Assembly (NCBI GenBank): GCA_016184005.1
Contig: JACPDL010000003.1
Span: 62,001 to 126,000, forward strand
Reading direction: 5' to 3'
Origin: Candidatus Aenigmatarchaeota archaeon
GTDB lineage: Archaea; Aenigmatarchaeota; Aenigmatarchaeia; GW2011-AR5
DNA length: 64,000 nt
Notes under the pieces: model-generated
Databases searched by the model: none
Told to the model about the DNA's origin: nothing
Seen by the model: the letters and a program-made list of their open reading frames with translations, nothing else
In this document: positions 1-64,000 of the stretch, one piece after another
Layout of the letters: each line of letters begins with the position of its first letter
How positions within the stretch are numbered: position 1 is the stretch's first letter
Translations under genes and position numbers: made by a program

Positions 1-459
1 AATGTAAAAAGGCAGCGTGCCGTAGCCCAGACCGTTCCATATAGTCTCTAAATAAGGCCTTTCCTTGATGCGCAGCGGCCGCGCCGAGTATGCGATTATC
101 ATGAAATCAGAGAATAAGACAAGATAGAAGACTGCCGCCGGTAAAAAAACGTAAGCAACAGCCGCAGGCATGATCATTAGGATTATGCTGGTTGCCAGGG
201 CTGTTCCTTTGGAAACCTTTCCGCTTGCAACAGGAAACCTGTAAATCTGCCTGCTCTTCCTGTCGCTTTCGTAATCGCAGTAATGGTTGAATGTGATGCT
301 TGCCGAGCAGACCATGATGAAAACCGGCACCAACAGCATGTAGGGCAGCGAGAGCGGTGCGTCGATGGCGAGGAACGCAATGAGATAAATTCCAAGCACG
401 AAAATTGACACGTTTGGACGCAGGAGATGGTTTAAGTCGGTGGGGTTCATGATTATCAT
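1..459 (-). CDS. UbiA-family prenyltransferase, truncated by the window edge
   Basis: Manual minus-strand translation (not in ORF track): MNPTDLNHLLRPNVSIFVLGIYLIAF...ITFNHYCDYESDRKSRQ...IIAYSARPLRIKERPYLETIWNGLGYGTLPFYI; NxxxDxxxD and YSxxPxRxKxRP motifs typical of UbiA. Confidence 0.8.
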   Translation of the reverse strand, partial: MIIMNPTDLNHLLRPNVSIFVLGIYLIAFLAIDAPLSLPYMLLVPVFIMVCSASITFNHYCDYESDRKSRQIYRFPVASGKVSKGTALATSIILMIMPAAVAYVFLPAAVFYLVLFSDFMIIAYSARPLRIKERPYLETIWNGLGYGTLPFYI

Positions 460-665
460 TTGATGATACTTAAAGAATATAATTCAAAATAATTAAAGCA
501 AGGATTATCTGAATTTAGCACGATCTTTCGACTCCTTCCATTTTCTTAATTTCTTGTCTGCGCCGAACATGCTTAACCCAATCTTTTCCAGAAGCCCCTT
601 TTTGTCCTTCATTACAAAATTTATTTGGCTGCACATTTCTTAAAGATTTTTCGCCAACTATTCGC

Positions 666-1337
666 ATGATCAGGGCTGTGCTCTTCGATCTCGACAACAC
701 CCTCATAGATTTCATGGGGGCGAAGATGCGCTCATGCGAGGCAGCAATTGACGCGATGGTCGGCGCAGGATTAAAGATGGAGAAGAAGAAAGCCATCGAT
801 ATTCTTTTCGGTCTTTACAACCACTATGGAATAGAGTACAAGCTGATATTCCAGAAATTCCTGTTCAGTGTTATCGGCAAGATGGACATGAAAATACTGG
901 CAGCAGGCATAGTTGCCTACAGAGAGGTGCAGGCTACATACCACAAGCCATATCAAGGTGTTCTGCCATTACTCGCGGTGCTTAGAAAGAAGGGTCTCAA
1001 GCTCGGCATAGTATCTGACGCGCCTGTGCTCAAGGCTTGGCTTCGCCTTACAGAAATGGGCGCTGCAGAATATTTTGATGTTGTTGTCGCATACACAGGA
1101 AAAAGAAAGCCGCACCCTTTGCCGTTTAGAAAAGCCATCAAAGCTTTGGAGGTGAAGCCGGAGGATATTCTGTTTGTCGGCGACGATCCGAGGCGCGATA
1201 CAAAAGGAGCTAAAGCCTTGGGCATGAAAACAGCGCTTGCGAAATATGGTCTCCAAGATAAGTTCAGAAAATATGTTAATAAATACAAAGCAGATTACGA
1301 GCTGGCGAGATTCAAAGATCTGTTAGAAATAGTTTGA
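666..1337 (+). CDS. HAD-superfamily hydrolase
   Basis: MIRAVLFDLDNTLIDF motif I; GIVSDA motif II; KPHPLPF...FVGDDPRRDTKGA motifs III/IV. Confidence 0.9.
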   Translation: MIRAVLFDLDNTLIDFMGAKMRSCEAAIDAMVGAGLKMEKKKAIDILFGLYNHYGIEYKLIFQKFLFSVIGKMDMKILAAGIVAYREVQATYHKPYQGVLPLLAVLRKKGLKLGIVSDAPVLKAWLRLTEMGAAEYFDVVVAYTGKRKPHPLPFRKAIKALEVKPEDILFVGDDPRRDTKGAKALGMKTALAKYGLQDKFRKYVNKYKADYELARFKDLLEIV

Positions 1338-1464
1338 TAGCTGTGCAGCAAAATAGTTCAGCTTATTCCAAGAATCCCGCTTATTGCATCCAGATCTGAT
1401 AAGATGTTGTTTTTTGTATATATAACGCTTCTGTTATCTTAGGGCTCAGGTCATAGCTTGCTTT

Positions 1465-1728
1465 TCATTTCCCAATGGCCCATGCTTTAAACTTGTCGTA
1501 GGTCGTCGAGCCGCAGATCCATTTCTCAGTTTTCTTGTTGAAGAAGAACGGCACGCCGCCGCAAAAGCCCTTGTCGAGCTGCCGGAGGAGTTTTGCATTC
1601 GCCTCATTGTGCCACACCTCGAGGCGCTGGATTTTTAATGCCGTTTCTTTCTCGAGTCTGTCGATAAGCGGCTCCATTGTCTTGCAGTGCGGGCACTCCG
1701 TGCCGTAGAACTCGAGCAGGTCTGACAT
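1465..1728 (-). CDS. Thioredoxin/glutaredoxin-fold small protein
   Basis: LEFYGTECPHCKTMEPLIDRLE CxxC motif; VPFFFNKKT cis-Pro region. Confidence 0.75.
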   Translation of the reverse strand: MSDLLEFYGTECPHCKTMEPLIDRLEKETALKIQRLEVWHNEANAKLLRQLDKGFCGGVPFFFNKKTEKWICGSTTYDKFKAWAIGK

Positions 1729-1830
1729 ATATTTTATTTGTCAGACTGATAAATAAAGTTTTGCTTAAGATTGTATAGCGATTACCGACAACCAACTTTA
1801 TATTCTCTTTTATGTGTAATCCTTATAGTG

Positions 1831-2043
1831 ATGTATATGTCCAAGGAATTTAATGTAATTATAGAAAAAGGCGAAGACGGCTATTTGATATCAGAAGTAA
1901 TGGAGCTTCCGGGCTGCCATACCCAGGCCAAGACTCTGGACATGCTTATGAAAAGGACACGAGAAGCTATTTCTCTCTATCTAAAAAGCAAGAAAGGCTT
2001 GGAAATAACAAAATTCATAGGCGTGAAAAAGATAAAGGTCTAG
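1831..2043 (+). CDS. hicB: HicB-family antitoxin-like protein
   Basis: FNVIIEKGEDGYLISEVMELPGCHTQAKTLDMLMKRTREAISLYL; start trimmed to ATG 1831, preceded by TATA-like CTTTATATTC at ~1797. Confidence 0.8.
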   Translation: MYMSKEFNVIIEKGEDGYLISEVMELPGCHTQAKTLDMLMKRTREAISLYLKSKKGLEITKFIGVKKIKV

Positions 2044-2133
2044 CCTTATAGTTAAAATCTGAGACTGATGGATGCAATATATCCTAAAACCATAAGATTC
2101 TAATATATATACTAGAGCTACTATCTATATCAT

Positions 2134-2361
2134 ATGGCTAAATTGCCGCTTCTGACAGCCAAGGAATTAAGCAAGGTTCTGGTTGACATGGGCTTCAGGC
2201 CGATAAGGCAAGAAGGAAGCCATATATTCTTTCAACACCCAGATGGGAGAACTACTGTCGTTCCTGATCACTCTGGGGAAGAAATAGACAAAGGCCTTCT
2301 GAACAAGATAATCAAGAAAGATTTGAAAATAACGAGAAAAGAATTTGACAAGTATCTTTAA
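2134..2361 (+). CDS. hicA: HicA/YcfA-like mRNA interferase toxin
   Basis: LSKVLVDMGFRPIRQEGSHIFFQHPDGRTTVVPDHSGEEIDKGLLNKIIKK; HicA dsRBD-like signature. Confidence 0.88.
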   Translation: MAKLPLLTAKELSKVLVDMGFRPIRQEGSHIFFQHPDGRTTVVPDHSGEEIDKGLLNKIIKKDLKITRKEFDKYL

Positions 2362-2384
2362 TTCGCGCATAGCAAAAACTATAT

Positions 2385-2723
2385 TTAGATTATCGGTCTT
2401 CTCAGCGGCCTGCCGTTCTGTATTTCAATTGTTTGCGAGCCGTTCCTTGCAGAAAATCTCCCTCTTCGCGCAATGTGAGTATAAGCCCAGTGGTTTATCT
2501 CGACTCTTATTTCCTTTATCCCTTCAAACCCTGTTCCTTCTCTTTGATAACTCAATTCAATGCCATCCACGTGTTTTGTCTGCCCATACGTGAGCACAAC
2601 TGGCTTTTCTGTCTTGCCTTCGGCTGTTGTCAGTGTGGTTCTGAGCGGGCTCTCTACAAGACTACGAAGCTCGCCTTCCGCAAGAACAAGAAGATAATCA
2701 GCCCCGTCAAATTCGGCTATCAT
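2385..2723 (-). CDS. Hypothetical protein
   Basis: Intact 112-aa ORF filling the gap convergent with hicA. Confidence 0.5.
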   Translation of the reverse strand: MIAEFDGADYLLVLAEGELRSLVESPLRTTLTTAEGKTEKPVVLTYGQTKHVDGIELSYQREGTGFEGIKEIRVEINHWAYTHIARRGRFSARNGSQTIEIQNGRPLRRPII

Positions 2724-2827
2724 AAAAAATAATAAACCGCAAATGTATATAACTATTCATAGCGTTTCTTTCTGTGATTTTTGCGTAATTGAAAAACTAT
2801 ATATCCCGCTTCGGCGATATTCTACTC

Positions 2828-3907
2828 ATGCTCAAAGTGGTGAAGAATTTCTCCGTGTCCTACATGCAGGTTCTTGACGAGAACGGAAAGATAGACGCGA
2901 AGCTGATGCCGCAACTCAGCAACGAGGACATACAGAAGATGTATGAAGCAATGGTTCTTGGCAGAATGTTTGACGAGACCATGCTGAAGCTGCAGCGCGA
3001 AGGGCGGATAGGCACTTACGCACCTGCCATCGGACAGGAAGCAACCCAGACAGGCTTCGCATATGCAATGCAGCCAAGCGACTGGTTCTTCCCGATGTAC
3101 AGGGATGTCTCATCTTACATCTTTCGTGGCATGCCTCTTGAAAACCTTGTGCTCTATTGGTCAGGCGACGGAAGGGGAATGCACATCCCAGAAGGGCAGA
3201 ATAATTTCCCTGTTGCAATCCCTGTAAGCACCCAGATAGCACATGCCGTGGGCGCAGCTATGGCTGCAAAGATACTGGGCCATAAGATTGCTACGTTGGT
3301 TTGCACAGGCGACGGCGGCACATCAAAAGCAGACTTCCACGAGGCATTGAATTTTGCAGGAGTATTCAGGGCGCCTGTAGTTGCAATCGTCCAGAACAAC
3401 CAGTACGCCATTTCAATGCGGCGGGAAAAACAAACAGCAGCTGAAACAATCGCGCAGAAAGCAATAGCTTACGGCTTCGAAGGCATTCAGGTTGACGGCA
3501 ACGATGTCTTTGCGGTCTACAGGGCAGCAAAGGATGCACTGGAAAAAGCACGCGCAGGCTCAGGACCTACACTCATTGAATGCGTAACATACAGGATAGC
3601 TGACCACACAACAGCCGACGATGCAGCGCGTTACAGGACACAGGAAGAGATTGGTGAATGGATGAAAAAAGACCCCATAGAAAGATTGCGCAAGTACATG
3701 GAATCCAGGGCTTTGTGGAGCCAGTATTATGAGAAACGCGTACGCTTCAAGTTCGAGGAACAGATAAACGATGCTATAAAGAAAGCGGAGAACATGCCGA
3801 AGGCTGAGATAGATGATATCTTCAAGCACATGTACCAGGAAATGACGGAAAATCTTAAGGAGCAGCTTGAAGAACTGAAGAGCTTCCTCAATGCGAAGAA
3901 GTTATAG
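2828..3907 (+). CDS. pdhA: Pyruvate dehydrogenase E1 component alpha subunit
   Basis: GTYAPAIGQEATQTG...FPMYRD...GDGGTSKADFHEALNFAGVFRAPVVAIVQNNQYAIS (ThDP-binding GDG...NN motif). Confidence 0.92.
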   Translation: MLKVVKNFSVSYMQVLDENGKIDAKLMPQLSNEDIQKMYEAMVLGRMFDETMLKLQREGRIGTYAPAIGQEATQTGFAYAMQPSDWFFPMYRDVSSYIFRGMPLENLVLYWSGDGRGMHIPEGQNNFPVAIPVSTQIAHAVGAAMAAKILGHKIATLVCTGDGGTSKADFHEALNFAGVFRAPVVAIVQNNQYAISMRREKQTAAETIAQKAIAYGFEGIQVDGNDVFAVYRAAKDALEKARAGSGPTLIECVTYRIADHTTADDAARYRTQEEIGEWMKKDPIERLRKYMESRALWSQYYEKRVRFKFEEQINDAIKKAENMPKAEIDDIFKHMYQEMTENLKEQLEELKSFLNAKKL

Positions 3908-3984
3908 AAAAATAAGAGAAGGTTTTTGATATTTCTTTTGGGGAATACAAAGACCTTTTCTTTAGGAAAGAAAAGGGATTTGTT

Positions 3985-4950
3985 ATGACTGTAATGAACA
4001 TGGTGCAGGCAATCAACAGCGCGCTTACGCAGGAAATGGAAGCCGACGGAACAGTTGTTGTTCTAGGTGAAGATGTCGGCATTGACGGCGGCGTTTTTCG
4101 CGTGACAGACGGATTGCTGAAAAAGTTCCCGAACAGGGTTATTGATACGCCGCTTGCAGAGCTTGCTATTGCAGGCACTACAGTAGGCATGGCTGTTTAT
4201 GGCTTGAAGCCGGTTGCAGAGATACAGTTTGACGGTTTCAGCCCTCCTATACTGGATCAAATAATATGCCATGCAGGCCGCATCCGATGGAGAACGGGTG
4301 GCAGGTATCATGCGCCGCTTGTAATACGGATCCCTTATGGCGGCGGCATCAAAGCATTGGAACACCACTCTGATTCGCCGGAAGCTTATTTTGTACATAC
4401 GCCCGGAATAAAGGTTGTCATACCTTCAACCCCTTATGAGGCAAAGGGCCTGCTCGCTTCAAGCATCCGCGATCCGGATCCAGTCATATTCCTCGAGCCT
4501 AAGAGAATTTACCGCGCAATAAAGGAAGATGTTCCGGATGAGCCCTACACCATACCGTTGGGTGAGGCAAAAATAGTGCGCGAAGGCGAAGATGTTACTC
4601 TGGTTTCTTACGGCGCTATGACGCGCACATGCAAGCAAGTAATGGAAAAATCCAAGCACAGCATAGAAATCATTGATGTGCGAACGCTTTCACCGCTGGA
4701 TACTAAGACAATCATCGAGTCCGTGAAAAAAACAGGCCGCGCGGTGATCGTGCATGAAGCACCCAGATCATGCGGCTTCGGCGCCGAGCTTGCCGCCGTG
4801 ATCAATGACAGAGACCTGCTGCACCTGAAAGCACCCGTGACGCGCGTCACGGGTTTCGACACAGTAATGCCTCTGCCGAAGCTTGAGGAATACTACATAC
4901 CCAGCGCAGAGCGCATAGAAGCAGGGATCGAGAAGGTCATGGAGTTCTGA
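3985..4950 (+). CDS. pdhB: Pyruvate dehydrogenase E1 component beta subunit
   Basis: GEDVGIDGGVFRVTDGL...FPNRVIDTPLAELAIAGTTVGMA...PSTPYEAKGLL...EPKRIYR. Confidence 0.94.
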   Translation: MTVMNMVQAINSALTQEMEADGTVVVLGEDVGIDGGVFRVTDGLLKKFPNRVIDTPLAELAIAGTTVGMAVYGLKPVAEIQFDGFSPPILDQIICHAGRIRWRTGGRYHAPLVIRIPYGGGIKALEHHSDSPEAYFVHTPGIKVVIPSTPYEAKGLLASSIRDPDPVIFLEPKRIYRAIKEDVPDEPYTIPLGEAKIVREGEDVTLVSYGAMTRTCKQVMEKSKHSIEIIDVRTLSPLDTKTIIESVKKTGRAVIVHEAPRSCGFGAELAAVINDRDLLHLKAPVTRVTGFDTVMPLPKLEEYYIPSAERIEAGIEKVMEF

Positions 4951-4958
4951 TGTAATTG

Positions 4959-5219
4959 CTAAATAGAATTCAGATATTGTCTTATTTCTCCAAGTCTCCA
5001 AGATAGTAGTGAAATATGAATACCGTAGTGTTTTCTTTTTGTACTGATAAAACCTTTCCTAATCAATTCATCTAAGGCGTTCTTCACAATCTTTTTGTCA
5101 TTGGATGGGACATGTCTTATCAGGTTTTCATACGTGGTTTGCTTATTGCCGATATAACGATGTGCAAGAAGGTAGTCAATTATAAAACGCTCTGCTTCTT
5201 TCTGTGTAAATTTTTGCAT
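4959..5219 (-). CDS. Predicted winged-helix DNA-binding protein
   Basis: 86 aa: TYENLIRHVPSNDKKIVKNALDELIRKGFISTKRKHYGIHISL; wHTH-like layout. Confidence 0.55.
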   Translation of the reverse strand: MQKFTQKEAERFIIDYLLAHRYIGNKQTTYENLIRHVPSNDKKIVKNALDELIRKGFISTKRKHYGIHISLLSWRLGEIRQYLNSI

Positions 5220-5235
5220 TATTTAGTTAAATAAT
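5218..5235. promoter_or_regulatory. Palindromic operator candidate between divergent wHTH genes
   Basis: ATTATTTA-GT-TAAATAAT, overlaps start codon of minus-strand gene. Confidence 0.5.
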
Positions 5236-5279
5236 GTTAACTTTAAATATCCGTATTGCCAATTATATTGTTGATTAAA

Positions 5280-5645
5280 ATGGGCTTGGTTCACATATTC
5301 GGAGAAAAACCTGTACCGAAGGTTCTGGATTTCTTTAGGGTTCATTCTTACTGGGATTATTCACTTAAAGATCTGTCGAAAGCTACAAAGATAAGCCACA
5401 GAACTTTGCAGCAGATAATCCCGCAACTTGTTAAGCATGGTTTTCTGAAATACACAAGAACAGAAGGAAAAGCGAAAATGTTTATTTTTAATAAAGAATC
5501 AAAAATAGCCAAAGAACTGCACGAATTTGCTCGAACAATAGATTTTGAGTTTTTATCTACAGACCATAAAAAAAAGCAGCACTCGCCTGAGATTGCCTTT
5601 GATCTTGGGAGAAGCGAAGCTTCTCAGAGATTCCAAAAAGCGTAG
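5280..5645 (+). CDS. Winged-helix transcriptional regulator with hairpin-repeat-encoded C-terminus
   Basis: YWDYSLKDLSKATKISHRTLQQIIPQLVKHGFLKYTRTEGKAKMFIFNKES; last ~13 aa (LGRSEASQRFQKA) encoded by hairpin repeat. Confidence 0.75.
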   Translation: MGLVHIFGEKPVPKVLDFFRVHSYWDYSLKDLSKATKISHRTLQQIIPQLVKHGFLKYTRTEGKAKMFIFNKESKIAKELHEFARTIDFEFLSTDHKKKQHSPEIAFDLGRSEASQRFQKA

Positions 5646-5656
5646 CTTTTTGAGAA
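5604..5656 (+). repeat. ~55-bp hairpin-pair repeat overlapping the 3' end of a CDS
   Basis: CTTGGGAGAAGCGAAGCTTCTCAGAGATTCCAAAAAGCGTAGCTTTTTGAGAATT. Confidence 0.92.
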
Positions 5657-5837
5657 TTTTGAAGATATACAGATTAAGCAGCGGAAAATACATTAGCCAG
5701 TTTCATTGCTTTTTTTCTTTGTAGTTAACTTCCTTGAGGAAATTGTCTATGGGGTTTTTCATTTCAATTTGAATGAAACCTTTTTATCATTGATTTGTGA
5801 AACAAACTAATTGTAACGAACAAGTAAATCAAGAAAT

Positions 5838-6773
5838 TTATTTTCTTGATGTCTGCCTTTGGTAAATTCTTTCCAGCACCTCAGGCTGCAGGAAAAAGTC
5901 CCCCGCTTCTGTAGGTGATAACCTGCCCGGTTTTAGCCTATACTTATCAACGCCTCCGGTTATAGGGGCTTCTATGTAATCTCGCAACGTACCTTCCAAT
6001 CTCAAGTAATGTGGTATTGCTTGGCGAATCTGCTCTTCTGGATTTTCGCTTGGTGTTCCGCTATTTTCTATCCATATCGAAGGCACACCCACGCCCAATA
6101 ACCAATCATGAATCTCGATAAACGCGTTGTAAATAACCCCTTCTTTGCTAAGACTCATTTGTCCAGCTGTGCCCACACCAATTTTCTGGCGATAAGCCCT
6201 TCTAAGAGGAATTTGTTCAAGCGAGCAAGTTACAATAATTTGCAGGTTTGGATACCAAATTCCCATATGTTCATTCAATCTACGTATAGCTTCCCATCTA
6301 TAAGGGCTGTCTTCACAACCCTTTGCTGGACAGGATTGATATGCCCAGCCTGTAACCTGCCATCTGTCCAGGATTACGTCTTGTTTTTGGACAGCCTTTA
6401 TGAGTTTCTCATTTACTATTGTCCTGCCAGCGGCAAACATGTAAGCAAGTGCTGCCTGCCTGTCCTTTTCAAGATCGGGCCCGTCCATGTCAAGCCGTTC
6501 AACGTAATCACGCGCGTTCTTGATAGCATCAAGGTACTGGGGATATTCCTCTTCAAGTTTATCCAAACCTTCAAAACACAGCATTCCAGATCTGTACATC
6601 TCATTTAATTTTGCGGTTGCTGGCCGCAAAGGGTCAAAAGTATTTTCTCTAATCACAACAGCATTCTCGCTTCTTTCGTAAAGCATCTGCACAAAAGTGC
6701 TTTTCCCTGCAAGTGATAAGCCATCAAAAGCTAAAATCGCATGGTCCTGATCAACTTCAGTTGACATGAACAT
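5838..6773 (-). CDS. P-loop kinase, thymidylate-kinase-like
   Basis: ILAFDGLSLAGKSTFVQMLYE Walker A; VILDRWQVTGWAYQS (DRx-like motif). Start trimmed because the longest ORF overlaps divergent pdhC. Confidence 0.65.
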   Translation of the reverse strand: MFMSTEVDQDHAILAFDGLSLAGKSTFVQMLYERSENAVVIRENTFDPLRPATAKLNEMYRSGMLCFEGLDKLEEEYPQYLDAIKNARDYVERLDMDGPDLEKDRQAALAYMFAAGRTIVNEKLIKAVQKQDVILDRWQVTGWAYQSCPAKGCEDSPYRWEAIRRLNEHMGIWYPNLQIIVTCSLEQIPLRRAYRQKIGVGTAGQMSLSKEGVIYNAFIEIHDWLLGVGVPSIWIENSGTPSENPEEQIRQAIPHYLRLEGTLRDYIEAPITGGVDKYRLKPGRLSPTEAGDFFLQPEVLERIYQRQTSRK

Positions 6774-6820
6774 ATCAAAACTGTCAAACTTTATAAGTTT
6801 GATTCTGCAATTTAATCGTA

Positions 6821-8122
6821 ATGCCATACGAATTCAGGTTTCCCGATGTTGGCGAGGGCATAACAGAAGGTGAGATAGTAAAATGGCGCGTGAAGGAAGG
6901 AGATACTGTTAAGGAACATGATGTCATCGCCGAGATAGAAACAGACAAGGCAATAGTCCAGATACCTTCGCCAAAGAGCGGCAAAATAGCAAAACTCCAT
7001 CATCGTGAAGGCGATACCATTCACGTAGGAGAAACGCTCGCGACTATCGCTGAAGAGAATGAGCAGCTTATTTCTTCCACGGAAAAATCCATTGAAATGC
7101 CGAAACAGCAGAAAGGTGTCGCTGTTGTCGGCCAGCTTGAAGAAGCAGCAGATATAGAGCCTGCTGTGAAACAGCCCACGGCTAAGCCAGCCGTAAATGC
7201 AGCAAAGCAGGTTACCGGCAAGATGGCTGAAGTGCTGCCGGCTGTAAGGAGGCTTGCAAGAGAGCTTAATGCCGACATTTCAAGCGTAAAAGGAACAGGG
7301 AAAGACGGACGAATAACAGAGGAAGACGTCAGGCAGTCTTCTCAAGCAGCAGAAAAAAAAAGCGAAGAAGTACAAGAACAGTCTCTTGTCAGGATAGAAA
7401 GAAAATACGATATGTACGGTTATGTTGAGCGTGTGCCGTTGAAAGGCATCAGAAAAGCAACAGCGAAGAACATGGTGAAGTCCATGTTCACAGCGCCGCA
7501 TGTGACACACATGGATGAAGCTGACGTCACAGAACTTTCAGCAATTCGCGAAAAAGAAAAGGCAAAAGCTGAAAAGAGCGGCATAAAACTGACTTTCCTG
7601 CCGTTCGTCGTGAAGGCAGCTGTCGCTGCGCTGAAGGCGCATCCATACATGAACGCAAGCATGGATGATGAGCATGGCGAAATAATACTGAAAAGCTACT
7701 ACAATATCGGCATAGCTATTGACACTACAGACGGCCTGATAGTTCCTGTCATCAAGGAAGCAAGCGAAAAAACAATCCTGGAGATAGCAAAAGAAATACA
7801 AAAATTTTCTGAAGCCGCTAAGGACAGGAAAATAGATCTTGCTGACATGAAAGGAGGCACGTTTACCATAACAAACGTCGGCTCTGTGGGCGGTCTGCAT
7901 GCAACGCCAATAATAAACTGGCCCGAGGCGGCAATAATTGCGACTGGACGCATATACGACAAGGCTGTCGTAGCCGGTAAAAAAATTGTTGCAAGAAAGA
8001 TGATGCCTCTTTCCGTTTCATTTGATCACCGCATAGTCGATGGCGTAGAAGCAGCCAGGTTCACAAACACGCTGAAAGAGCACTTGGAAGATCCTGAATT
8101 GCTGTTGATTGAGGGACGATAA
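6821..8122 (+). CDS. pdhC: Dihydrolipoamide acetyltransferase (PDH E2)
   Basis: Lipoyl domain with IAEIETDKAIVQIPSP; PSBD VLPAVRRLARELNADISSVKGTGKDGRITEEDV; catalytic SFDHRIVDG. Confidence 0.96.
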   Translation: MPYEFRFPDVGEGITEGEIVKWRVKEGDTVKEHDVIAEIETDKAIVQIPSPKSGKIAKLHHREGDTIHVGETLATIAEENEQLISSTEKSIEMPKQQKGVAVVGQLEEAADIEPAVKQPTAKPAVNAAKQVTGKMAEVLPAVRRLARELNADISSVKGTGKDGRITEEDVRQSSQAAEKKSEEVQEQSLVRIERKYDMYGYVERVPLKGIRKATAKNMVKSMFTAPHVTHMDEADVTELSAIREKEKAKAEKSGIKLTFLPFVVKAAVAALKAHPYMNASMDDEHGEIILKSYYNIGIAIDTTDGLIVPVIKEASEKTILEIAKEIQKFSEAAKDRKIDLADMKGGTFTITNVGSVGGLHATPIINWPEAAIIATGRIYDKAVVAGKKIVARKMMPLSVSFDHRIVDGVEAARFTNTLKEHLEDPELLLIEGR

Positions 8123-8228
8123 TAAGTCGAGAACCTAGGTTCTCTTCCTTATCAACCTTCTCTCCTAAATAAATTTATTACAACAAAAATATAGGTTGAG
8201 AACCAAATAAAATATTAGAGAATTTGAT

Positions 8229-9122
8229 ATGTTCGATTACGAGTATTGGGGAAACGAAATCCTGCCGGCAAAGACGAACATGATGCTGGAAGAATTCATG
8301 CTCAGAAGGTCGTCTTTGTATCCTGTTGCATGTGCACGCTTTTTCAGCGTGTCCCGCGACGCCGTGGTGCTTGGTTATGCACAGGACACCGATGCATTGA
8401 AGAAAAGAGATGCCAGCTTTGATGTTGTCCGCCGGCTTACTGGCGGGTCTCATGTGCAGCTGGGGCAAAACATACTTGCTTATTCGTTTTCAGTGCCGCG
8501 CGACGGAAGCTTCAAAAATTATGAAGGCATGCGTGCTTACTATGCGCAGCACGTAGCCGATGCCTTTGAGGATCTCGGCATAGAAAATATCACCGTTGAC
8601 AACAAGGCGTCAACCATAAACGTGGACGGCAGGGTTGTTGCCAGCCATGCAGTCATATGGGGTGTTGAAAGCGCACTCCTTCATGGACTGATTATAGTCT
8701 CACCTTACGACATGGAAAAACTCTCTGGAAGAGTATTCCTTGGGCAAAGAAAGATAGGCGGGAAATGTTATACAGAGCAGGCTGCCATCAAGAACATGCC
8801 GGCTCTTTCCAAGTTCCTTGATGAAAGAAGAAGAAAGATCGCAAACGATCTCATTGCAAATGCCATACTTGCGAGGGTAACGAAAGGAAAACATAGGAAA
8901 ATGAGATTTGACAAAAAAACGCTCGAGGGTTGCCAGACTATTGAAAACAAACATGCAAGCGAAAGATGGGTTGCTGAAAGAAGGCCGCCCTTTGAAGAAG
9001 ATCAAATAGAAGAAATACCAGGCGAGCAGCTTGATGGCAGATTGAAGAAGAACATGGGTTATTGCATGTACCTGCAGGTTAAAGACAAGCACTTCAAGAA
9101 AATGAGCGAGCCAAAAGAATAG
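8229..9122 (+). CDS. Lipoate-protein ligase A family protein
   Basis: VVRRLTGGSHVQLGQNILAYSFSVPRD, SASTI-type core and KIGGKCYTEQ; downstream of E2. Confidence 0.82.
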   Translation: MFDYEYWGNEILPAKTNMMLEEFMLRRSSLYPVACARFFSVSRDAVVLGYAQDTDALKKRDASFDVVRRLTGGSHVQLGQNILAYSFSVPRDGSFKNYEGMRAYYAQHVADAFEDLGIENITVDNKASTINVDGRVVASHAVIWGVESALLHGLIIVSPYDMEKLSGRVFLGQRKIGGKCYTEQAAIKNMPALSKFLDERRRKIANDLIANAILARVTKGKHRKMRFDKKTLEGCQTIENKHASERWVAERRPPFEEDQIEEIPGEQLDGRLKKNMGYCMYLQVKDKHFKKMSEPKE

Positions 9123-9161
9123 GCGCAATGTGTTTTTAAGGTTTGAGTTTATCCTATTTTC

Positions 9162-9434
9162 ATGAAAATGTTCTATCTACAGGAAACACCTTTCGGTGAA
9201 TTTTTCTACGATCCAGAATCACATCAAGGAGTTGCTATTACTGAGGTCGGACCTATGATTATGTGTATGGCTCAAGATTACAATCCTGCAACCTTTCCAA
9301 AGCATAAGGAATGTGAAGTCCCTGATGACACTTTTTTTGATCTTGTAGATGCCGTATCGAGATATACTTCTGGAGAGCGCGATATTCGAGGTATTTTAAG
9401 CCGCTTTCCAAGAACTGACCATTCTTCCAGATGA
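9162..9434 (+). CDS. Hypothetical protein
   Basis: 90-aa ORF MKMFYLQETPFGEFFYDPESHQ... Confidence 0.45.
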   Translation: MKMFYLQETPFGEFFYDPESHQGVAITEVGPMIMCMAQDYNPATFPKHKECEVPDDTFFDLVDAVSRYTSGERDIRGILSRFPRTDHSSR

Positions 9435-9456
9435 ACTAATATCTCATGACCTGATT

Positions 9457-9564
9457 CTAATCAAACAAGTGGCTGTTGCCGCAATTCTCGCATTCGTCAG
9501 GCTTTTCCTCGTAGGTGCGCATGCAGTAATGGCAGTGATAATGTTTTTTCTTTATACTTTTCAT
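9457..9564 (-). CDS. 35-aa zinc-ribbon micro-protein (not in ORF track)
   Basis: Manual translation MKSIKKKHYHCHYCMRTYEEKPDECENCGNSHLFD*; two CxxC knuckles. Confidence 0.65.
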   Translation of the reverse strand: MKSIKKKHYHCHYCMRTYEEKPDECENCGNSHLFD

Positions 9565-9599
9565 ATTATTACCTACTAGGAAAGAGGTGTAGAGAGGAG

Positions 9600-9722
9600 A
9601 TCTGCAAAGAACATAGTTCTTCTTGCAGAAACCTTTGGTTTCTGAAGACTCAGGAAAGCTTTGCTTTCCTCGAGTTGAGACCTCAGAGAACTTTTAGTTC
9701 TCTGCAGAAAACCCTAGGTTTT
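9600..9722. repeat. Array of five 3-nt-loop hairpins
   Basis: AAGAAC-ATA-GTTCTT; AGAAACC-TTT-GGTTTCT; AGGAAAGC-TTT-GCTTTCCT; AGAGAACT-TTT-AGTTCTCT; AGAAAACC-CTA-GGTTTTCT. Confidence 0.9.
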
Positions 9723-9729
9723 CTCCTTC

Positions 9730-10761
9730 TTAGGTTATGCAGACTTTTGGAGGATTCTTGATGAATTCCTCAAGCAGTTTTATCGCATTCTCGACATCTT
9801 TCATGCTGGCCATTCCGATTGTCGAGTGTATATTCCGCACGGCAATTCCTACCACTGTAGCCGGAACGCCTTCGCGCGAAAGCGATATGCTCAGTGCGTC
9901 TGTGGTGCCTTTATCGCCTACATCGTACTGGATTGGTATGTTTTTCTGTTTTGCTATGTCTGTCAGCCAGTCATTCATGCACCTGTTTGTTATCATGCCC
10001 GAATCTTTCAGCGTTATGCATGGTCCCTTGCCAAGTACGTTCGATTGAATCTTGACCCCTTTATCCTCCGCGTTAGTTACGTCAACTGCAACGGCAAGGT
10101 CAGGCTTTATCTTGTATGTGGAAGTTTTTGCGCCGTAAAGCCCTATCTCCTCTTGGACTGTGAAGACATAGTAAGTATCGCTTTCAGTCTTCTTTGACAG
10201 TTTTGCAAGCTCCATGAGCACGTAGCAGCCGATCCTGTCATCCAGCGCCCGCCCATAAACAACGTTGTTGTCAGCAAACATCCCTATTTCCTGCTGCAGC
10301 GAAATAAATGAGCCTACCTTGACATCCTTCTTCAGCAGTTCCTCTTTGCTTAAACCCGTGTCTATGTACATATCAAGGCTTCTTGGCATGCTGTCAGTCA
10401 TGTCGCCGTTGCTTATCTCTGCTGTAGTTATGACGCCGTATACAGGTTCTTTGCCCGCCTTGATTTTAACCCTCTGGCCGATCAGCGTCAGGGATTCTAT
10501 ACCGCCTACCCGGGAAAATATTATGGCGCCGTCAGAGTCTATGCCTTTTACCATAAGCCCTATCTCATCCATGTGGGCCGTGAGCATAACCCGAGGCGTG
10601 TCGCCCTTCTTGTGTGCTATAAGATTTCCTATGCTGTCCACAGTCACTTCGTCGACATGCTTCCTTATTTCCTTCATTATAAGGTCGCGTACCTCTGACT
10701 CATCACCGCTTATGCCGTCCGTTTCCATCAGCCTTTTCATCATCTCAAACATCCAAATCAC
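9730..10761 (-). CDS. M42-family (TET-type) metallo-aminopeptidase
   Basis: VMLTAHMDEIGLMV; RALDDRIGCYVLMEL; VFTVQEEIGLYGAKTS. Confidence 0.93.
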   Translation of the reverse strand: MIWMFEMMKRLMETDGISGDESEVRDLIMKEIRKHVDEVTVDSIGNLIAHKKGDTPRVMLTAHMDEIGLMVKGIDSDGAIIFSRVGGIESLTLIGQRVKIKAGKEPVYGVITTAEISNGDMTDSMPRSLDMYIDTGLSKEELLKKDVKVGSFISLQQEIGMFADNNVVYGRALDDRIGCYVLMELAKLSKKTESDTYYVFTVQEEIGLYGAKTSTYKIKPDLAVAVDVTNAEDKGVKIQSNVLGKGPCITLKDSGMITNRCMNDWLTDIAKQKNIPIQYDVGDKGTTDALSISLSREGVPATVVGIAVRNIHSTIGMASMKDVENAIKLLEEFIKNPPKVCIT

Positions 10762-12071
10762 CGTCTATTTAATTCTTTTATCGAGTCCTCTATTATATCT
10801 ATGCCATTGTCCGCCTGTTGCCGCGTGAGTGTCAGGGGCGGGCATATTCTTATCACACTCATGCCAGCTGGCAACAATATGAGTCCTTTTTCGCTTGCCT
10901 TGCAGAGCACCTCTTTTCTTTCTTCAACTGCAGGCATGCGGGATTTCTTGTTTTTGACCAACTCCACACCTATCATCAATCCTAAGCCACGAACGTCGCC
11001 TACTATTTCATATTTGTCCTTGAGTTCATTCAGCCTCTTGAGCATATGTTTTCCAATCTTTTGCGCATTTTGTCCCAACTTTTTTTCTCGCATGAATTTC
11101 AGCGTTGCTATGCCTGCTGCGCATGCCAATAAATTGCCGCCAAATGTATTTGCGTGTGAGCCGGGAGCCCAGTCCATGACTTTTCTGCCTGCAACAGTTG
11201 CGCCAAGCGGAACTCCTCCGCCGATTGCTTTGCTCAGAGAAACTACATCCGGCACAACACCAAAGTTCTCTATTGCCAGGAACCTTCCTGTCCTGAAACA
11301 GCCTGACTGGACTTCGTCGTCGCAAAGAAGCACTCCGTATTCATTGCATAGTTTTCTCACGCCTTTGACGAACGATCTTGGCGGCACGATATAGCCGCCT
11401 TCGCCCTGCACAGGCTCGAGGAATATAGCCGCCACATCGCCCCTTTTCAATCGAATGGCTCTTTCGAGTTCAGTCAGGCAGTAAGAGCTGCAGTCTTCCG
11501 GTTCCATCTTCATGCGGTAATGATATGGAAAAGGCGCATGCTTGACAGGCAGGAAGGGTGAATATCTGCCGCGCTGAACCGGCTTGGATTTTGTCAGAGA
11601 AAGAGAGCCCATTGTTCTTCCGTGGAAAGCATTCTCGAAGGCGATGACCCATTTCCTCTGACTATGCCATCTTGCAAGCTTGTACGCCGCTTCTATGCTT
11701 TCTGTGCCTGAATTAGACAGGAAAACGGTATCAAGCTGCTTGTGCATGAAAGTCAACAGGAATTCTGAAAACTCCAACGGAAGTTCGGCATAGAAATCAG
11801 AAAAAGCAGCATGTATCCCGAGCTTTATCTGCTTGTGGAGTGCCTTCTCTATCACTGGATTCGTATGGCCTATGCCAGCCACAGCCACCCCAGCAGCAAA
11901 ATCTAGGTAGCGACGACCGTCAACATCATAGACATAGCAGCCTCTGGCGCGCTTGAAGACAAACGAGTATTCCCTTGTCAGCGAAGGCGATATTATTTTA
12001 TGGTCGCGTTCGATTATTCGTATCGATTTCTTTCCTGGTTTCCTGCAGATGAATTGTATTTTTCCCATCAT
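10758..12071 (-). CDS. Class III (PLP) aminotransferase, acetylornithine/4-aminobutyrate type
   Basis: FLSNSGTESIEAAYKLAR; FENAFHGRTMGSLSLT; LLCDDEVQSGCFRTG; SLSKAIGGGVPLG; TFGGNLLACAAG. Confidence 0.93.
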   Translation of the reverse strand: MMGKIQFICRKPGKKSIRIIERDHKIISPSLTREYSFVFKRARGCYVYDVDGRRYLDFAAGVAVAGIGHTNPVIEKALHKQIKLGIHAAFSDFYAELPLEFSEFLLTFMHKQLDTVFLSNSGTESIEAAYKLARWHSQRKWVIAFENAFHGRTMGSLSLTKSKPVQRGRYSPFLPVKHAPFPYHYRMKMEPEDCSSYCLTELERAIRLKRGDVAAIFLEPVQGEGGYIVPPRSFVKGVRKLCNEYGVLLCDDEVQSGCFRTGRFLAIENFGVVPDVVSLSKAIGGGVPLGATVAGRKVMDWAPGSHANTFGGNLLACAAGIATLKFMREKKLGQNAQKIGKHMLKRLNELKDKYEIVGDVRGLGLMIGVELVKNKKSRMPAVEERKEVLCKASEKGLILLPAGMSVIRICPPLTLTRQQADNGIDIIEDSIKELNRR

Positions 12072-12075
12072 AAGA

Positions 12076-13926
12076 CTATCTCCAGGGCATAAATAAAGTT
12101 TTTTCACTGTGGCAATTCATCTTTTTCCGCGGAAGCGGCGACGGTCTTTTGTACCGGTAATGATATTTCCCGGGTTTTCGCTTGGACAGGATTATGCAAA
12201 ATACGATAACAAAGATGACAGCCGTATCTACCAGTATAAGGTCAAACGGTATCCGCCCTTCAGGCACGTTTACTGCTGAAGGGGTTACTATGCTTATTTG
12301 TTCTGCAGAGGCATAGCTGAAAGGCATCGTGGCTATTACATTTCTGACATAGTAACTGACATTTCTCTCTTCAAACGGCTTAAGGTCCAGGAAAGTATAT
12401 TCTACCAGCGGGTCTTCTTCTATTATTCGCGGAGAAGTGCCGATGAAAACAACTTCGTCCGCGCGGGACGCTATATTCTTGTCTATTCTAACGGCAAGTG
12501 TAGCAGACTCCAAATGCTGTTCCTTGTTCTTGATGTTTACACGAATATGTGTTTCGTTTTTAATTTCATCAACAAACGAGTTCCCAATGACGATGAAGTT
12601 TCTTTGCAATATCTGGTCCCTTGAATAAACACGGAGTATAAAGAAGAGTTCCCTCAGAGCAGTGCCGTTGAAGAACCTTAGCCTTGCCTGGTAGTTTCCC
12701 GGGACAGCTGTTGGCGGCACGTCTAGAATCATCGTAACAATTTTTTCTCCCTTTTGCTGTGCATCAAAGACAGGCTCCGGGATCGAAACCCAGTCAGAAA
12801 TGCCGTCTACGGATGCTCTTATACCGCTTATATCATTGTCAGTCGGATTATACAAGACAATATTTTCTGCCTTTCTTTCCCCCTGAAATATTTCCACTAG
12901 TGCAGGTACAGTAACGAATTGCAGTGTTTCCGCAACTGGACGCGGGATCTGGGTTAGATTGGTTATATTCTGTACGGGTGCAGGTACAGATGCTCCGCCA
13001 CTTCCTCCTCCGCCTCCGGAAGATGCGGATGTTGAAGTAGATTCAAGGATATTGAAAATCACTGTCTTGTTTGGAGTCAGAACCTCATTGCCGCCAGGAT
13101 CTGTAAACAGGATCTGGCCAGTTGCATTATATTGCCCCGCAGCCGTGAAGCCAGCGCTCCATGTCATGATGTTGACCTGTACCTGCGTAGCTGTTTCGTT
13201 TGCTTTCAGTTCCTGTGCCACCCCGGTTTTGGAGAAGACCAATGCCCCCTGCGAGTTGTATACAAAGAGCTTTGGCGTGATAGTCGAGTTTACAGTTCCC
13301 ATATTCACTGCACTGTAGCTGAACGCAATTGAATTTCCCTGGAAAACCTGCGGATCAGAGGTGAAAGATGCCAATTTCACAAAACCTGCATATACGCCCT
13401 TCGAGCTTGATATGTCCGCAAAACCCGGTTTCGCAATGCTTACTTGTATTGTGTAGTCCCCTATATCCGAAAGATTGAAATTATTTGTATAGTTTCCTGC
13501 CGCGGTTTCAGTAAAGTTTATGGGTGTTTGCGAGCCACCGGGGCCTACAATTGTTCCATTCACAACTGCTCCAGAAACAAGATTTCCAAGATTATCGCTG
13601 ACTATGACAGACAATATCTGGCTGCCTGTATGTATCTGGTCTACGAAATCCAAACGTGCTGAGGTAGCATTGCTTGGTCGCAAAAGCGGCGGCGGTTCTA
13701 AGATGCCGAGCACTAAACGATACAAAGAGGAACTTGAGCTGTCAGCTGACAAAGCAGATTCGATAAACGCCTTGTAGCTTGTTGAGTTTCCTGAATCCGC
13801 ATAGGCACTGGTATCCACAATGAGCCTGTAGTTAGCCGAGTCGCCAGAGTCTGCATAAGAAACAGAAAACAACACTGTCAAGCAAACAGCAATTATAATG
13901 TACAGAATCTTCATGCATACCATCAC
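12076..13926 (-). CDS. Large secreted/membrane-anchored surface protein
   Basis: N-terminal signal MKILYIIIAVCLTVLFSVSYA; Ser/Gly linker SASSGGGGGSGG; NEW1/NPCBM-like extracellular beta domains; C-terminal TM LILVDTAVIFVIVFCIILSKRK. Confidence 0.75.
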   Translation of the reverse strand: MMVCMKILYIIIAVCLTVLFSVSYADSGDSANYRLIVDTSAYADSGNSTSYKAFIESALSADSSSSSLYRLVLGILEPPPLLRPSNATSARLDFVDQIHTGSQILSVIVSDNLGNLVSGAVVNGTIVGPGGSQTPINFTETAAGNYTNNFNLSDIGDYTIQVSIAKPGFADISSSKGVYAGFVKLASFTSDPQVFQGNSIAFSYSAVNMGTVNSTITPKLFVYNSQGALVFSKTGVAQELKANETATQVQVNIMTWSAGFTAAGQYNATGQILFTDPGGNEVLTPNKTVIFNILESTSTSASSGGGGGSGGASVPAPVQNITNLTQIPRPVAETLQFVTVPALVEIFQGERKAENIVLYNPTDNDISGIRASVDGISDWVSIPEPVFDAQQKGEKIVTMILDVPPTAVPGNYQARLRFFNGTALRELFFILRVYSRDQILQRNFIVIGNSFVDEIKNETHIRVNIKNKEQHLESATLAVRIDKNIASRADEVVFIGTSPRIIEEDPLVEYTFLDLKPFEERNVSYYVRNVIATMPFSYASAEQISIVTPSAVNVPEGRIPFDLILVDTAVIFVIVFCIILSKRKPGKYHYRYKRPSPLPRKKMNCHSEKTLFMPWR

Positions 13927-15770
13927 ACATCGGCACCGAACACAGTTATTTCTGTGTTTCCGAGCAGATTAGCTCCACCAGCGCCGCCAAACAGGTTAAT
14001 CATTGTTATGTTTGCTGTTCTGTTAACCCATATTCCCCGGGCAATTTGTATTGTTGGGGCGGTTGCCGCACTGTCTGTACCGGACAGCCCGTCTATCATA
14101 ACCCTTTTTACCGTGCTGTTAAGCGCATTAAAAACATGAACCACAAGACTTCTCTGCGTTGTCACTGCTGTTTCAGATACAGGAATGCCGGTCGTGCTGC
14201 TTACGGTTGTTTTGGGATTGGTTAATCCGTCTGACGCAGAACCGGCGTAGTTGGCCTGTCCGTCGTCGCTGAAGGCTATCCTTGCTATATCATCGTCCGA
14301 ATAGCCTGTTATGTTGATATAGATAATAAGGAATTTTTTGGATCTGGACAGCGTGACATTTACCCAGCGTTGACTCACGGTAGTTTTGTTGTATCCCAGA
14401 AATTCAAGCGACTGGCGGTTTGTTTGTGCATCCGAGCCGCAACTAACTATGCCGGCCGAGTTCGTGTCAAGCGTGTCGCAGCCGGGCAGGTTTGGTATAC
14501 GTATGCCGGCAAACGTCGCATTGCCTGTTATATTGACAGAAGCAACTGTGCCGCCGCCGGATTCCCAGACGGTTATGTTTGCATCCGTATCCGCCCTTAC
14601 AAGCAGGCGGGACGCATTGATAGCGCCTGTTACATTCACGCTGCCTGTTATTACTGTGTTGAATGCTGCAGCCGCATTCCGGGAGCCTATCAACACGGAA
14701 ATTCCTGCTGTGTCGTTGTATACTGCACTTGCTGATGTTGTCCAGCCCGAATCTGTTGTATCCTGATCTGCAGCGCAGGAAACAAACAAGCCGGAGTTAT
14801 TTAACGTGACATTAACGGCTTTGCTGCCTCCGCTGCACTGGCCTGATCCTGCCAGATTTGAAATATTGGTTATTGGCAGACTCTCTATACTCAATCTTGA
14901 TTGAGGAAAAGAGCCTGTTGTGTTCGCTATTGGCAGTGTTATGCTTAATTTCGACTGATCCAGAGACTGAATCATTGCCGACGTTATTATATTGTTTGGG
15001 AAAAGCAATACGCCGCCAGTAATTAACTGCAGCACTGAAGCGCTGACGTAGCCTGTCGCATTGACATTGATGAAATTTCCGTTGCGCCAGCGAAGGAATT
15101 GCAAGCCAAGATCATAAGAACTATCTGCGTTGGGCAAAAAGTCGCCGAGTGCACGCGCCCCGCTTTTTGCGAAGTTTGTCTGGTTTGCCGTAAACGTATA
15201 AGGCACGCTTCCTAATTCAAAGCGCGGGGATACTGTCTCATTATTTACTGCAATCTCAAGGAATGATCCATCATCAAAAGTGACATTAATAGGGGTGTTG
15301 TTTCCTAGCAGAGCTGAAAAAAGTCCTGTACTGACTGTAAGATTTTCCTGCAGTTCGCTCCATTGTATACTTCCGCCTGTTTTCGCGTTATAGATCATGA
15401 AAGTGAAATTTGTGCTTGCATTGATGGCGGTATCATTCAGAGATGTAAGCCTGCCGTTGATGGGTATTTTATTTGGTATTGCATAAGCAGGCAAAACAAC
15501 GGCTGAAAGAAATGTAAAAATCAGAACGAGCGCAAAGGCTTTTTTAATTACGAACAATTTTGCCATTCCTATGCGGCGGTGAATGACCTTTTTTTCAGCC
15601 TCCAGCACGGCGAGATACTTGGACGCTGTTGTATAATGCATCCCGAGATCTCTGGAAATCTCGGAAATAGTGAGGCCGCCGCTTTTTTCTATAAGCTTCA
15701 GGATCCTGCTGCGTATGTCCAGTGCCCGTAGTTCCTCTGTTTCATTAACAAGACTACTCTTTTTTGCCAT
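13923..15770 (-). CDS. N-terminal winged HTH + TM + large extracytoplasmic domain
   Basis: RILKLIEKSGGLTISEISRDLGMHYTTASKYLAVLEAEKKVIHRRIGMAKLFVIKKAFALVLIFTFLSAVVLPAYA then ~500 aa Thr/Ser/Asn-rich domain containing YDLGLQFLRWRNGNF. Confidence 0.75.
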   Translation of the reverse strand: MAKKSSLVNETEELRALDIRSRILKLIEKSGGLTISEISRDLGMHYTTASKYLAVLEAEKKVIHRRIGMAKLFVIKKAFALVLIFTFLSAVVLPAYAIPNKIPINGRLTSLNDTAINASTNFTFMIYNAKTGGSIQWSELQENLTVSTGLFSALLGNNTPINVTFDDGSFLEIAVNNETVSPRFELGSVPYTFTANQTNFAKSGARALGDFLPNADSSYDLGLQFLRWRNGNFINVNATGYVSASVLQLITGGVLLFPNNIITSAMIQSLDQSKLSITLPIANTTGSFPQSRLSIESLPITNISNLAGSGQCSGGSKAVNVTLNNSGLFVSCAADQDTTDSGWTTSASAVYNDTAGISVLIGSRNAAAAFNTVITGSVNVTGAINASRLLVRADTDANITVWESGGGTVASVNITGNATFAGIRIPNLPGCDTLDTNSAGIVSCGSDAQTNRQSLEFLGYNKTTVSQRWVNVTLSRSKKFLIIYINITGYSDDDIARIAFSDDGQANYAGSASDGLTNPKTTVSSTTGIPVSETAVTTQRSLVVHVFNALNSTVKRVMIDGLSGTDSAATAPTIQIARGIWVNRTANITMINLFGGAGGANLLGNTEITVFGADV

Positions 15771-15949
15771 TAGCTCAACCTAAACTCTTGATTTCCTTTC
15801 TAGCTCTGATGGATGATTGTATTAACTGATCATATTCATATACTGTATTAATAGATAAGATTATTAGTGAACATTATCGGCTCTGTTCTTAAATTTTTCT
15901 ATTGCAGAGGATAGAGTCTTTGGCAGGACAGAACACGCAGAATTCACAA

Positions 15950-16588
15950 TCATGAGCACTTTGTTATCTTCCTGAGAAGGGACCTGTTTTCCAGTCTTAT
16001 TGCCTTTCCGATTTTCTGCACAGGTTCCGGATAAACTGTAAATTTCCCGTCAACTTCTTCATCAAGATCTGTGTCGAAATACGCCTCGAAACTTTCATTT
16101 GACCCTTTTTTGACTAGTTTCCTGACTATGCTAGCAAGCCCCCCGTGTTTAGATGTGTCAAGAAGGTATTCTACGCTATAGTAATGATCTTCCACATCAA
16201 GGTTCTGCAGAATTACAGTATAATTATAGAATGCCCCCAGTTGATTGTTCCAGCCTTCTTCTAAATATGAGCTGACTGCATTGTATTTGGGATAATATGC
16301 ATAGAGTGTCTCAACCTCATACGGCACTTCTGTAAGGTATTCTTCTTCCACTTCACGGCAATTTTCCGCGGCTGTTATCTTGCCAGTCGGAATGCCTGAA
16401 AAAATTAGCGATACAGTTATTACAAGCAACAGAGCAACCGGAATAAGCAAAGCCTTGTTTTCTATATGCAAACCTTTTCCAATCTCATGCGGATATACAT
16501 CTTCGCCATCGACAAGTTCCCTGCCGCAATATCTGCATCTTTCATCATTAGTAAAATATTTTACATCGCACTTTTTGCAATACCGCAT
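15950..16588 (-). CDS. Zinc ribbon + TM + extracytoplasmic domain protein
   Basis: MRYCKKCDVKYFTNDERCRYCGREL; TM ALLIPVALLLVITVSLIFSGI. Confidence 0.7.
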   Translation of the reverse strand: MRYCKKCDVKYFTNDERCRYCGRELVDGEDVYPHEIGKGLHIENKALLIPVALLLVITVSLIFSGIPTGKITAAENCREVEEEYLTEVPYEVETLYAYYPKYNAVSSYLEEGWNNQLGAFYNYTVILQNLDVEDHYYSVEYLLDTSKHGGLASIVRKLVKKGSNESFEAYFDTDLDEEVDGKFTVYPEPVQKIGKAIRLENRSLLRKITKCS

Positions 16589-16643
16589 TCTATTAATTAC
16601 AACGGGTGATATTTATTAGTTGTTTAACCGATTTTCTGCAAAT

Positions 16644-18989
16644 CTAACTGTCTGGTCTGAGAAAAGGATTGCTCACATTTTCTTCTTTCTTATGCCTGCC
16701 TTTCAGTTTGCCGATCATAATAATCAGGAAAACCACGCCGGCAATAATAATTACAAGGCCAAGCATGTCAGAGCTCGCCTGAGCTGGCGTTTGTGGCGGA
16801 GCCTGTACAGGTATCTGCTTTTCCTCTGGCTGCGGCTCTTCAGGAGGTTTTGTAGATACAGACCCTCCGATAGCAAAGATTGAGAAGCCTGTTGTTTCAG
16901 CTACAAAGTGATATACATAGCTTGTCTCGTCAAGCCTTGCAGTGTAAGCTGGAGTCCAGGAAGTGCCGGCTAAGCGGTACAATTTTATTGAATCTACATC
17001 GATATTATTATCTTCTATCCATTTCTTGTCTACCCTGAATTCTATTTTCACAAGCTGCATGTCTTCACTCACAAAATTTATAGGTTTTATGTTGAAGGCC
17101 TTGTAAACGACGGGTCCTTCAGGAAGGCTTGTTATGGTTGTTATCTCTGACGTGTCTAACGATAAAGTTGTCCCACTTGATACTGTCTTCCTGTTTGTAA
17201 AGTCGACGAAGACCCTGAATATATCGAAATTGGCATATGATACTGTAATGTTTTCTAATGTTTTTGACGAAGAACCCCCACCACCAGAGCTTCCACCACC
17301 ACCGCCACCTGAACCACCTCCGCCTCCTGAAACTATTGGTGTCTGACAGACACCGCAATCTGTGGAGCATAGCGAGCAGCTTTCCAGGCTGCTGCAGAAG
17401 TTATCGCCGCAATAGCTGCCATCCTGAACAGAATACTCGGTGAAATGCGGCACTGTAAACGTCAGGTTCCCGCCTATGAAACTTATTATTCTGCAATCCG
17501 GACAAGTAAAGTTGTTCCTGTATACCAAAGGATTTGCAATTCCTGCAAGGACGAGGGTGACGGTTGCCGAAGTATTAAATGTTGCAAAAAGTTCTGAACG
17601 AACTATGACTCTATGAAGAGAAAATTCGATAGCCCTGCTTAGATTTACAGGAACCAGAATGCCGGAAATATTTTCAAGCAGGCTTATGGTTTTTGAGCCG
17701 AAATCCAGTTCACCTACGCCCCTGATGCCTATCTTGAAATATGCGAAATCTGACAAATCAACATCTGAAAGATTCGTACTGAGATCAGGCGAGAAATTAC
17801 CGGGAGGTATGGGACATCCATGTCTGCCCACGGCGTATTGCGGCGGGGTGCTGGGACATCTGTCTAAACTGTCAGGAACACCATCACTGTCTGCGTCTGA
17901 AAAAACAACATTCACGCTTGCATTCAGTGCAGTTGTACTGATGGCAGTGCCGTTGCTTGATGCGAGCAGTACTTGTGATAATCTTAAGTCAGACATGCCC
18001 TTATTGGTTGCTCTCAAATATACTGAAGCTATAGTGCCACTGCCACTAGCGCCGCTACCTATTCTTACAACGGCAATGTTCTTTATAATACCAGGAGATG
18101 TTGAATCTGTTGTTTCAAGGAAGAGTGTTTGTACACCTCCCTGTTTCAGGAATGTGCCCTCCTGAGCCCTCTCGTATCGCAGCACTGCAGGATCGTAGCT
18201 TACGCTTGCCTGGATGCCTGCAAGGCCGCTTATGTTATTTGCGACAATATCAACCCTTATTTCATTGCCCAGTAGCACAGACGGTGAAGACGGTTGAAGT
18301 GCAATAGAATTTGTGACAGTTACTGGAGCAGCCCCAACAGAAATTGTTACTGATTTCGTTGTGCTGCTACCGGCACCTGTGCATGTGAGCGTGTACGTTC
18401 TGCTAGATGTCAAAGCCCCTGTGCTCTCGCTGCCTGAAAGCGGCTTTGCGCCTAACCAAGCACCGGATGCTGTGCAGGAGTTTACATTGGCTGCACTCCA
18501 TGAAAGCGTTGCTGCACTGTTGTAAGCTACTGATGATGGACTTGCTGCAAAATTTAACGTTGGCATCAAAGGATTTACCGAACCCGTGAAGCTTACATTA
18601 CCGCTGTTGATGATATAACCCGCGGTACTCGTATGGACAAAGCGCAGCGAATTGGTTCCTTGTCGCCACCAGTTTGCATTGGTGGTGAAGGTCATTGATT
18701 TATTGAGGTTATCGTTTGCAGTTGTACCTTGTGCACCGAATAGTTGGACAGGTCCGTTACCGTTTATGTAAAGCAGGCCTTCATTAGGGAAGTCTGGATC
18801 AAAGACAGACATGGTAAGAATGGCATTCTGGAAGATCTGTGGATCAATAACGACGGTCTCCGTGACTGTTTTTTCTTCTGGAAGGGTTGTTCCTAGTAGC
18901 GAAACCGGAGCGAAAGCGAAAGCCAGCGGTATTGTAAACAGCATCAAGAGTGCGAATAGCATGATTTCTGCTAGAAGGTCTCTAGTCAT
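16644..18989 (-). CDS. Membrane-anchored surface protein with cohesin-like domain, thrombospondin-3-type Ca loop and PGF-pre-PGF-like domain
   Basis: VLLGNEIRVDIVANNISGLAGIQASVSYDPAVLRYERAQEGTFLKQGG...SGSGTIASVYLRATNKGMSDLRLSQVLL (cohesin-like); DADSDGVPDSLDRCP; W...VYHFVAETTGFSIFAIGG; C-terminal TM LGLVIIIAGVVFLIIMIGKLKGRHKK. Confidence 0.78.
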   Translation of the reverse strand: MTRDLLAEIMLFALLMLFTIPLAFAFAPVSLLGTTLPEEKTVTETVVIDPQIFQNAILTMSVFDPDFPNEGLLYINGNGPVQLFGAQGTTANDNLNKSMTFTTNANWWRQGTNSLRFVHTSTAGYIINSGNVSFTGSVNPLMPTLNFAASPSSVAYNSAATLSWSAANVNSCTASGAWLGAKPLSGSESTGALTSSRTYTLTCTGAGSSTTKSVTISVGAAPVTVTNSIALQPSSPSVLLGNEIRVDIVANNISGLAGIQASVSYDPAVLRYERAQEGTFLKQGGVQTLFLETTDSTSPGIIKNIAVVRIGSGASGSGTIASVYLRATNKGMSDLRLSQVLLASSNGTAISTTALNASVNVVFSDADSDGVPDSLDRCPSTPPQYAVGRHGCPIPPGNFSPDLSTNLSDVDLSDFAYFKIGIRGVGELDFGSKTISLLENISGILVPVNLSRAIEFSLHRVIVRSELFATFNTSATVTLVLAGIANPLVYRNNFTCPDCRIISFIGGNLTFTVPHFTEYSVQDGSYCGDNFCSSLESCSLCSTDCGVCQTPIVSGGGGGSGGGGGGSSGGGGSSSKTLENITVSYANFDIFRVFVDFTNRKTVSSGTTLSLDTSEITTITSLPEGPVVYKAFNIKPINFVSEDMQLVKIEFRVDKKWIEDNNIDVDSIKLYRLAGTSWTPAYTARLDETSYVYHFVAETTGFSIFAIGGSVSTKPPEEPQPEEKQIPVQAPPQTPAQASSDMLGLVIIIAGVVFLIIMIGKLKGRHKKEENVSNPFLRPDS

Positions 18990-19033
18990 TTTATATATTC
19001 ATCCTGAGCCTTAAACTTAAAGTTTTTCTCCTA

Positions 19034-19176
19034 CTATCCGCAACATTGTTACATAAACAATGTTGGGATGACACCTTGCAGAACAAAGTTCTGCGAGGTC
19101 TCGAAGAGCTTTGCTCTTCGAGGATGCTCTCAGAATCCCACGATTGAAGTCGCGGGAGTATTAAGAGCATATCATT
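19034..19176 (+). repeat. Two-domain structured element, copy 1 (carries two extra 3-nt-loop hairpins)
   Basis: TATCCGCAACATTG...CAATGTTGGGATGACA...GCTCTCAGAATCCCACGATTGAAGTCGCGGGAGTATTAAGAGC; internal GCAGAAC-AAA-GTTCTGC and CGAAGAGC-TTT-GCTCTTCG. Confidence 0.8.
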
Positions 19177-19273
19177 TACACTATGCCTGATGTAATCACT
19201 TCAAAATAATGATTTTTCCCTCAAAAGCCATTTTAAAGTATTGCCTGCAGTATCAATAACAGAGGTGACAACA

Positions 19274-19330
19274 ATGGCAAGGAGAAGAAAGAAAGCAGCA
19301 TCAAAGAAAGCAGAAAAAGAGGAATGGTAA
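19274..19330 (+). CDS. 18-aa Arg/Lys-rich micropeptide (not in ORF track)
   Basis: MARRRKKAASKKAEKEEW*; preceded by SD-like AGAGGTGACAACA. Confidence 0.5.
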   Translation: MARRRKKAASKKAEKEEW

Positions 19331-19434
19331 GTTATATTTAGTCTTTTCCTTTTTTCCTTTTTATAGAGTTTCTGTACACCTGATTATTTATTTTTCGGGC
19401 AAAACCTTTTATCTTTCTAAAAGAAGTGTATACG

Positions 19435-20352
19435 ATGCTTTACGACGTAATCATAATAGGATCAGGATGTGCCGGTTATACAGGTGCCATATATACAAGC
19501 AGGAGTAACCTGAAAACGCTTGTTATTGCCGGCAACAAGCCCGGCGGCCAGCTCATGCTTACCAGCGACGTCGAGAATTACCCCGGATTTCCTGAAGGCG
19601 TTCTCGGCGGAGACCTCATGGACAGGATGCGCCAGCAGGCAGAACGCTTCGGCGCAGAAATAGTCTATGAAGATGCGGCAGAGGTTGACTTTAGCAGCAG
19701 CCCCTTCAAAGTTATCGCTGACAAAGAGTACGAAGCGAAAAGCGTGATAATCGCAACAGGCGCCTCTGCAAAGTGGCTCAACTTGCCATCAGAACAGCGC
19801 CTGATAGGCAGGGGTGTGGCGAACTGTGCTGTATGCGACGCTGCTTTTTTCAGGGACAAATATGTTCTTGTCGCGGGCGGCGGCGACACAGCCGTGGAAG
19901 AAGCGCTGTTTCTCACAAAGTTTGCCAGTAAAGTCTCTATAGTTCATAGGCGAGACAGCCTGCGTGCAAGCAAGATAATGCAGGACCGTGCAAAAAAGAA
20001 CAAGAAGATAGACTTTATCTGGAACAGTATTGTGGCAGATGTTGTAGGAAAAAGCAAGGTTGAAGCCGTTGTTATAGAAGATGTAAACACAAAGAAACAG
20101 AAAAAGATAGCATGCGACGGACTATTTGTAGCAATAGGCCACGAGCCAAACACCGGGATATTCAAAGGACAATTAACACTTGACGAGAAAGGCTACATGG
20201 TGGTCAAGAAAGACGTTTTCAGCAGCACAGAAGGCGTTTTTGTTGCAGGCGACGTCGCAGACTACAGATACAAGCAGGCTGTAACAGCTGCCGGCTCAGG
20301 CTGCAAGGCGGCGCTTGAAGCGGAGAAATACATAGCATCGCTAAGCGACTGA
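19435..20352 (+). CDS. trxB: Thioredoxin-disulfide reductase
   Basis: GSGCAGYTGAIYTSR; ANCAVCDAAFFRDK CxxC; VFVAGDVAD. Confidence 0.95.
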   Translation: MLYDVIIIGSGCAGYTGAIYTSRSNLKTLVIAGNKPGGQLMLTSDVENYPGFPEGVLGGDLMDRMRQQAERFGAEIVYEDAAEVDFSSSPFKVIADKEYEAKSVIIATGASAKWLNLPSEQRLIGRGVANCAVCDAAFFRDKYVLVAGGGDTAVEEALFLTKFASKVSIVHRRDSLRASKIMQDRAKKNKKIDFIWNSIVADVVGKSKVEAVVIEDVNTKKQKKIACDGLFVAIGHEPNTGIFKGQLTLDEKGYMVVKKDVFSSTEGVFVAGDVADYRYKQAVTAAGSGCKAALEAEKYIASLSD

Positions 20353-20391
20353 GGCAAAATCTTATTAACAGCCTTCGACATAATTTAATGG

Positions 20392-21843
20392 ATGGCTGTA
20401 TACAAGAATTATATAGGCGGCAGGTGGATTTCTTCTAAAGGAGGACTCTTTGATTCACTGAATCCAGCCACTGAAAAAAGCCTGGGCAAATTCCAGAAAA
20501 GCACAAAGCAGGATGTTGACAACGCCGTTTCTGCCGCATGGAAATCTTACGAGAAATGGAGAGATGTTCCTGCACCGAGAAAAGGGGAAATACTGCTCAA
20601 TGTCGCACAGCTGCTCAAGGAAAACAAGGAAAGGCTTGCGCGGCTTGAGACAACTGAAATGGGCAAAGTCCTGGCTGAAGCGCGCGGGGATGTCCAGGAA
20701 GCAATAGATGTTTTCGAGTACATGGCAGGAGAAGGACGCAGGCTTCTGGGCAGCACAACACCATCAGAGCTGCCAAAAAAAGCCTGCATGACATTCAGGC
20801 AGCCAATAGGCGTTGTTGGCTTGATAACGCCCTGGAATTTTCCAATAGCTATTCCTGCATGGAAGATGTCTGCGGCACTTATCTGCGGCAATGCAGTCGT
20901 CTTCAAACCCTCTTCTGATACGCCTTTGTGTGCAATAGAGCTTGTGAATATCCTTGATGCAGCTGGCGTGCCCAAGGGCGCCGTGAATCTTGTCACAGGC
21001 TCTGCTGATCCGGCAGGCACTGCAATTGTAAGCCACAAAGACATTCGCGGCATCTCTTTCACGGGCTCGCGTGATACAGGATTATGGATCACAAGGAACG
21101 CTGGAATAAAGAAAGTTGGCCTGGAACTCGGCGGAAAGAACGGCATCATAGTGATGGATGATGCAGACATGAAACTGGCCTTGGATGGGGTTATATGGGG
21201 CGCATTCGGCACCACGGGACAGAGGTGCACTGCATGCTCCAGGGTAATTGTGCACCGTAAAGTAAAAGAAAAATTCACAAATATGCTTGTAGAACGTGCA
21301 AAGCACATACGCGTTGGAGACGGCTTGAAACCAAGCACTGATATGGGACCGCTAATAAACAGGGCAGCACTGGAAAAAACACATCACTACACGGAAATAG
21401 GCAGGAAGGAAGGGGCAAAACTCGTCTGCGGCGGCATAAAACTATCAAAGAAAGGTTTCTTTTTCGCTCCTACAGTCTTCACAAATGTACAGGCCGGGAT
21501 GCGTATAGCGCGCGAGGAGATATTCGGCCCCGTGCTGTCAATAATTGAAGTATCAGACCTGCAGGAAGCAATAGATGTCATGAACTCCGTAGAATACGGC
21601 CTTAGTTCTTCCATCTACACCCAAAACATAAACAATGCATTTGAAGCGATAGAAAAGATAGAAGCTGGAATAACATATGTCAACTCTTCAACAATAGGCG
21701 CGGAAGTCCACCTGCCTTTCGGCGGCGTGAAGCAGACAGGCTCCGGGCGCGAGGCGGGCATAATGGGCATCGAGGAGTTCTCGGAAATCAAGACTGTTTA
21801 CGTAGACTACAGCGGCAAACTCCAGAAAGCGCAGATGGATTAA
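20392..21843 (+). CDS. NAD(P)-dependent aldehyde dehydrogenase (ALDH superfamily)
   Basis: LITPWNFPIAIPAWK; LELGGKNGIIVMDDADM; GTTGQRCTACSRVIV; EEIFGPVLSI. Confidence 0.94.
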   Translation: MAVYKNYIGGRWISSKGGLFDSLNPATEKSLGKFQKSTKQDVDNAVSAAWKSYEKWRDVPAPRKGEILLNVAQLLKENKERLARLETTEMGKVLAEARGDVQEAIDVFEYMAGEGRRLLGSTTPSELPKKACMTFRQPIGVVGLITPWNFPIAIPAWKMSAALICGNAVVFKPSSDTPLCAIELVNILDAAGVPKGAVNLVTGSADPAGTAIVSHKDIRGISFTGSRDTGLWITRNAGIKKVGLELGGKNGIIVMDDADMKLALDGVIWGAFGTTGQRCTACSRVIVHRKVKEKFTNMLVERAKHIRVGDGLKPSTDMGPLINRAALEKTHHYTEIGRKEGAKLVCGGIKLSKKGFFFAPTVFTNVQAGMRIAREEIFGPVLSIIEVSDLQEAIDVMNSVEYGLSSSIYTQNINNAFEAIEKIEAGITYVNSSTIGAEVHLPFGGVKQTGSGREAGIMGIEEFSEIKTVYVDYSGKLQKAQMD

Positions 21844-21868
21844 TTAATTCAAAAGATAAAGAGTAGCT

Positions 21869-22399
21869 ATGAAAGTTACTATGGTACTTGTTTCATCATT
21901 AAATGGAAAAATAACCAGAGACGATGATACAAACATAAATTTATGGACTACAAGGGAAGATGCAAAATTCTTTTCATCGCTGCGAGATAAGCATAAATTA
22001 ATTATAATGGGAAGGAAAACCTATACTTCTATTCATGATAAAATTAAGCTACAGCCTGATAAATTAAGAATCGTTTTAACTAAAACTCCTGCTAAATATT
22101 CTAATCATGCTAAGAGCGGCATGCTTGAGTTTACTAATGAACACCCAACTAAACTCTTGAAAAGACTTGAACCAAAAGGCTACAAAAATTGCTTATTAGT
22201 CGGCGGAGGTGAAGTAGCTAGGTTATTCTTACAGTCATCTCTTATAGACGACATATATTTGACAATCGAACCCAAAATTTTTGGTAAAGGCAAATCTATG
22301 TTCGCTGAAGATAACTTCCATGCTCAATTAAAACTTATTAGTGTCAAGAAATTGAACCGTCAAGGAACATTACTTCTAAAATACAAATTTCAGAAATAA
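21869..22399 (+). CDS. Dihydrofolate reductase / RibD C-terminal family protein
   Basis: MKVTMVLVSSLNGKITRDDDTNINLWTTREDAKFFSSLRDKHKLIIMGRKTY; LLVGGGEVARLFL; LYLTIEPKIFGKG-like. Confidence 0.8.
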   Translation: MKVTMVLVSSLNGKITRDDDTNINLWTTREDAKFFSSLRDKHKLIIMGRKTYTSIHDKIKLQPDKLRIVLTKTPAKYSNHAKSGMLEFTNEHPTKLLKRLEPKGYKNCLLVGGGEVARLFLQSSLIDDIYLTIEPKIFGKGKSMFAEDNFHAQLKLISVKKLNRQGTLLLKYKFQK

Positions 22400-22423
22400 A
22401 AAATTAACATAACTGTTCTCTAC

Positions 22424-23251
22424 TTATTTCATGTAATCGTAGAAACCTTTCCCGGCCTTCCTGCCGAGCTTGCCTTCGCGCGCCAGCTGAACAAGCAAAG
22501 GACATGGTTTGAAGCGTTCAGAGTTATTTTTCAGATTATTCAGCGTATCGACAACTGTATCAATTCCTATTGAATCCGCAAGCTCCAGCGGTCCCATAGG
22601 ATGATTGACACCCAACTTCATTGTTGCATCAACGCTTTCAGCGCTTGCGCCGTCGCGCACGCAGAATGCAGCTTCATTGATCATGCCAAACACAATTTTT
22701 CCAGAAAGTGGCATGGACTCAACTTCGACAATGACTGTGAACATCTTTTCAAATGCCGTTCTCGCATTTCTTTTGGTTTTCGGCGCCGTTGACTTGCTGC
22801 TGACCACCTCAAGCACGCCGGAAGACAAGGGAATTATCAAGTGGATGCCAATAAGCCGTTCAGGCGTCTTTATCACCTTCGCAAGCACGTCAATTGGTAT
22901 TGAGGATGAGCAGGCTGCAATAACAGCGTCAGGCCTTGCTATCTTTTCCAAATCTGCAAGCACTTCTTTTTTGACATTCAGCTTCTCGCCTGCAGCTTCT
23001 ATAATAATGTCCGCTTCTTTGTGAACCTGAACCTCTGTTGATTCCCTGATCCTATGCATCAGTAATTCGCGGTCTGTTGAAGCGATCAGGTTCTTTTTAG
23101 CGAGCTGCGCCAAATGAGCACTTACATCTTGCAGGCCGTTCTTGAGATTTGATTCATTCCTGTCGCTGATGGTAACGTCAAATCCGCTTTTGAGAAGCAG
23201 TGCGGCAAGGCCAGAACCAAGAGTGCCTGCACCTACTACCCCGATTTTCAT
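22424..23251 (-). CDS. 3-hydroxyacyl-CoA dehydrogenase family
   Basis: MKIGVVGAGTLGSGLAALLLKSGFDVTISDRNE; GIHLIIPL; NHPMGPLELADSIGIDTVVD. Confidence 0.9.
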   Translation of the reverse strand: MKIGVVGAGTLGSGLAALLLKSGFDVTISDRNESNLKNGLQDVSAHLAQLAKKNLIASTDRELLMHRIRESTEVQVHKEADIIIEAAGEKLNVKKEVLADLEKIARPDAVIAACSSSIPIDVLAKVIKTPERLIGIHLIIPLSSGVLEVVSSKSTAPKTKRNARTAFEKMFTVIVEVESMPLSGKIVFGMINEAAFCVRDGASAESVDATMKLGVNHPMGPLELADSIGIDTVVDTLNNLKNNSERFKPCPLLVQLAREGKLGRKAGKGFYDYMK

Positions 23252-23286
23252 ACCTTTCCATATTCCTTAAAACTTAAAAGTATGAT

Positions 23287-23505
23287 TTAGTGGTTAACTT
23301 CCACAATCTTGTTCTTTGATTTAAAGCCTTTCAATATTCTGATTCTGCTTTTGCTAACCTGAAAGAATTCGGCGAGGCTTTCTATCAGGGCCTTGTTTGC
23401 TTTCCCTTCCTGTGCCGTTGCTGTTAAGCAGACCTTAAGCCATCTTTCTTCTTTCTTTATCTCGTTTTTTTTCGAGTTTGGAATTACCCTGACATCTATT
23501 TTCAT
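23287..23505 (-). CDS. DUF167 (YggU) family protein
   Basis: VRVIPNSKKNEIKKEERWLKVCLTATAQEGKANKALIESLAEFFQVSKSRIRILKGFKSKNKIVEV. Confidence 0.88.
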   Translation of the reverse strand: MKIDVRVIPNSKKNEIKKEERWLKVCLTATAQEGKANKALIESLAEFFQVSKSRIRILKGFKSKNKIVEVNH

Positions 23506-24218
23506 TCAAAGCCGCCGTTAACGCATATCACTTGCCCTGTTACATAAGATGCCTTTCCAGAAGCGAGGAAGGAAACAACATCAGCTATTTCTTCCGGTTT
23601 TGCGACCCGGCCAAGAGGAATGTCTTTCACAAGCTCCGCCATGTTGCGGCCTTTAATCAGGTCTGTCATCACGTATCCGGGAGCTATTGCGTTGACGCGT
23701 ATGCCGTATTTTGCCAGCTCCCGCGCAAGAGATTTTGTCAGGCCTATGAGCCCTGCCTTCGAGGTGCCGTAATGCGCATTCCTCGCTGAGCCTTTGAATG
23801 CGGCCATGGAAGAAATATTAACAATGACGCCTTTGCTTTGCTTCAGGCAGGGCAGCGCTTCTTTTGCACAAAAAAAGGCGGCGTTCAGGTTCACATCCAG
23901 CATATCTTTCCATTCGTCAATTTCCAAGTCTTCGATAGCATTCTTCCTGTTTATGCCTGCGTTGTTAACAAGAACATCAATACCGCCGAATCTGCTTACA
24001 GCCGTCTTTACCATCGCTTTAACTTGGTCTGGTTGGGACACGTCAGCAGCTATGGCAATTGCTTCTTTGCCCAGTTTCTTGATTTCATTCACTGTTTCTT
24101 CTGCGCCTTCTTTGTCCTTGCTGTAATTCACCACAACATTCATGCCGTCGCGCGCAAGCTGCAGTGCTATTGCACGGCCGATGCCGCGCGATGAACCTGT
24201 AACAAGGGCTGTTTTCAT
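23502..24218 (-). CDS. fabG: 3-oxoacyl-[ACP] reductase-like SDR
   Basis: ALVTGSSRGIGRAIALQLA; NNAGINRKNAI; YGTSKAGLIGLTKSLARELAKYGIRVNAIAPGYV. Confidence 0.93.
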   Translation of the reverse strand: MKTALVTGSSRGIGRAIALQLARDGMNVVVNYSKDKEGAEETVNEIKKLGKEAIAIAADVSQPDQVKAMVKTAVSRFGGIDVLVNNAGINRKNAIEDLEIDEWKDMLDVNLNAAFFCAKEALPCLKQSKGVIVNISSMAAFKGSARNAHYGTSKAGLIGLTKSLARELAKYGIRVNAIAPGYVMTDLIKGRNMAELVKDIPLGRVAKPEEIADVVSFLASGKASYVTGQVICVNGGFE

Positions 24219-24263
24219 TAAATCACTTGTACAGAAATAGAACCAACAATCCTTATAAGATAA

Positions 24264-24584
24264 TTATAGATTATATTTTCTTTTCCATTCATCCGCTTCC
24301 TCTTCCGTGATTTCCTTTATCTTTATCACGTTCACGGGGCAGACGGTCTCTGCATCGGGGCTGAACTGGCCTTCTTCAAGAACAATCTCGTATAAGCCAG
24401 ATTCATTGAGAACCGCGCCGAAAAGGTTGACCTTGCCCTCTTCAGGCACCTTTTCCCAGAGCTTCTCGTCGACAGCGGAGCAGGAAAAAGCGCCTATGCA
24501 GCCCTCGCGGTCGAATGTAATGAGGAATTTCTTCTTTCCGCCAGATCCTATGTTAAATGGTACAGAGCCCTTCATTGAAATCAC
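24264..24584 (-). CDS. Single-cluster ferredoxin-like protein
   Basis: FDREGCIGAFSCSAVDEKLWEKV...AETVCPVNVIKI. Confidence 0.75.
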   Translation of the reverse strand: MISMKGSVPFNIGSGGKKKFLITFDREGCIGAFSCSAVDEKLWEKVPEEGKVNLFGAVLNESGLYEIVLEEGQFSPDAETVCPVNVIKIKEITEEEADEWKRKYNL

Positions 24585-24644
24585 ATATCTAATTAACAGA
24601 AACGGTTTTATACGTTATTTATCGCTGTGAATTTAGTTTAATAC

Positions 24645-24720
24645 TACGACCTTCAGGTCGTTCATATTACTTCTAAATTCATGCGAAAATACTTCGGGCT
24701 TTAGCCCGAAGTATTTATGC
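24645..24720. repeat. Two short TTTAG/TTCAG-loop hairpins upstream of the kelch/dockerin gene
   Basis: ACGACCTTCAGGTCGT and AATACTTCGGGCTTTAGCCCGAAGTATT. Confidence 0.85.
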
Positions 24721-24724
24721 CAGT

Positions 24725-27700
24725 TTGCAACATAATAACATAATGGTTAAGAAGATTGAATTCATTTCTGTCTTTTTCATTGTATCGATTCTGCAAATTA
24801 GTTCTGTTTTCGGACAAATTTCTCCGTCTCCTATTGACTCTTTACAGCCAGGCCAATGGTATGAAGTTCCAAATTCTAAAATAAGAAGTGTTGTACCGAG
24901 TCCCATTCCTCCTGGTGATGGTCCAGCCGGGATTATAAGAGCTTGGAGCGGGGGCGCTTATGACACAAAAAGGGACCGCTTAATAGTCTGGGGCGGCGGC
25001 CATGGCGACTATGGTGGCAATGAACTCTATACTTTCGACATCAACACTTTAAAGTGGACCCGTATATGGGGACCTACAAATGTTTCACTGATTCCACCGG
25101 CATCTCCTCCTTCTGCTTGTTCGGAAACATATTCTGACGGAAACCCGCGTTCCAGGCATACTTATGGTGGGCTGCAATATCTTCCCAATATTGACAGGTT
25201 CTGGAATTCGGGAGGCTCATTATATTGCGGCAGCGGTGGTGCAAGCAGCGGGACGTGGACATTCAATTTTGATACATTAACTTGGGAACGAAAAGCGGAT
25301 TTTATCGGATACGCTGAGTTAGAGCATGTGAGTGCTTATGATCCTGTAACAGGTCGCGTTTTTTTTGTCAACACAGCTGCTCCTTTACACCAGTATGACC
25401 CTATAACAGACACATGGACAAAGTTAACCGACATGCCTATCGGAAATTACAAAAGTGGGACTATAGATCCTAAACGCAGGAAGTTTGTTATAGTAGGAGC
25501 CGGTGCAGTCTATGCTTATGACCTGCCACCAAAGACTGATTTTTCAAGAAAAACCTTGATTACAACAGGCGCTAATGAAATCATCAACGGAGCTCGCATT
25601 GGAATTGTATATGACCCCGTTACTGACAGAATTGTTGCCTGGAACGGAGGAGCAGACCTGTATTCCCTAAATCTTGACACTTTAGTCTGGACAAAAATTC
25701 CACCCGCTCCTTCAAATACAGTAATTCCTACAGCAGCAACCGCAACAGGCACTTATGGACGCTTCCAATATATTCCCTCAAAAAATGCATTTATAGTTGT
25801 AAATAGCATCGATGAAAATGTTTTCATTTACAGATTATCTTCAAATGCTTCTTCAACTACCACAGGTCAAATTGATATCCCCTCGAAAACATGGATCGCA
25901 TTAGATGCTCCATGGCCGTTTTCAAACAAAGGAATTCCTCCCACCAACAAGCATGTTTCCCCGGCTTATCATCCGCCTTCTGGCCGAATTTACTTTAATG
26001 GAGGAGACTATGCTGGCGGCGGTTCATATGACAATTCCTATAGGCAGGAAACTTGGTCGCTTTCAATTGCAGAAAGATTTGCAAATAAAACTGATCGAAC
26101 TGCAGGCTGGCGTCTAGAATATCCATATTGTGGGCCAACCGGGCAAATTCAGCCGAAACATCCGGATTATACTGGGTTTGTTTGGGACAGTAAGCGGGAA
26201 GTATTTTACATGGTGCCCGGGGTCATGGAATCTACAACTGGTACAAATTGCCCGGGTGAAACAACGGACAAAGTGACTAATCCGGGATTCATTAGTGGAA
26301 AAATGATGAGCTTTAATCCTGTAACAAAAACATGGCAAATAGTTGGGGACGCCGGGCCAGATTTCCAAGATACGTGGATGACTCCCTACGATCCTGTAAG
26401 TGATACTATTATTCGCTTTGGATTATCGCTTAAAGTCAACGTTTATGATGTCAAAACAGGAACTTGGACTGCCTTTGGAGGTGTACCAAATCATCTTTGG
26501 AAAGAATACTTGGCCATAGATGTCCCTGGAAGGGCAATTTATGGCGTTGCCGGTTTCAATGGAAAACTGTACAAATACAGCATTGATGCCAAGACTTTTG
26601 AAGATCTTGGTTCTGTCCCAGAAGGCGGCGTTGGACTTGATAATCAGGCTCATGTTGCATGGGATTCTCTAAACAAAATTCTCTATTATTACAGGCTTGG
26701 AATAAGCAATTTGTATGTTTACCATCCTGATACAAAAACGTGGGAGACTCTGCCTCTGCTCACTGACATACCAGGTGTTTCTGCCCGAGGACGACTTATG
26801 GTTTATGACCCTGGCCAGAATGTACTGTTGCTAATGGGGGGAGTTGATACAGACACAGACAAATACATATTCTTGTATCGTTATGCAAAAAGCGAATCTT
26901 CTGCTGTAGATAACACACCACCTTCTCAAGTAACTGGCTTGATTGCAGCCCCAGTTTCTTCTTCACAAATAGATTTGAATTGGAACCTTGCAACAGACAA
27001 TGTTGGAGTTGCTGGATACAGAATTTATCGCAACAATGTTCAGATTGCGACATCATCAATGAATTTCTATAATGATTTTGGTTTAACAGCTTCAACCGCT
27101 TATAATTATAAAATTGCTGCATACGATGCGGCTGGAAATATTGGTATCCCATCAACACAAGCAGGTGCTACAACTCTAGCCTCCGATACAACAGCGCCAA
27201 TAATTAATAACATCGCAATCCCTTCAATTACCTCAACTTCTGCAGTCGTGACTTGGAACACAAATGAAATGTCAACCCATCAAGTGGAATACGGATTAAC
27301 AGACAGTTATGGCTCACAAACCGCTGAAAATACTGTTTTGATGGCAAGTCATTCTCAAAGTTTAGCTAGTTTGTTACCAAATACTTTATATCATTTTAGA
27401 GTTAAGTCAAAAGATGCTTCTGGAAATCTAGCACCTTCTTCTGATAACACATTCAAGACATTGCCTGCTTCAAGTGCACTAATAATTAATGGTACAGAAA
27501 ATACTATTGTACTTCAAGACGGATTAAATGGATACAGCGGGACAAAAGACACATATATTTACAGCTGGAATAGCGTTGGAAACTATGGTTCGTCAATTGA
27601 GTTGCAATCGAGTTCGGTTGAAAAATTCAATGTTCTGGTCGGATTCGAAATATATCAATCCGAAAGCGGGCCAGTTCCAAACAACGCAACAATCAAATCT

Positions 27701-28261
27701 GCAACATTATCGTTGTATAAATTCACAAATTATGATTTTTCAGCCAATGCCAAAAGGCTTTTGAAGGCTTGGAAAGAAAATGAGGCTACATGGAATAATG
27801 CAAACTCTTTGACAAAATGGTCTACTCCGGGTGCAGATGGAACTAGCGATATCTTAGTGTCAGAAAATTCTAATGGGCGGATTGGATGGAATCCTGACTG
27901 GATTAATTTTGATGTAACAAAAAATGTGCAAGATTTTTCTTCAACTGCAAATAATGGTTGGAACATTATCAGCTTAAGCGACCAAAATACGAGAAAATTC
28001 TTTAGCAAAGAGTATTCAGACCCAGCTTTAAGGCCAAAATTAACCATTATTTATGTCGAACCGCAGACTACAAATATATCAATCAAGAGTGATGTTAATA
28101 ATGATGGAGGTGTTGACTTATTGGATTTATTAATAGTTGCCAAAGATCTGGGAAAAACAACCGGCTTTGATCCAAAAGTTGACATTGCAGCGCCTTTTGG
28201 CGCTATTGATATTTTTGACGTGGTGAGGGTTGTCATGGATTTGGGCAAAATAAGTAAATAA
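24725..28261 (+). CDS. Secreted kelch-like / two FnIII / DNRLRE / dockerin multidomain protein
   Basis: Signal peptide; repeated YDPVTDRI..WNGGADLY-like blades; FnIII PPSQVTGLIAAPVSSSQIDLNWNLATDNVGVAGYRIYRNN and TTAPIINNIAIPSITSTSAVVTWNTNEMSTHQVEYG; DNRLRE DTYIYSWNSVGNYGSS; C-terminal DVNNDGGVDLLDLLIVAKDLGKTTGFDPKVDIAAPFGAIDIFDVVRVVMDLGK. Confidence 0.85.
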   Translation: MQHNNIMVKKIEFISVFFIVSILQISSVFGQISPSPIDSLQPGQWYEVPNSKIRSVVPSPIPPGDGPAGIIRAWSGGAYDTKRDRLIVWGGGHGDYGGNELYTFDINTLKWTRIWGPTNVSLIPPASPPSACSETYSDGNPRSRHTYGGLQYLPNIDRFWNSGGSLYCGSGGASSGTWTFNFDTLTWERKADFIGYAELEHVSAYDPVTGRVFFVNTAAPLHQYDPITDTWTKLTDMPIGNYKSGTIDPKRRKFVIVGAGAVYAYDLPPKTDFSRKTLITTGANEIINGARIGIVYDPVTDRIVAWNGGADLYSLNLDTLVWTKIPPAPSNTVIPTAATATGTYGRFQYIPSKNAFIVVNSIDENVFIYRLSSNASSTTTGQIDIPSKTWIALDAPWPFSNKGIPPTNKHVSPAYHPPSGRIYFNGGDYAGGGSYDNSYRQETWSLSIAERFANKTDRTAGWRLEYPYCGPTGQIQPKHPDYTGFVWDSKREVFYMVPGVMESTTGTNCPGETTDKVTNPGFISGKMMSFNPVTKTWQIVGDAGPDFQDTWMTPYDPVSDTIIRFGLSLKVNVYDVKTGTWTAFGGVPNHLWKEYLAIDVPGRAIYGVAGFNGKLYKYSIDAKTFEDLGSVPEGGVGLDNQAHVAWDSLNKILYYYRLGISNLYVYHPDTKTWETLPLLTDIPGVSARGRLMVYDPGQNVLLLMGGVDTDTDKYIFLYRYAKSESSAVDNTPPSQVTGLIAAPVSSSQIDLNWNLATDNVGVAGYRIYRNNVQIATSSMNFYNDFGLTASTAYNYKIAAYDAAGNIGIPSTQAGATTLASDTTAPIINNIAIPSITSTSAVVTWNTNEMSTHQVEYGLTDSYGSQTAENTVLMASHSQSLASLLPNTLYHFRVKSKDASGNLAPSSDNTFKTLPASSALIINGTENTIVLQDGLNGYSGTKDTYIYSWNSVGNYGSSIELQSSSVEKFNVLVGFEIYQSESGPVPNNATIKSATLSLYKFTNYDFSANAKRLLKAWKENEATWNNANSLTKWSTPGADGTSDILVSENSNGRIGWNPDWINFDVTKNVQDFSSTANNGWNIISLSDQNTRKFFSKEYSDPALRPKLTIIYVEPQTTNISIKSDVNNDGGVDLLDLLIVAKDLGKTTGFDPKVDIAAPFGAIDIFDVVRVVMDLGKISK

Positions 28262-28284
28262 AAAATTCTGTGATTATTTCTATA

Positions 28285-28926
28285 TCAGAGCCTCTTCGTC
28301 ACGCCCTGCTTCGGGCATAATTTGTTCAGGATGCACTTGGAACAGGAGGGTACAGGTGCTCTGCACACAGCCCTTCCATGATCTTTCAGCAGATGTGGAA
28401 GCTTCTTCCACTGGCTCTTGGGAAACAAATTCATGAGGTCCTTTTCTATCTTGTCCGGATTCTTGTTTTTCGTCCAGCCTAAACGCCAGGATAAACGAAT
28501 TACATGAGTGTCGCAGGGTATGCCCACAACTTTATCAAAAGCGTTGATCAGTATGGCATTTGCCGTCTTCCTGCCAATCCCCGGAAGCTCCTCAAGCTCT
28601 TCCATCGTCTGGGGAACTTTGCCATTATGCCTTTCGGCAATTATATTGCAGCTCGCCTTGATGTTCCTGGCCTTATTGCCTGCAAACGAGATCTTGCTTA
28701 CGCAGCTTGTCAGCCCTTCTAGATCGGCGCTGGCATAATCCTTGGCTGTCCTGTACTTTTTGAATAAAGCCGGCGTGGCTGCGTTTACTACATCGTCCCT
28801 CACCTGAGCAGAAAGCATGGCTGCTACAAGAAGCTCAAGCGGACTGGAGAAATTAAGATAGTATTTTGCCTTAGGATATTCTTTTTGCAGGAGCTTTACA
28901 ACTTGCAGTGCCTTTGAGCTATCCAT
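28285..28926 (-). CDS. nth: Endonuclease III
   Basis: LEELPGIGRKTANAIL HhH; VVGIPCDTHVIRLSWRLG; C-terminal 4Fe-4S Cys CRAPVPSCSKCILNKLCP. Confidence 0.95.
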   Translation of the reverse strand: MDSSKALQVVKLLQKEYPKAKYYLNFSSPLELLVAAMLSAQVRDDVVNAATPALFKKYRTAKDYASADLEGLTSCVSKISFAGNKARNIKASCNIIAERHNGKVPQTMEELEELPGIGRKTANAILINAFDKVVGIPCDTHVIRLSWRLGWTKNKNPDKIEKDLMNLFPKSQWKKLPHLLKDHGRAVCRAPVPSCSKCILNKLCPKQGVTKRL

Positions 28927-28977
28927 AGATTTAATTCTGCTGATAAAAGCATTTAAGCCGCCGCAAGAAATCTTATT

Positions 28978-29814
28978 ATGCTAGTAAGCAGCGCGATCGT
29001 CAGGAATGTATACAAGAAAAGAGAAGCCTGGTCGCACAAGGGACAATTCGGCAGGCTTCTTGTTGTTGGCGGATCTAGACTGTACAGCGGTTCGCCGGCT
29101 TTCAACGCCATGGCTGCCTATCGCGCAGGCTGTGATTTAGTTACTATAGCCGCGCCTGAAAGGGCTGCAAACATAGCTGCTTCTTTCGAGCCGGATATCA
29201 TAGCTTATCCATTGAAAGGCAATTATATCGAAAAGAAGCACGTAAAGGAAATAAGAAAAGTCATGAAAACAAGCTCTGCCATGGTCATTGGCGGGGGGAT
29301 TTCAAAAGAAAAGAAAACGCTTAGTGCCGTGGCTGCTATTCTAAAAGATAGTAAGATTCCTACAGTTGTTGATGCAGACGGCCTTTATGCGGTAAAGAAA
29401 AAATTAGGCCGGAAATTCTTGCTCACGCCGCACTCGCACGAATTCTTTGTTCTAGGCGGCGGGAAACCAAGCAGATTCGTGAATGAGCGCCTAGGCAAAA
29501 CAAAAACATTGGCGGCAAGACTTGGATGTACAGTGCTCCTCAAAGGGCACATAGACACGATATCTGACGGCACGCAGGTCGCTACGAGCGCAACAGGCAA
29601 CCCTTACATGACAAAAGGCGGCATGGGCGACACGCTGGCAGGCATATGCGGGGCATTGCTTGCGCGCGGTGCAAGCACATTCGATGCCGCATGCTGCGCT
29701 GCTTACATAAACGGACTTGCAGGCGACATTGCATCAAAAACTTTCCACGAGGGGCTTACAGCCTCAGACATGCTCTGGTCAATACCCAAGGCAATAGAGC
29801 AGGCGAAGAAATAG
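28978..29814 (+). CDS. nnrD: ADP-dependent NAD(P)H-hydrate dehydratase
   Basis: GRLLVVGGSRLYSGSPAFNAMAAYRAGCDLV; VVDADGLYA; LTPHSHEF; TGNPYMTKGGMGDTLAGICGALLARG. Confidence 0.94.
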   Translation: MLVSSAIVRNVYKKREAWSHKGQFGRLLVVGGSRLYSGSPAFNAMAAYRAGCDLVTIAAPERAANIAASFEPDIIAYPLKGNYIEKKHVKEIRKVMKTSSAMVIGGGISKEKKTLSAVAAILKDSKIPTVVDADGLYAVKKKLGRKFLLTPHSHEFFVLGGGKPSRFVNERLGKTKTLAARLGCTVLLKGHIDTISDGTQVATSATGNPYMTKGGMGDTLAGICGALLARGASTFDAACCAAYINGLAGDIASKTFHEGLTASDMLWSIPKAIEQAKK

Positions 29815-29893
29815 AATATTAACCAATCTAGACTATGGACCCTGTAGAAAGAAATATCTGGATTACAAACTTAAAAGGCTTAGAAATATAGTT

Positions 29894-30421
29894 TTGATTA
29901 TGGTTTTGAAAATATGCCTACTTGGCTCTATTCCTAAAGGTGATGAAATACGAAAATTTTGGAAAGACTGGAAAATAAATTATAAGAACTCTTTGTCCAA
30001 GATAGACGGAATCGAGTTTGTTGATGGAGATGCTTGGAAAGAGGAAGAAAAGTCATTTTTAGTTTTTGGGCATGATTCTTATTTGATAAAAAGTTCAGAT
30101 ATAATAATCGTAAATGCGGAAGCTAAATTAGGTGCTGGAACTTCACAGGAAATGATTATCGCCAAATATTTTTCTAAGCCTGTCATAACAGTGCTACCCA
30201 AAGATACGCATCATAGAAAGTCAAATGTTGTATTTAATTCTACCAACGTACCTGACTGGATTCACCCCTTTATCTCGGCAATGTCAGATATCGTTGTAGA
30301 ATCTGTTGACGAAGCGTGCCAATGGGTGCAAGAGTATAAAGAAAATCCTAAATCGAAAACCATAAAGAATATTTCTGTTATTGACCAAGCGATTAATTCT
30401 TATCTTGATTATATTCGATAA
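29894..30421 (+). CDS. Nucleoside 2-deoxyribosyltransferase-like protein
   Basis: KICLLGSIPKGDEIRKFWKDWK; DSYLIKSSDIIIVNAEAKLGAGTSQEMIIAKYFSKPVITV. Confidence 0.75.
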   Translation: MIMVLKICLLGSIPKGDEIRKFWKDWKINYKNSLSKIDGIEFVDGDAWKEEEKSFLVFGHDSYLIKSSDIIIVNAEAKLGAGTSQEMIIAKYFSKPVITVLPKDTHHRKSNVVFNSTNVPDWIHPFISAMSDIVVESVDEACQWVQEYKENPKSKTIKNISVIDQAINSYLDYIR

Positions 30422-30491
30422 ACTGCCAACCAACCACTCACAGCCTGCATTCGTCCTGCGCAGAACCAAGCCAGCAACCAAGCACGGCTAC

Positions 30492-30863
30492 TCATTTTTT
30501 CTTGTAACCAAATACTTTGTCGTATGTTTCGTGGTCAAGAAAATCAAGAACGAAGTTTGTAATTTCTATCTCTGTCGTGCGAAGCGTATAGATCATTCTC
30601 CAATAGCCTGATAGGTCTATTTTCCATAAATTATTGACATCATATTTGTCTTTGTATAACTTGGGGACAAGACTTTTAGCAATATGAATTCCAGCCTGAG
30701 GGTTGATTTTCAAAAGCTCTTTCTTCTGATTTATTGATTTCAGTAGCTGCTGGTGAAACGAGTTTGTAACCCCCTTCTTTATCTCATCACCTACCACCCT
30801 GTTGAGCTCTTCATATTGCTTGTTGGCTTCTTCGCTAAAAAGTACCTTGACTGATCTAGCCAT
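30492..30863 (-). CDS. RelE/ParE-type toxin-like protein
   Basis: VKVLFSEEANKQYEEL...LWKIDLSGYWRMIYTLRTTEIEITNFVLDFLDHETYDKVFGYKKK. Confidence 0.8.
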   Translation of the reverse strand: MARSVKVLFSEEANKQYEELNRVVGDEIKKGVTNSFHQQLLKSINQKKELLKINPQAGIHIAKSLVPKLYKDKYDVNNLWKIDLSGYWRMIYTLRTTEIEITNFVLDFLDHETYDKVFGYKKK

Positions 30864-31135
30864 CAGACTTCAACGCCTTTCTCCATGGCTTTCTGTAGTT
30901 TAGGGCTTGGGTTGTATGTCCATAGAATTCCTTTTTCACCTGCTAGTATCAAGCCGCGGTTTTCCATGTATCTCAAAATAAGGTTGAGCGTCTGGTGCAT
31001 TATTTTAGTCGGCAGCCTCCTTTTTATCTCCTCTTTTGATAGTGGTTCATCAGCTTCTTTGAGAACTTTCTCTACTTCCAACATCGTGCTTAGGTTAGGG
31101 TAATGAATTATTTTTTGCTTTAGCATAACAATCAT
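30863..31135 (-). CDS. Winged-helix putative antitoxin partner
   Basis: LEVEKVLKEADEPLSKEEIKRRLPTKIMHQTLNLILRYMENRGLILAGEKGILWTYNPS; overlaps downstream RelE-like start by 1 nt. Confidence 0.65.
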   Translation of the reverse strand: MIVMLKQKIIHYPNLSTMLEVEKVLKEADEPLSKEEIKRRLPTKIMHQTLNLILRYMENRGLILAGEKGILWTYNPSPKLQKAMEKGVEV

Positions 31136-31271
31136 TTCTATATAAGTTTATACATATATAAAATTATATAAACATTTAAAGCTTTGCATGCCCACATCAC
31201 AACCGCCCATAGCCTACGATTAGGCTGTGCAGAACCAAACAAAAGCCAAACAAAGCTGCGAGCCCTTCATT

Positions 31272-31393
31272 ATTATCCGCAACATTGCTTAAAACTGCTG
31301 TCTTTAGACAGCAGATATTACATAAACAATGTTGGGATGACATGCTCTCAGAAACTCACGACTTTAGTCGTGGGAGTATTAAGAGCATATCAT
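31272..31393 (+). repeat. Two-domain structured element, copy 2
   Basis: TATCCGCAACATTGCTTAAAACTGCTGTCTTTAGACAGCAGATATTACATAAACAATGTTGGGATGACATGCTCTCAGAAACTCACGACTTTAGTCGTGGGAGTATTAAGAGCATATCA. Confidence 0.85.
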
Positions 31394-32307
31394 TTCTTCA
31401 TCAGCCACAGCATCAGAGCTTTCTGCGCGTGCAGGCGGTTTTCCGCCTGGTCATAAACTATGCTCGCCTTGCTGTCGATGACGCCATCCGTCACTTCAGC
31501 GCCGCGCTTTGCAGGAAGGCAGTGCATGAACAGAGCCTTCGGCGCGTGTTTCATCAATTGCCTGTTGACCTGATATGGCATGAGGATTTTGCGCCTGGAT
31601 TTTTCCTGGTTATGCGGAACATGATAGCTCATCCAGCTGTCTGTGTAAATAATGTCGGCTCCAGAAACAGCTTCGCTGGCGCTCGCAGTGACGTGAACCT
31701 TGCTTCCATGTGTTTTTGCAAATTCTTTCGCCTTGGCCAGAACCTTTGAGTCAGGCATCATTTGCTTCGGGCAGCCAACGCTTACGTCCACCCCAGATTT
31801 AGAGCAGCCATAAAGCAGCGAGTGAGTAGTGTTGTTTAAGCCATCGCCGACGTAAGCAAGCTTCAAGCCTTTCAGTTTTCCTTTCTTTTCATACATTGTC
31901 ATGAGATCTGCAAGAACTTGGCACGGGTGTTCGAGGTTGGTCATTCCATTTATAACAGGGATTTTGGAGTTCTTTGTAATTTCAACAAGGGTTTCATGAT
32001 TGTAAATCCTTGCCATCATGAGATCAACATATCTTGAAATGACATGTGCAAAATCCTTCGGCGCTTCCTTCTTGCCTATTGTCGATTCGCTTAAGTGATA
32101 GGTTATTGCATGGCCACCAAGCTGCAGCATTCCTGCCTCGAAAGAAATTCTTGTTCTCAGCGAGGGCTCATCGAAAAGCAGAATCAGCGTCTTGCCCCTG
32201 AGTTTATTCGAGAATTTTGAATGACCTTTCTTTATTGCAATCCCCTTGTTTATGAGCATATGCATTTCTTTGCTGCTAAGGTTTGCTAAAGACAGGAAAT
32301 GCTTCAT
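31390..32307 (-). CDS. argF: Ornithine carbamoyltransferase
   Basis: [62 protein letters not shown]. Confidence 0.94.
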
Positions 32308-33662
32308 TTCGATCTTCTCAGGAATCTTTTTTCAAAGCCGTTTATTATTGACAGGAGATTCGGCCTGCCTATTTCCTCGACTTCATACTCGACTTCGGCA
32401 ACAGGCTTGTTTAATTTAAGCAGCTTCGATATGTCTACAGGCGTGCCATCAATAATCGCATCGCATTTTGCCCTGTTCAGCGTCATTTCAAGCTCCTTCA
32501 TTTGTTTCCTGCTGTAGCCCATTGCTGGCAATATGTTATTCAAGTGCGGATACGTCTTGTAAACATTCTTCATGCTGCCTACGGCGTATTTACTGGCGTC
32601 TATTATCTTTGCTTTGAATAACCTTGCCGCCACAGTGCCCGCACCAAAGCTCATCCCGCCGTGCGTTACAGTAGGCCCGTCTTCCACGACTGCAACCCTC
32701 TTGCCTTTAATGAGATCCGCTCGGTTTATCATTATTCTGGACATTGCTCTTATGACAGCAGCTTTGGGATTATACAGCCTGATGTTTTTCTGTACAGTCT
32801 CTATCTGCTCCTTTGTGGCAGTATTCATCTTGTTAATCAACACGACGTCTGAAGACCTTAGGTTGACCTCTCCGGGATGATAGCTGATTTCATGCCCTGC
32901 CCTCAGAGGGTCTACTACAACTATTTGCAGGTCTGGCCTGATAAATGGAAAGTCATTGTTGCCTCCATCGAATATGATAACATCCGCTTCTTTCTCGGCT
33001 TGTCGCACTATCTTTTCATAATCCACCCCCGCATAAACAACAATCCCGCGCTTTATCAGCGGCTCGTATTCCTCACGCTCTTCTATTGTGCATCCATGCT
33101 TCCCCAGGTCTTCATAGGTCTCGAATCTCTGCACTTCCTGCTTTTCCAAGTCTCCGTATGGCATGGGGTGCCTTATGACAACAACATGATAATCCTCTTC
33201 TTTCAGTATTGACGCTATCTTCCTGGTTGTCGGCGATTTGCCAGCCCCTGTGCGCACAGCGCATACGGCTATCACGGGTTTCAAAGATTTCAGTGTTGTT
33301 TCTTCCGGGCCGAGCAATACAAAGCTGGCGCCGTTTGCCAGAACAGCAGAAGCCTTGTGCATGACATCTATGTGGGCAAGGTCGCTGTAAGAAAGATAGA
33401 CAGTCTTGACGCTGAATTTCTTTATCAGCTGCGGCAGGTGCTTTTCATCATAAATAAGTATTCCTTTTGGATATAGTCTGCCCGCGAGCTTTGCAGGATA
33501 TTTCCTTCCAGCTATGTCAGGTATCTGTGCCGCAGTAAAGGCAACGACCCTGTAAAACTTCTTCTTGCGGAAGTACATGTTGAAATTGTGGAAATCGTGG
33601 ATCGTTAATAACGATCAATCACGTCCAGCAGCTCCCATGATTATTACATTTTTTCTTTTCAT
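32304..33662 (-). CDS. Cyclic 2,3-diphosphoglycerate synthetase-like P-loop protein; proposed two-exon gene complement(join(32304..33593,33618..33662))
   Basis: Exon 1 MKRKNVIIMGAAGRD; 24-nt insert with in-frame TGA; exon 2 FHNFNMYFRKKKFYRVVAFTAAQIPDIAGRKYPAKLAGRLYP...CAVRTGAGKSPTTRKIA...IIFDGGNNDFPFIRPDLQIVVVDPLRAGHE. Confidence 0.85.
33594..33617 (-). other. Putative 24-nt archaeal BHB intron in protein-coding gene
   Basis: Minus strand UGGA-CGUG-AUU-GAUCGUU-AUU-AACGAUC-CACG-AUU-UCCA: outer 4 bp, central 4 bp, inner 7 bp helices, 3-nt AUU bulges on opposite strands; excision restores the ORF. Confidence 0.8.
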
Positions 33663-33664
33663 AT

Positions 33665-34696
33665 CTATCTAACCTCCTCTACAATCTTTAGTAACTCTTT
33701 ACATTTATCTGTTAGAGAATAATAGTTATGATTATGACCTCTACCATTTATTATTTTCTTTTCCATTGTCACAAGCCTCAACTTTGTATCTTTATTCATA
33801 GCATCTCTTACTGCCCAATGTGAACGATTTGTTAGTTTAGCAATGTCATTTACAGGTAGACTTGAGTTACATAGAGCCTTCCAATATCTAATATGAGAAC
33901 GCGTATATTGTTTCTTTATAAAACACGATATTAATTTTTTCCATTGGCGTTCTGTTGAATCAAAATGTCTATCAAGAACAACGTCAATTAGTGGTATAAT
34001 ACCTGTAAAAGAAATTTCATACGAACCTTTTGTTATTCTTTCTTTTGGTTTTTTATTATATAATTTAATGAAGGATTTCATAAGGAAATTTTTCATTTCT
34101 TCATCTTTAACAGTAATAACTATTCCATATAAGAAACCGCTTCTTTGAATTATAGAACCATCACCAATCTCATAACCTTTCAAAAATTCTAATAATAAGC
34201 CTTTGTCTTGATAAATAATTTCAAGAGATTGTTTTACAAACTCATTAAAAATGAGAGCAAAAAGAGTATTATTGAATCTAATTTCTATGTTATCTTTAGT
34301 AGCACCTCTAAAATATTTTGATTTAACTTTTTTTGTTTTCAGTATATTTATATAATATTTTATTTTTTTATTAGTCTTTTCAGTAGATTTACAATATGCT
34401 CTCCAACTACTATAATCTATTCCGAACTTTGTTCTTATTTCTTCCTGAAACCTCTTGATAAGACTTAATTCACAATTTGAAATTCCAATACAATAACTTA
34501 CTTTTGTACCTTCAGCTATATAGAATCCCAAACACCATGCTAAATTTTTCTCTATTTGAATAATTTTAGGAATAGTTATAATAGGCCCCTTTGGAGGCTT
34601 TCGAATAACTAAAGTATCTTTATCTTGTGAAATAATCCAATCTTTATTTATTAGATTTTCAATTCCAATGTGAGTGTTGCTTGTAAGGTCTTTCAC
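33665..34696 (-). CDS. LAGLIDADG homing-endonuclease-like protein
   Basis: LAWCLGFYIAEGT and LLEFLKGYEIGDGSI motifs; GTG start; very AT-rich relative to neighbours. Confidence 0.85.
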   Translation of the reverse strand: MKDLTSNTHIGIENLINKDWIISQDKDTLVIRKPPKGPIITIPKIIQIEKNLAWCLGFYIAEGTKVSYCIGISNCELSLIKRFQEEIRTKFGIDYSSWRAYCKSTEKTNKKIKYYINILKTKKVKSKYFRGATKDNIEIRFNNTLFALIFNEFVKQSLEIIYQDKGLLLEFLKGYEIGDGSIIQRSGFLYGIVITVKDEEMKNFLMKSFIKLYNKKPKERITKGSYEISFTGIIPLIDVVLDRHFDSTERQWKKLISCFIKKQYTRSHIRYWKALCNSSLPVNDIAKLTNRSHWAVRDAMNKDTKLRLVTMEKKIINGRGHNHNYYSLTDKCKELLKIVEEVR

Positions 34697-34753
34697 AATT
34701 TGTATTTTAGGTAACTTATTATTTAAATATTTCTGAACCCTGCAATATATTTT

Positions 34754-35677
34754 TCATCTTGTTATAAGCGTTCCTTCCCTGTTTTTCATTGCATTTATTA
34801 TACCGCTCGGGCTCGTTATAATAGCTTTTTTCCCGCCGCGCTCAAGGAAATTTATTGCAGCTTCTATCTTAGGCCCCATGCTTCCCGGAGGAAACTGCCC
34901 TTCTTTCATGTATCTTCTTGCGTCTTTCAGGCTCATTCTGCTGATCTTTTTCTGGTTGGATTTCTTGTAATTCAGGAAAACGCCTGCAACATCCGTTATG
35001 ATCAGCAGCACATCGGCTCCAATGCTTGAAGCGAGACAAGAGCTTGCCAAGTCCTTGTCAATAACAGCGTCGATTCCTTTCAAACCTCTTTCTTCATAGA
35101 CAGGAATCCCGCCGCCGCCGGCCGCAACAACAGTCACGCCGCTCTTGACGAGATTTTTTATGATATCTGCTTCGACTATGTGCTTAGGTTTAGGGGATGG
35201 AACCACGCGCCTGTAGCCGCCGCGTACGTCCTTAGAAACTGCGAAGCCTTTTCTTTTCAGGATTTCAGCTTCCTTCTTTGTGTAAAAAGGCCCTATGGGT
35301 TTTGCCGGTTTCTTGAAAAACGGGTCTTTCCTGTCTACAACAACCTGTGTGAGGACGCTGACAACCGGATGTTTCAGGTGATGTTTCCTGAACTCATTCT
35401 GAAGACTCTGCTCTATCATGAAGCCCATTTCGCCCTGCGATTCTGCCACACATGCAAATAGAGGGAGCGGATAAGCTTTTCCCAGCGCTTCTTCTACCCG
35501 TATAAGGATGTTGCCAACCTGCGGGCCGTTGCCGTGGGTGAGAACAAGCTTGTGATCATTGCTGAGCTTGATGAGTTCCTTTGAAAGTTTCTGCATGTTT
35601 TTGAACTGCCTTCCAAAGCTGGGCTTCTCGTTTTTGCTGAGGATCGCATTGCCGCCGATAGCTACTACAACAAGCAT
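34754..35677 (-). CDS. arcC: Carbamate kinase
   Basis: VVAIGGNAIL; LVLTHGNGPQVGNI; VRGGYRRVVPSPKP; VVAAGGGGIPVYEERGLKGIDAVIDKDLASSCLA; PPGSMGPKIEAAINFLERGGKKAIITS. Confidence 0.96.
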   Translation of the reverse strand: MLVVVAIGGNAILSKNEKPSFGRQFKNMQKLSKELIKLSNDHKLVLTHGNGPQVGNILIRVEEALGKAYPLPLFACVAESQGEMGFMIEQSLQNEFRKHHLKHPVVSVLTQVVVDRKDPFFKKPAKPIGPFYTKKEAEILKRKGFAVSKDVRGGYRRVVPSPKPKHIVEADIIKNLVKSGVTVVAAGGGGIPVYEERGLKGIDAVIDKDLASSCLASSIGADVLLIITDVAGVFLNYKKSNQKKISRMSLKDARRYMKEGQFPPGSMGPKIEAAINFLERGGKKAIITSPSGIINAMKNREGTLITR

Positions 35678-35712
35678 AAAATATAATTTACCCCGGCTGT
35701 ATAAAGCTGTCT

Positions 35713-35946
35713 TCAGGCCGTGTGCAGTGCTTTTTCTATTGCTTTCTTGTCGAAACCAACGATGATTTTCCCGTCTATGTCTATCACAGGAACCCCCATC
35801 TGACCTGATTTCTTCACCATCTCGTCGGCGGCCTTCGGGTCTTCTTCCACGTTCTTCTCGCTATACGTGACGTTGCTCCTGTTGAAGAAATCCTTTGCCA
35901 TCTTGCAGAAAGGGCAATGGTTGGTTGTGTATATAGTTACTGTCAT
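35713..35946 (-). CDS. Glutaredoxin-like protein (NrdH type)
   Basis: VTIYTTNHCPFCKMAKDFFNRSNVTYSEKNV...MGVPVIDIDGKIIVGFDK. Confidence 0.9.
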   Translation of the reverse strand: MTVTIYTTNHCPFCKMAKDFFNRSNVTYSEKNVEEDPKAADEMVKKSGQMGVPVIDIDGKIIVGFDKKAIEKALHTA

Positions 35947-36052
35947 GTTATCATCTTGTGCCTACTATCGGCGTACAGATATTTATACATCTTATAATTG
36001 CATGTACTTTAAAATACGTTTCTGTGAAATATAGATAGGTGGTATCCTGAGT

Positions 36053-37243
36053 ATGAAGAATGATCTTGATGAACTTGCACTGAGCGAGCACAAGAGACTG
36101 AAAGGCAAAATCGAGATAAAGGCCAAAATGAATGTAACTGGAAAGGAGTCTCTTTCTATCGCCTATACGCCGGGGGTTGCTGCCGTTTGCATGGAAATAG
36201 CCGGGGACAAGCAGAAAGTCTGGGATTATACAATAAAGCAGAACACGGTTGCCATAGTCTCTGACGGCTCTGCAGTGTTAGGGCTTGGCGATGTCGGGCC
36301 TGAAGCAGCTATGCCAGTGATGGAAGGGAAGGCCATGCTTTTCAAAGAGCTTGCAGGGGTGGATGGATTCCCGATCTGCCTTGATACAAAGGATCCCGGT
36401 GAAATAATCAGAACTGTCAAGAATATTGCGCCTGTTTTCGGCGGAATTAATCTCGAGGACATAGCTGCGCCGAAATGCTTCCAGATCGAGAATCAGCTGC
36501 AGGACTTGGGCATACCCGTGATGCACGATGACCAGCATGCCACTGCGATAGTCGTTTATGCAGCCGTGTTTAACGCGGCGAAGGTTGCTGGAAAGAAGTT
36601 TGAAGACTTGGAAGTCGTGATCAATGGAGCAGGAGCTGCGGGCATTGCAACCGCGAAAATGCTTGGCTGCGCAGGCATGGACAAAGGCGCCTGCAGGTCT
36701 GTTTATAACATAGTGTTGTGCGACAGCAAAGGCATAATCAGCACTGACAGAAAAGACCTGAATGACTACAAGCTTGAGATCGCAAGACTCACCAACAAGA
36801 AAAACAAGAAAGGCGGCCTGGCGGAAGCTGTAAAGGGTGCTGATGTTTTCATAGGATTGTCTGTTGCCAATGTGTTGACAGAAGAAATGGTAAGATCAAT
36901 GAATAAGAACGCCATTGTTTTTGCAATGGCTAATCCTGTGCCTGAAATAGCGCCGGACACAGCAAAGAGGGCGGGCGCTGCTGTTGTCGGCACAGGCAGA
37001 AGCGATTTTCCCAATCAAATAAACAATGTGCTCGCTTTTCCCGGAGTCTTTCGCGGCGCGCTTGATGCTAAAGCACCAAGAATAACCAATGGAATGAAAA
37101 TGGCTGCTGCGCTGGCGTTGGCTGATTCTACAGAACCTACAAAGGAAAAGATACTGCCTTTGACATGGGAAAAAGGATACGTAGAGAAAATAGCATCAGC
37201 CGTTGAAAAAGAAGCAAAAAAGAATAACATAACAAGAAAATAG
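36053..37243 (+). CDS. Malic enzyme (NAD(P)-dependent, oxaloacetate-decarboxylating type)
   Basis: SIAYTPGVAAVCMEIAGD; SDGSAVLGLGDVGPEAAMPVMEGKAMLFKELAGVDGFPICLDT; IPVMHDDQHATAIVV; NPVPEI. Confidence 0.95.
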   Translation: MKNDLDELALSEHKRLKGKIEIKAKMNVTGKESLSIAYTPGVAAVCMEIAGDKQKVWDYTIKQNTVAIVSDGSAVLGLGDVGPEAAMPVMEGKAMLFKELAGVDGFPICLDTKDPGEIIRTVKNIAPVFGGINLEDIAAPKCFQIENQLQDLGIPVMHDDQHATAIVVYAAVFNAAKVAGKKFEDLEVVINGAGAAGIATAKMLGCAGMDKGACRSVYNIVLCDSKGIISTDRKDLNDYKLEIARLTNKKNKKGGLAEAVKGADVFIGLSVANVLTEEMVRSMNKNAIVFAMANPVPEIAPDTAKRAGAAVVGTGRSDFPNQINNVLAFPGVFRGALDAKAPRITNGMKMAAALALADSTEPTKEKILPLTWEKGYVEKIASAVEKEAKKNNITRK

Positions 37244-37274
37244 GCCAAAAATCTATGTAAAGATTGTGATGCAA

Positions 37275-37382
37275 TCAGCAGCAGCCTTTACAATCTTTTG
37301 AATTGCAATCGCATTTCATAGAACTTTTGACAGACTTTTTCGCAGACTTCCTGCTTTTTGCTTTTGCCTTTTTCATTGCCAT
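37275..37382 (-). CDS. 35-aa Lys-rich, Cys-rich-tail micro-protein (not in ORF track)
   Basis: Manual translation MAMKKAKAKSRKSAKKSVKSSMKCDCNSKDCKGCC*; preceded by GGAGGT SD. Confidence 0.65.
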   Translation of the reverse strand: MAMKKAKAKSRKSAKKSVKSSMKCDCNSKDCKGCC

Positions 37383-37424
37383 ACTAAAACCTCCACGCTC
37401 TTTATGATGAACGTATCTTATAAA

Positions 37425-37455
37425 CACAATCCATCATCTAAAGATGGTGGTATTC
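37425..37455. repeat. Short CCATCATCT-AAAGATGGTGG hairpin
   Basis: Inverted repeat just 3' of the gdhA stop. Confidence 0.6.
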
Positions 37456-37466
37456 CTTGTATAAAC

Positions 37467-38606
37467 TTATTTCTTCCTTTTCTCCATGGCTTTCCTTACG
37501 CGGCCGACAGCAATTTCAGTAGCAGCTTTCCTCGGCTCGATCCGCTGCTTCTTTGAATAATCAAGAACATTCTTCGTATTCTGCCTTATCTTCTTCTCGA
37601 CCATTGAGAACATCCTGTGCGGATTGTAGCCCCTGTATTCTGCATAGCTGCTTATGACACCGCCGGCGTTGGCAACAAAGTCAGGAACCACAAGAACGCC
37701 TTTCTTGTACAGGACAGTTTCAATCTCAGGAACCATGGGTATGTTTGCACCCTCAACAATAACCTTTGCCTTGACCCTGCCGGCGTTCCTGCTGTTTATC
37801 ACATCCGGCAATGCAGCAGGGATTATTACATCGACCACAAGCTCGAAAAGCTCAGTTCCTTTCATCACGGTTGCCGGCTTGTAATTGACAACGCTTCCTG
37901 TTTTTTCTTTCGCTTCGCTTATCTTCCTGAAGTCCAGGCCGTCTCCATCATATACAGCGCCTTTGCTGTCGCTTACAGCAACTACTCTTGCTCCCATTTC
38001 TTCAAGGTGCTTGTATGCAAACGAGCCAACATTCCCGAAGCCTTCTATGGCAACGGTTGTCTCTTTGATATTCATGCCTGCATGTTCGCAAGCAACAGCG
38101 GTTGCGTGGGCAACGCCAAAACCTGTGGAGCCAAACTCATGCGGTATGCCGCATTTCTCGTCCCGCTTGCCAAAGATTTTCATGCATACGTTTGCCGGTT
38201 TGCCTGTACATGATTTCCACGAGCCGTTGGCTTCAGAATACCACTGCATCTCTTCTTCCGCCGTGTTCACATCAGGCGCGGCTATATACTCCCTGGGCGA
38301 AAGAGGCTTCAATGCCCTTGAAAAAGCCTGAACAATATTCTTCTTCTGGTCTTTTGTCATGTTTTTAGGGTCTGCAATAATGCCCGACTTTGCTCCGCCA
38401 AAGGGCAGCCCAGCCAGCGAACATTTCCAGGTCATTGTACGGGCAAGACGAAAAACCTCCTCGACATCCACCGTAGGAGTCATCCTTATTCCCCCCTTGC
38501 CCGGGCCAAGAGCCGTGTTATCGATAACAAGAATTCCATTCATTTTTGTCTTAGTATCGTATACTTCTACAATTTTCTCGGGCCCGAATTCGTCATGCTG
38601 GATCAT
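37467..38606 (-). CDS. gdhA: Glutamate dehydrogenase (Glu/Leu/Phe/Val dehydrogenase family)
   Basis: NTALGPGKGGIRMTPTVD; LPFGGAKSGI; REYIAAPDVNT; VEGANIPMVPEIE; PDFVANAGGVISSYAEY. Confidence 0.94.
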   Translation of the reverse strand: MIQHDEFGPEKIVEVYDTKTKMNGILVIDNTALGPGKGGIRMTPTVDVEEVFRLARTMTWKCSLAGLPFGGAKSGIIADPKNMTKDQKKNIVQAFSRALKPLSPREYIAAPDVNTAEEEMQWYSEANGSWKSCTGKPANVCMKIFGKRDEKCGIPHEFGSTGFGVAHATAVACEHAGMNIKETTVAIEGFGNVGSFAYKHLEEMGARVVAVSDSKGAVYDGDGLDFRKISEAKEKTGSVVNYKPATVMKGTELFELVVDVIIPAALPDVINSRNAGRVKAKVIVEGANIPMVPEIETVLYKKGVLVVPDFVANAGGVISSYAEYRGYNPHRMFSMVEKKIRQNTKNVLDYSKKQRIEPRKAATEIAVGRVRKAMEKRKK

Positions 38607-38673
38607 AATATCGCCTTGAGATAAGTTTCATTGCGGGCGTTTAAATAAATTACACGAAAATGGACTATACAGC

Positions 38674-39399
38674 ATGTCACAAATTCGAGACAGCTGGAAC
38701 CGGCTTGACGTATACCATCTGATACTGATCTTTCTTGTTATTTCAGGATTATCGGCTGTTTATCTCACAAAGAATGTCTCTTTCTTATTACAGTTGATTG
38801 TTGCTCCGCTAGCCGCAGCTGTTCTTGATATTGCAATAAACTATGCAAAGACGAGGAGCGTGGTAAAACCTCTTACCGCTATGATATCCGGGCTTATAAT
38901 CGCCCTTGTGCTTCCTCCATCAATTGTTCCTGCAGCAGTTGCCTCTGTTATTGCAATTGTTTCAAAACACGTCATAAGATGGAAAGGCCGGAAAGTATTC
39001 AACCCGGCAGCCTTTGGAGTGATTCTAGTGGCATTTATCTTCGGTACAGACACATCTTGGTGGATATCTGTTTCCTTGCTCACGCTGCTTGGATTCCTTG
39101 TAGTTTTCAAGCTTGGCAGGCTCAGAACAAGCTTGGCTTTCCTTGCCGCTTACTTTGCGCTTGTTTACGCTACAACACAGCAGATCCTTCCTGACATGAC
39201 TGCAATATTCTTCGCCACAATCATGCTCATAGAGCCAAAGACGTCGCCCTATACCAAGAAGGGCATGATTGCTTTCGGCATCGCTACAGCCTTGCTTGCT
39301 GTTGGCGTGCAGTCTTTGCAGCTGGGAAAAGACACTTTCCTGGTAAGCCTGCTTGTGATGAACCTCTTTACGGGCTCGATAAACAAGAAGCTCAGATAG
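38674..39399 (+). CDS. RnfD/NqrB-like membrane protein (orphan)
   Basis: PLTAMISGLIIALVLPPSIVPAAVASVIAIVSKHVIRWKGRKVFNPAAFGVI; ~7 TM. Confidence 0.75.
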   Translation: MSQIRDSWNRLDVYHLILIFLVISGLSAVYLTKNVSFLLQLIVAPLAAAVLDIAINYAKTRSVVKPLTAMISGLIIALVLPPSIVPAAVASVIAIVSKHVIRWKGRKVFNPAAFGVILVAFIFGTDTSWWISVSLLTLLGFLVVFKLGRLRTSLAFLAAYFALVYATTQQILPDMTAIFFATIMLIEPKTSPYTKKGMIAFGIATALLAVGVQSLQLGKDTFLVSLLVMNLFTGSINKKLR

Positions 39400-40137
39400 T
39401 CAGAAAATCCTGTAATTGAGAAGAAGCAAGGCTATTGCCAGCAAAGGCTGATGAAGCATATATATCATTAGTGAGTTTCTTCCCAGAAGGCATACAAGCC
39501 TGGATACTGCGGGCTGCTCTGAAATTTTGAAACTTCTCCTGCCATTCTTGTACAGAACGCCGCTGAAATAGATGCCTAGCAAGAAGACGCCAAGCCACGG
39601 CAGAAGCGGGAAGTAGTCAAGAGTAATGAAATTCTCCGGGATAAATCCAAGCCAAAGAAGCCACGGGAAGCTTACAGAAAAGCCCTGCAAGTAAATGCCG
39701 GCTGCCAGCGATGAAAGTGCAGCAACAAGGATATATTTCCTGCCAAGCTTCAAGAAAAGGGGCGACAGCATGACAGCTGCCCCGATAAAATGCAGGATCC
39801 CGAACATCACAAACACTGACGGCACAAGAAAGAACGTCACTAACGTTATCAAAAGTCCAAGGGAAAAAACCACCAATCCCCGCGAAACGTATTTTCTATA
39901 GGACGTTTTTCTGTCCTTAAGCCTTGAGTAGCTCACTGCCAACGACAAGCCTGCAATAAAAATGAATGCGCCGGCTATCAGGCGCGGAAAAAGCCACCAG
40001 AAAAGAAAGCCCAAATCAAGATCATAAATGCCAAAATAGCGCAGAGCGAAGGCATAGTTGAAGATTATCATGAGGATTACTGCGCTGCCGCGAAAGAAGT
40101 CTATCTCCCAGAAACGCTCCATGAAAGTTTTTGGCAT
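39400..40137 (-). CDS. DUF1624/HGSNAT-like acyltransferase-type membrane protein
   Basis: ERFWEIDFFRGSAVILMIIFNYAFALRYF...FPRLIAGAFIFIAGLSLAVSYSR; multiple TM. Confidence 0.8.
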   Translation of the reverse strand: MPKTFMERFWEIDFFRGSAVILMIIFNYAFALRYFGIYDLDLGFLFWWLFPRLIAGAFIFIAGLSLAVSYSRLKDRKTSYRKYVSRGLVVFSLGLLITLVTFFLVPSVFVMFGILHFIGAAVMLSPLFLKLGRKYILVAALSSLAAGIYLQGFSVSFPWLLWLGFIPENFITLDYFPLLPWLGVFLLGIYFSGVLYKNGRRSFKISEQPAVSRLVCLLGRNSLMIYMLHQPLLAIALLLLNYRIF

Positions 40138-40155
40138 GGAGGATGTATAAAACCA

Positions 40156-40440
40156 TTATCTTCTCTTTTCAGCTTCGGTATGCTGTATGATCTTTACAAG
40201 GTGTATGAACATGCCAATTATGAAAATTGTTATAAAGAGTGTGTTCATGAATGTCACACTTGCTTCGCCACCAAACATCCTTGCAAGCTGCGATCCTGAA
40301 AAAATAGCCAAGGCGACAACCATGATCCTCCAGCCCATGACAAGGTTGCTGTGAAGCTTAGGGATCAAATAAACGGCAACTGCAACGGCTATCATGGATA
40401 AAATAACGTTTACGAGCAGCAAACTCTCCTCTACGGCCAT
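40156..40440 (-). CDS. Small membrane protein
   Basis: 94 aa, 3 hydrophobic segments. Confidence 0.6.
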   Translation of the reverse strand: MAVEESLLLVNVILSMIAVAVAVYLIPKLHSNLVMGWRIMVVALAIFSGSQLARMFGGEASVTFMNTLFITIFIIGMFIHLVKIIQHTEAEKRR

Positions 40441-40474
40441 ATTTACCTATGCAAAAGCCAAGTATATAAAAAGA

Positions 40475-40502
40475 ACCCACCATCTGAAGATGGTGGGGGA
40501 GC
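40475..40502. repeat. Short CCCACCATCT-GA-AGATGGTGGG hairpin
   Basis: Perfect 10-bp inverted repeat between two minus-strand genes. Confidence 0.75.
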
Positions 40503-40518
40503 CTTGGCATGAAAACAC

Positions 40519-41253
40519 TTAATCGCCAAAGGCTTCTATCTTCTTTTTTGCGCTTCTCAGGTATATGCCGGTTTTCTGCATCCGTGAAGCGAATGAATCC
40601 GCTTCTGCTTCCTCTTTGCCGCTGTCGTGGAATTTCGCAACCAGGGAAAGCGGCGAGAATATTTTCATGAGTGATGCAGAAAAGTTGAGCATGGAAGAGC
40701 GCTGCTTTATGTGGGCAAGTTCGTGCAAAATGACAGCCTCAATCTCTTTCCTGTTCAGCACCTCGAACATGCCTATTGAAATGAATATGGCCGATTTCAG
40801 GCTTCTGAAAGAAAACGCCAGCGGCTTGGCCTTGTCAACCAGGTAGAGTTTTGGCATTTGTATGCCCATTTTCCTTGAATACTCTTTGACGAAATTTATT
40901 ACAGGCCTGTTGCGGAGTTCGCGCCTGCTGGAAAGCGTGTAAAAGGCCGGTATGACAAACAGCCCCGCCAGCGTGCTTACCGCCACTGTTACCGGAAGCG
41001 CCAATGCCACCAGACTGGGTACGTTATTCGCGCACGGCATGCAGGCGACTCCGCACGTGACGTCTGTTGTCAGCAAAACAAAGGGGAAGAACAAGAAAAC
41101 CAGGTGGCCGTAAATAAGCCCGACTTTCAGCTTAGTCGGCAGTATAAATTTCCTGAGCGCCAGCAAAGCTGCTATTGCAAATGAAAACGAACTTATAATG
41201 AGCAGCAATTTATCCGAATCTATCACCAAACCGGCAAAGCAGGCAATTGTCAT
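40519..41253 (-). CDS. BlaR1/M48-like membrane metallopeptidase
   Basis: AVILHELAHIKQRSSMLNF (HExxH) plus EAEADSFASRM; N-terminal TMs; ATGA overlap with BlaI-like gene. Confidence 0.85.
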   Translation of the reverse strand: MTIACFAGLVIDSDKLLLIISSFSFAIAALLALRKFILPTKLKVGLIYGHLVFLFFPFVLLTTDVTCGVACMPCANNVPSLVALALPVTVAVSTLAGLFVIPAFYTLSSRRELRNRPVINFVKEYSRKMGIQMPKLYLVDKAKPLAFSFRSLKSAIFISIGMFEVLNRKEIEAVILHELAHIKQRSSMLNFSASLMKIFSPLSLVAKFHDSGKEEAEADSFASRMQKTGIYLRSAKKKIEAFGD

Positions 41254-41630
41254 CGTTTCCGCCTCTTGGAAAACCGCTCATTGAAGTAGGTCACAGCTAT
41301 ATCGCCGAAACTGTCAATAAGCTTGTCCACTGTCTTTTCTATAACAGATTCCTGAAAATTGCGCCTGTCAGAACGGCAGAAGTAAATATAATATTCTCCT
41401 CCCCTGGCCGTCTTGATTTTACGGGCTGCAATCTTTTTCTGGTAGAGGCGGTCAAGAATAACGGCGATGCTTGTGAGGGCCACCTTTCTCCGCTTTCTCA
41501 GTATGCTGTGCACTTCCCGCACCTTGTATCCGCCCCCGCCACGCCACAATATCTTCAGAACATCTTCTTCCAGTGGGCTGAGCAAACCGAGATTGCGCTT
41601 GCCAAATCTCAATCTGGTGACTACAACCAT
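41250..41630 (-). CDS. BlaI/MecI/CopY-like winged-helix repressor
   Basis: LSPLEEDVLKILWRGGGGYKVREVHSILRKRRKVALTSIAVILDRLYQKKIAARKIKTARGGEYYIYFC. Confidence 0.85.
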   Translation of the reverse strand: MVVVTRLRFGKRNLGLLSPLEEDVLKILWRGGGGYKVREVHSILRKRRKVALTSIAVILDRLYQKKIAARKIKTARGGEYYIYFCRSDRRNFQESVIEKTVDKLIDSFGDIAVTYFNERFSKRRKR

Positions 41631-41665
41631 ATAAATATACGCCTCTATCAATTATATATAAATCT

Positions 41666-41680
41666 TTACAGTTATTGTAA
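41666..41680. promoter_or_regulatory. TTACA-N5-TGTAA operator candidate
   Basis: TTACAGTTATTGTAA between divergent blaI-like gene and metal-cluster gene; same dyad at 52763. Confidence 0.65.
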
Positions 41681-41798
41681 TACAAAGATGCCGCATGAAC
41701 TTATTTATATGCGCATTGCCTATAATTAATACGAAAGCTTTACGGCTCTTGTAAGTGATCCATGGGTATAATTTAAAGCTTTTCTGCTGGAAATATGT

Positions 41799-43316
41799 GT
41801 GGTGACAAGATTGAAGAAAAAACACGACATTAGTGGCGTGACGGAAGAGGAAGAAGCCCACGGGAAACTTCACGATAAATCCGAGCTTGTTCCTAAAAGA
41901 GAGCGAACCGAGAAGCACGCCAGAAAAGCGCACCACAAATCAGGCAACGTTATAATGCATACGCTTGGCATAGTGAAGCAGCCCCTGTATACAAAAACTT
42001 TCGCCGCGGCATTCATTTTGTCTGCAATCCTTTATTCGTTCTTGTACGGCTTGTGGAAAATACCTGCAATTGAATTCGGCATCAACAGATTATCCGCTGT
42101 AGGAATTCTGGATTACTTATACCTGATTTTAATTTCGGCACTTGCAGGATTATTGTTCACTTTGTTCAAGTATGGAAGAATGCAATCAGTCAAATCAGGC
42201 TCAACGTTAGCCGGCGGGGGCGGTTTATTTGCAGGAATTGTTTCCACTGTATGCCCTGCTTGCCAAGGCATATCAATAGCAGCACTTGGCGGAACAGTGG
42301 CTGCATTACCGCTTGCGTTTCTTGTACCTTACATAGGCCTTATCCAATTTATCACTGTTTTTATTCTCGGATTTGCACTTTATCTTAAAGCAAACAGTAT
42401 ATTCACGCAGACTTGTATTTCATGCAATCTTGGAAGAAGCGAAACTTCTTCGAGATCTTCAGAGAAACGGAGTTTCTCCGAGATATATGGCAGAAACTTC
42501 GTTTCTGCCTATACAGGCGGAGCAAAGCTCCGCCATGTTCCGAAATCCTTTGGATTTCGAGAATTCCGAAAAGCTCTGCTTTCTGCAGGATTTGATACAA
42601 AGACAAAACACAAAGAAGAACCTTCCGGAAAAGAGCCTCTCCTATATCAGAATCATGTGTTCGCAGCCGTGATAGCCCTGGCATTGCTGCTGATAATAAA
42701 CAATTTCATGATAACCGGCGCATTCACGGCAGCAGGTGCGTCTTCAGCCAATGGCGGCAGCATAACCATCAAGCCGGGATTTGAATACGGTTCCAAGCTG
42801 ACGCTGAAACCCATGCCTCTTGCCAGCGGAGAAAGCCCAAGATTCCAGGGCTACAAATCTATAGTAAAGCCTTTGCCGACAATAAGCGAACTGTCAATGT
42901 CGCCGCCGACGGGCGATGTCACTAAGGATATTGCAAACAACGTTATCCCGAGAGGAACGCCGTGGTACGGTCAGGAAGCGGGCGTGAGCTTCGACGATCC
43001 CATAAAAGCACAGCAGCTCTGGGCAAAGGGAAGAGCAATCCAGCTGAACGGCGATGAGCAGAAAAGATGGGAAAGAATAGTAAATTCCTTTACATGCGAT
43101 TATTGCTGCGGATCGCCTCAGCAGCCGACAATAATTACGCGGTGCGGCTGTGCGCACTCCATCGCTGCACAAGGCATGGCAAAATGGTTTATTAAGAATT
43201 ATGGGGGCAAATATTCTGACGAAGAAATATACGGCGAGATGGCGCGATGGTATGCACTGTGGTATCCGGGCCCGACAGTCAAAAGAATCGTGCAGGAGCT
43301 GCAGGCAGCAAATTAG
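41799..43316 (+). CDS. Multi-TM protein with CPAC TM motif, internal hairpin-array-encoded segment and C-terminal CC...CGCAH domain
   Basis: VCPACQGISIAALGGTVAALPLAFLVPYIGL; SCNLGRSETSSRSSEKRSFSEIYGRNFVSAYTGGAKLRHVPKSFGFREF from hairpins; FTCDYCCGSPQQPTIITRCGCAHSIAAQGMAKWFIKNYGGKYSDEEIYGEMARWYALWYPG. Confidence 0.75.
   Translation: MVTRLKKKHDISGVTEEEEAHGKLHDKSELVPKRERTEKHARKAHHKSGNVIMHTLGIVKQPLYTKTFAAAFILSAILYSFLYGLWKIPAIEFGINRLSAVGILDYLYLILISALAGLLFTLFKYGRMQSVKSGSTLAGGGGLFAGIVSTVCPACQGISIAALGGTVAALPLAFLVPYIGLIQFITVFILGFALYLKANSIFTQTCISCNLGRSETSSRSSEKRSFSEIYGRNFVSAYTGGAKLRHVPKSFGFREFRKALLSAGFDTKTKHKEEPSGKEPLLYQNHVFAAVIALALLLIINNFMITGAFTAAGASSANGGSITIKPGFEYGSKLTLKPMPLASGESPRFQGYKSIVKPLPTISELSMSPPTGDVTKDIANNVIPRGTPWYGQEAGVSFDDPIKAQQLWAKGRAIQLNGDEQKRWERIVNSFTCDYCCGSPQQPTIITRCGCAHSIAAQGMAKWFIKNYGGKYSDEEIYGEMARWYALWYPGPTVKRIVQELQAAN
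42428..42590 (+). repeat. Six-hairpin array inside a coding sequence
   Basis: AGAAG-CGAAA-CTTCT; GAGAAAC-GGA-GTTTCTC; GCAGAAAC-TTC-GTTTCTGC; GGCGGAGC-AAA-GCTCCGCC; GAAATCC-TTT-GGATTTC; GAAAAGC-TCT-GCTTTC. Confidence 0.88.
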
Positions 43317-43361
43317 CCGAGCAAGGACATAAGGATGACGGGATTCATAGTGGTGATTTGA

Positions 43362-43400
43362 ATGACAAAGAAAAAAGGAAAGAAAGGAGGCTGTTGCTGA
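43362..43400 (+). CDS. 12-aa Lys-rich micropeptide ending in Cys-Cys (not in ORF track)
   Basis: MTKKKGKKGGCC*; TGATG overlap with the next start at 43400. Confidence 0.5.
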   Translation: MTKKKGKKGGCC

Positions 43401-43615
43401 TGGAAAGAAAAGAACTGCTGATGGTCGTAATGATAGGCGTTCTTCTGCTCACGACAGCCATGCAAACAGTGGCACTGGCAGGCTTGAGCAGCGGGCAGGT
43501 TGTAGTAACAGCCAGGACAACTGCGAGCAGCGGCCCTGCACCAAGTTCCGGCACGCCTTCTGTAGGTTCAGCAGGGAGCCTGGAAAACTTGCCAAGCATG
43601 GTTGGCGGCTGTTAG
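43400..43615 (+). CDS. Small secreted/TM protein with C-terminal GGC
   Basis: MERKELLMVVMIGVLLLTTAMQTVALAGLSSGQVVVTARTTASSGPAPSSGTPSVGSAGSLENLPSMVGGC; ATG 43400 overlaps stop of the preceding micropeptide. Confidence 0.6.
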   Translation: MERKELLMVVMIGVLLLTTAMQTVALAGLSSGQVVVTARTTASSGPAPSSGTPSVGSAGSLENLPSMVGGC

Positions 43616-43634
43616 CGATTGCGAGGAATGACGA

Positions 43635-44780
43635 ATGGCAAAGAAAACATTAGATATAATTTTATATATTTTTGTTGTATTGGCAGTAGCTTTTTCGCTT
43701 GTGAGCCTGTCTCTTATAACCGCCAGAAGCGAGAAAGTCAAAGAATCTCTTTTGCTGGCTGAAAAAGAAAACCAGCCGGCCAAGCTGGAATTGATAAAGA
43801 TCGCTGCTTCTTCATGCAAAGACTGCTTTGATGTAGACTCCGTCATTGAAAGCCTGAAAAAATCCAATGCAAACGTTACTGAAAGGATACTGGAATTTTC
43901 ATCAGCAGAGGCAAAGCAACTTATCAGCCAGTACAGCATTGAAAAGCTGCCAACGGTCATAGTTCTGGGAGAAGTCAATAAATCTTCTGTTGCCAATCTG
44001 TGGAACCAGGAGTGGAAGGTGGGGATGAAGGACGGCACGCAGGTTTCGTCTGTCTATGCGGCCGTTTCTCCTCCGTATGTCGATGCATCCGGGAACATCA
44101 AGGGAATGGTTATTCTGACACACATTGTAGACCAGTCATGCCCTAACTGCACGAACCTTACATCGCTGGTAGACTTCCTCAAGCAGAGCAATGTGAGATT
44201 CACAGAAGAAAAAACAATTGATTACGCCTCGCCGGAAGCCAAGGACATGATTTCCAGATTTGGCATACAGAAAGTTCCTGCTATAGTCATCTCCAAGGAC
44301 ATCCTGGATTACCCGCCTGTAGCTCAGGTATGGGACCAGTTAAACGCGACGGAGAAACAGGGCTTCTATCCGCTGCACACGCTCGCGCCGCCGTACAGGA
44401 ATCTGGAAACCGGCAAAATAGAGGGACTAGTGACTGTGATATATCTTAGAGACGACACGTGCACAAGCTGCTACGACGTCAAATTAAATAAGCTGATATT
44501 GGAAAGGACCTTCGGCCTGATGATTGTCAATGAGACAACAGCAGATGTAAGCTCCGATTACGGCAAAAGCCTGCTGAAGCAGTACAACATGACAAAAGTC
44601 CCTGTAATACTTGTTTCTTCGGATGCAGCGATGTATTCTGGGTTCCCCGTCGTTTGGCCGCAGGTCGGCAATGTCGCAAGCGACGGATGGCATGTAATGA
44701 GAAATCCTGAAGTTTTGGGAACATACAAGGATTTGTCCTCAGGCCAAGTAATCTCGCCTCCGCAACCAGAAGGCGGTTAA
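43635..44780 (+). CDS. Membrane-anchored protein with three tandem thioredoxin-fold CxxC domains
   Basis: SCKDC...KLPTVIVL; SCPNC...KVPAIVIS; TCTSC...KVPVILVS; N-terminal TM. Confidence 0.85.
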   Translation: MAKKTLDIILYIFVVLAVAFSLVSLSLITARSEKVKESLLLAEKENQPAKLELIKIAASSCKDCFDVDSVIESLKKSNANVTERILEFSSAEAKQLISQYSIEKLPTVIVLGEVNKSSVANLWNQEWKVGMKDGTQVSSVYAAVSPPYVDASGNIKGMVILTHIVDQSCPNCTNLTSLVDFLKQSNVRFTEEKTIDYASPEAKDMISRFGIQKVPAIVISKDILDYPPVAQVWDQLNATEKQGFYPLHTLAPPYRNLETGKIEGLVTVIYLRDDTCTSCYDVKLNKLILERTFGLMIVNETTADVSSDYGKSLLKQYNMTKVPVILVSSDAAMYSGFPVVWPQVGNVASDGWHVMRNPEVLGTYKDLSSGQVISPPQPEGG

Positions 44781-45266
44781 ATGGCCGAGCCGGCAAAAAC
44801 CCCCAGGAAAATTATTTTGTCTGGAATAGCCGGCCTGATAGCAATAATTATTATCGGAGTGGCTTACGTGCAATTAACGCAGCCAACTTCGGAACAACCT
44901 TATCAGACCCCAAAGCCGGAAGAAGTTGTAAGGCTTTATTTCGAGTCGTGGGGCAAAAATGACTGGCCCAACATGTACGCGGCTATTTCTGATGGCTTCA
45001 AGGCAATAGACCCGAACGCTAAAGACCTTGCAGCATTCAGGGATTTCGCAAGCTCGCAGGGTGTGGAAGGAGTCAGAATAATAAGCATAAATGAAGAATC
45101 AAACGACGGCGGCACGGCGAGCGTAAGCTATTCGGTGGAACTTGTTTTGAGTGACGGAGGTAAACGCAAATTTGATGATACATTCACACTGAAATACCAG
45201 CAGGGCGACATAATCCCGGGATGGAAGCTTATTCACCCGTACGGGCCTAATGTCGATGCATCTTAG
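44781..45266 (+). CDS. TM-anchored NTF2-like-fold protein
   Basis: TM IILSGIAGLIAIIIIGVAYVQL; PEEVVRLYFESWGKNDWPNMYAAISDGFKAIDPNAKDLAAF...SYSVELVLSDGGKRKFDDTFTLKYQ. Confidence 0.6.
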   Translation: MAEPAKTPRKIILSGIAGLIAIIIIGVAYVQLTQPTSEQPYQTPKPEEVVRLYFESWGKNDWPNMYAAISDGFKAIDPNAKDLAAFRDFASSQGVEGVRIISINEESNDGGTASVSYSVELVLSDGGKRKFDDTFTLKYQQGDIIPGWKLIHPYGPNVDAS

Positions 45267-45274
45267 GCGATTAA

Positions 45275-45718
45275 ATGAAAAGAAAACACAAGTCCAACCA
45301 TCAATTAAAAACCCGGTCGGCGCTGATCGGCAGCTTGGCAGCCTTGGCAATCTTTTCAGCATTTGGGATTATCACAGCGCTTGTACCTAATGAATTGTTT
45401 ATAAGGATGACACCCGTTTACTTCTACGATTATATATTTCTTATTCTGACTTCAGTACTTTCAGGCGCTTACATAGGATTATGGTATTATGCTAAAAAGA
45501 CACGAACAAGTTGCAACTATGCAGCAACCGGCGGGGCCGTAGGCGGCTTCTTCTCTTTCGGGTGCGCAATATGCAACAAGTTGTTAATCTTGCTACTCGG
45601 CCTGAGCGGCGTGGCGGCTTACTTTATGCCGATACAGCCTGTACTTGGCGCAATCAGCATAGCTCTTCTGACTTATGCAGTTTACATGCAATCTAAAGCT
45701 GTCTGGAGGGTACGGTAA
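45275..45718 (+). CDS. Small multi-TM protein with intramembrane CAIC motif
   Basis: GGFFSFGCAICNKLLILLLGLSGVAAYFMPIQPVLGAISIALLTYAVYMQSKAV; similar layout to 42.2 kb and 53.8 kb paralogs. Confidence 0.7.
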   Translation: MKRKHKSNHQLKTRSALIGSLAALAIFSAFGIITALVPNELFIRMTPVYFYDYIFLILTSVLSGAYIGLWYYAKKTRTSCNYAATGGAVGGFFSFGCAICNKLLILLLGLSGVAAYFMPIQPVLGAISIALLTYAVYMQSKAVWRVR

Positions 45719-45720
45719 AT

Positions 45721-46464
45721 ATGGATACAACTGAAAAACTTACATTTGGTTTCCTTGGGATAAGTGCTATTGTTGCGATATTTGCCGTTTTTTCTGTCTT
45801 TAACGTGTTTTCATTCAGCACGAATGAGAATGCCGCACAAAATGTCATGGGTCAAGGATCAACAAGGATGAGCCTTTCTCCTTTCGACGTGAAGTTGGCA
45901 ATTCAGTTTATGGACAAAAACGGCGACGGCAAGTGCGATGCCTGTGGCATGCCTGTTGAGATGTGCATGGATTCCGGGCAGCTGCAGTGCAACATGGATC
46001 CCAAGTCTACTATAGGGATTTTAGGCTCTCAGCACATCCATACGGACTGGAAAATATACATCAATGGCAAAGCATCAGACGATAATTTTTTTGACTCTAT
46101 AGCCATGGACATGTCAAATGCAACCAGGGAAATATCAAGCAGTTTCATACACGTCGACAAAGGCGCGCCCGCTCCGGAAAAAACAGGCGATATCTTGCAT
46201 ATGCACGCGACCGGCGTTCCTCTGTGGATATTCTTCAAGAGCGTCGGGATGGATTTCAACAAAGAAAGCCTGGCTTTGCCTGATGGACGGAAATTTTCAA
46301 ACGACGGCAAAGACACCCTTAAGTTCTACGTAAACGGCAAGCCTAACAGCGAGTGGGAAAATTATGTTTTCAGGGATCTGGACAAGATCCTGATTTCATA
46401 CGGAGAGGAAAGAGACTTAAGCCAGCAGATTAATTCAGTAACAGATTTTTCTAAAAGTCACTGA
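45721..46464 (+). CDS. TM-anchored extracytoplasmic His/Cys-rich protein (HxH...HATGV family)
   Basis: CDACGMPVEMCMDSGQLQCNMD; HIHTDWKIYINGK; ILHMHATGVPLWIFFKSVGMDF; LKFYVNGKPNSEWENYVFRDLDKILISYGEE; paralog of 54060..54788. Confidence 0.75.
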   Translation: MDTTEKLTFGFLGISAIVAIFAVFSVFNVFSFSTNENAAQNVMGQGSTRMSLSPFDVKLAIQFMDKNGDGKCDACGMPVEMCMDSGQLQCNMDPKSTIGILGSQHIHTDWKIYINGKASDDNFFDSIAMDMSNATREISSSFIHVDKGAPAPEKTGDILHMHATGVPLWIFFKSVGMDFNKESLALPDGRKFSNDGKDTLKFYVNGKPNSEWENYVFRDLDKILISYGEERDLSQQINSVTDFSKSH

Positions 46465-46472
46465 GTGATCAA

Positions 46473-46658
46473 ATGAAAAAACTTGCAGGAACATTAACAT
46501 GCCCAGAATGCGGGCATAAGCAGAAAATGGAAATCCCAAAAAAAGTATGCATGCATTTCTACAAGTGCGAAAAATGCAAGAAGCTTATAAAGGGCAAAGA
46601 CAAATGCATATTCTGCTCGTATGCAGATAGAAAATGTCCCAGCGGGTGTTTGCGATGA
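46473..46658 (+). CDS. GDCCVxC-domain-like small Cys-rich protein
   Basis: LAGTLTCPECGHKQKMEIPKKVCMHFYKCEKCKKLIKGKDKCIFCSYADRKCPSGC. Confidence 0.75.
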   Translation: MKKLAGTLTCPECGHKQKMEIPKKVCMHFYKCEKCKKLIKGKDKCIFCSYADRKCPSGCLR

Positions 46659-47098
46659 AAAAGAAAAGCAGGAATACTGTCCCCGCGGGGAAAAAAGGAA
46701 GGGCTATGTCTGCATTCACAGGCCTTTCAGGCACATTGAGCTTCCTGGGTGGATGGCAGGTTTGCCACAACATCTGCTTGGGCATCATAGCTTTGCTGTC
46801 AGTCATTGGAATAACGGTAGTCGGCATGCCGCTCCTGTTTCTCACGCAGTACACCGTATATTTCTGGTCGCTGGCTGTATTGATTCTGGTTCCTACCGTC
46901 CTGATGTACTGGAGAAACAGAAAGTGCATGTCCGTGAAGCTGGTCATGTTCAATGTTGGCATAGTAATTGCCAGCGTGCCTTTTGTGGATATGCAGCCTT
47001 ACCAGATAGTATTCTGGCTTATCGGCGGCACCCTGATTCTGGGCGCAGCATGGATGTTTTTGAAGCCGAAGCTGGCAAATCTTCGTAAACAGCCATGA
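46655..47098 (+). CDS. Multi-TM protein with CHNIC motif
   Basis: LGGWQVCHNICLGIIALLSVIGITVVGMPLLFLTQYTVYFWSLAVLILVP; ATGA overlap with upstream gene. Confidence 0.7.
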   Translation: MKKKSRNTVPAGKKGRAMSAFTGLSGTLSFLGGWQVCHNICLGIIALLSVIGITVVGMPLLFLTQYTVYFWSLAVLILVPTVLMYWRNRKCMSVKLVMFNVGIVIASVPFVDMQPYQIVFWLIGGTLILGAAWMFLKPKLANLRKQP

Positions 47099-47099
47099 T

Positions 47100-47220
47100 T
47101 TATCCTCAGAGACATTGAAAACTGCTGTCTTTAGACAGCAGATGAAACACAATGTCTCTGGGATCACATCTTCTCACAAACCACCGACTTTAGTCGGGTG
47201 GTATATTAAGAAGATATGAT
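47100..47220 (+). repeat. Two-domain structured element, copy 3
   Basis: TATCCTCAGAGACATTGAAAACTGCTGTCTTTAGACAGCAGATGAAACACAATGTCTCTGGGATCACATCTTCTCACAAACCACCGACTTTAGTCGGGTGGTATATTAAGAAGATATGAT. Confidence 0.85.
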
Positions 47221-47253
47221 AACTTAAATACGTTTTGCTTCTATAATCTATCG

Positions 47254-47736
47254 ATGTTAACGCAACGGAAAAGGCTCGGCCTGGCACTGATTGGGCTGGC
47301 TGCCGGGCTGTTCTTTGTAGTGCTTTCATTAACGCTGTATGTGATTAACGTTAACAATTTTCTGCATTCCGACTGCCCGTTGCCACCGGGTGTCTGCCCG
47401 CTTCATAAGGCTGTACCGGCAGAATCGCTATTTGGCTTCGGCATTGACGGCATTCTTGCCACCATTGGTTTATTTCTGTTTTTCTCCAAAGAACAGCAGA
47501 CACAAATAGTAAACATGGACAAGCTGAAATCTATTTCGGACTCCCTTGAGGGAGATGACAAAAAAATATTCGGCATGGTAATAGACTCGGGTGCAATATT
47601 CCAGAGCGAACTTGTAGAAAAAAGCGGAGTGACAAAAGTTAAGGTTACCAGAATCCTTGACAAACTTGAAGCCAAGGGCCTTATAGAAAGGAAAAGGCGC
47701 GGAATGACAAACATCGTAATGCTCAGACAGTCCTGA
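47254..47736 (+). CDS. Two-TM membrane protein with C-terminal MarR-like wHTH
   Basis: TM1 LGLALIGLAAGLFFVVLSLTLYVI; loop SDCPLPPGVCPLH; TM2 FGIDGILATIGLFLFF; wHTH IFQSELVEKSGVTKVKVTRILDKLEAKGLIERKRRGMTNIVML. Confidence 0.8.
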   Translation: MLTQRKRLGLALIGLAAGLFFVVLSLTLYVINVNNFLHSDCPLPPGVCPLHKAVPAESLFGFGIDGILATIGLFLFFSKEQQTQIVNMDKLKSISDSLEGDDKKIFGMVIDSGAIFQSELVEKSGVTKVKVTRILDKLEAKGLIERKRRGMTNIVMLRQS

Positions 47737-47813
47737 TCATTCACGTTCTAGCTGAAACTAGTTTCACCCTACCCTTTATCGGTTGTTTCAACTAATAGAT
47801 AGCAGGTGATTTC

Positions 47814-48368
47814 ATGAATATGAAACTGGTCAGTATTGCCGTAATGGCAATGCTTGTGGGCGTTATCGCAGTTATGGGCTATCAGCTTTACGGAACGCCG
47901 AAAATTACAGGCTATGCTACTGCAGCAGACAGTGGTTCGTATCAGGGATATTCCTCATACGAGGAAATGATGCAGGCACATCATGGTGGCGGTGTCCAGC
48001 AAGATTCCGGTTGCGGGATGGACTCGGGGCCGTCTGCATCCAAGTTTGCTACAGGCGAAGTTACAGATTATGGAATATCCCTTGACAACAAAGGGTACCA
48101 AGACTTGCTGGGTTATGCAAACGTTCGGTTGGACGGGGTTCAAAGCGAAAAAATAATCGGCCTTGATATAGAGATACCCTGCTGCGGATTCCAGAAAATA
48201 CAGGCGAGCGGAAATTGCGAGTGCGGCCACCACGTAGCGCTGGTGGGCCTGGCAAAACTGCTGGCGTCGAAGGGCTACGACAGAGACGAAATACAGAAAG
48301 AGATAGACGTGTGGAAAAACATTTTCTATCCGAACGGCGTGGATAGCGGAGCAGGTGCGTGCGGATGA
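47814..48368 (+). CDS. TM-anchored protein with CC...CECGHH domain
   Basis: IPCCGFQKIQASGNCECGHHVALVGLAKLLASKGYDRDEIQKEIDVWKNIFYP; related to C-terminus of 41799..43316. Confidence 0.7.
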   Translation: MNMKLVSIAVMAMLVGVIAVMGYQLYGTPKITGYATAADSGSYQGYSSYEEMMQAHHGGGVQQDSGCGMDSGPSASKFATGEVTDYGISLDNKGYQDLLGYANVRLDGVQSEKIIGLDIEIPCCGFQKIQASGNCECGHHVALVGLAKLLASKGYDRDEIQKEIDVWKNIFYPNGVDSGAGACG

Positions 48369-48889
48369 GAAGTAAGATAGCAGCCTTAACAGCTCTTTTT
48401 TTCTCTTTTTTTGTTATACTCCCAAGAACCGTGTCGGCACACTGCCCACTATGCACAGTTGCAACAGGCATGGCTGTTGCAACGACGCGCCTTTACGGGA
48501 TTGACGATATGATAATCGGCCTTTTCATCGGCAGCTTCGTCGTTTCAACGGCCTTATGGATGAATAATATCGCATTGAAACGGAACAGGAAGAAAGAATA
48601 CCTGCCTTATCAATCATCCAGCCTTGTGCTGGTGTCCCTTCTGACAACGCTTGCAACCCTTTATTTTTCAGGGCTGCTGGGCGACATGAATTATCAGGCT
48701 CTTGGGGTGGACAAGATATTTCTCGGCACGCTTGCAGGAACTGTTATAACGCTTGTCTCATTCGAGATCCACAAGAAACTCCGGTGGTATAATGGCAACA
48801 GGAACTATGTTCCCATGCAGGGCATCATCCTGCCTTTGCTGTCTGTTGTGATTGCGAGCCTAGGGTTTTACGCGATGGGATTGATATGA
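48359..48889 (+). CDS. Multi-TM protein with HCPLC motif
   Basis: AHCPLCTVATGMAVATTRLYGIDDMIIGLFIGSFVVSTALWMNN. Confidence 0.7.
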   Translation: MRMRSKIAALTALFFSFFVILPRTVSAHCPLCTVATGMAVATTRLYGIDDMIIGLFIGSFVVSTALWMNNIALKRNRKKEYLPYQSSSLVLVSLLTTLATLYFSGLLGDMNYQALGVDKIFLGTLAGTVITLVSFEIHKKLRWYNGNRNYVPMQGIILPLLSVVIASLGFYAMGLI

Positions 48890-49281
48890 CCGCCAAAGCT
48901 AAACCAAGAGCAAAGGGCGACATATCCAAGGCGCAGGATCTTGTCATGGCTACGGTTAACCTGATATCCCTTGAGGAGCACCTGGCATTCACTGCTATGA
49001 AAACCGGCGAGCAGGATTTTTATGAGATCGCCAGAAATGTCCGCAAGTTGCGCATACGATGCCTGCGAGAGCTTGTAGGCGAGCCGCGCGGCGAGCTTTG
49101 GTGCGCAAGCAAGCACGTGCTTTCTGCGATGATGCGCCTGCTCGAAGTTGCAAGCAAGGAAGACGGCAAGAAATGCGGCGAGTATCTGGAAGCGGCATTT
49201 GACCTCTACAAGTTATTCTGGCTGTTCAGGGAGGCCGGCTATGAAATTAAAACTGCGAAACCTAAAATCAAAGCTAAATAA
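48886..49281 (+). CDS. Conserved-looking hypothetical alpha-helical protein
   Basis: ISKAQDLVMATVNLISLEEHLAFTAMKTGEQDFYEIARNVRKLRIRCLRELVG; ATGA overlap. Confidence 0.6.
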   Translation: MTAKAKPRAKGDISKAQDLVMATVNLISLEEHLAFTAMKTGEQDFYEIARNVRKLRIRCLRELVGEPRGELWCASKHVLSAMMRLLEVASKEDGKKCGEYLEAAFDLYKLFWLFREAGYEIKTAKPKIKAK

Positions 49282-49329
49282 GGCTTTAAAGAATGCAATG
49301 AAATGCTGCTTTGAGGAGTAGTTATAACG

Positions 49330-49554
49330 ATGAAAAACAAAAGAAACAATAAAAAATTAATTTATCTGGCAATTCTCATTGTCGTGATAGCAGCGGTTAT
49401 TGGGTTCTTTGCGTATCAGAAAAGCGAACAAAACTACCAGAAGGCTATTCAGAGCGAGCTGCCTGACAAATGCGCCACGCCCCCGGGATATACGGATGAG
49501 CAGTGGAAAGAGCATATGAGCCACCATCCCGACATGTACGAGGGATGCCTTTAG
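49330..49554 (+). CDS. Small TM-anchored protein
   Basis: MKNKRNNKKLIYLAILIVVIAAVIGFFAYQKSEQNYQKAIQSELPDKCATPPGYTDEQWKEHMSHHPDMYEGCL. Confidence 0.65.
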   Translation: MKNKRNNKKLIYLAILIVVIAAVIGFFAYQKSEQNYQKAIQSELPDKCATPPGYTDEQWKEHMSHHPDMYEGCL

Positions 49555-49982
49555 CGAAATGATTTCGCGCAGCTTGCGCAACAGAAGTTGAGTATCCTTC
49601 CTCTTATCTTCTGCCTGTATTCGCCGCGATAGATCTCGCAGCCGCAATGCGAGCATTTTGTAATCTTTTGCCTGACTGCGACATCAAGGATATCAGAAAA
49701 TTTATTCAATAGGCCGGATGCAAAATTCCTGCCCTTTCTGGTAATCTTGTAGACCTTCCTCTTCTTCTTCCCGACATGCCTTATTTCCTGGCTGACGTAA
49801 CCCATATTCTGGAACCTTTTGAGCAGCGGATATATCTGCCCTGCGCTGGGCTTCTTGCCAAGCCTATTTCCAAGCTCGTCAATTATGTCATAACCGTGCA
49901 TTGGCCCTTCGTGCAGGAGCATAAGCATGTAGAATTTGACAAGGTTTGTCATGAACCCCTCTTCTTTCTTCACGGATAGCAC
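49551..49982 (-). CDS. PadR-family regulator with C-terminal TRASH-like Cys motif
   Basis: LLHEGPMHGYDIIDELGNRLGKKPSAGQIYPLLKRFQNMGYVSQEIRHVGKKKRKVYKITRKG; KCSHCGCEIYRGEYRQKIRGRILNFCCASCAKSF. Confidence 0.85.
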   Translation of the reverse strand: MLSVKKEEGFMTNLVKFYMLMLLHEGPMHGYDIIDELGNRLGKKPSAGQIYPLLKRFQNMGYVSQEIRHVGKKKRKVYKITRKGRNFASGLLNKFSDILDVAVRQKITKCSHCGCEIYRGEYRQKIRGRILNFCCASCAKSFR

Positions 49983-49999
49983 CCAACATCTCCTGGTGC

Positions 50000-50018
50000 T
50001 ATATCTAATAATGATATA
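50000..50018. promoter_or_regulatory. Putative PadR-type operator
   Basis: TATATC-TAATAAT-GATATA inverted repeat in divergent promoter region of padR-like gene. Confidence 0.45.
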
Positions 50019-50058
50019 TATTTAAATACTTGCCTGAACCAGTATATTTGGTGATGAG

Positions 50059-50307
50059 ATGACAGCGAATCTGTTGAATTCAAGGGCATTTGGGATGGCG
50101 TCCGCGGTAGTGGCGTTCTTGATGGACGCAGCGGGCTACGTGTGGCACGGCATGCTGCAGCAGCCTTCAATAATGAATCTGCTCTATCCGGGATTCTGGA
50201 GCAGCCCGTCGCTGCTCTTCTTTGGATTAGTGGGCACCGTCGTTGGAGCCTACGCGGCAGGCTATGTATTTGCGTGGCTTTACAACAAACAGGAAAAGAA
50301 AAGATGA
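50059..50307 (+). CDS. Small membrane protein
   Basis: 82 aa, hydrophobic segments ASAVVAFLMDAAGYVWHGML and LLFFGLVGTVVGAYAAGYVFAWLY. Confidence 0.65.
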   Translation: MTANLLNSRAFGMASAVVAFLMDAAGYVWHGMLQQPSIMNLLYPGFWSSPSLLFFGLVGTVVGAYAAGYVFAWLYNKQEKKR

Positions 50308-50322
50308 AAAAGAGGTGAACAG

Positions 50323-50517
50323 ATGGTAAACCGCAATCTGAACAGCGTCGACAGGATTCTGCGCTTCGCGCTTGCTTTCTGGTGGCTCGGGCCTTTTGCC
50401 CCTCAATTCGTCGCCGAATGGGCAAACTGGCTTATAGCTGTCTTGGGCTGGGTGGCGCTGATAGAGAGTTTCGTTGGCTGGTGCTGGCTCCACAAGCTGC
50501 TTGGCATAAAGAAGTAG
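50323..50517 (+). CDS. DUF2892-like small membrane protein
   Basis: RNLNSVDRILRFALAFWWLGPF...WANWLIAVLGWVALIESFVGWCWLHKLLGI. Confidence 0.75.
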   Translation: MVNRNLNSVDRILRFALAFWWLGPFAPQFVAEWANWLIAVLGWVALIESFVGWCWLHKLLGIKK

Positions 50518-50527
50518 GGGTGATTTC

Positions 50528-50563
50528 ATGGCGAAAAGAAAGAAAAAACAAGGATGCTGCTAA
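50528..50563 (+). CDS. 11-aa Lys-rich micropeptide ending in Cys-Cys (not in ORF track)
   Basis: MAKRKKKQGCC*; SD-like GGGGTGA upstream; sits just before the copA-like gene. Confidence 0.5.
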   Translation: MAKRKKKQGCC

Positions 50564-50613
50564 GGATCAGAGAAAAATAAATAAGGCAGTATGATTATTT
50601 GACGTGGTGAGAA

Positions 50614-52710
50614 ATGGCTAAAGACCCTGTTTGCGGAATGTATGTGGATGAGAAGAAGGCAAAATTCAGCACCGAGCAGGAAGGCTTGACATATTATTTC
50701 TGCAGCGAGAATTGCCTGAAAGAGTTTCTCAGGCCGCAGGCAGAAATGCGAAAACTGAAATACGTTGCAACATTCAGCATTGCGCTTGGCGCGTTGACGA
50801 TGTTTTTTGAATACTTCTACCCCGTAAGGCCGTTCGGCATTTCTAATTACATATTATTGTTCTTGCTGGCCACACCCGTGCAGTTCATAGGAGGCTGGCG
50901 ATTCTACAAAGGCACTCTGGACGCTGTCAAAGCCAGGCAGGCCAATATGGATTCGCTGATCGCGATAGGGACTACTGCCGCATGGGTATACAGCACAATA
51001 TTTACATTCCAGGGAATATTCTGGCCAAGGATATTTCCAAGTGTAACAACAGGCGGGCCGGAAGTTTATTTTACTGAATCAGGCCTGATAATCGGCTTTA
51101 TTCTTCTTGGCAGATACATGGAGCATCTTGTCAAGGGCAGGGCGTCGAATGCGATAAGAAGGCTTGTTGACCTGCAGCCGAAGATGGCAAAAGTAGTCAG
51201 AGATGGCAATGAAATAGAAATTCCGGTGGAGGAAGTAAAGGTTGGCGATATTGTTGTCATCAGGCCTGGAGAAAAGATACCTGTCGACGGGATTATTATG
51301 GATGGGTCATCAGCAATAGACCAGTCGATGATAACAGGCGAGAGCATACCTGTCGACAGGAAAAAAGGCGACGAGGTTATAGGCGCGACTATAAACAAGT
51401 CCGGATTGCTCAAGATCAAAGCCACTAAGATCGGCTCTGATACAGCATTATCGCAGATTGTCAAGATGGTCCAGGAAGCAATTGCGCAACGCGCGCCGAT
51501 GCAAAGGCTTGCTGATGTCGTATCATCATACTTTGTTCCGGCAGTAGTTGTGGTTTCAATAGTTTCATTCTTGTTTTGGTATTACATAGCAGGATTGCCT
51601 TTTGCGACAGCACTCACGACGCTTATAGCAGTTCTTATAATAGCATGCCCCTGCGCGCTTGGAATAGCAACGCCTGCCGCAATAATGATAGGCGCGGGCA
51701 AAGGTGCGCAGAACGGGATACTGATAAAGAGCGGTGAATATCTTGAAAAAGCAAGAAAGATAAACACAATTGTATTCGACAAGACAGGCACGCTTACCAA
51801 GGGCGAGCCAGAGGTAACTGACATAATCGCAATGAACTCAAAAGAAAATATTCTCCTATATGCAGCCACGGCTGAAAGCGGCTCAGAACATCCATTAGGC
51901 CAGGCCATAGTGAAACACGCAAAAGCAAAAAACATAAGGATAGGCGAGCCTAAAAATTTCAAGGCAATAGCGGGCCACGGGATTTCTGCTTCTTATCGCG
52001 GCAAAAAAATACTGCTTGGAAACAGAAAACTCATGACAAAAAACAGGATAGACACAGAACGCGTAGAGAAGAATGTCCAGAAGCTCGAAGAAGACGGCAA
52101 GACAGTGATGTTTATTGCCATAAACAAAAAACTGGCAGGATTGATAGCCGTTGCGGATACGCTAAAAGAAAATTCCAGCGAAGCCGTAAAGAAACTCGAA
52201 TTGATGGGAATAGATGTCATCATGATAACAGGAGACAATCCGCGGACAGCCAATGCTATTTCAAAGAAGGTTGAAATCAAGCGCGTGCTTGCTGAGGTCC
52301 TGCCTCAGGATAAGGCAAAGGAAATAAAAAAATTGCAGAAAGAAGGCAGAATTGTTGCAATGGTAGGCGACGGCATAAACGACGCTCCGGCACTGGCGCA
52401 GGCAGACGTAGGCATAGCGATAGGCGCAGGGACAGACATCGCAAAGGAGACGGGCGGGATTGTGCTGATTAAGAACGACCTGCGCGATGTTGTAGGCGCC
52501 ATCAAGCTCAGCAAGAAAACCGTAAGGAAAATGAAGGAAAACCTGTTCTGGGCTTTTGTCTATAATATTGCGCTTATACCTGTTGCTGCCGGGGTGTTGT
52601 ATCCGTTTTCCGGAATAATGCTCAATCCCATTTACGCGGCAATAGCCATGGCCCTCAGCTCTATAACAGTCGTAACGAACTCGCTGCTGCTTGCTAAATA
52701 CAGGCTATAG
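50614..52710 (+). CDS. copA: Cu-type P1B-ATPase with N-terminal YHS/TRASH-like domain
   Basis: KDPVCGMYVDEKKAKFSTEQEGLTYYFCSENCLKEF; IACPCALGIATPAAIMIG; VFDKTGTLTKGEPEVT; GSEHPLGQAI; VAMVGDGINDAPALAQADVGIAIG. Confidence 0.95.
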   Translation: MAKDPVCGMYVDEKKAKFSTEQEGLTYYFCSENCLKEFLRPQAEMRKLKYVATFSIALGALTMFFEYFYPVRPFGISNYILLFLLATPVQFIGGWRFYKGTLDAVKARQANMDSLIAIGTTAAWVYSTIFTFQGIFWPRIFPSVTTGGPEVYFTESGLIIGFILLGRYMEHLVKGRASNAIRRLVDLQPKMAKVVRDGNEIEIPVEEVKVGDIVVIRPGEKIPVDGIIMDGSSAIDQSMITGESIPVDRKKGDEVIGATINKSGLLKIKATKIGSDTALSQIVKMVQEAIAQRAPMQRLADVVSSYFVPAVVVVSIVSFLFWYYIAGLPFATALTTLIAVLIIACPCALGIATPAAIMIGAGKGAQNGILIKSGEYLEKARKINTIVFDKTGTLTKGEPEVTDIIAMNSKENILLYAATAESGSEHPLGQAIVKHAKAKNIRIGEPKNFKAIAGHGISASYRGKKILLGNRKLMTKNRIDTERVEKNVQKLEEDGKTVMFIAINKKLAGLIAVADTLKENSSEAVKKLELMGIDVIMITGDNPRTANAISKKVEIKRVLAEVLPQDKAKEIKKLQKEGRIVAMVGDGINDAPALAQADVGIAIGAGTDIAKETGGIVLIKNDLRDVVGAIKLSKKTVRKMKENLFWAFVYNIALIPVAAGVLYPFSGIMLNPIYAAIAMALSSITVVTNSLLLAKYRL

Positions 52711-52762
52711 TTCTGCAGAAAACCATAATTATTTAAATGTCACAAACTATATATGCTAAGTC

Positions 52763-52777
52763 TTACAGATGTTGTAA
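52763..52777. promoter_or_regulatory. TTACA-N5-TGTAA operator candidate
   Basis: TTACAGATGTTGTAA just upstream of dsbA-like gene; matches dyad at 41666. Confidence 0.65.
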
Positions 52778-52792
52778 ATCTAAAGTGATAAA

Positions 52793-53536
52793 ATGGCAGA
52801 AGAGCACGTTACAATAAAGAAGTCGACATACAACAAAATACTGGCCGGGCTTGTTGTTGTTATGGTTGCTTTTTCATTCAGCTTGGGCTTCATTCTTGGC
52901 GGTAGCGGAAAAACAGCGGTTAACATTGCTGCAGGATCTGATTTGGCACCGGTGCAGCAGCCATCAGTGCCGGCGGGAAATCAGGCACTCCCCGGCAGGG
53001 TGCAGGTATCGCTGGATGACGACCCGCAGCTGGGCGACAGGAACGCCAAGTTAGTTATGATAGAGTTCAGCGATTTCCAGTGCCCGTTCTGCGAAAGATT
53101 CTTCTCCAGCACACTGCCTCTAGTCAAAAAGGAATACGTGGATACAGGGAAAGTCTTGTTTGTCTACAGGGACTTTCCGCTTGACAGCATACACCCGCAG
53201 GCAGTCCCGGCGGCACTGGCAGCCGGGTGCGCAGACGAGCAAGGCAGGTTCTGGGAATACCACGATAAGATATTCCAGAACCAGGCGTCTCTTGGCGACA
53301 CGAGCTACAAGGCATGGGCAGCGGATCTCGGCCTTGACACGACGAAATTCAACGACTGCTATGATTCAAAGAAATATGCCGGCGAGGTGCAGAAGGATTT
53401 CCAGGACGGCAGCGATGCCGGCGTTTCCGGAACACCGACATTCTACATAGGCAGCCCGCAGAAAGGCTACATAGAAATTGTAGGCGCACAGCCCTTCTCT
53501 GTTATCAAGCAGGCATTAGATCAGGGACTGGCATGA
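52793..53536 (+). CDS. DsbA-family membrane-anchored thiol oxidoreductase
   Basis: IEFSDFQCPFCERFFSSTLPLVKKEYVDTGKVLFVYRDFPLDSIHPQAVPAALAAGCADEQGRFWEYHDKIF; GTPTFYIG. Confidence 0.92.
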   Translation: MAEEHVTIKKSTYNKILAGLVVVMVAFSFSLGFILGGSGKTAVNIAAGSDLAPVQQPSVPAGNQALPGRVQVSLDDDPQLGDRNAKLVMIEFSDFQCPFCERFFSSTLPLVKKEYVDTGKVLFVYRDFPLDSIHPQAVPAALAAGCADEQGRFWEYHDKIFQNQASLGDTSYKAWAADLGLDTTKFNDCYDSKKYAGEVQKDFQDGSDAGVSGTPTFYIGSPQKGYIEIVGAQPFSVIKQALDQGLA

Positions 53537-53540
53537 TCCG

Positions 53541-53990
53541 ATGAAGGTTGCAGAGGTCCTGAGAATCAGGAAATATTTGCTGGTTGCCGTTTTTTCATCG
53601 CTTATGTTCACTTCTGTATACGTTTACACGCAGGTTCTCGGCATACTTGAGAATCTTGACCTGTGGTTCACTGTGATACCGTGGTACAACGCTGTCCTGT
53701 TCGTGATCTTCGCATCCCTGTTCGGGGTGACATTTTCTTTCCAAGTTTACAACTGGAAGCAGCCAAAGGTCTGCAAGGTTAATGGCAAATCAATCGGTGC
53801 GAGTTCTTCTGCCACAATATTGGGCCTCTTTGTTGCGCAGTGCCCTGCGTGCGTCTCTTTGGGAGCGCTTCTCCTGCCGGCAAGCATTTTCACGGCAATC
53901 TTCGTGAAATACAGCACCGTAATGAACCTGATAGGCATAGGCCTGCTTCTTTTCACCATACACTATTTAGGCGGCTTCAGGAAAGACTGA
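53541..53990 (+). CDS. Small multi-TM protein with CPAC motif
   Basis: LFVAQCPACVSLGALLLPASIFTAIFVKYSTVMNLIGIGLLLFTIHYL. Confidence 0.7.
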   Translation: MKVAEVLRIRKYLLVAVFSSLMFTSVYVYTQVLGILENLDLWFTVIPWYNAVLFVIFASLFGVTFSFQVYNWKQPKVCKVNGKSIGASSSATILGLFVAQCPACVSLGALLLPASIFTAIFVKYSTVMNLIGIGLLLFTIHYLGGFRKD

Positions 53991-54059
53991 AACTTCGCAT
54001 TCCACTATTTGAAACCAAGATTTAAAAACTTCTGTTCAAAGATTAGCAGTTGATACAAT

Positions 54060-54788
54060 ATGCCAAGATGCGAAGAATGCAGCCGTGACTTCGGGACAGA
54101 AGAAGCCTTCATGCAGCACAACAGAGATAGACACGAATCAGGACAGACAAGGCACGAGATAAAGCAGATGAAAAAACAGGAAAAGGAAGAAAAGAAAAAG
54201 ACGGAACATGAGAAGAGTTCCAGAAAAAGAAAAATCAGGATGATCACGATAATAGCTGCTGTTTTTCTAGGCATCGCCGGCATGGCGGCCTTTGTAATTT
54301 ATCTGCCGAAGCCCGATGTCGTGAGCACGGGCATAGGGCCTGTCGGCTCCACTCACCAGCACGCTGATTTCAAGGTTTACATAAACGGCAAGCAGCTTGA
54401 TTTTACTTCCCCTGCGTATCAGGTGCGTGCAAGGGAAGTTCATATAGAGGGCGGGGATGACGACGTCATCCACAAGCATGCCACTGGAGTGACAGTGGGG
54501 CACTTCTTCAAGACGCTGGGCTTCAGTATTAATTCAACCTGCATAGCAACAGACAAAAACGTGCAGCACTGCGGCAACGAGAATGCAGCCCTGAAATATT
54601 TCATAAAGAAAGAGGGAAAAGACTGGGAAAGCATTAATGACCTGCCAAACCGTGATATAACAGACCTGGACAAGTACCTCATAACATACGGAAACGAGAC
54701 AGACCTGGGCATGCAGCAGGACAGCGTGACAGACAAGGCGCGGATAGAATCCGGAAAAGGGCCAAGGCAAAGCATGCCAATAAGTTAA
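54060..54788 (+). CDS. C2H2 zinc finger + TM + extracytoplasmic HxH...HATGV domain protein
   Basis: MPRCEECSRDFGTEEAFMQHNRDRHES; TM MITIIAAVFLGIAGMAAFVIYL; HQHADFKVYINGK; IHKHATGVTVGHFFKTLGF; DKYLITYGNE. Confidence 0.8.
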   Translation: MPRCEECSRDFGTEEAFMQHNRDRHESGQTRHEIKQMKKQEKEEKKKTEHEKSSRKRKIRMITIIAAVFLGIAGMAAFVIYLPKPDVVSTGIGPVGSTHQHADFKVYINGKQLDFTSPAYQVRAREVHIEGGDDDVIHKHATGVTVGHFFKTLGFSINSTCIATDKNVQHCGNENAALKYFIKKEGKDWESINDLPNRDITDLDKYLITYGNETDLGMQQDSVTDKARIESGKGPRQSMPIS

Positions 54789-54954
54789 GCCTGTACGAAC
54801 GGCGCCTGCTTTCTGTGCTGTATGTGCCGATAAAACGGCTTTTTGCAGAAATACTTAATGACTGTGCTTCTTTTTGCCGTTCACACAACTTTACAATTTT
54901 CTAAGATTTCTAAGAGCTCGTTTAGATGGTGGATTCTTTTTATAGAACATAGCT

Positions 54955-56184
54955 TCAGCCAATAATCCCGTAGCCGATCAGGTGCCAGCGGCCGTTGACT
55001 TGGAAGGCTATTGCAACCTTGTCGCCTTTGTTTGCGCAGACTGGAAGTTTTAGCTTAACGGAAACTCTGTTCTTTCCAGCGGACGTCACAACGCCAACCG
55101 TCTTTGCTATTGCCGCAGTAAGCATCAGGACACTGCCAGTCTTTATCGGCGGCACCTTCTGTTGACCTTCAACCCCGACGACATAATCAAATAGATCCAC
55201 TGTGATGTTCAGCTCTTCATGTGCAGGCGGAAGCTTTCCTGGAAAACCGGCTATATGGCCTGAAAGACCATCGCCTCTAGTTATGGAAGGATCCAGTTCT
55301 GTTTGCAAGGCAACAAGCCCCCCGGGTTTCGCCATGTCTCTTGGCCCTTTCTGGAAGATCTCGGCAACCTTGCTTGTTAAAGCTTCTCCTTTTTTCCCGC
55401 TTACATCAGGCCTTATTTCTATCTCGTCACCTTTGCGGATAATTCCCTGCGTAAGCGAACCGCCTACTACCCCGCCTTTAAGATCTTTTATAGCCGTGCC
55501 AGGCCTGTTAATGTCAAAGCTCCTGACTATGTAGAATTTAGGCTCCTTTGCCTCGTCACGTTTCGGCACTGGAATGTGCTTTTCAATTGCCTCTATCAGA
55601 AAATCGATGTTTGCGTTGTTTATGGCGCTTATGGGAATAATAGGGGCGTTTTCAGCAACGGTTCCTCTGATGAACGCCTTTATTTCTTCATGGTTCTTTA
55701 CAGCCTGTTCCTCGGATACTATATCGATCTTGTTCTGGACGATTATTATATTTCTTATGCCAACGATGTCCAAGGCCTTCAGGTGTTCCGCTGTTTGCGG
55801 CTGCGGGCACTTCTCGTTTGCAGCAATCACGAGTATCGCTCCATCCATCAAGGCAGCCCCTGAAAGTACAGTAGCCATCAGCGTTTCATGCCCGGGCGCA
55901 TCGACAAAGCTGACGCATCTGTAAGGCTTGCCGTCTTCAAAACATCTTGGGCACTTTGTTGTTACAGAGTACGAGTTGCATTTGCTGCAGAAGTAGAATA
56001 CGGAATCCGCGTAGCCAAGGCGGATTGTTATGCCGCGCTTTATTTCCTCGCTGTGCGTATCGGTCCATTTGCCTGTTAGTGCTTGCGTAAGCGTCGTTTT
56101 CCCATGGTCAACGTGCCCCACTATGCCTATGTTAACTTCCGGGATCATTTCTTCTTCAGAAATTTCTTTTGCGAAAATTATCAC
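54955..56184 (-). CDS. eif2g: Translation initiation factor aIF2 gamma
   Basis: EVNIGIVGHVDHGKTTLTQALTGKWTDTHSEEIKRGITIRLGYAD; FVDAPGHETLMATVLSGAALMDGAILVIAANEKCPQPQTAEHL. Confidence 0.97.
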   Translation of the reverse strand: MIIFAKEISEEEMIPEVNIGIVGHVDHGKTTLTQALTGKWTDTHSEEIKRGITIRLGYADSVFYFCSKCNSYSVTTKCPRCFEDGKPYRCVSFVDAPGHETLMATVLSGAALMDGAILVIAANEKCPQPQTAEHLKALDIVGIRNIIIVQNKIDIVSEEQAVKNHEEIKAFIRGTVAENAPIIPISAINNANIDFLIEAIEKHIPVPKRDEAKEPKFYIVRSFDINRPGTAIKDLKGGVVGGSLTQGIIRKGDEIEIRPDVSGKKGEALTSKVAEIFQKGPRDMAKPGGLVALQTELDPSITRGDGLSGHIAGFPGKLPPAHEELNITVDLFDYVVGVEGQQKVPPIKTGSVLMLTAAIAKTVGVVTSAGKNRVSVKLKLPVCANKGDKVAIAFQVNGRWHLIGYGIIG

Positions 56185-56583
56185 CTATTGTTCCTTTTGC
56201 TCTGCAGTTTCTTTCTTGCCAAGGGCTTCTTCAAGCGGCTTCTCTCCCTGCTTGACAACCTTGCAGTTAATCTGGGAAATGTTAAGCGAAATTGTGTTGC
56301 CTCTTATAAGCTTGCGTTTCCTGAGACCAGACCGCCCGGCTTTGAATCCAATGCCCTTGGTTATTACAATGTCCTTCCTTCCAATGCTCTCAATGTCCAG
56401 CCTCATGGGGAAGCCTTCCCTGTCGCTCCCGCCTGTAATCTGAAAATCGTATCCGTCAAGCCCAAGAAAATCGCCAGGGAAAGTATCTCCTATCTTTTTC
56501 TCCAGCACAGGGCAGTCTTTCTGGTCTTTTTCAACCTGATAAGACTTGGCTGCATGCGATATAACGAATTTGAAATTTGGCAT
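56185..56583 (-). CDS. rps6e: 30S ribosomal protein S6e
   Basis: IGDTFPGDFLGLDGYDFQITGGSDREGFPMRLDIES...RKRKLIRGNTISLNISQINCKVVKQG. Confidence 0.95.
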   Translation of the reverse strand: MPNFKFVISHAAKSYQVEKDQKDCPVLEKKIGDTFPGDFLGLDGYDFQITGGSDREGFPMRLDIESIGRKDIVITKGIGFKAGRSGLRKRKLIRGNTISLNISQINCKVVKQGEKPLEEALGKKETAEQKEQ

Positions 56584-56761
56584 TTTTTATCACCATTTGC
56601 ACCGCAAGCAATGTCCTGCTTGAAACAAGTTCTTGCAGTTTCGGCTGGCTAAGAGAAAGCGCGCCAAATTTATTCTGGCTTAACTTCCCCAGTTTTTCCA
56701 GCCGGGTTCCTTCCTATAGTTACCAGAAAAGCTTAAAAAAGAAAAAATCCAAAGCAGATGG

Positions 56762-57619
56762 ATGCAAGTAGACGAGAAGGAATGGTTTTCAATGCTTCCT
56801 ATGCCGGATGCCTGGCACTTTTTCAGCTTCGAAAAGAGGATTGCTGGCAAGAAAACGAAGTTCCAGAAAGTGGACATAATCAAGAGCAGGCAGTTTGGCA
56901 AAATACTGTTCTTGGACGCCGATATACAGTCATCTCAATACGACGAGCATGTGTACCATGAGTGTCTTGTGCAGCCGGCAATGCTGCAGCATCCGAATCC
57001 GAAGAAGATCCTTATTCTTGGCGGAGGAGAAGGCGCCACGCTGCGTGAAGTGCTGAAGCATAAGTCAGTTGAGAAGGCTGTTATGATAGATATCGACGAG
57101 GAACTTGTAAAAATCTGCAAAGAACACCTTCCAGAGTGGCATCAAAAATCCTTTGATGACAAAAGGGCAGAAATCCTTTTCATGGACGCCTTCAAGTACC
57201 TGAAGGAGACGGAAGAAAAGTTCGACGTGATCATAGAAGACCTTCTGTCTCCAGACCTCGAGGCTTCTGAAACACTTTTCAGAAAGGAGCTTTTCACAGG
57301 CATCAAGAACGCGCTGGCAAAGGACGGCATAGCTGTCTTCCAGTCCGGAAGAACTGACATAGTCTCCGGTACCGGAGTTTATTATAAAAAGTTCTTTGAT
57401 CTCGTTTCAGGCTACTTCAGGCACGCCAAGAAATTTCACGCATTCATACCGTCATTCTTCTTCACGTGGGGCTACATCATGGCTTCTGACTCAGAGTTGC
57501 ACGCAGCACCAGAAGAAATAGATAGAAGGATAAAGGAGAGGAGCCTAAAGCTGGAGTTCTACAACAGCACGACAGAAAAAATTATGTCGTTCTTCCCTGA
57601 ATGGAGAAAAGCAAGTTAA
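56762..57619 (+). CDS. speE: Spermidine synthase family aminopropyltransferase
   Basis: FGKILFLDADIQSSQYDEHVYHECLVQPAMLQHPNPKKILILGGGEGATLREVLKH; VEKAVMIDIDEELVKICKEHLP; DAFKYLKE. Confidence 0.93.
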   Translation: MQVDEKEWFSMLPMPDAWHFFSFEKRIAGKKTKFQKVDIIKSRQFGKILFLDADIQSSQYDEHVYHECLVQPAMLQHPNPKKILILGGGEGATLREVLKHKSVEKAVMIDIDEELVKICKEHLPEWHQKSFDDKRAEILFMDAFKYLKETEEKFDVIIEDLLSPDLEASETLFRKELFTGIKNALAKDGIAVFQSGRTDIVSGTGVYYKKFFDLVSGYFRHAKKFHAFIPSFFFTWGYIMASDSELHAAPEEIDRRIKERSLKLEFYNSTTEKIMSFFPEWRKAS

Positions 57620-57638
57620 CCTAATTCTCTTGTACAAT

Positions 57639-57760
57639 CATATCGTTCTTGATATAACCCACAACTTTAGTTGTGGGTTTGTTGAACGATGTGATCCCAA
57701 CATTGTTTATGTAGTATCTACCGACTAAAGTCGGTAGTTTTAAACAATGTTGAGGATAAG
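57639..57760 (-). repeat. Two-domain structured element, copy 4
   Basis: Reverse complement TTATCCTCAACATTGTTTAAAACTACCGACTTTAGTCGGTAGATACTACATAAACAATGTTGGGATCACATCGTTCAACAAACCCACAACTAAAGTTGTGGGTTATATCAAGAACGATATGAT. Confidence 0.85.
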
Positions 57761-57769
57761 TAAAGAATT

Positions 57770-58117
57770 CTATAATCCGCGTATTACTATCTGTTTCTTC
57801 AATCTCAGTGGTTTGAAATCTTTTGTAAGCTGCTCTATGGCAATCTTGGCTTTTTTCTTGTCGCCACACGAGAAGAGGTCTAGAGCGAGGTAATTATATT
57901 CAGGCCAGGAATGCATCGTTATGTGGGATTCTGCAAGCAGAACAACACCAGTAACGCCACTGGGCCTGAACTGATGGTAATGAGACCTGATTTTTGTTAG
58001 TTTGGATTTTCTTATTGCCCTGTTTATAATCTTTTTTACTGTATCGGAGCGCGATATCAGTCCAGGATCACAGCCATAGAATTCGGCTATTATCTGAATA
58101 TTCCTCAATTTACCCAT
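57770..58117 (-). CDS. speD: S-adenosylmethionine decarboxylase proenzyme
   Basis: VVLLAESHITMHSWPEYNYLALDLFSCG, the self-cleavage site signature. Confidence 0.94.
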   Translation of the reverse strand: MGKLRNIQIIAEFYGCDPGLISRSDTVKKIINRAIRKSKLTKIRSHYHQFRPSGVTGVVLLAESHITMHSWPEYNYLALDLFSCGDKKKAKIAIEQLTKDFKPLRLKKQIVIRGL

Positions 58118-58149
58118 TCTATTCTTTCACCTCTAAAGCAGGCACCCCA

Positions 58150-58206
58150 TAATTCTCAAAAAGCTACGCTTTTTGGAATCTCGGAGAAGCGAAGCTTCTC
58201 CCAAGA
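58150..58206 (-). repeat. ~55-bp hairpin-pair repeat, near-identical inverted copy of 5604..5656
   Basis: Reverse complement CTTGGGAGAAGCTTCGCTTCTCCGAGATTCCAAAAAGCGTAGCTTTTTGAGAATT. Confidence 0.92.
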
Positions 58207-58302
58207 AAGTTGGCGCCAAAAAGTTCTCAACAACAAAAAATATTTGTGCTGCCAAGGATATAAAGATTTTCTTTTCAGGAAATTTCTGTCAAAAAATAAA
58301 TT

Positions 58303-58782
58303 TTACTTTTTCTGGTTCTCAAAAATTCTTTTCAGGTAGGGAATCAGATATCTGCTTAATTTTTTCTTCTGTCGCGCGTCCAGATACTTGAATCCTCTTA
58401 TCATTTTCCTGCATTTCAGCGATTTACAGCTGCAAGAAAATTCGAACTCTTTATTGTCATAATCGGTGGTGTCATAATCGAAAGTTATTTCATCGCCCTT
58501 CTTTATATTCTTTATTGATATCAAATAGAAAACTTCCCCCTTTTTCTTTACACATGCAGTTGGATCGCAGCTGTGGTTCAGAAAGTTGTCTATCTGGTTT
58601 TTGCTGGAAGCCCTGATGACGGTATTTTTGCTTATTTGCAGGTCCAACGGGTTTGATTTCTCTTCTGGCACTATTTTTCCGGGAAAGTCCAGCATCTTTT
58701 TCCCGTTTTCTATGTTCTCGGCAGCAAAAACCCCTTTCTGATTTCCTGCCGCGTTTCTGACTTTCAGCTTAGCAAAAATCAT
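58303..58782 (-). CDS. SET-domain protein
   Basis: GNQKGVFAAENIENGKKML; NFLNHSCDPTACVKKKGEVFYLISIKNIKKGDEITFDYDTTDYD; SCSCKSLKCRKMIRGF. Confidence 0.88.
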   Translation of the reverse strand: MIFAKLKVRNAAGNQKGVFAAENIENGKKMLDFPGKIVPEEKSNPLDLQISKNTVIRASSKNQIDNFLNHSCDPTACVKKKGEVFYLISIKNIKKGDEITFDYDTTDYDNKEFEFSCSCKSLKCRKMIRGFKYLDARQKKKLSRYLIPYLKRIFENQKK

Positions 58783-60525
58783 TCAGAGTCCCCATCTAGG
58801 GTTATATTTTCTCTTTATTGCCTTTATTTCTTCCATGACTTTCAATTCATTTTCAGTGAGCAGCTTGTCAAATTTCTTCAGCTTCCTGTAGTCTTCCTCT
58901 GTAATATCCGTGTAAAGCACGTCGGATTCATTGATTTGCCTGCCGACAGTAGGGCCCTCGATTGAAACAGCAATCTTGTCGCCTATCTTTGCTTCGTTTA
59001 TGCTCTTCCCCTGAGACTGCACCTGCTTGATTTCACCTATTGGCTTATCGTCCTTGAACAGCTTGTATCCGGGTTTCACAATGCCAGAAATCACGTCACA
59101 ACCGACAATGGCGGGGTTGCTTGCACGAAAAATACAGCCCGGCAGGATCAGCATCTTACCCGGCCTTGTTATTGTGTCAAGCTCTTTCTTTCTGGTGGCT
59201 TCTTTCTCTTCCTGGACCCATTTCTCGTATTCTTCGAGCAGATGATAGATAACATTCGCTGTCAAAACCTTGAGTTTCTTGTCCTGGGCGAGTTTCAATA
59301 CTTCTTCTGAAGGATGTATGTTAAAACCTACAATTGCCCTGTTTGAAGGTTCGATATTTGCCTCTGCACTTATGACATGCTTTTTTGTCACGTTGCCAAC
59401 CGTCGCTTCTCTTATTGGATGCTTGCTGAATATGTTGATCAGAGCCTCCAAGCTTCCAAGCGTGTCGGCTTTGAGGATTATCCCGTCTTTTTCTGTAAAT
59501 ATTTCTACTTCCTCAATCTCTTTTTCCAGCTCATTAAGCAGCATTTCTGCTTCTTCAAAGGTTTTTGCCGTTCTTATCTGCGATCCGGCAACAACTGTTT
59601 CCAGGCCGGGCGCTGCGATCTTAACGCCCGCAGCCGAGTTGACCTCTTCCACGTTCTTGAATTTCTTTTCAGTGCGCATGTCCCTGAGAGGCTCGGGCAT
59701 GAGTAGCGCGCGTATTTTTGCTATCATAGGCGGCTTCGACAGCACCAAAAAATCATTCTTTGCGATCTTGCCGTCATAAATTATGCAGTCTATTGCAGTT
59801 CCAAGACCCGTGACTTCCTTGACGTCAAGTATCATGCCTGCCGACTGTTCTGTCTTTTCCAGCTTGCCCTTGAGGAATTGTTGCGCAAGCCCGCTGAGAA
59901 TTGCAAGCAACTCTGGTATTCCTTCTCCGGTTTTGCCGCTCAATGGGACGATTGTAACCGTCTTCTTGAAGTCCTGCACCCTGTCAAACCGTTCAGATTC
60001 AAACCCCCGGTGAGAGAGCTGGGAAACAACATTGTAAAAACGCTCTTCAAATATTTCCTTTGTTACGTCCTGCTGCTTCTGATAATTCTTCAGGAATGAT
60101 TCGTCATGCGTATGCCATCCCTGTATTTTGTCTATCTTGTTGAGGGCCACAACAAAAGGCGTTTTTGTGTTCTTTAGGATCTGCATGCTTTCCTCTGTCT
60201 GCGGCATTATGCCTTCGCTGATGTCAATGACAAGCACTGCAATATCAGCAATAGATCCGCCGCGCTTACGGAGAGAAATAAAAGCCTCGTGCCCCGGTGT
60301 GTCGATAAACAGCAGGCCGGGGATGGAAATCTCGAATCCGAACATGTTCAGGATCTGCCCGCTTATTGTTTTGATGGTCTCAAGCGGAATTTCAGTGGTG
60401 CCTATTGTCTGGGTGATGCCCCCGGCCTCTTTTGCCGCTATGGCTGTCTGCCTTATGAGGTCCAGCAGAGTCGTTTTTCCATGGTCTACGTGACCAAGTA
60501 CTGCAACTATTGGCTGGCGGAGCAT
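58783..60525 (-). CDS. infB: Translation initiation factor aIF5B
   Basis: RQPIVAVLGHVDHGKTTLLDLIRQTAIAAKEAGGITQTIG; FIDTPGHEAFISLRKRGGSIADIAVLVIDISEG; VALNKIDKI. Confidence 0.97.
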   Translation of the reverse strand: MLRQPIVAVLGHVDHGKTTLLDLIRQTAIAAKEAGGITQTIGTTEIPLETIKTISGQILNMFGFEISIPGLLFIDTPGHEAFISLRKRGGSIADIAVLVIDISEGIMPQTEESMQILKNTKTPFVVALNKIDKIQGWHTHDESFLKNYQKQQDVTKEIFEERFYNVVSQLSHRGFESERFDRVQDFKKTVTIVPLSGKTGEGIPELLAILSGLAQQFLKGKLEKTEQSAGMILDVKEVTGLGTAIDCIIYDGKIAKNDFLVLSKPPMIAKIRALLMPEPLRDMRTEKKFKNVEEVNSAAGVKIAAPGLETVVAGSQIRTAKTFEEAEMLLNELEKEIEEVEIFTEKDGIILKADTLGSLEALINIFSKHPIREATVGNVTKKHVISAEANIEPSNRAIVGFNIHPSEEVLKLAQDKKLKVLTANVIYHLLEEYEKWVQEEKEATRKKELDTITRPGKMLILPGCIFRASNPAIVGCDVISGIVKPGYKLFKDDKPIGEIKQVQSQGKSINEAKIGDKIAVSIEGPTVGRQINESDVLYTDITEEDYRKLKKFDKLLTENELKVMEEIKAIKRKYNPRWGL

Positions 60526-60680
60526 AGTAATCACTGTAGTTGAATTTAATTGTCATAACAGTCTCAGTAATTTTCATTACAACCAAGACTAATGCCTGTG
60601 AAGTATATAAGCTTCTTGTTTTTCCATCGAATTCTTCGAATGTTTATAAAGTTTCTATTAGTAGTATTTTTCGTATATGT

Positions 60681-61139
60681 ATGCCGCTAACCCTTGAACA
60701 ACAAAGAATTCACAGAAGAGTAATGGATGCAGCATCTAATGTGGCTGTCAGGCATAAACTTCCATATCAAGTTCATGTTCTCGTATCGGATCCAATAACA
60801 GACAAAAAATATGGCGCTTTTGTACGTATTGAGTATATTGGTAATAACAGAATGGCACGAGTTACAAGAACATCAATTGGAGAGCTGAGAGAAGGAGCTA
60901 CTCCTTTGGATATTGCAGACACTTTAATCAGGCGTAATCCCGGAACGCCTTTAGTTTGCGACGAACAAACAGTCAGGGAAATTGGAGACAGTTCGTTAAT
61001 CTTAGTTAGTGATGGCGGCCATTATAGGCTGGCAAGCAGGCCAGAAGGCGTGCTTGATATTTACCAAGAGCATAAAACAACTATGATTGATAAGGAAGAA
61101 TTGCCTCCTGGATTTAGTGGAAGAATATTCTTGGAATGA
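60681..61139 (+). CDS. Hypothetical protein
   Basis: MPLTLEQQRIHRRVMDAASNVAVRHKLPYQVHVLVSDPITDKKYGAFVRIEYIG; start trimmed to ATG 60681. Confidence 0.55.
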   Translation: MPLTLEQQRIHRRVMDAASNVAVRHKLPYQVHVLVSDPITDKKYGAFVRIEYIGNNRMARVTRTSIGELREGATPLDIADTLIRRNPGTPLVCDEQTVREIGDSSLILVSDGGHYRLASRPEGVLDIYQEHKTTMIDKEELPPGFSGRIFLE

Positions 61140-61646
61140 TCAAATCTCTGGGAACCACAAAGAGATTTCATGCTCGGCTTCATCCGGATTGCCGGAAGCG
61201 TGGATAAGATTGCGCACCGGCCTGTTTTCCCTGTTCGCTTCAAGTATGTTGTCTTCGCCAAAGTCGCCGCGTATTGTTCCTTTGTCAGCCGCGCTCGGGT
61301 CCGTGTAGCCCGTGATCTCGCGGGCGCGCTTTATGGCGTTCTCGCCTTCCAGAACAATAGCCACTACAGGCCCTTCGGTCATGTACTTGCGCAGCCCATG
61401 CACAATCATAAGCCCGTGTTTTCTGTAATCTTTTACGGCATCACCGGCTTTCTCGCTCTTCTTGCCAAGCGATATCAAGTATCCCTCGTCTTCCGTGTAG
61501 TGCCTGCTGATAAGCTCCTGTGAGGCCTTCAGCATTTTCAGTGCAACGACGCGCAAACCGCCCTGCTCATACCGCCCGATAACCTCGCCTACAAGATTGC
61601 GCCGCACGCCGTCAGGTTTTATTATTATCAATGTTCTTTCAATCAT
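61140..61646 (-). CDS. ndk: Nucleoside diphosphate kinase
   Basis: MIERTLIIIKPDGVRRNLVGEVIGRYEQGGLRVVALKML; NLIHASGNPDEAEHEISLWF (active-site His). Confidence 0.95.
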   Translation of the reverse strand: MIERTLIIIKPDGVRRNLVGEVIGRYEQGGLRVVALKMLKASQELISRHYTEDEGYLISLGKKSEKAGDAVKDYRKHGLMIVHGLRKYMTEGPVVAIVLEGENAIKRAREITGYTDPSAADKGTIRGDFGEDNILEANRENRPVRNLIHASGNPDEAEHEISLWFPEI

Positions 61647-61672
61647 AATCAGAACCATTAGAACAACTGAAT

Positions 61673-62497
61673 TTAAATACGTTTTCTTATTTTCGCGACG
61701 AAAAAGCCGCCGGTTTTGTTGTGCTGTGGATATATACGGATGCATTTCTGAATTTCTTCTTTAAACCTTCTATCATCCCATTCTGTTATCCCTCTAGCAT
61801 GATTCACGTTAACGTTTATTTCTTCGATTCTTGAATCGGAGAATTTATCCAGCAAATGATCAACAACAGCTTCGTTCTCTTCTGGCTGGAATGTGCACGT
61901 TGAATAAACCAAGATGCCGTTTCTTTCCAGAATTTCAAAAGCATGTTCTGCCAGTTTCTTCTGCTTCTTTGCAAAGATCTTTACCCTTCTGCTGTTCCAG
62001 TGCCTGAACAGCTTTTCCTTCTTGTTGACCATTCCCGAGCCGCTGCACGGAACATCAACTAAAATTTTGTTGTAACTGCCCTGGATTTTCCTGCCGGATT
62101 CGTTAATTATCCTGCATTTTATGCCGAATTTCTTTGCATTATATCTCAGGCGCATTATCCTGCGTGCGTCCACGTCGTTGGCAGTTATGTCAGCCTCGTT
62201 TTCTGTGAGAAAAGAAAGAATGTGCGTTTTGGCGCCCGGGGCGGCGCACATGTCCAGTATTCTGTCGTTTTTTTCCGGCTGCAGAGCAAGGCACGGGACG
62301 AGAGAAACCGGGTCGAAGACGAAATTATTTTCTTTTTCAAGGCCTTCGGGAACAAAGTACGCGTTTTCGCACCACGGAACCACTTCCATCCCCGGATATT
62401 CCTTTGACAAGACGCATTTCCTGGATCTTTCTTCGTATATTTTCTCGTCTAAACCGATCTTTTTCAGTGTATCAAGCAGCTTTTGCGGTATTTTCAT
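61673..62497 (-). CDS. NOL1/NOP2/Sun-family RNA cytosine-C5 methyltransferase
   Basis: ILDMCAAPGAKTHILSFL; ILVDVPCSGSGMVNKKEKLFRHW; GILVYSTCTFQPEENEAVV. Confidence 0.93.
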   Translation of the reverse strand: MKIPQKLLDTLKKIGLDEKIYEERSRKCVLSKEYPGMEVVPWCENAYFVPEGLEKENNFVFDPVSLVPCLALQPEKNDRILDMCAAPGAKTHILSFLTENEADITANDVDARRIMRLRYNAKKFGIKCRIINESGRKIQGSYNKILVDVPCSGSGMVNKKEKLFRHWNSRRVKIFAKKQKKLAEHAFEILERNGILVYSTCTFQPEENEAVVDHLLDKFSDSRIEEINVNVNHARGITEWDDRRFKEEIQKCIRIYPQHNKTGGFFVAKIRKRI

Positions 62498-62529
62498 CTT
62501 TTTTATAGATTAGTGAGAAACTTAAATTC

Positions 62530-62943
62530 ATGGATGAAATGCCCCCTGACAAACTGAAAATATTCCTTTCAGAAAAGCACCTGCTTGACATCGCTACTGT
62601 AACACCGGAAGGCTTCCCGCACGTGACGCCCGTGTGGTTTGAGTGGGATGGCAAGAAATTCCTGATCAGCACTACCCGGGAAAGGAAGAAAGCGCGCAAT
62701 TTAATGGAAAACAACAGGGCAGGATTCTCAATAGCGCCGGAAGAATTGCCTTACAGGGCCGCTGCAGGCTATGGCACCGTTGAAATTGAAGACGACCCAG
62801 AAGGGAAGCTCATACGGAAGCTCTGCCACAAATACCTGCCGCCGGAAAAGGCAGACGAGTACTTTGAGCGGCTGAAGCAAATGGGCGGAAACAGAATCAT
62901 ACTGAAGCTCACCCCGTTGTGGATGACAAGCTGGGAAGGATAA
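62530..62943 (+). CDS. Pyridoxamine-5'-phosphate-oxidase-like flavin/F420 protein
   Basis: LDIATVTPEGFPHVTPVWFEWDGKKFLISTTRERKKARNLMENNRAGFSI. Confidence 0.85.
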   Translation: MDEMPPDKLKIFLSEKHLLDIATVTPEGFPHVTPVWFEWDGKKFLISTTRERKKARNLMENNRAGFSIAPEELPYRAAAGYGTVEIEDDPEGKLIRKLCHKYLPPEKADEYFERLKQMGGNRIILKLTPLWMTSWEG

Positions 62944-62953
62944 AGCGATTTCT

Positions 62954-63214
62954 ATGAAGAAGATTGCAATAGACTTTCAAGAAAGAACTATTCCTTACGC
63001 TGAATTAGGAAGTTCAAGAGCTCAGAGTATTATTATTGTGACTGGCAGAAGCTTACATTTAAACTGGCTCCGAGGTACACTTGTAGAAGAGAATGGGGTA
63101 TATTTTTGCCAAAAACCCAGAGGCGAGAGATACATGATTCAAAGGCGTACAGAAACTTATCCGTTGGGTGACGGCGTCTGGGAAGAAGATAGGTTTTTGG
63201 GAGAAATAGTTTAA
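62954..63214 (+). CDS. Hypothetical protein
   Basis: 86-aa ORF MKKIAIDFQERTIPYAELG... Confidence 0.45.
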   Translation: MKKIAIDFQERTIPYAELGSSRAQSIIIVTGRSLHLNWLRGTLVEENGVYFCQKPRGERYMIQRRTETYPLGDGVWEEDRFLGEIV

Positions 63215-63313
63215 GTGATTTTATGAAGATTGCAATATGCGGAAGCATGTTGCTATTAGAAGAGCAGCTTAAACGATAAAGCTTTAAAATAAGTGCCCGA
63301 GTAATAAATTAAG

Positions 63314-63538
63314 GTGAATGACATGGCTGTCGATGTAAAATGGTTCTCGAAACATGATTTTTCTAGATATAGCGGTAAATATGTCGCTATCATAGATAAG
63401 AGGGTTGTTTCTTCAGGGAAAAATGCCAAAAAGGTATGGGAAAATGCCAAGAAAAAGTTTCCTGAAGAAACGCCTGCAATAGCTAAAATATCCAAAAAAG
63501 AGACTTATGTTCTTTTTGTAGAAATTAGAGTAAGCTGA
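63314..63538 (+). CDS. DUF5678-like small protein
   Basis: KWFSKHDFSRYSGKYVAIIDKRVVSSGKNAKKVWENAKKKFPEETPAIAKISKKETYVLF. Confidence 0.75.
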   Translation: MNDMAVDVKWFSKHDFSRYSGKYVAIIDKRVVSSGKNAKKVWENAKKKFPEETPAIAKISKKETYVLFVEIRVS

Positions 63539-63547
63539 CAAATTGGT

Positions 63548-63961
63548 GTGGTCTGTCTGCAAGTAAGCTTTCCTTATAAACGAGAAAATTCTGATATCTT
63601 CGGCGAAATCCATAGACCCATAGCAGTTGTGTATTTTATTGGAGAGCAGGAAATTCTGGAACTGCCATACGTTGATTCAGGGGCGGACATTACTTTAATA
63701 CCAAACACTGTTGGTGAATTGCTCGGATTTGAGAAAGAGAATGATAATATAAAAGAAGTTTATAGTGTCGGAAAAAAATCTATCCCAATAATTATTAAGA
63801 AAATCAAGTTAAGAATAGCAAATCACGAATTTGAAGCCCGGGTAGCATGGGCTTTAACAGAAAATGTCCCGATTTTATTGGGAAGAATGGATGTTTTCGA
63901 TAAATTTAAGATAACTTTTGATCAAGCAAAGAAGAAGACGATTTTCGAACTCAAGCCTTAG
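63548..63961 (+). CDS. Retropepsin-like aspartyl-protease-fold protein
   Basis: ELPYVDSGADITLIPNTVGELLGF (DSGA) and VPILLGRMDVFDKFKITFDQ. Confidence 0.75.
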   Translation: MVCLQVSFPYKRENSDIFGEIHRPIAVVYFIGEQEILELPYVDSGADITLIPNTVGELLGFEKENDNIKEVYSVGKKSIPIIIKKIKLRIANHEFEARVAWALTENVPILLGRMDVFDKFKITFDQAKKKTIFELKP

Positions 63962-64000
63962 TCAGTTCGATCTCAATACATTAAATTCTTTCAAGATAAC

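Follow-up and report, generated by a model that had tools for sequence, protein, structure and literature searches.

Two copies of a double hairpin in the window, one with an inverted loop

The locus raises the question of how a short repeat that folds into two hairpins came to form the end of a protein gene, and how a second, inverted copy came to carry the reverse complement of one of its loops on intact stems. We analyzed a stretch of 64,000 nucleotides (the window, C4:62001-126000) from an Aenigmatarchaeota-type genome of 919 kb (0.92 Mb) in five contigs, G000, together with its syntenic sister species G001, which is about 95% identical. A search with a 28-bp core yielded exactly two matches in the window and none in 100 shuffles, and both copies that the original prediction had placed at 5604 and, inverted, at 58150 were found (Table 1). 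The predicted repeat length of 55 bp was close, the exact unit being 54 bp: the termini TCTTGGG...GAGAA were set by 58 aligned 5' ends, 52 aligned 3' ends and the empty orthologous sites of other copies, and the leading T belongs to the element, as it is found in 58/58 copies and is absent from the empty site CATAA^AGTAGG. As predicted, the two copies differ by one base (A/C after GCTTCTC) and by the loop of hairpin H1, GAA or TTC, while the second loop is GTA in both.

The element, laid out as TCTTGGG-hairpin-CCGAGA-TTCC-hairpin-TTGAGAA, is made up of two short perfect hairpins with 8-bp stems and 3-nt loops between the fixed ends TCTT...GAGAA, and the 3' GAGA feet of the two hairpins point the same way. 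This grammar, TCTTGGGAGAAGC-loop-GCTTCTCCGAGA-TTCCAAAAAGC-loop-GCTTTTTGAGAA, is fixed throughout our catalogue of G000 and G001. Folded as single-stranded DNA the 54-mer reaches -13.2 kcal/mol (z -3.5), and the z-scores of the element hairpins range from -3.5 to -5.3.

Table 1. Coordinates of the element copies, their hairpins and associated features in the window
Feature	Position	Strand	Remarks
Putative winged-helix-like regulator, 121 aa	5280..5645	+	Last 13 codons and stop from the element
Element A, short form, H1 loop GAA, H4 loop GTA	5603..5656	+	54 bp; termini from aligned copies and empty orthologous sites
Hairpin H1 of the 5603 copy	5609..5625	+	GAGAAGC[GAA]GCTTCTC
Hairpin H4 of the 5603 copy	5634..5652	+	CAAAAAGC[GTA]GCTTTTTG; GTA loop makes in-frame TAG stop
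Related multi-hairpin array	42428..42592	+	Nested 54-bp pair (TATATGGCAG...GCCATG) at GAGA^TTCC; outer ends approximate
Element A, short form, H1 loop TTC, H4 loop GTA	58153..58206	-	54 bp; intergenic, upstream of S-adenosylmethionine decarboxylase
Hairpin H4 of the 58153 copy	58157..58175	-	GTA loop on element strand
Hairpin H1 of the 58153 copy	58183..58201	-	Inverted loop, TTC on element strand

The residues that the 5603 copy contributes to the regulator are LGRSEASQRFQKA, in line with the predicted 13 or so codons, and joining its flanks in silico gives an ending ...SPEIAFDFEDIQIKQRKIH*. In the regulator frame only the GTA loop of H4 produces a TAG, while TAC, TGC and GCA loops keep the frame open; with a TAC loop placed at 5603 in silico, translation would read through into a longer tail. 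Homologues in G013, G017 and G016 match residues 1-102 only and have varied tails, and the core of the regulator is therefore probably untouched by the element. The winged-helix identity is a putative reading of the sequence, the ORF having no Pfam hit. The block of about 5027-6786, comprising the regulator and a thymidylate-kinase-like gene, is absent from G001. It is flanked by two pyruvate-dehydrogenase-type genes, and its flanks nearly abut in G001.

Family size and insertion sites

Beyond the two copies of the window, the repeat is a mobile, self-nesting and frame-neutral insertion element. The G000 genome holds at least 36 H1-type hairpins with up to 3 mismatches, the reversed control pattern giving 0, and 66 partial matches to the repeat; the number of H1-type hairpins in G001 is comparable. 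Our catalogue was drawn from roughly 430 kb of sequence in G000 and 330 kb in G001 and contains 51 elements for which both ends were found, 19 of them 54 bp and 21 of them 108 bp long. Many copies are intergenic and have no effect on a frame. A pattern scan of public genomes located the same hairpin only in metagenome-assembled genomes labelled Aenigmatarchaeota or 'archaeon', and the scan of viral contigs gave no match.

Comparison of the two species showed that the element inserts cleanly and is mobile. Exact empty orthologous sites, with flanks that abut to the base (gap 0), were found at L161:2262 and L163:6693, sites empty to within one base at L166:8284 and L101:13334, and further pairs of empty and occupied sites at L153:9729 and G1 L095:2180. 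No target-site duplication was present at the orthologous sites compared between G000 and G001, which departs from classical TIR MITEs and agrees with insertion as known for IS200/IS605; IS200 elements insert without target duplication. The target is loosely A^WNTWS: the base preceding the element is A in 37/58 copies, and GAGAA is followed by W-N-T-W-S, 43/52 copies having T as the third base. Most of this preference falls 3' of the element on the element strand, in contrast to IS200/IS605 when read on that strand. In G001 the site orthologous to 58153 (C64) is occupied by an identical copy whose loops are also the same.

In-frame copies inside genes

Several copies are carried inside proteins. 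An 18-residue insert lengthens a 77-aa protein to 95 aa when the site is occupied (L166) and a PCYCGC protein from 153 to 171 aa (L101), and inserts of the same size occur in a ParE-family protein and a VTT-domain protein; gapped alignments with uninterrupted orthologues show the in-frame inserts at L153 and L141. Counted by codon position, the VTT gene has 3/1/16 substitutions and the PCYCGC gene 6/1/13. In an AlkD-type DNA glycosylase a 36-aa insert splits the Pfam match into two stretches, and the solved AlkD structures (PDB) do not have this segment; other 36-residue inserts are located in a PKD protein and near the C-termini of two large proteins.

In-frame carriage is possible because the element lengths, 54 and 108, are both divisible by three and because most frames are open. 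The element consensus is open in 5/6 frames, which is modestly unusual, as about 14% of random stems with the same ends have at least five open frames. Genes read both element strands and use top frames 2 and 3 and bottom frames 1, 2 and 3, and since at least five frames are in use there is no conserved peptide. None of the verified coding positions contains a copy of frame-breaking length (55, 80 or 136 bp). Some long ORFs over elements (L102:727, L157, L169) were rejected or left open as coding, for they have no Pfam match, no clear third-position bias, or a true start possibly beyond the element.

Nesting of hairpin pairs

The long form (A+B) of 108 bp carries a second pair, TCTTCGGAGAAAC-loop-GTTTCTCCGAGATTCCGAAATCC-loop-GGATTTCGAGAA, exactly between the first two hairpins at GAGA^TTCC, and in these composites both pairs have TCTTnGG...GAGAA ends. 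The G001 orthologue of the array at 42428-42592 does not contain the nested 54-bp pair, which has accordingly been gained or lost. At another site shared by the two species (L160:9237 and L134:9112) one fused hairpin is found in G000 and two hairpins in G001; the fused hairpin is consistent with deletion between repeated GAGAATT feet.

Loop inversion

The original prediction proposed that all copies be collected and their loop inversions counted, random loop changes being the outcome that would speak against inversion. H1 loops are GAA in 35 copies, TTC in 13, AAA in 5 and TTT in 2, and 13 of the 23 non-major H1 loops are the exact reverse complement of the major loop. H2 shows GGA (8) and TCC (3) besides TTC (8) and GAA (1), H3 shows TTT (31) and AAA (2), and H4 has TGC (28) and GCA (2) along with TAC (9) and GTA (4). 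Altogether 14/26 loop types have their reverse complement within the same hairpin class (p=5e-6, 200,000 random draws). The counts thus do not bear out random loop changes; statistically, the loops of perfect hairpins have been exchanged for their reverse complements again and again. With so little phylogeny in copies of 54 bp, no exact number of independent inversions can be given.

In H1, H2 and H4, 114/132 loops have the form GNA on one of the two strands, so that they read as GNA or TNC; H3 with its TTT is the exception to this rule. Mini-hairpins of the type d(GCGNAGC) are unusually stable in DNA.

In nearly all copies common to both species the loops are unchanged, that of the 58153 copy (TTC) among them, and flips are for this reason rare events. 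Only one locus differs in loop orientation between the species (L169:9503 and L133). With both loops flipped it was considered as direct proof of inversion and set aside as ambiguous, since the nested pair differs too.

Template switching between the hairpin arms appears to be the best mechanism for the inversion. Interstrand template switching is known to invert the loops of perfect hairpins in other genomes (rRNA, microRNA; PMC8794818), and a further study describes inversion of the spacers of inverted repeats by template switching (PMC8604942). In the course of replication or repair a polymerase would jump from one arm of the stem to the other and leave the loop inverted, an occasional mutation, we infer, and not a programmed switch. 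Some loops could also be exchanged by gene conversion between copies. Of the proposal that the two copies reflect a hairpin-inversion or strand-switch process, recurrent inversion with intact stems holds, and a strand switch is the best explanation; an active flipping system is not supported, as shared copies keep their loops.

Mobilizing enzymes and alternative explanations

We consider it highly probable that the repeat is non-autonomous mobile 54-bp double-hairpin DNA, which accounts for clean insertion, nesting, in-frame carriage and, by template switching, loop inversion. In its mobile state the element would be a folded single strand of DNA on which a putative endonuclease or transposase acts in trans. 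What counts against this explanation is that no enzyme is tied to the element family among the Y1 transposases and reverse transcriptases looked for. No reverse transcriptase was found in G000 or G001, so that one encoded by either genome is unlikely. An archaeal REPIN/IS200-type system, in which the hairpins are non-autonomous ends served in trans by a resident Y1 HUH transposase (IS200 TnpA), is conceivable but doubtful. It would fit the insertion without target-site duplication, the two hairpins at the ends and their stability in single-stranded DNA, and IS200-type Y1 genes are indeed present in both species. These genes were nevertheless rejected as mobilizer: their own end hairpins (CCACCG..CGGTGG) are unrelated, their presence does not track the element family, the Y...Q motifs of the G001 proteins are of the IS200 type and not RAYT (compare PMC6006769), and no catalogued copy in G000 or G001 encloses a gene as an autonomous element would. 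In G004 related arrays occur without any Y1 match, the genomes compared being incomplete. The Y1 copies of G000 are fragments cut off at contig ends (C2 start, C3 end, C4 end; L091-L093), which suggests that multicopy IS200 broke the assembly there. Short CCACCG/CTACCGA...TCGGTAG hairpins at 57715-57745 of the window and at many other loci resemble the IS200 end hairpins and may be non-autonomous IS200 derivatives.

The loop differences could instead mark old GAA and TTC subfamilies that spread as such, a reading that the inheritance of TTC copies at shared sites favors and that we nonetheless regard as rather unlikely, for each of the four hairpin classes contains loops alongside their reverse complements, in mixed combinations too, which would still take one flip per class, at least four in total, or else shuffling between copies. 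Far less probable is a programmed inversion in which a recombinase flips loops to regulate genes such as that of the 5603 regulator. Flips do recur, and the in silico change from a GTA stop to TAC read-through would give such a switch an effect; on the other hand nearly all orthologous copies, including that at 58153, have the same loops in both species, many copies are intergenic and touch no frame, and four classes with different stems are all affected, which leaves no single recognition sequence. Equally improbable is a family of structured RNAs or transcription terminators that is not mobile DNA: although intergenic hairpin arrays could act in RNA, an Rfam scan of the window gave no match, presence and absence alternate cleanly between close relatives, copies lie in frame inside genes, and either element strand is read by genes. 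The preferred reading of a mobile double hairpin can be extended to a codon-neutral, self-nesting archaeal element whose spread, in the form of folded single-stranded DNA, would need no classical transposase; selection would favor GNA loops, stable in DNA, on either strand, and occasional loop inversion would create or remove host stop codons. In this extended form we hold the reading to be improbable.

Relation to known palindromic elements

Rickettsia provides the best-known examples of palindromic insertions in frame. The Rickettsia palindromic elements (RPE; Ogata et al. 2000, reviewed in PMC10969869 and PMC3733652) are likewise short dispersed palindromes lying in frame inside unrelated genes, and as here their mobilizing enzyme is not established (PMC10969869, PMC3733652). 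Insertion in frame inside protein genes is shared (L166, L101:13334, L153, L141 and the split AlkD gene), whereas a conserved peptide or one preferred frame is not; moreover, RPE measure about 150 bp compared with the archaeal 54-bp double hairpin, which also nests. REPINs of the REP-RAYT system (PMC3116915, PMC6006769) resemble the element as paired short mobile hairpins of high copy number without a gene inside, but are inverted doublets tagged with GTAG, whereas the ends here are TCTT...GAGAA without such a tag, and no RAYT-type Y1 transposase was found (IS200-type in G001, copies cut at contig ends in G000). IS200/IS605-derived palindromic MITEs such as the PATEs of Haloquadratum (PMC3119063) also have hairpin ends and an archaeal host; our element consists of hairpins only and does not share its ends with an autonomous IS in the genome. 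These features place it outside both the REP/RAYT and the classical MITE families.

Mitochondrial double-hairpin elements and yeast GC clusters (PMC4478555, PMC2800124) are tiny mobile hairpins that merge into larger clusters, and the combination of two hairpins, conserved stems, variable loops and mobility is found here as well, though on an archaeal chromosome and with a different sequence; GC42 uses an AG target. The template-switch inversions in rRNA and microRNA (PMC8794818) likewise turn a loop into its reverse complement on an intact stem; the difference is that the present flips occur repeatedly among members of a single repeat family. With the same perfect hairpins present many times over, this family from an uncultured lineage of archaea amounts to a set of replicate trials for template-switch loop inversion. 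Searches of open-access papers, a restricted sample and hence weak evidence, returned no report of archaeal palindromic elements inserted in frame. With its empty sites in a sister species, the present clean case from an archaeon offers a way to ask how selfish hairpins enter working proteins, and the missing mobilizing enzyme is a concrete search target.

Related arrays

Related hairpin-pair arrays were noted in the relatives G004, G010, G011, G013 and G020 (L064, L065, L068, L073, L080, L088). Some of these are enclosed by a longer outer inverted repeat, and the hairpin pair may there sit within a cloverleaf-like structure. The window itself contains, at 9607-9724, a different four-hairpin array with other ends (CAGAAACC[TTT]GGTTTCTG, AGGAAAGC[TTT]GCTTTCCT, CAGAGAAC.. 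and AGAAAACC..), and similar arrays are located in G001 at L145:5087, L148:4383 and L149:1499.

Follow-up and report, generated by a model that had tools for sequence, protein, structure and literature searches.

The six tandem hairpins that lie in frame within a membrane protein gene of this Aenigmatarchaeota genome are very probably (roughly 85%) a single copy of a mobile palindromic element, modular and non-autonomous, which this archaeal lineage carries and which is tolerated in frame inside genes. The window, i.e. the entire 64,000-nt stretch that was analysed, belongs to the genome designated G000, and the genome of its sister species, Candidatus Aenigmatarchaeota AR5_44_11 (contig L009), is designated G001. 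Positions of the host gene, its hairpins and other copies are given in Table 1. A preliminary description had placed six hairpins in frame within the 505-aa ORF; the ORF and the peptide quoted there are as stated, and the array limits given (42428–42590) agree within 1 nt with those of the family alignment. The stem lengths of 5–8 bp have to be extended to 5–9 bp, the longest being that of C, and the predominance of 3-nt loops holds in five of the six hairpins. The array folds much more stably than dinucleotide shuffles of it (z −7.3 as DNA and −6.7 as RNA). Three chains of three or more hairpins occur in the window, and since 10 Markov-shuffled windows gave none, a chance origin of such chains is excluded. 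An Rfam search of the window gave no match. At 9607–9724 there is a run of five tandem hairpins, whose stems are not related to the main family, next to the 3′ end of an ORF on the reverse strand (9730–10761). More hairpin-rich repeats are found at 19041–19122 and 31291–31395, which have near-identical stretches in common (TTACATAAACAATGTTGGGATGACA and ATGCTCTCAGAA...).

Table 1. Host gene, hairpin units and related copies or empty sites of the element (positions in the window)
Feature	Position	Strand	Remarks
Host ORF	41799–43316	+	505 aa, GTG start, membrane protein
Six-hairpin element A-B-C-D-E-F	42428–42589	+	162 nt (54 codons), in frame; limits from family alignment
Unit A	42428–42455	+	head TCTT; 5′-side bulge in family model
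Unit B	42456–42483	+	head TCTT; 5′-side bulge
Units C+D	42485–42538	+	54-nt block, not present in this gene's copy in the sister genome
Unit E	42539–42563	+	3′-side bulge; begins with base 42484, to the left of C-D
Unit F	42564–42589	+	in-frame TAG within the sister genome's F
Hairpin core A	42433–42451		7-bp stem, 5-nt loop
Hairpin core B	42462–42478		7-bp stem, 3-nt loop
Hairpin core C	42489–42509		9-bp stem, 3-nt loop
Hairpin core D	42516–42534		8-bp stem, 3-nt loop
Hairpin core E	42541–42559		8-bp stem, 3-nt loop
Hairpin core F	42570–42582		5-bp stem, 3-nt loop; weakest of the six
Two-hairpin (A-F) copy	5603–5656	+	54 nt
Two-hairpin (A-F) copy	58153–58206	−	54 nt; site also filled in sister genome
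Empty site in the window's E2 gene (6821–8122)	7187–7191	+	
E2 dihydrolipoamide acyltransferase			filled in G001; 108-nt A-B-E-F in linker between lipoyl and E3-binding domains
PKD-type protein			filled in G000, in frame; empty ortholog in G001
AlkD-like protein			filled in G001, in frame; empty ortholog in G000
MFS transporter			filled in G001, 54-nt form between the two halves; empty ortholog in G000
PolX-like protein, HHH region			filled in G001, reverse orientation; empty ortholog in G000
Conserved hypothetical protein			filled in G000, reverse orientation; empty ortholog in G001
FtsY			degenerate copy in both genomes
Small ORF (L137)			probable ninth case; frame conserved in empty G000 copy

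The 505-aa protein has two conserved Cys-containing domains, and the array lies in the linker that joins them. It matches no Pfam family at threshold, and AlphaFold models (four sequences) are uninformative, with a mean pLDDT of 42. A nearby region (45392–45712) has weak similarity (28%) to the membrane domain of this protein and is clustered with a thioredoxin-like ORF (43635–44780), a possible thiol-redox locus. The linkers of orthologs are variable, which would suit a native repetitive linker generated by local duplication, but there is next to no chance that this accounts for the array: the same units are dispersed throughout the genome, which refutes it, more distant orthologs (L010, L013 and L018) are without the array, and empty sites for the element exist elsewhere. 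Nor was the segment found as ordinary native sequence in the comparison of orthologs that the preliminary description had proposed.

At the orthologous gene in G001 the array is of the form A-B-E-F, as against A-B-C-D-E-F in G000, a difference of 54 nt. The insertion in this gene is older than the split of the two species, and C-D has been gained or lost since. Unit F of the sister copy holds an in-frame TAG, so that uninterrupted translation through the array is not guaranteed. Several relatives encode the two domains in separate ORFs that lie next to each other, the division being at the linker where the array lies, and for this reason the stop may simply divide the protein into two. In G000, the open frame and the conserved flanking domains suggest that the array is translated. 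The relatives encoded as two adjacent ORFs are found at L012, L014, L016 and L017, and at L012 the start of the second ORF resembles the N-terminus of the first.

A translated search with the whole 505-aa protein finds six further places in the genome that match only the insert, and a DNA search of G000 finds many more copies. Counting degenerate copies, the array sites number about 35 in G000 and about 45 in G001. The majority of copies are intergenic, with units shuffled among them. The order of the units is fixed and the inner part is variable (A-F, A-E-F, A-B-E-F, A-C-D-F, A-C-D-E-F and A-B-C-D-E-F). The commonest form is the four-hairpin A-B-E-F, of exactly 108 nt (36 codons), and the two-hairpin form A-F is exactly 54 nt long. 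The two halves are inverted relative to each other, A and B having a 5′ bulge and E and F a 3′ bulge; the heads next to the palindromes are TCTT and TTCTC, and the same stems carry loops in both orientations (GAA/TTC, GGA/TCC and TTT/AAA). From CTTGG to GAG the length is 105 nt in 29 of 30 A-B-E-F copies and 51 nt in nearly all A-F copies. The flanking bases are constant, with T before and RA after in 42 of 42 copies, and it is on this ground that the element is taken as 108 or 54 nt. The repeats at 5604 and 58150, to which the first hairpin had been matched, are indeed both two-hairpin copies. An invasion by that first unit had been proposed; insertion did occur, but not of a single unit, all six hairpins being one modular element.

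One orthologous intergenic site has A-B-E-F in G000 and A-E-F in G001, and the 54-nt A-F form is found as a clean insertion. As the blocks are 54 nt each, an origin by nested insertion (B-E inside A-F, and C-D inside B-E) was considered; since A-B-E-F is also the form seen in another family of the order, A-F is equally likely to be a deletion derivative.

Filled and empty sites could be compared between G000 and G001 in 16 cases, and 15 of these, genic as well as intergenic, have an insert of exactly 108 or 54 nt; the exception (L106) fits 107 nt best. If the insert length is shifted by 1–3 nt, the match total falls from 1231 to about 815–853 of 1350. The predominance of intergenic copies and the shuffling of their units would also be expected of ordinary REP- or terminator-like repeats that recombine into genes only rarely, the in-frame cases being the survivors of events of random length. 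Intergenic insertions, however, show the identical exact lengths, which means that length is a property of the element and not a result of genic survival, and such an origin is highly improbable. That the insertions keep the reading frame was correctly described at the outset; the cause lies in the length of the element, intergenic copies included, and not only in selection.

The target resembles A^TNTNG, with T at +1 in 31, T at +3 in 34 and G at +5 in 25 of 42 sites (tail probabilities for these bases depend on assumed base frequencies), and is similar to the element's own TCTTGG end. No target duplication is common to all sites, and a 3-bp duplication fits only some of them. As to mechanism, movement as a MITE by a DDE transposase, duplicating 3 bp of the target and with the flanking T and RA counted as part of the duplication, would account for the matching 3-bp flanks of the MFS (GAT/GAT) and PKD-type (AAT/AAT) insertions. 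It is nevertheless unlikely: the AlkD and PolX pairs have no duplication, T and RA do not vary among 42 copies, which is what one expects if they belong to the element, and there are no matched terminal inverted repeats beyond the hairpins.

The element lies in frame in at least eight genes, probably nine, the 505-aa gene included (Table 1). Six of the seven further host genes have an empty ortholog in the other genome, FtsY being the exception. The PKD-type protein is so named from the look of its repeats, and the part tested gave no Pfam match, so the name is provisional. Long ORFs across copies L024, L038–L040 and L043 are not counted as genes, and L139 is excluded as well, its methylase being able to start downstream of the element. 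At L139 (600–830) a short flank occurs as a tandem duplicate and only one of its copies contains the element, so that an empty and a filled site lie side by side. No insert is seen at the E2, MFS and AlkD sites in outgroup genomes, which can be aligned either through the site or to both of its flanks, and these three insertions are therefore gains. With its many copies, exact empty sites and at least seven further gene insertions, the family bears out the early suggestion that a dispersed palindromic repeat has entered ORFs without disturbing the frame, as Rickettsia palindromic elements (RPEs) do.

Pairwise dN/dS, in which filled and empty lineages are not separated, is 0.09–0.27 in seven gene pairs and 0.45 over 91 codons in the conserved hypothetical pair; most filled/empty gene pairs are under purifying selection. 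The stable hairpins, and the in-frame TAG of the sister copy, which would be harmless if removed, could both be understood if the arrays were excised from the mRNA like introns, or bypassed by the ribosome, and the peptide never made. Against this, in the gene copies examined other than the 505-aa ortholog, the insert keeps the frame and contains no stop codon, neither of which would be needed if it were removed; inserts are mostly in linkers and loops; and a stop in the linker may simply split a protein whose two domains are separate ORFs in relatives. Excision or bypass is thus improbable, and insertion of a mobile element that is tolerated in frame remains the preferred reading.

When insertion of the consensus at target-like sites in the genes of the window was simulated, the frame stayed open in 625 of 660 cases. 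Five of the six frames of the consensus are open, a number almost never reached by random four-hairpin sequences. The idea that this openness is exceptional and selected was rejected, as 31% of Markov sequences with the same dinucleotide content have at least five open frames; the element is stop-poor. Seven of nine genic copies are in frame 1 (0.30 expected, p ~0.004), but this preference is suggestive only, because one of the searches used the frame-1 peptide.

Conservation of the structure was assessed in an ungapped alignment of 20 copies, including those of G020, a genome from another family of the same order. Over its four hairpins 96.5% of the cells are paired, and 13 of 46 pairs are changed on both sides. 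None of 500 shuffles reaches the observed pairing or covariation score, although these counts are not probabilities, the structure having been drawn from the same, related sequences; slid controls are 21–60% paired. The layout and the linkers are found again in another family of the order, where the stems differ by compensatory changes. In G020 (L173, L174 and L179) C- and D-like units stand upstream of A and not between B and E, which means that the mosaic order differs between families. A covariance model at E 1e-4 finds arrays of the same layout in 23 of the 31 genomes of the order, and the arrays inspected have unrelated stems; where the model matches only weakly, the hit may be a generic chain of hairpins. 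At E 1e-8 it finds such arrays in 9 of the 160 genomes of the phylum, eight of them in this order. Genome G005 has three near-identical 108-nt four-hairpin arrays (L238, L239 and L240); their stems have no relation to those of G000, and an outer CCCGAATATGC/GCACATTTCGGG palindrome flanks them.

Genes for IS200-type Y1 transposases are present in both G000 and G001, and relatives without close copies of the element also carry Y1 genes. The Y1 proteins of G001 are of the IS200 type, with 53 as their best RAYT score, below the cut-off of 80. Beside the Y1 loci no arrays of the family were seen, the Y1 genes of G000 being cut by contig ends, and no transposase or RAYT-like mobiliser was found beside the arrays. 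Three contig ends of G000 (L180, L181 and L182, on C3, C4 and C2) break within one and the same Y1 element of the IS200 type (TTTAAATTGACCACCG...), probably an IS present in several copies that the assembly collapsed. A tentative reading, somewhat below an even chance, is that copies move by single-strand (HUH/Y1-type) transposition, like REPINs and IS200/IS605 elements, because there is no target duplication, bulged hairpins stand at both ends and the target is like the end of the element.

In the scheme proposed here, the core form is four bulged hairpins in inverted halves (A-B and E-F), running over 108 nt from T-CTTGG to GAG-RA, with A-F as a 54-nt short form and C-D as an optional inner block of 54 nt. 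It inserts at A^TNTNG-like sites with no detectable target duplication. Because all three lengths (54, 108 and 162 nt) are divisible by three and stop codons are few, the reading frame usually stays open after insertion into a gene, and copies persist in tolerant linkers and loops, where the inserted segment is presumably translated as an extra stretch of protein.

Insertions of palindromic sequences in frame are known mainly from Rickettsia and some other bacteria. RPEs (Ogata et al. 2000, 2002) are palindromic repeats dispersed in the genome and in frame in unrelated genes, as cited in a 2024 review (PMC10969869). The element likewise is a dispersed short palindromic repeat found in frame in multiple unrelated genes, but here the host is archaeal, the layout is a modular one of four hairpins in 108 nt with a 54-nt form, and empty sites are present in a sister genome. 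With REPINs and BIMEs it has in common inverted palindrome pairs as the mobile unit and mosaic combinations, and intragenic REP dimers encoding 20–30 aa have been reported in bacteria (PMC3116915, PMC3733652). In contrast to REPs of the GTAG or CGTC class, it has the heads TCTT and TTCTC, and no RAYT gene was found beside the arrays, the Y1 genes of G000 being cut by contig ends. Lacking such a head and a linked RAYT, the array is not filed as a REP/REPIN member; nor is it filed as an RPE, to which it is likened by insertion behaviour. Subterminal hairpins, no target duplication and an end-like target are common to the element and IS200/IS605-derived non-autonomous elements (PMC6006769), but it has neither a transposase inside or beside it nor a demonstrated match to the local IS200-type ends. 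It resembles MITEs in being small, non-autonomous and multicopy, and some MITEs create in-frame fusions, but it has neither a consistent target duplication nor a classical terminal inverted repeat. Archaeal MITEs are listed in the same review, the available part of which describes no archaeal in-frame case (PMC10969869), and no archaeal precedent of an in-frame palindromic insertion was found in the limited literature searched.

For annotation, the family carries a warning: where these proteins contain peptides like LGRSEASPRSSEKRSFSEIPKSFGFREFQKAALFEN, the sequence is mobile DNA and not a domain. The paired filled and empty alleles of conserved genes in two close genomes make the passage of selfish DNA into protein directly testable, as well as frame-neutrality by construction; the element is mobile and frame-neutral by its length. 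It may be, at odds just short of even, that this DPANN lineage has its own class of self-propagating multi-hairpin elements, probably moved as single-stranded DNA and intrinsically tolerable inside genes by virtue of their length and scarcity of stop codons, which would continually add translated segments to conserved proteins: a protein-invading archaeal REPIN, independent of the bacterial cases.
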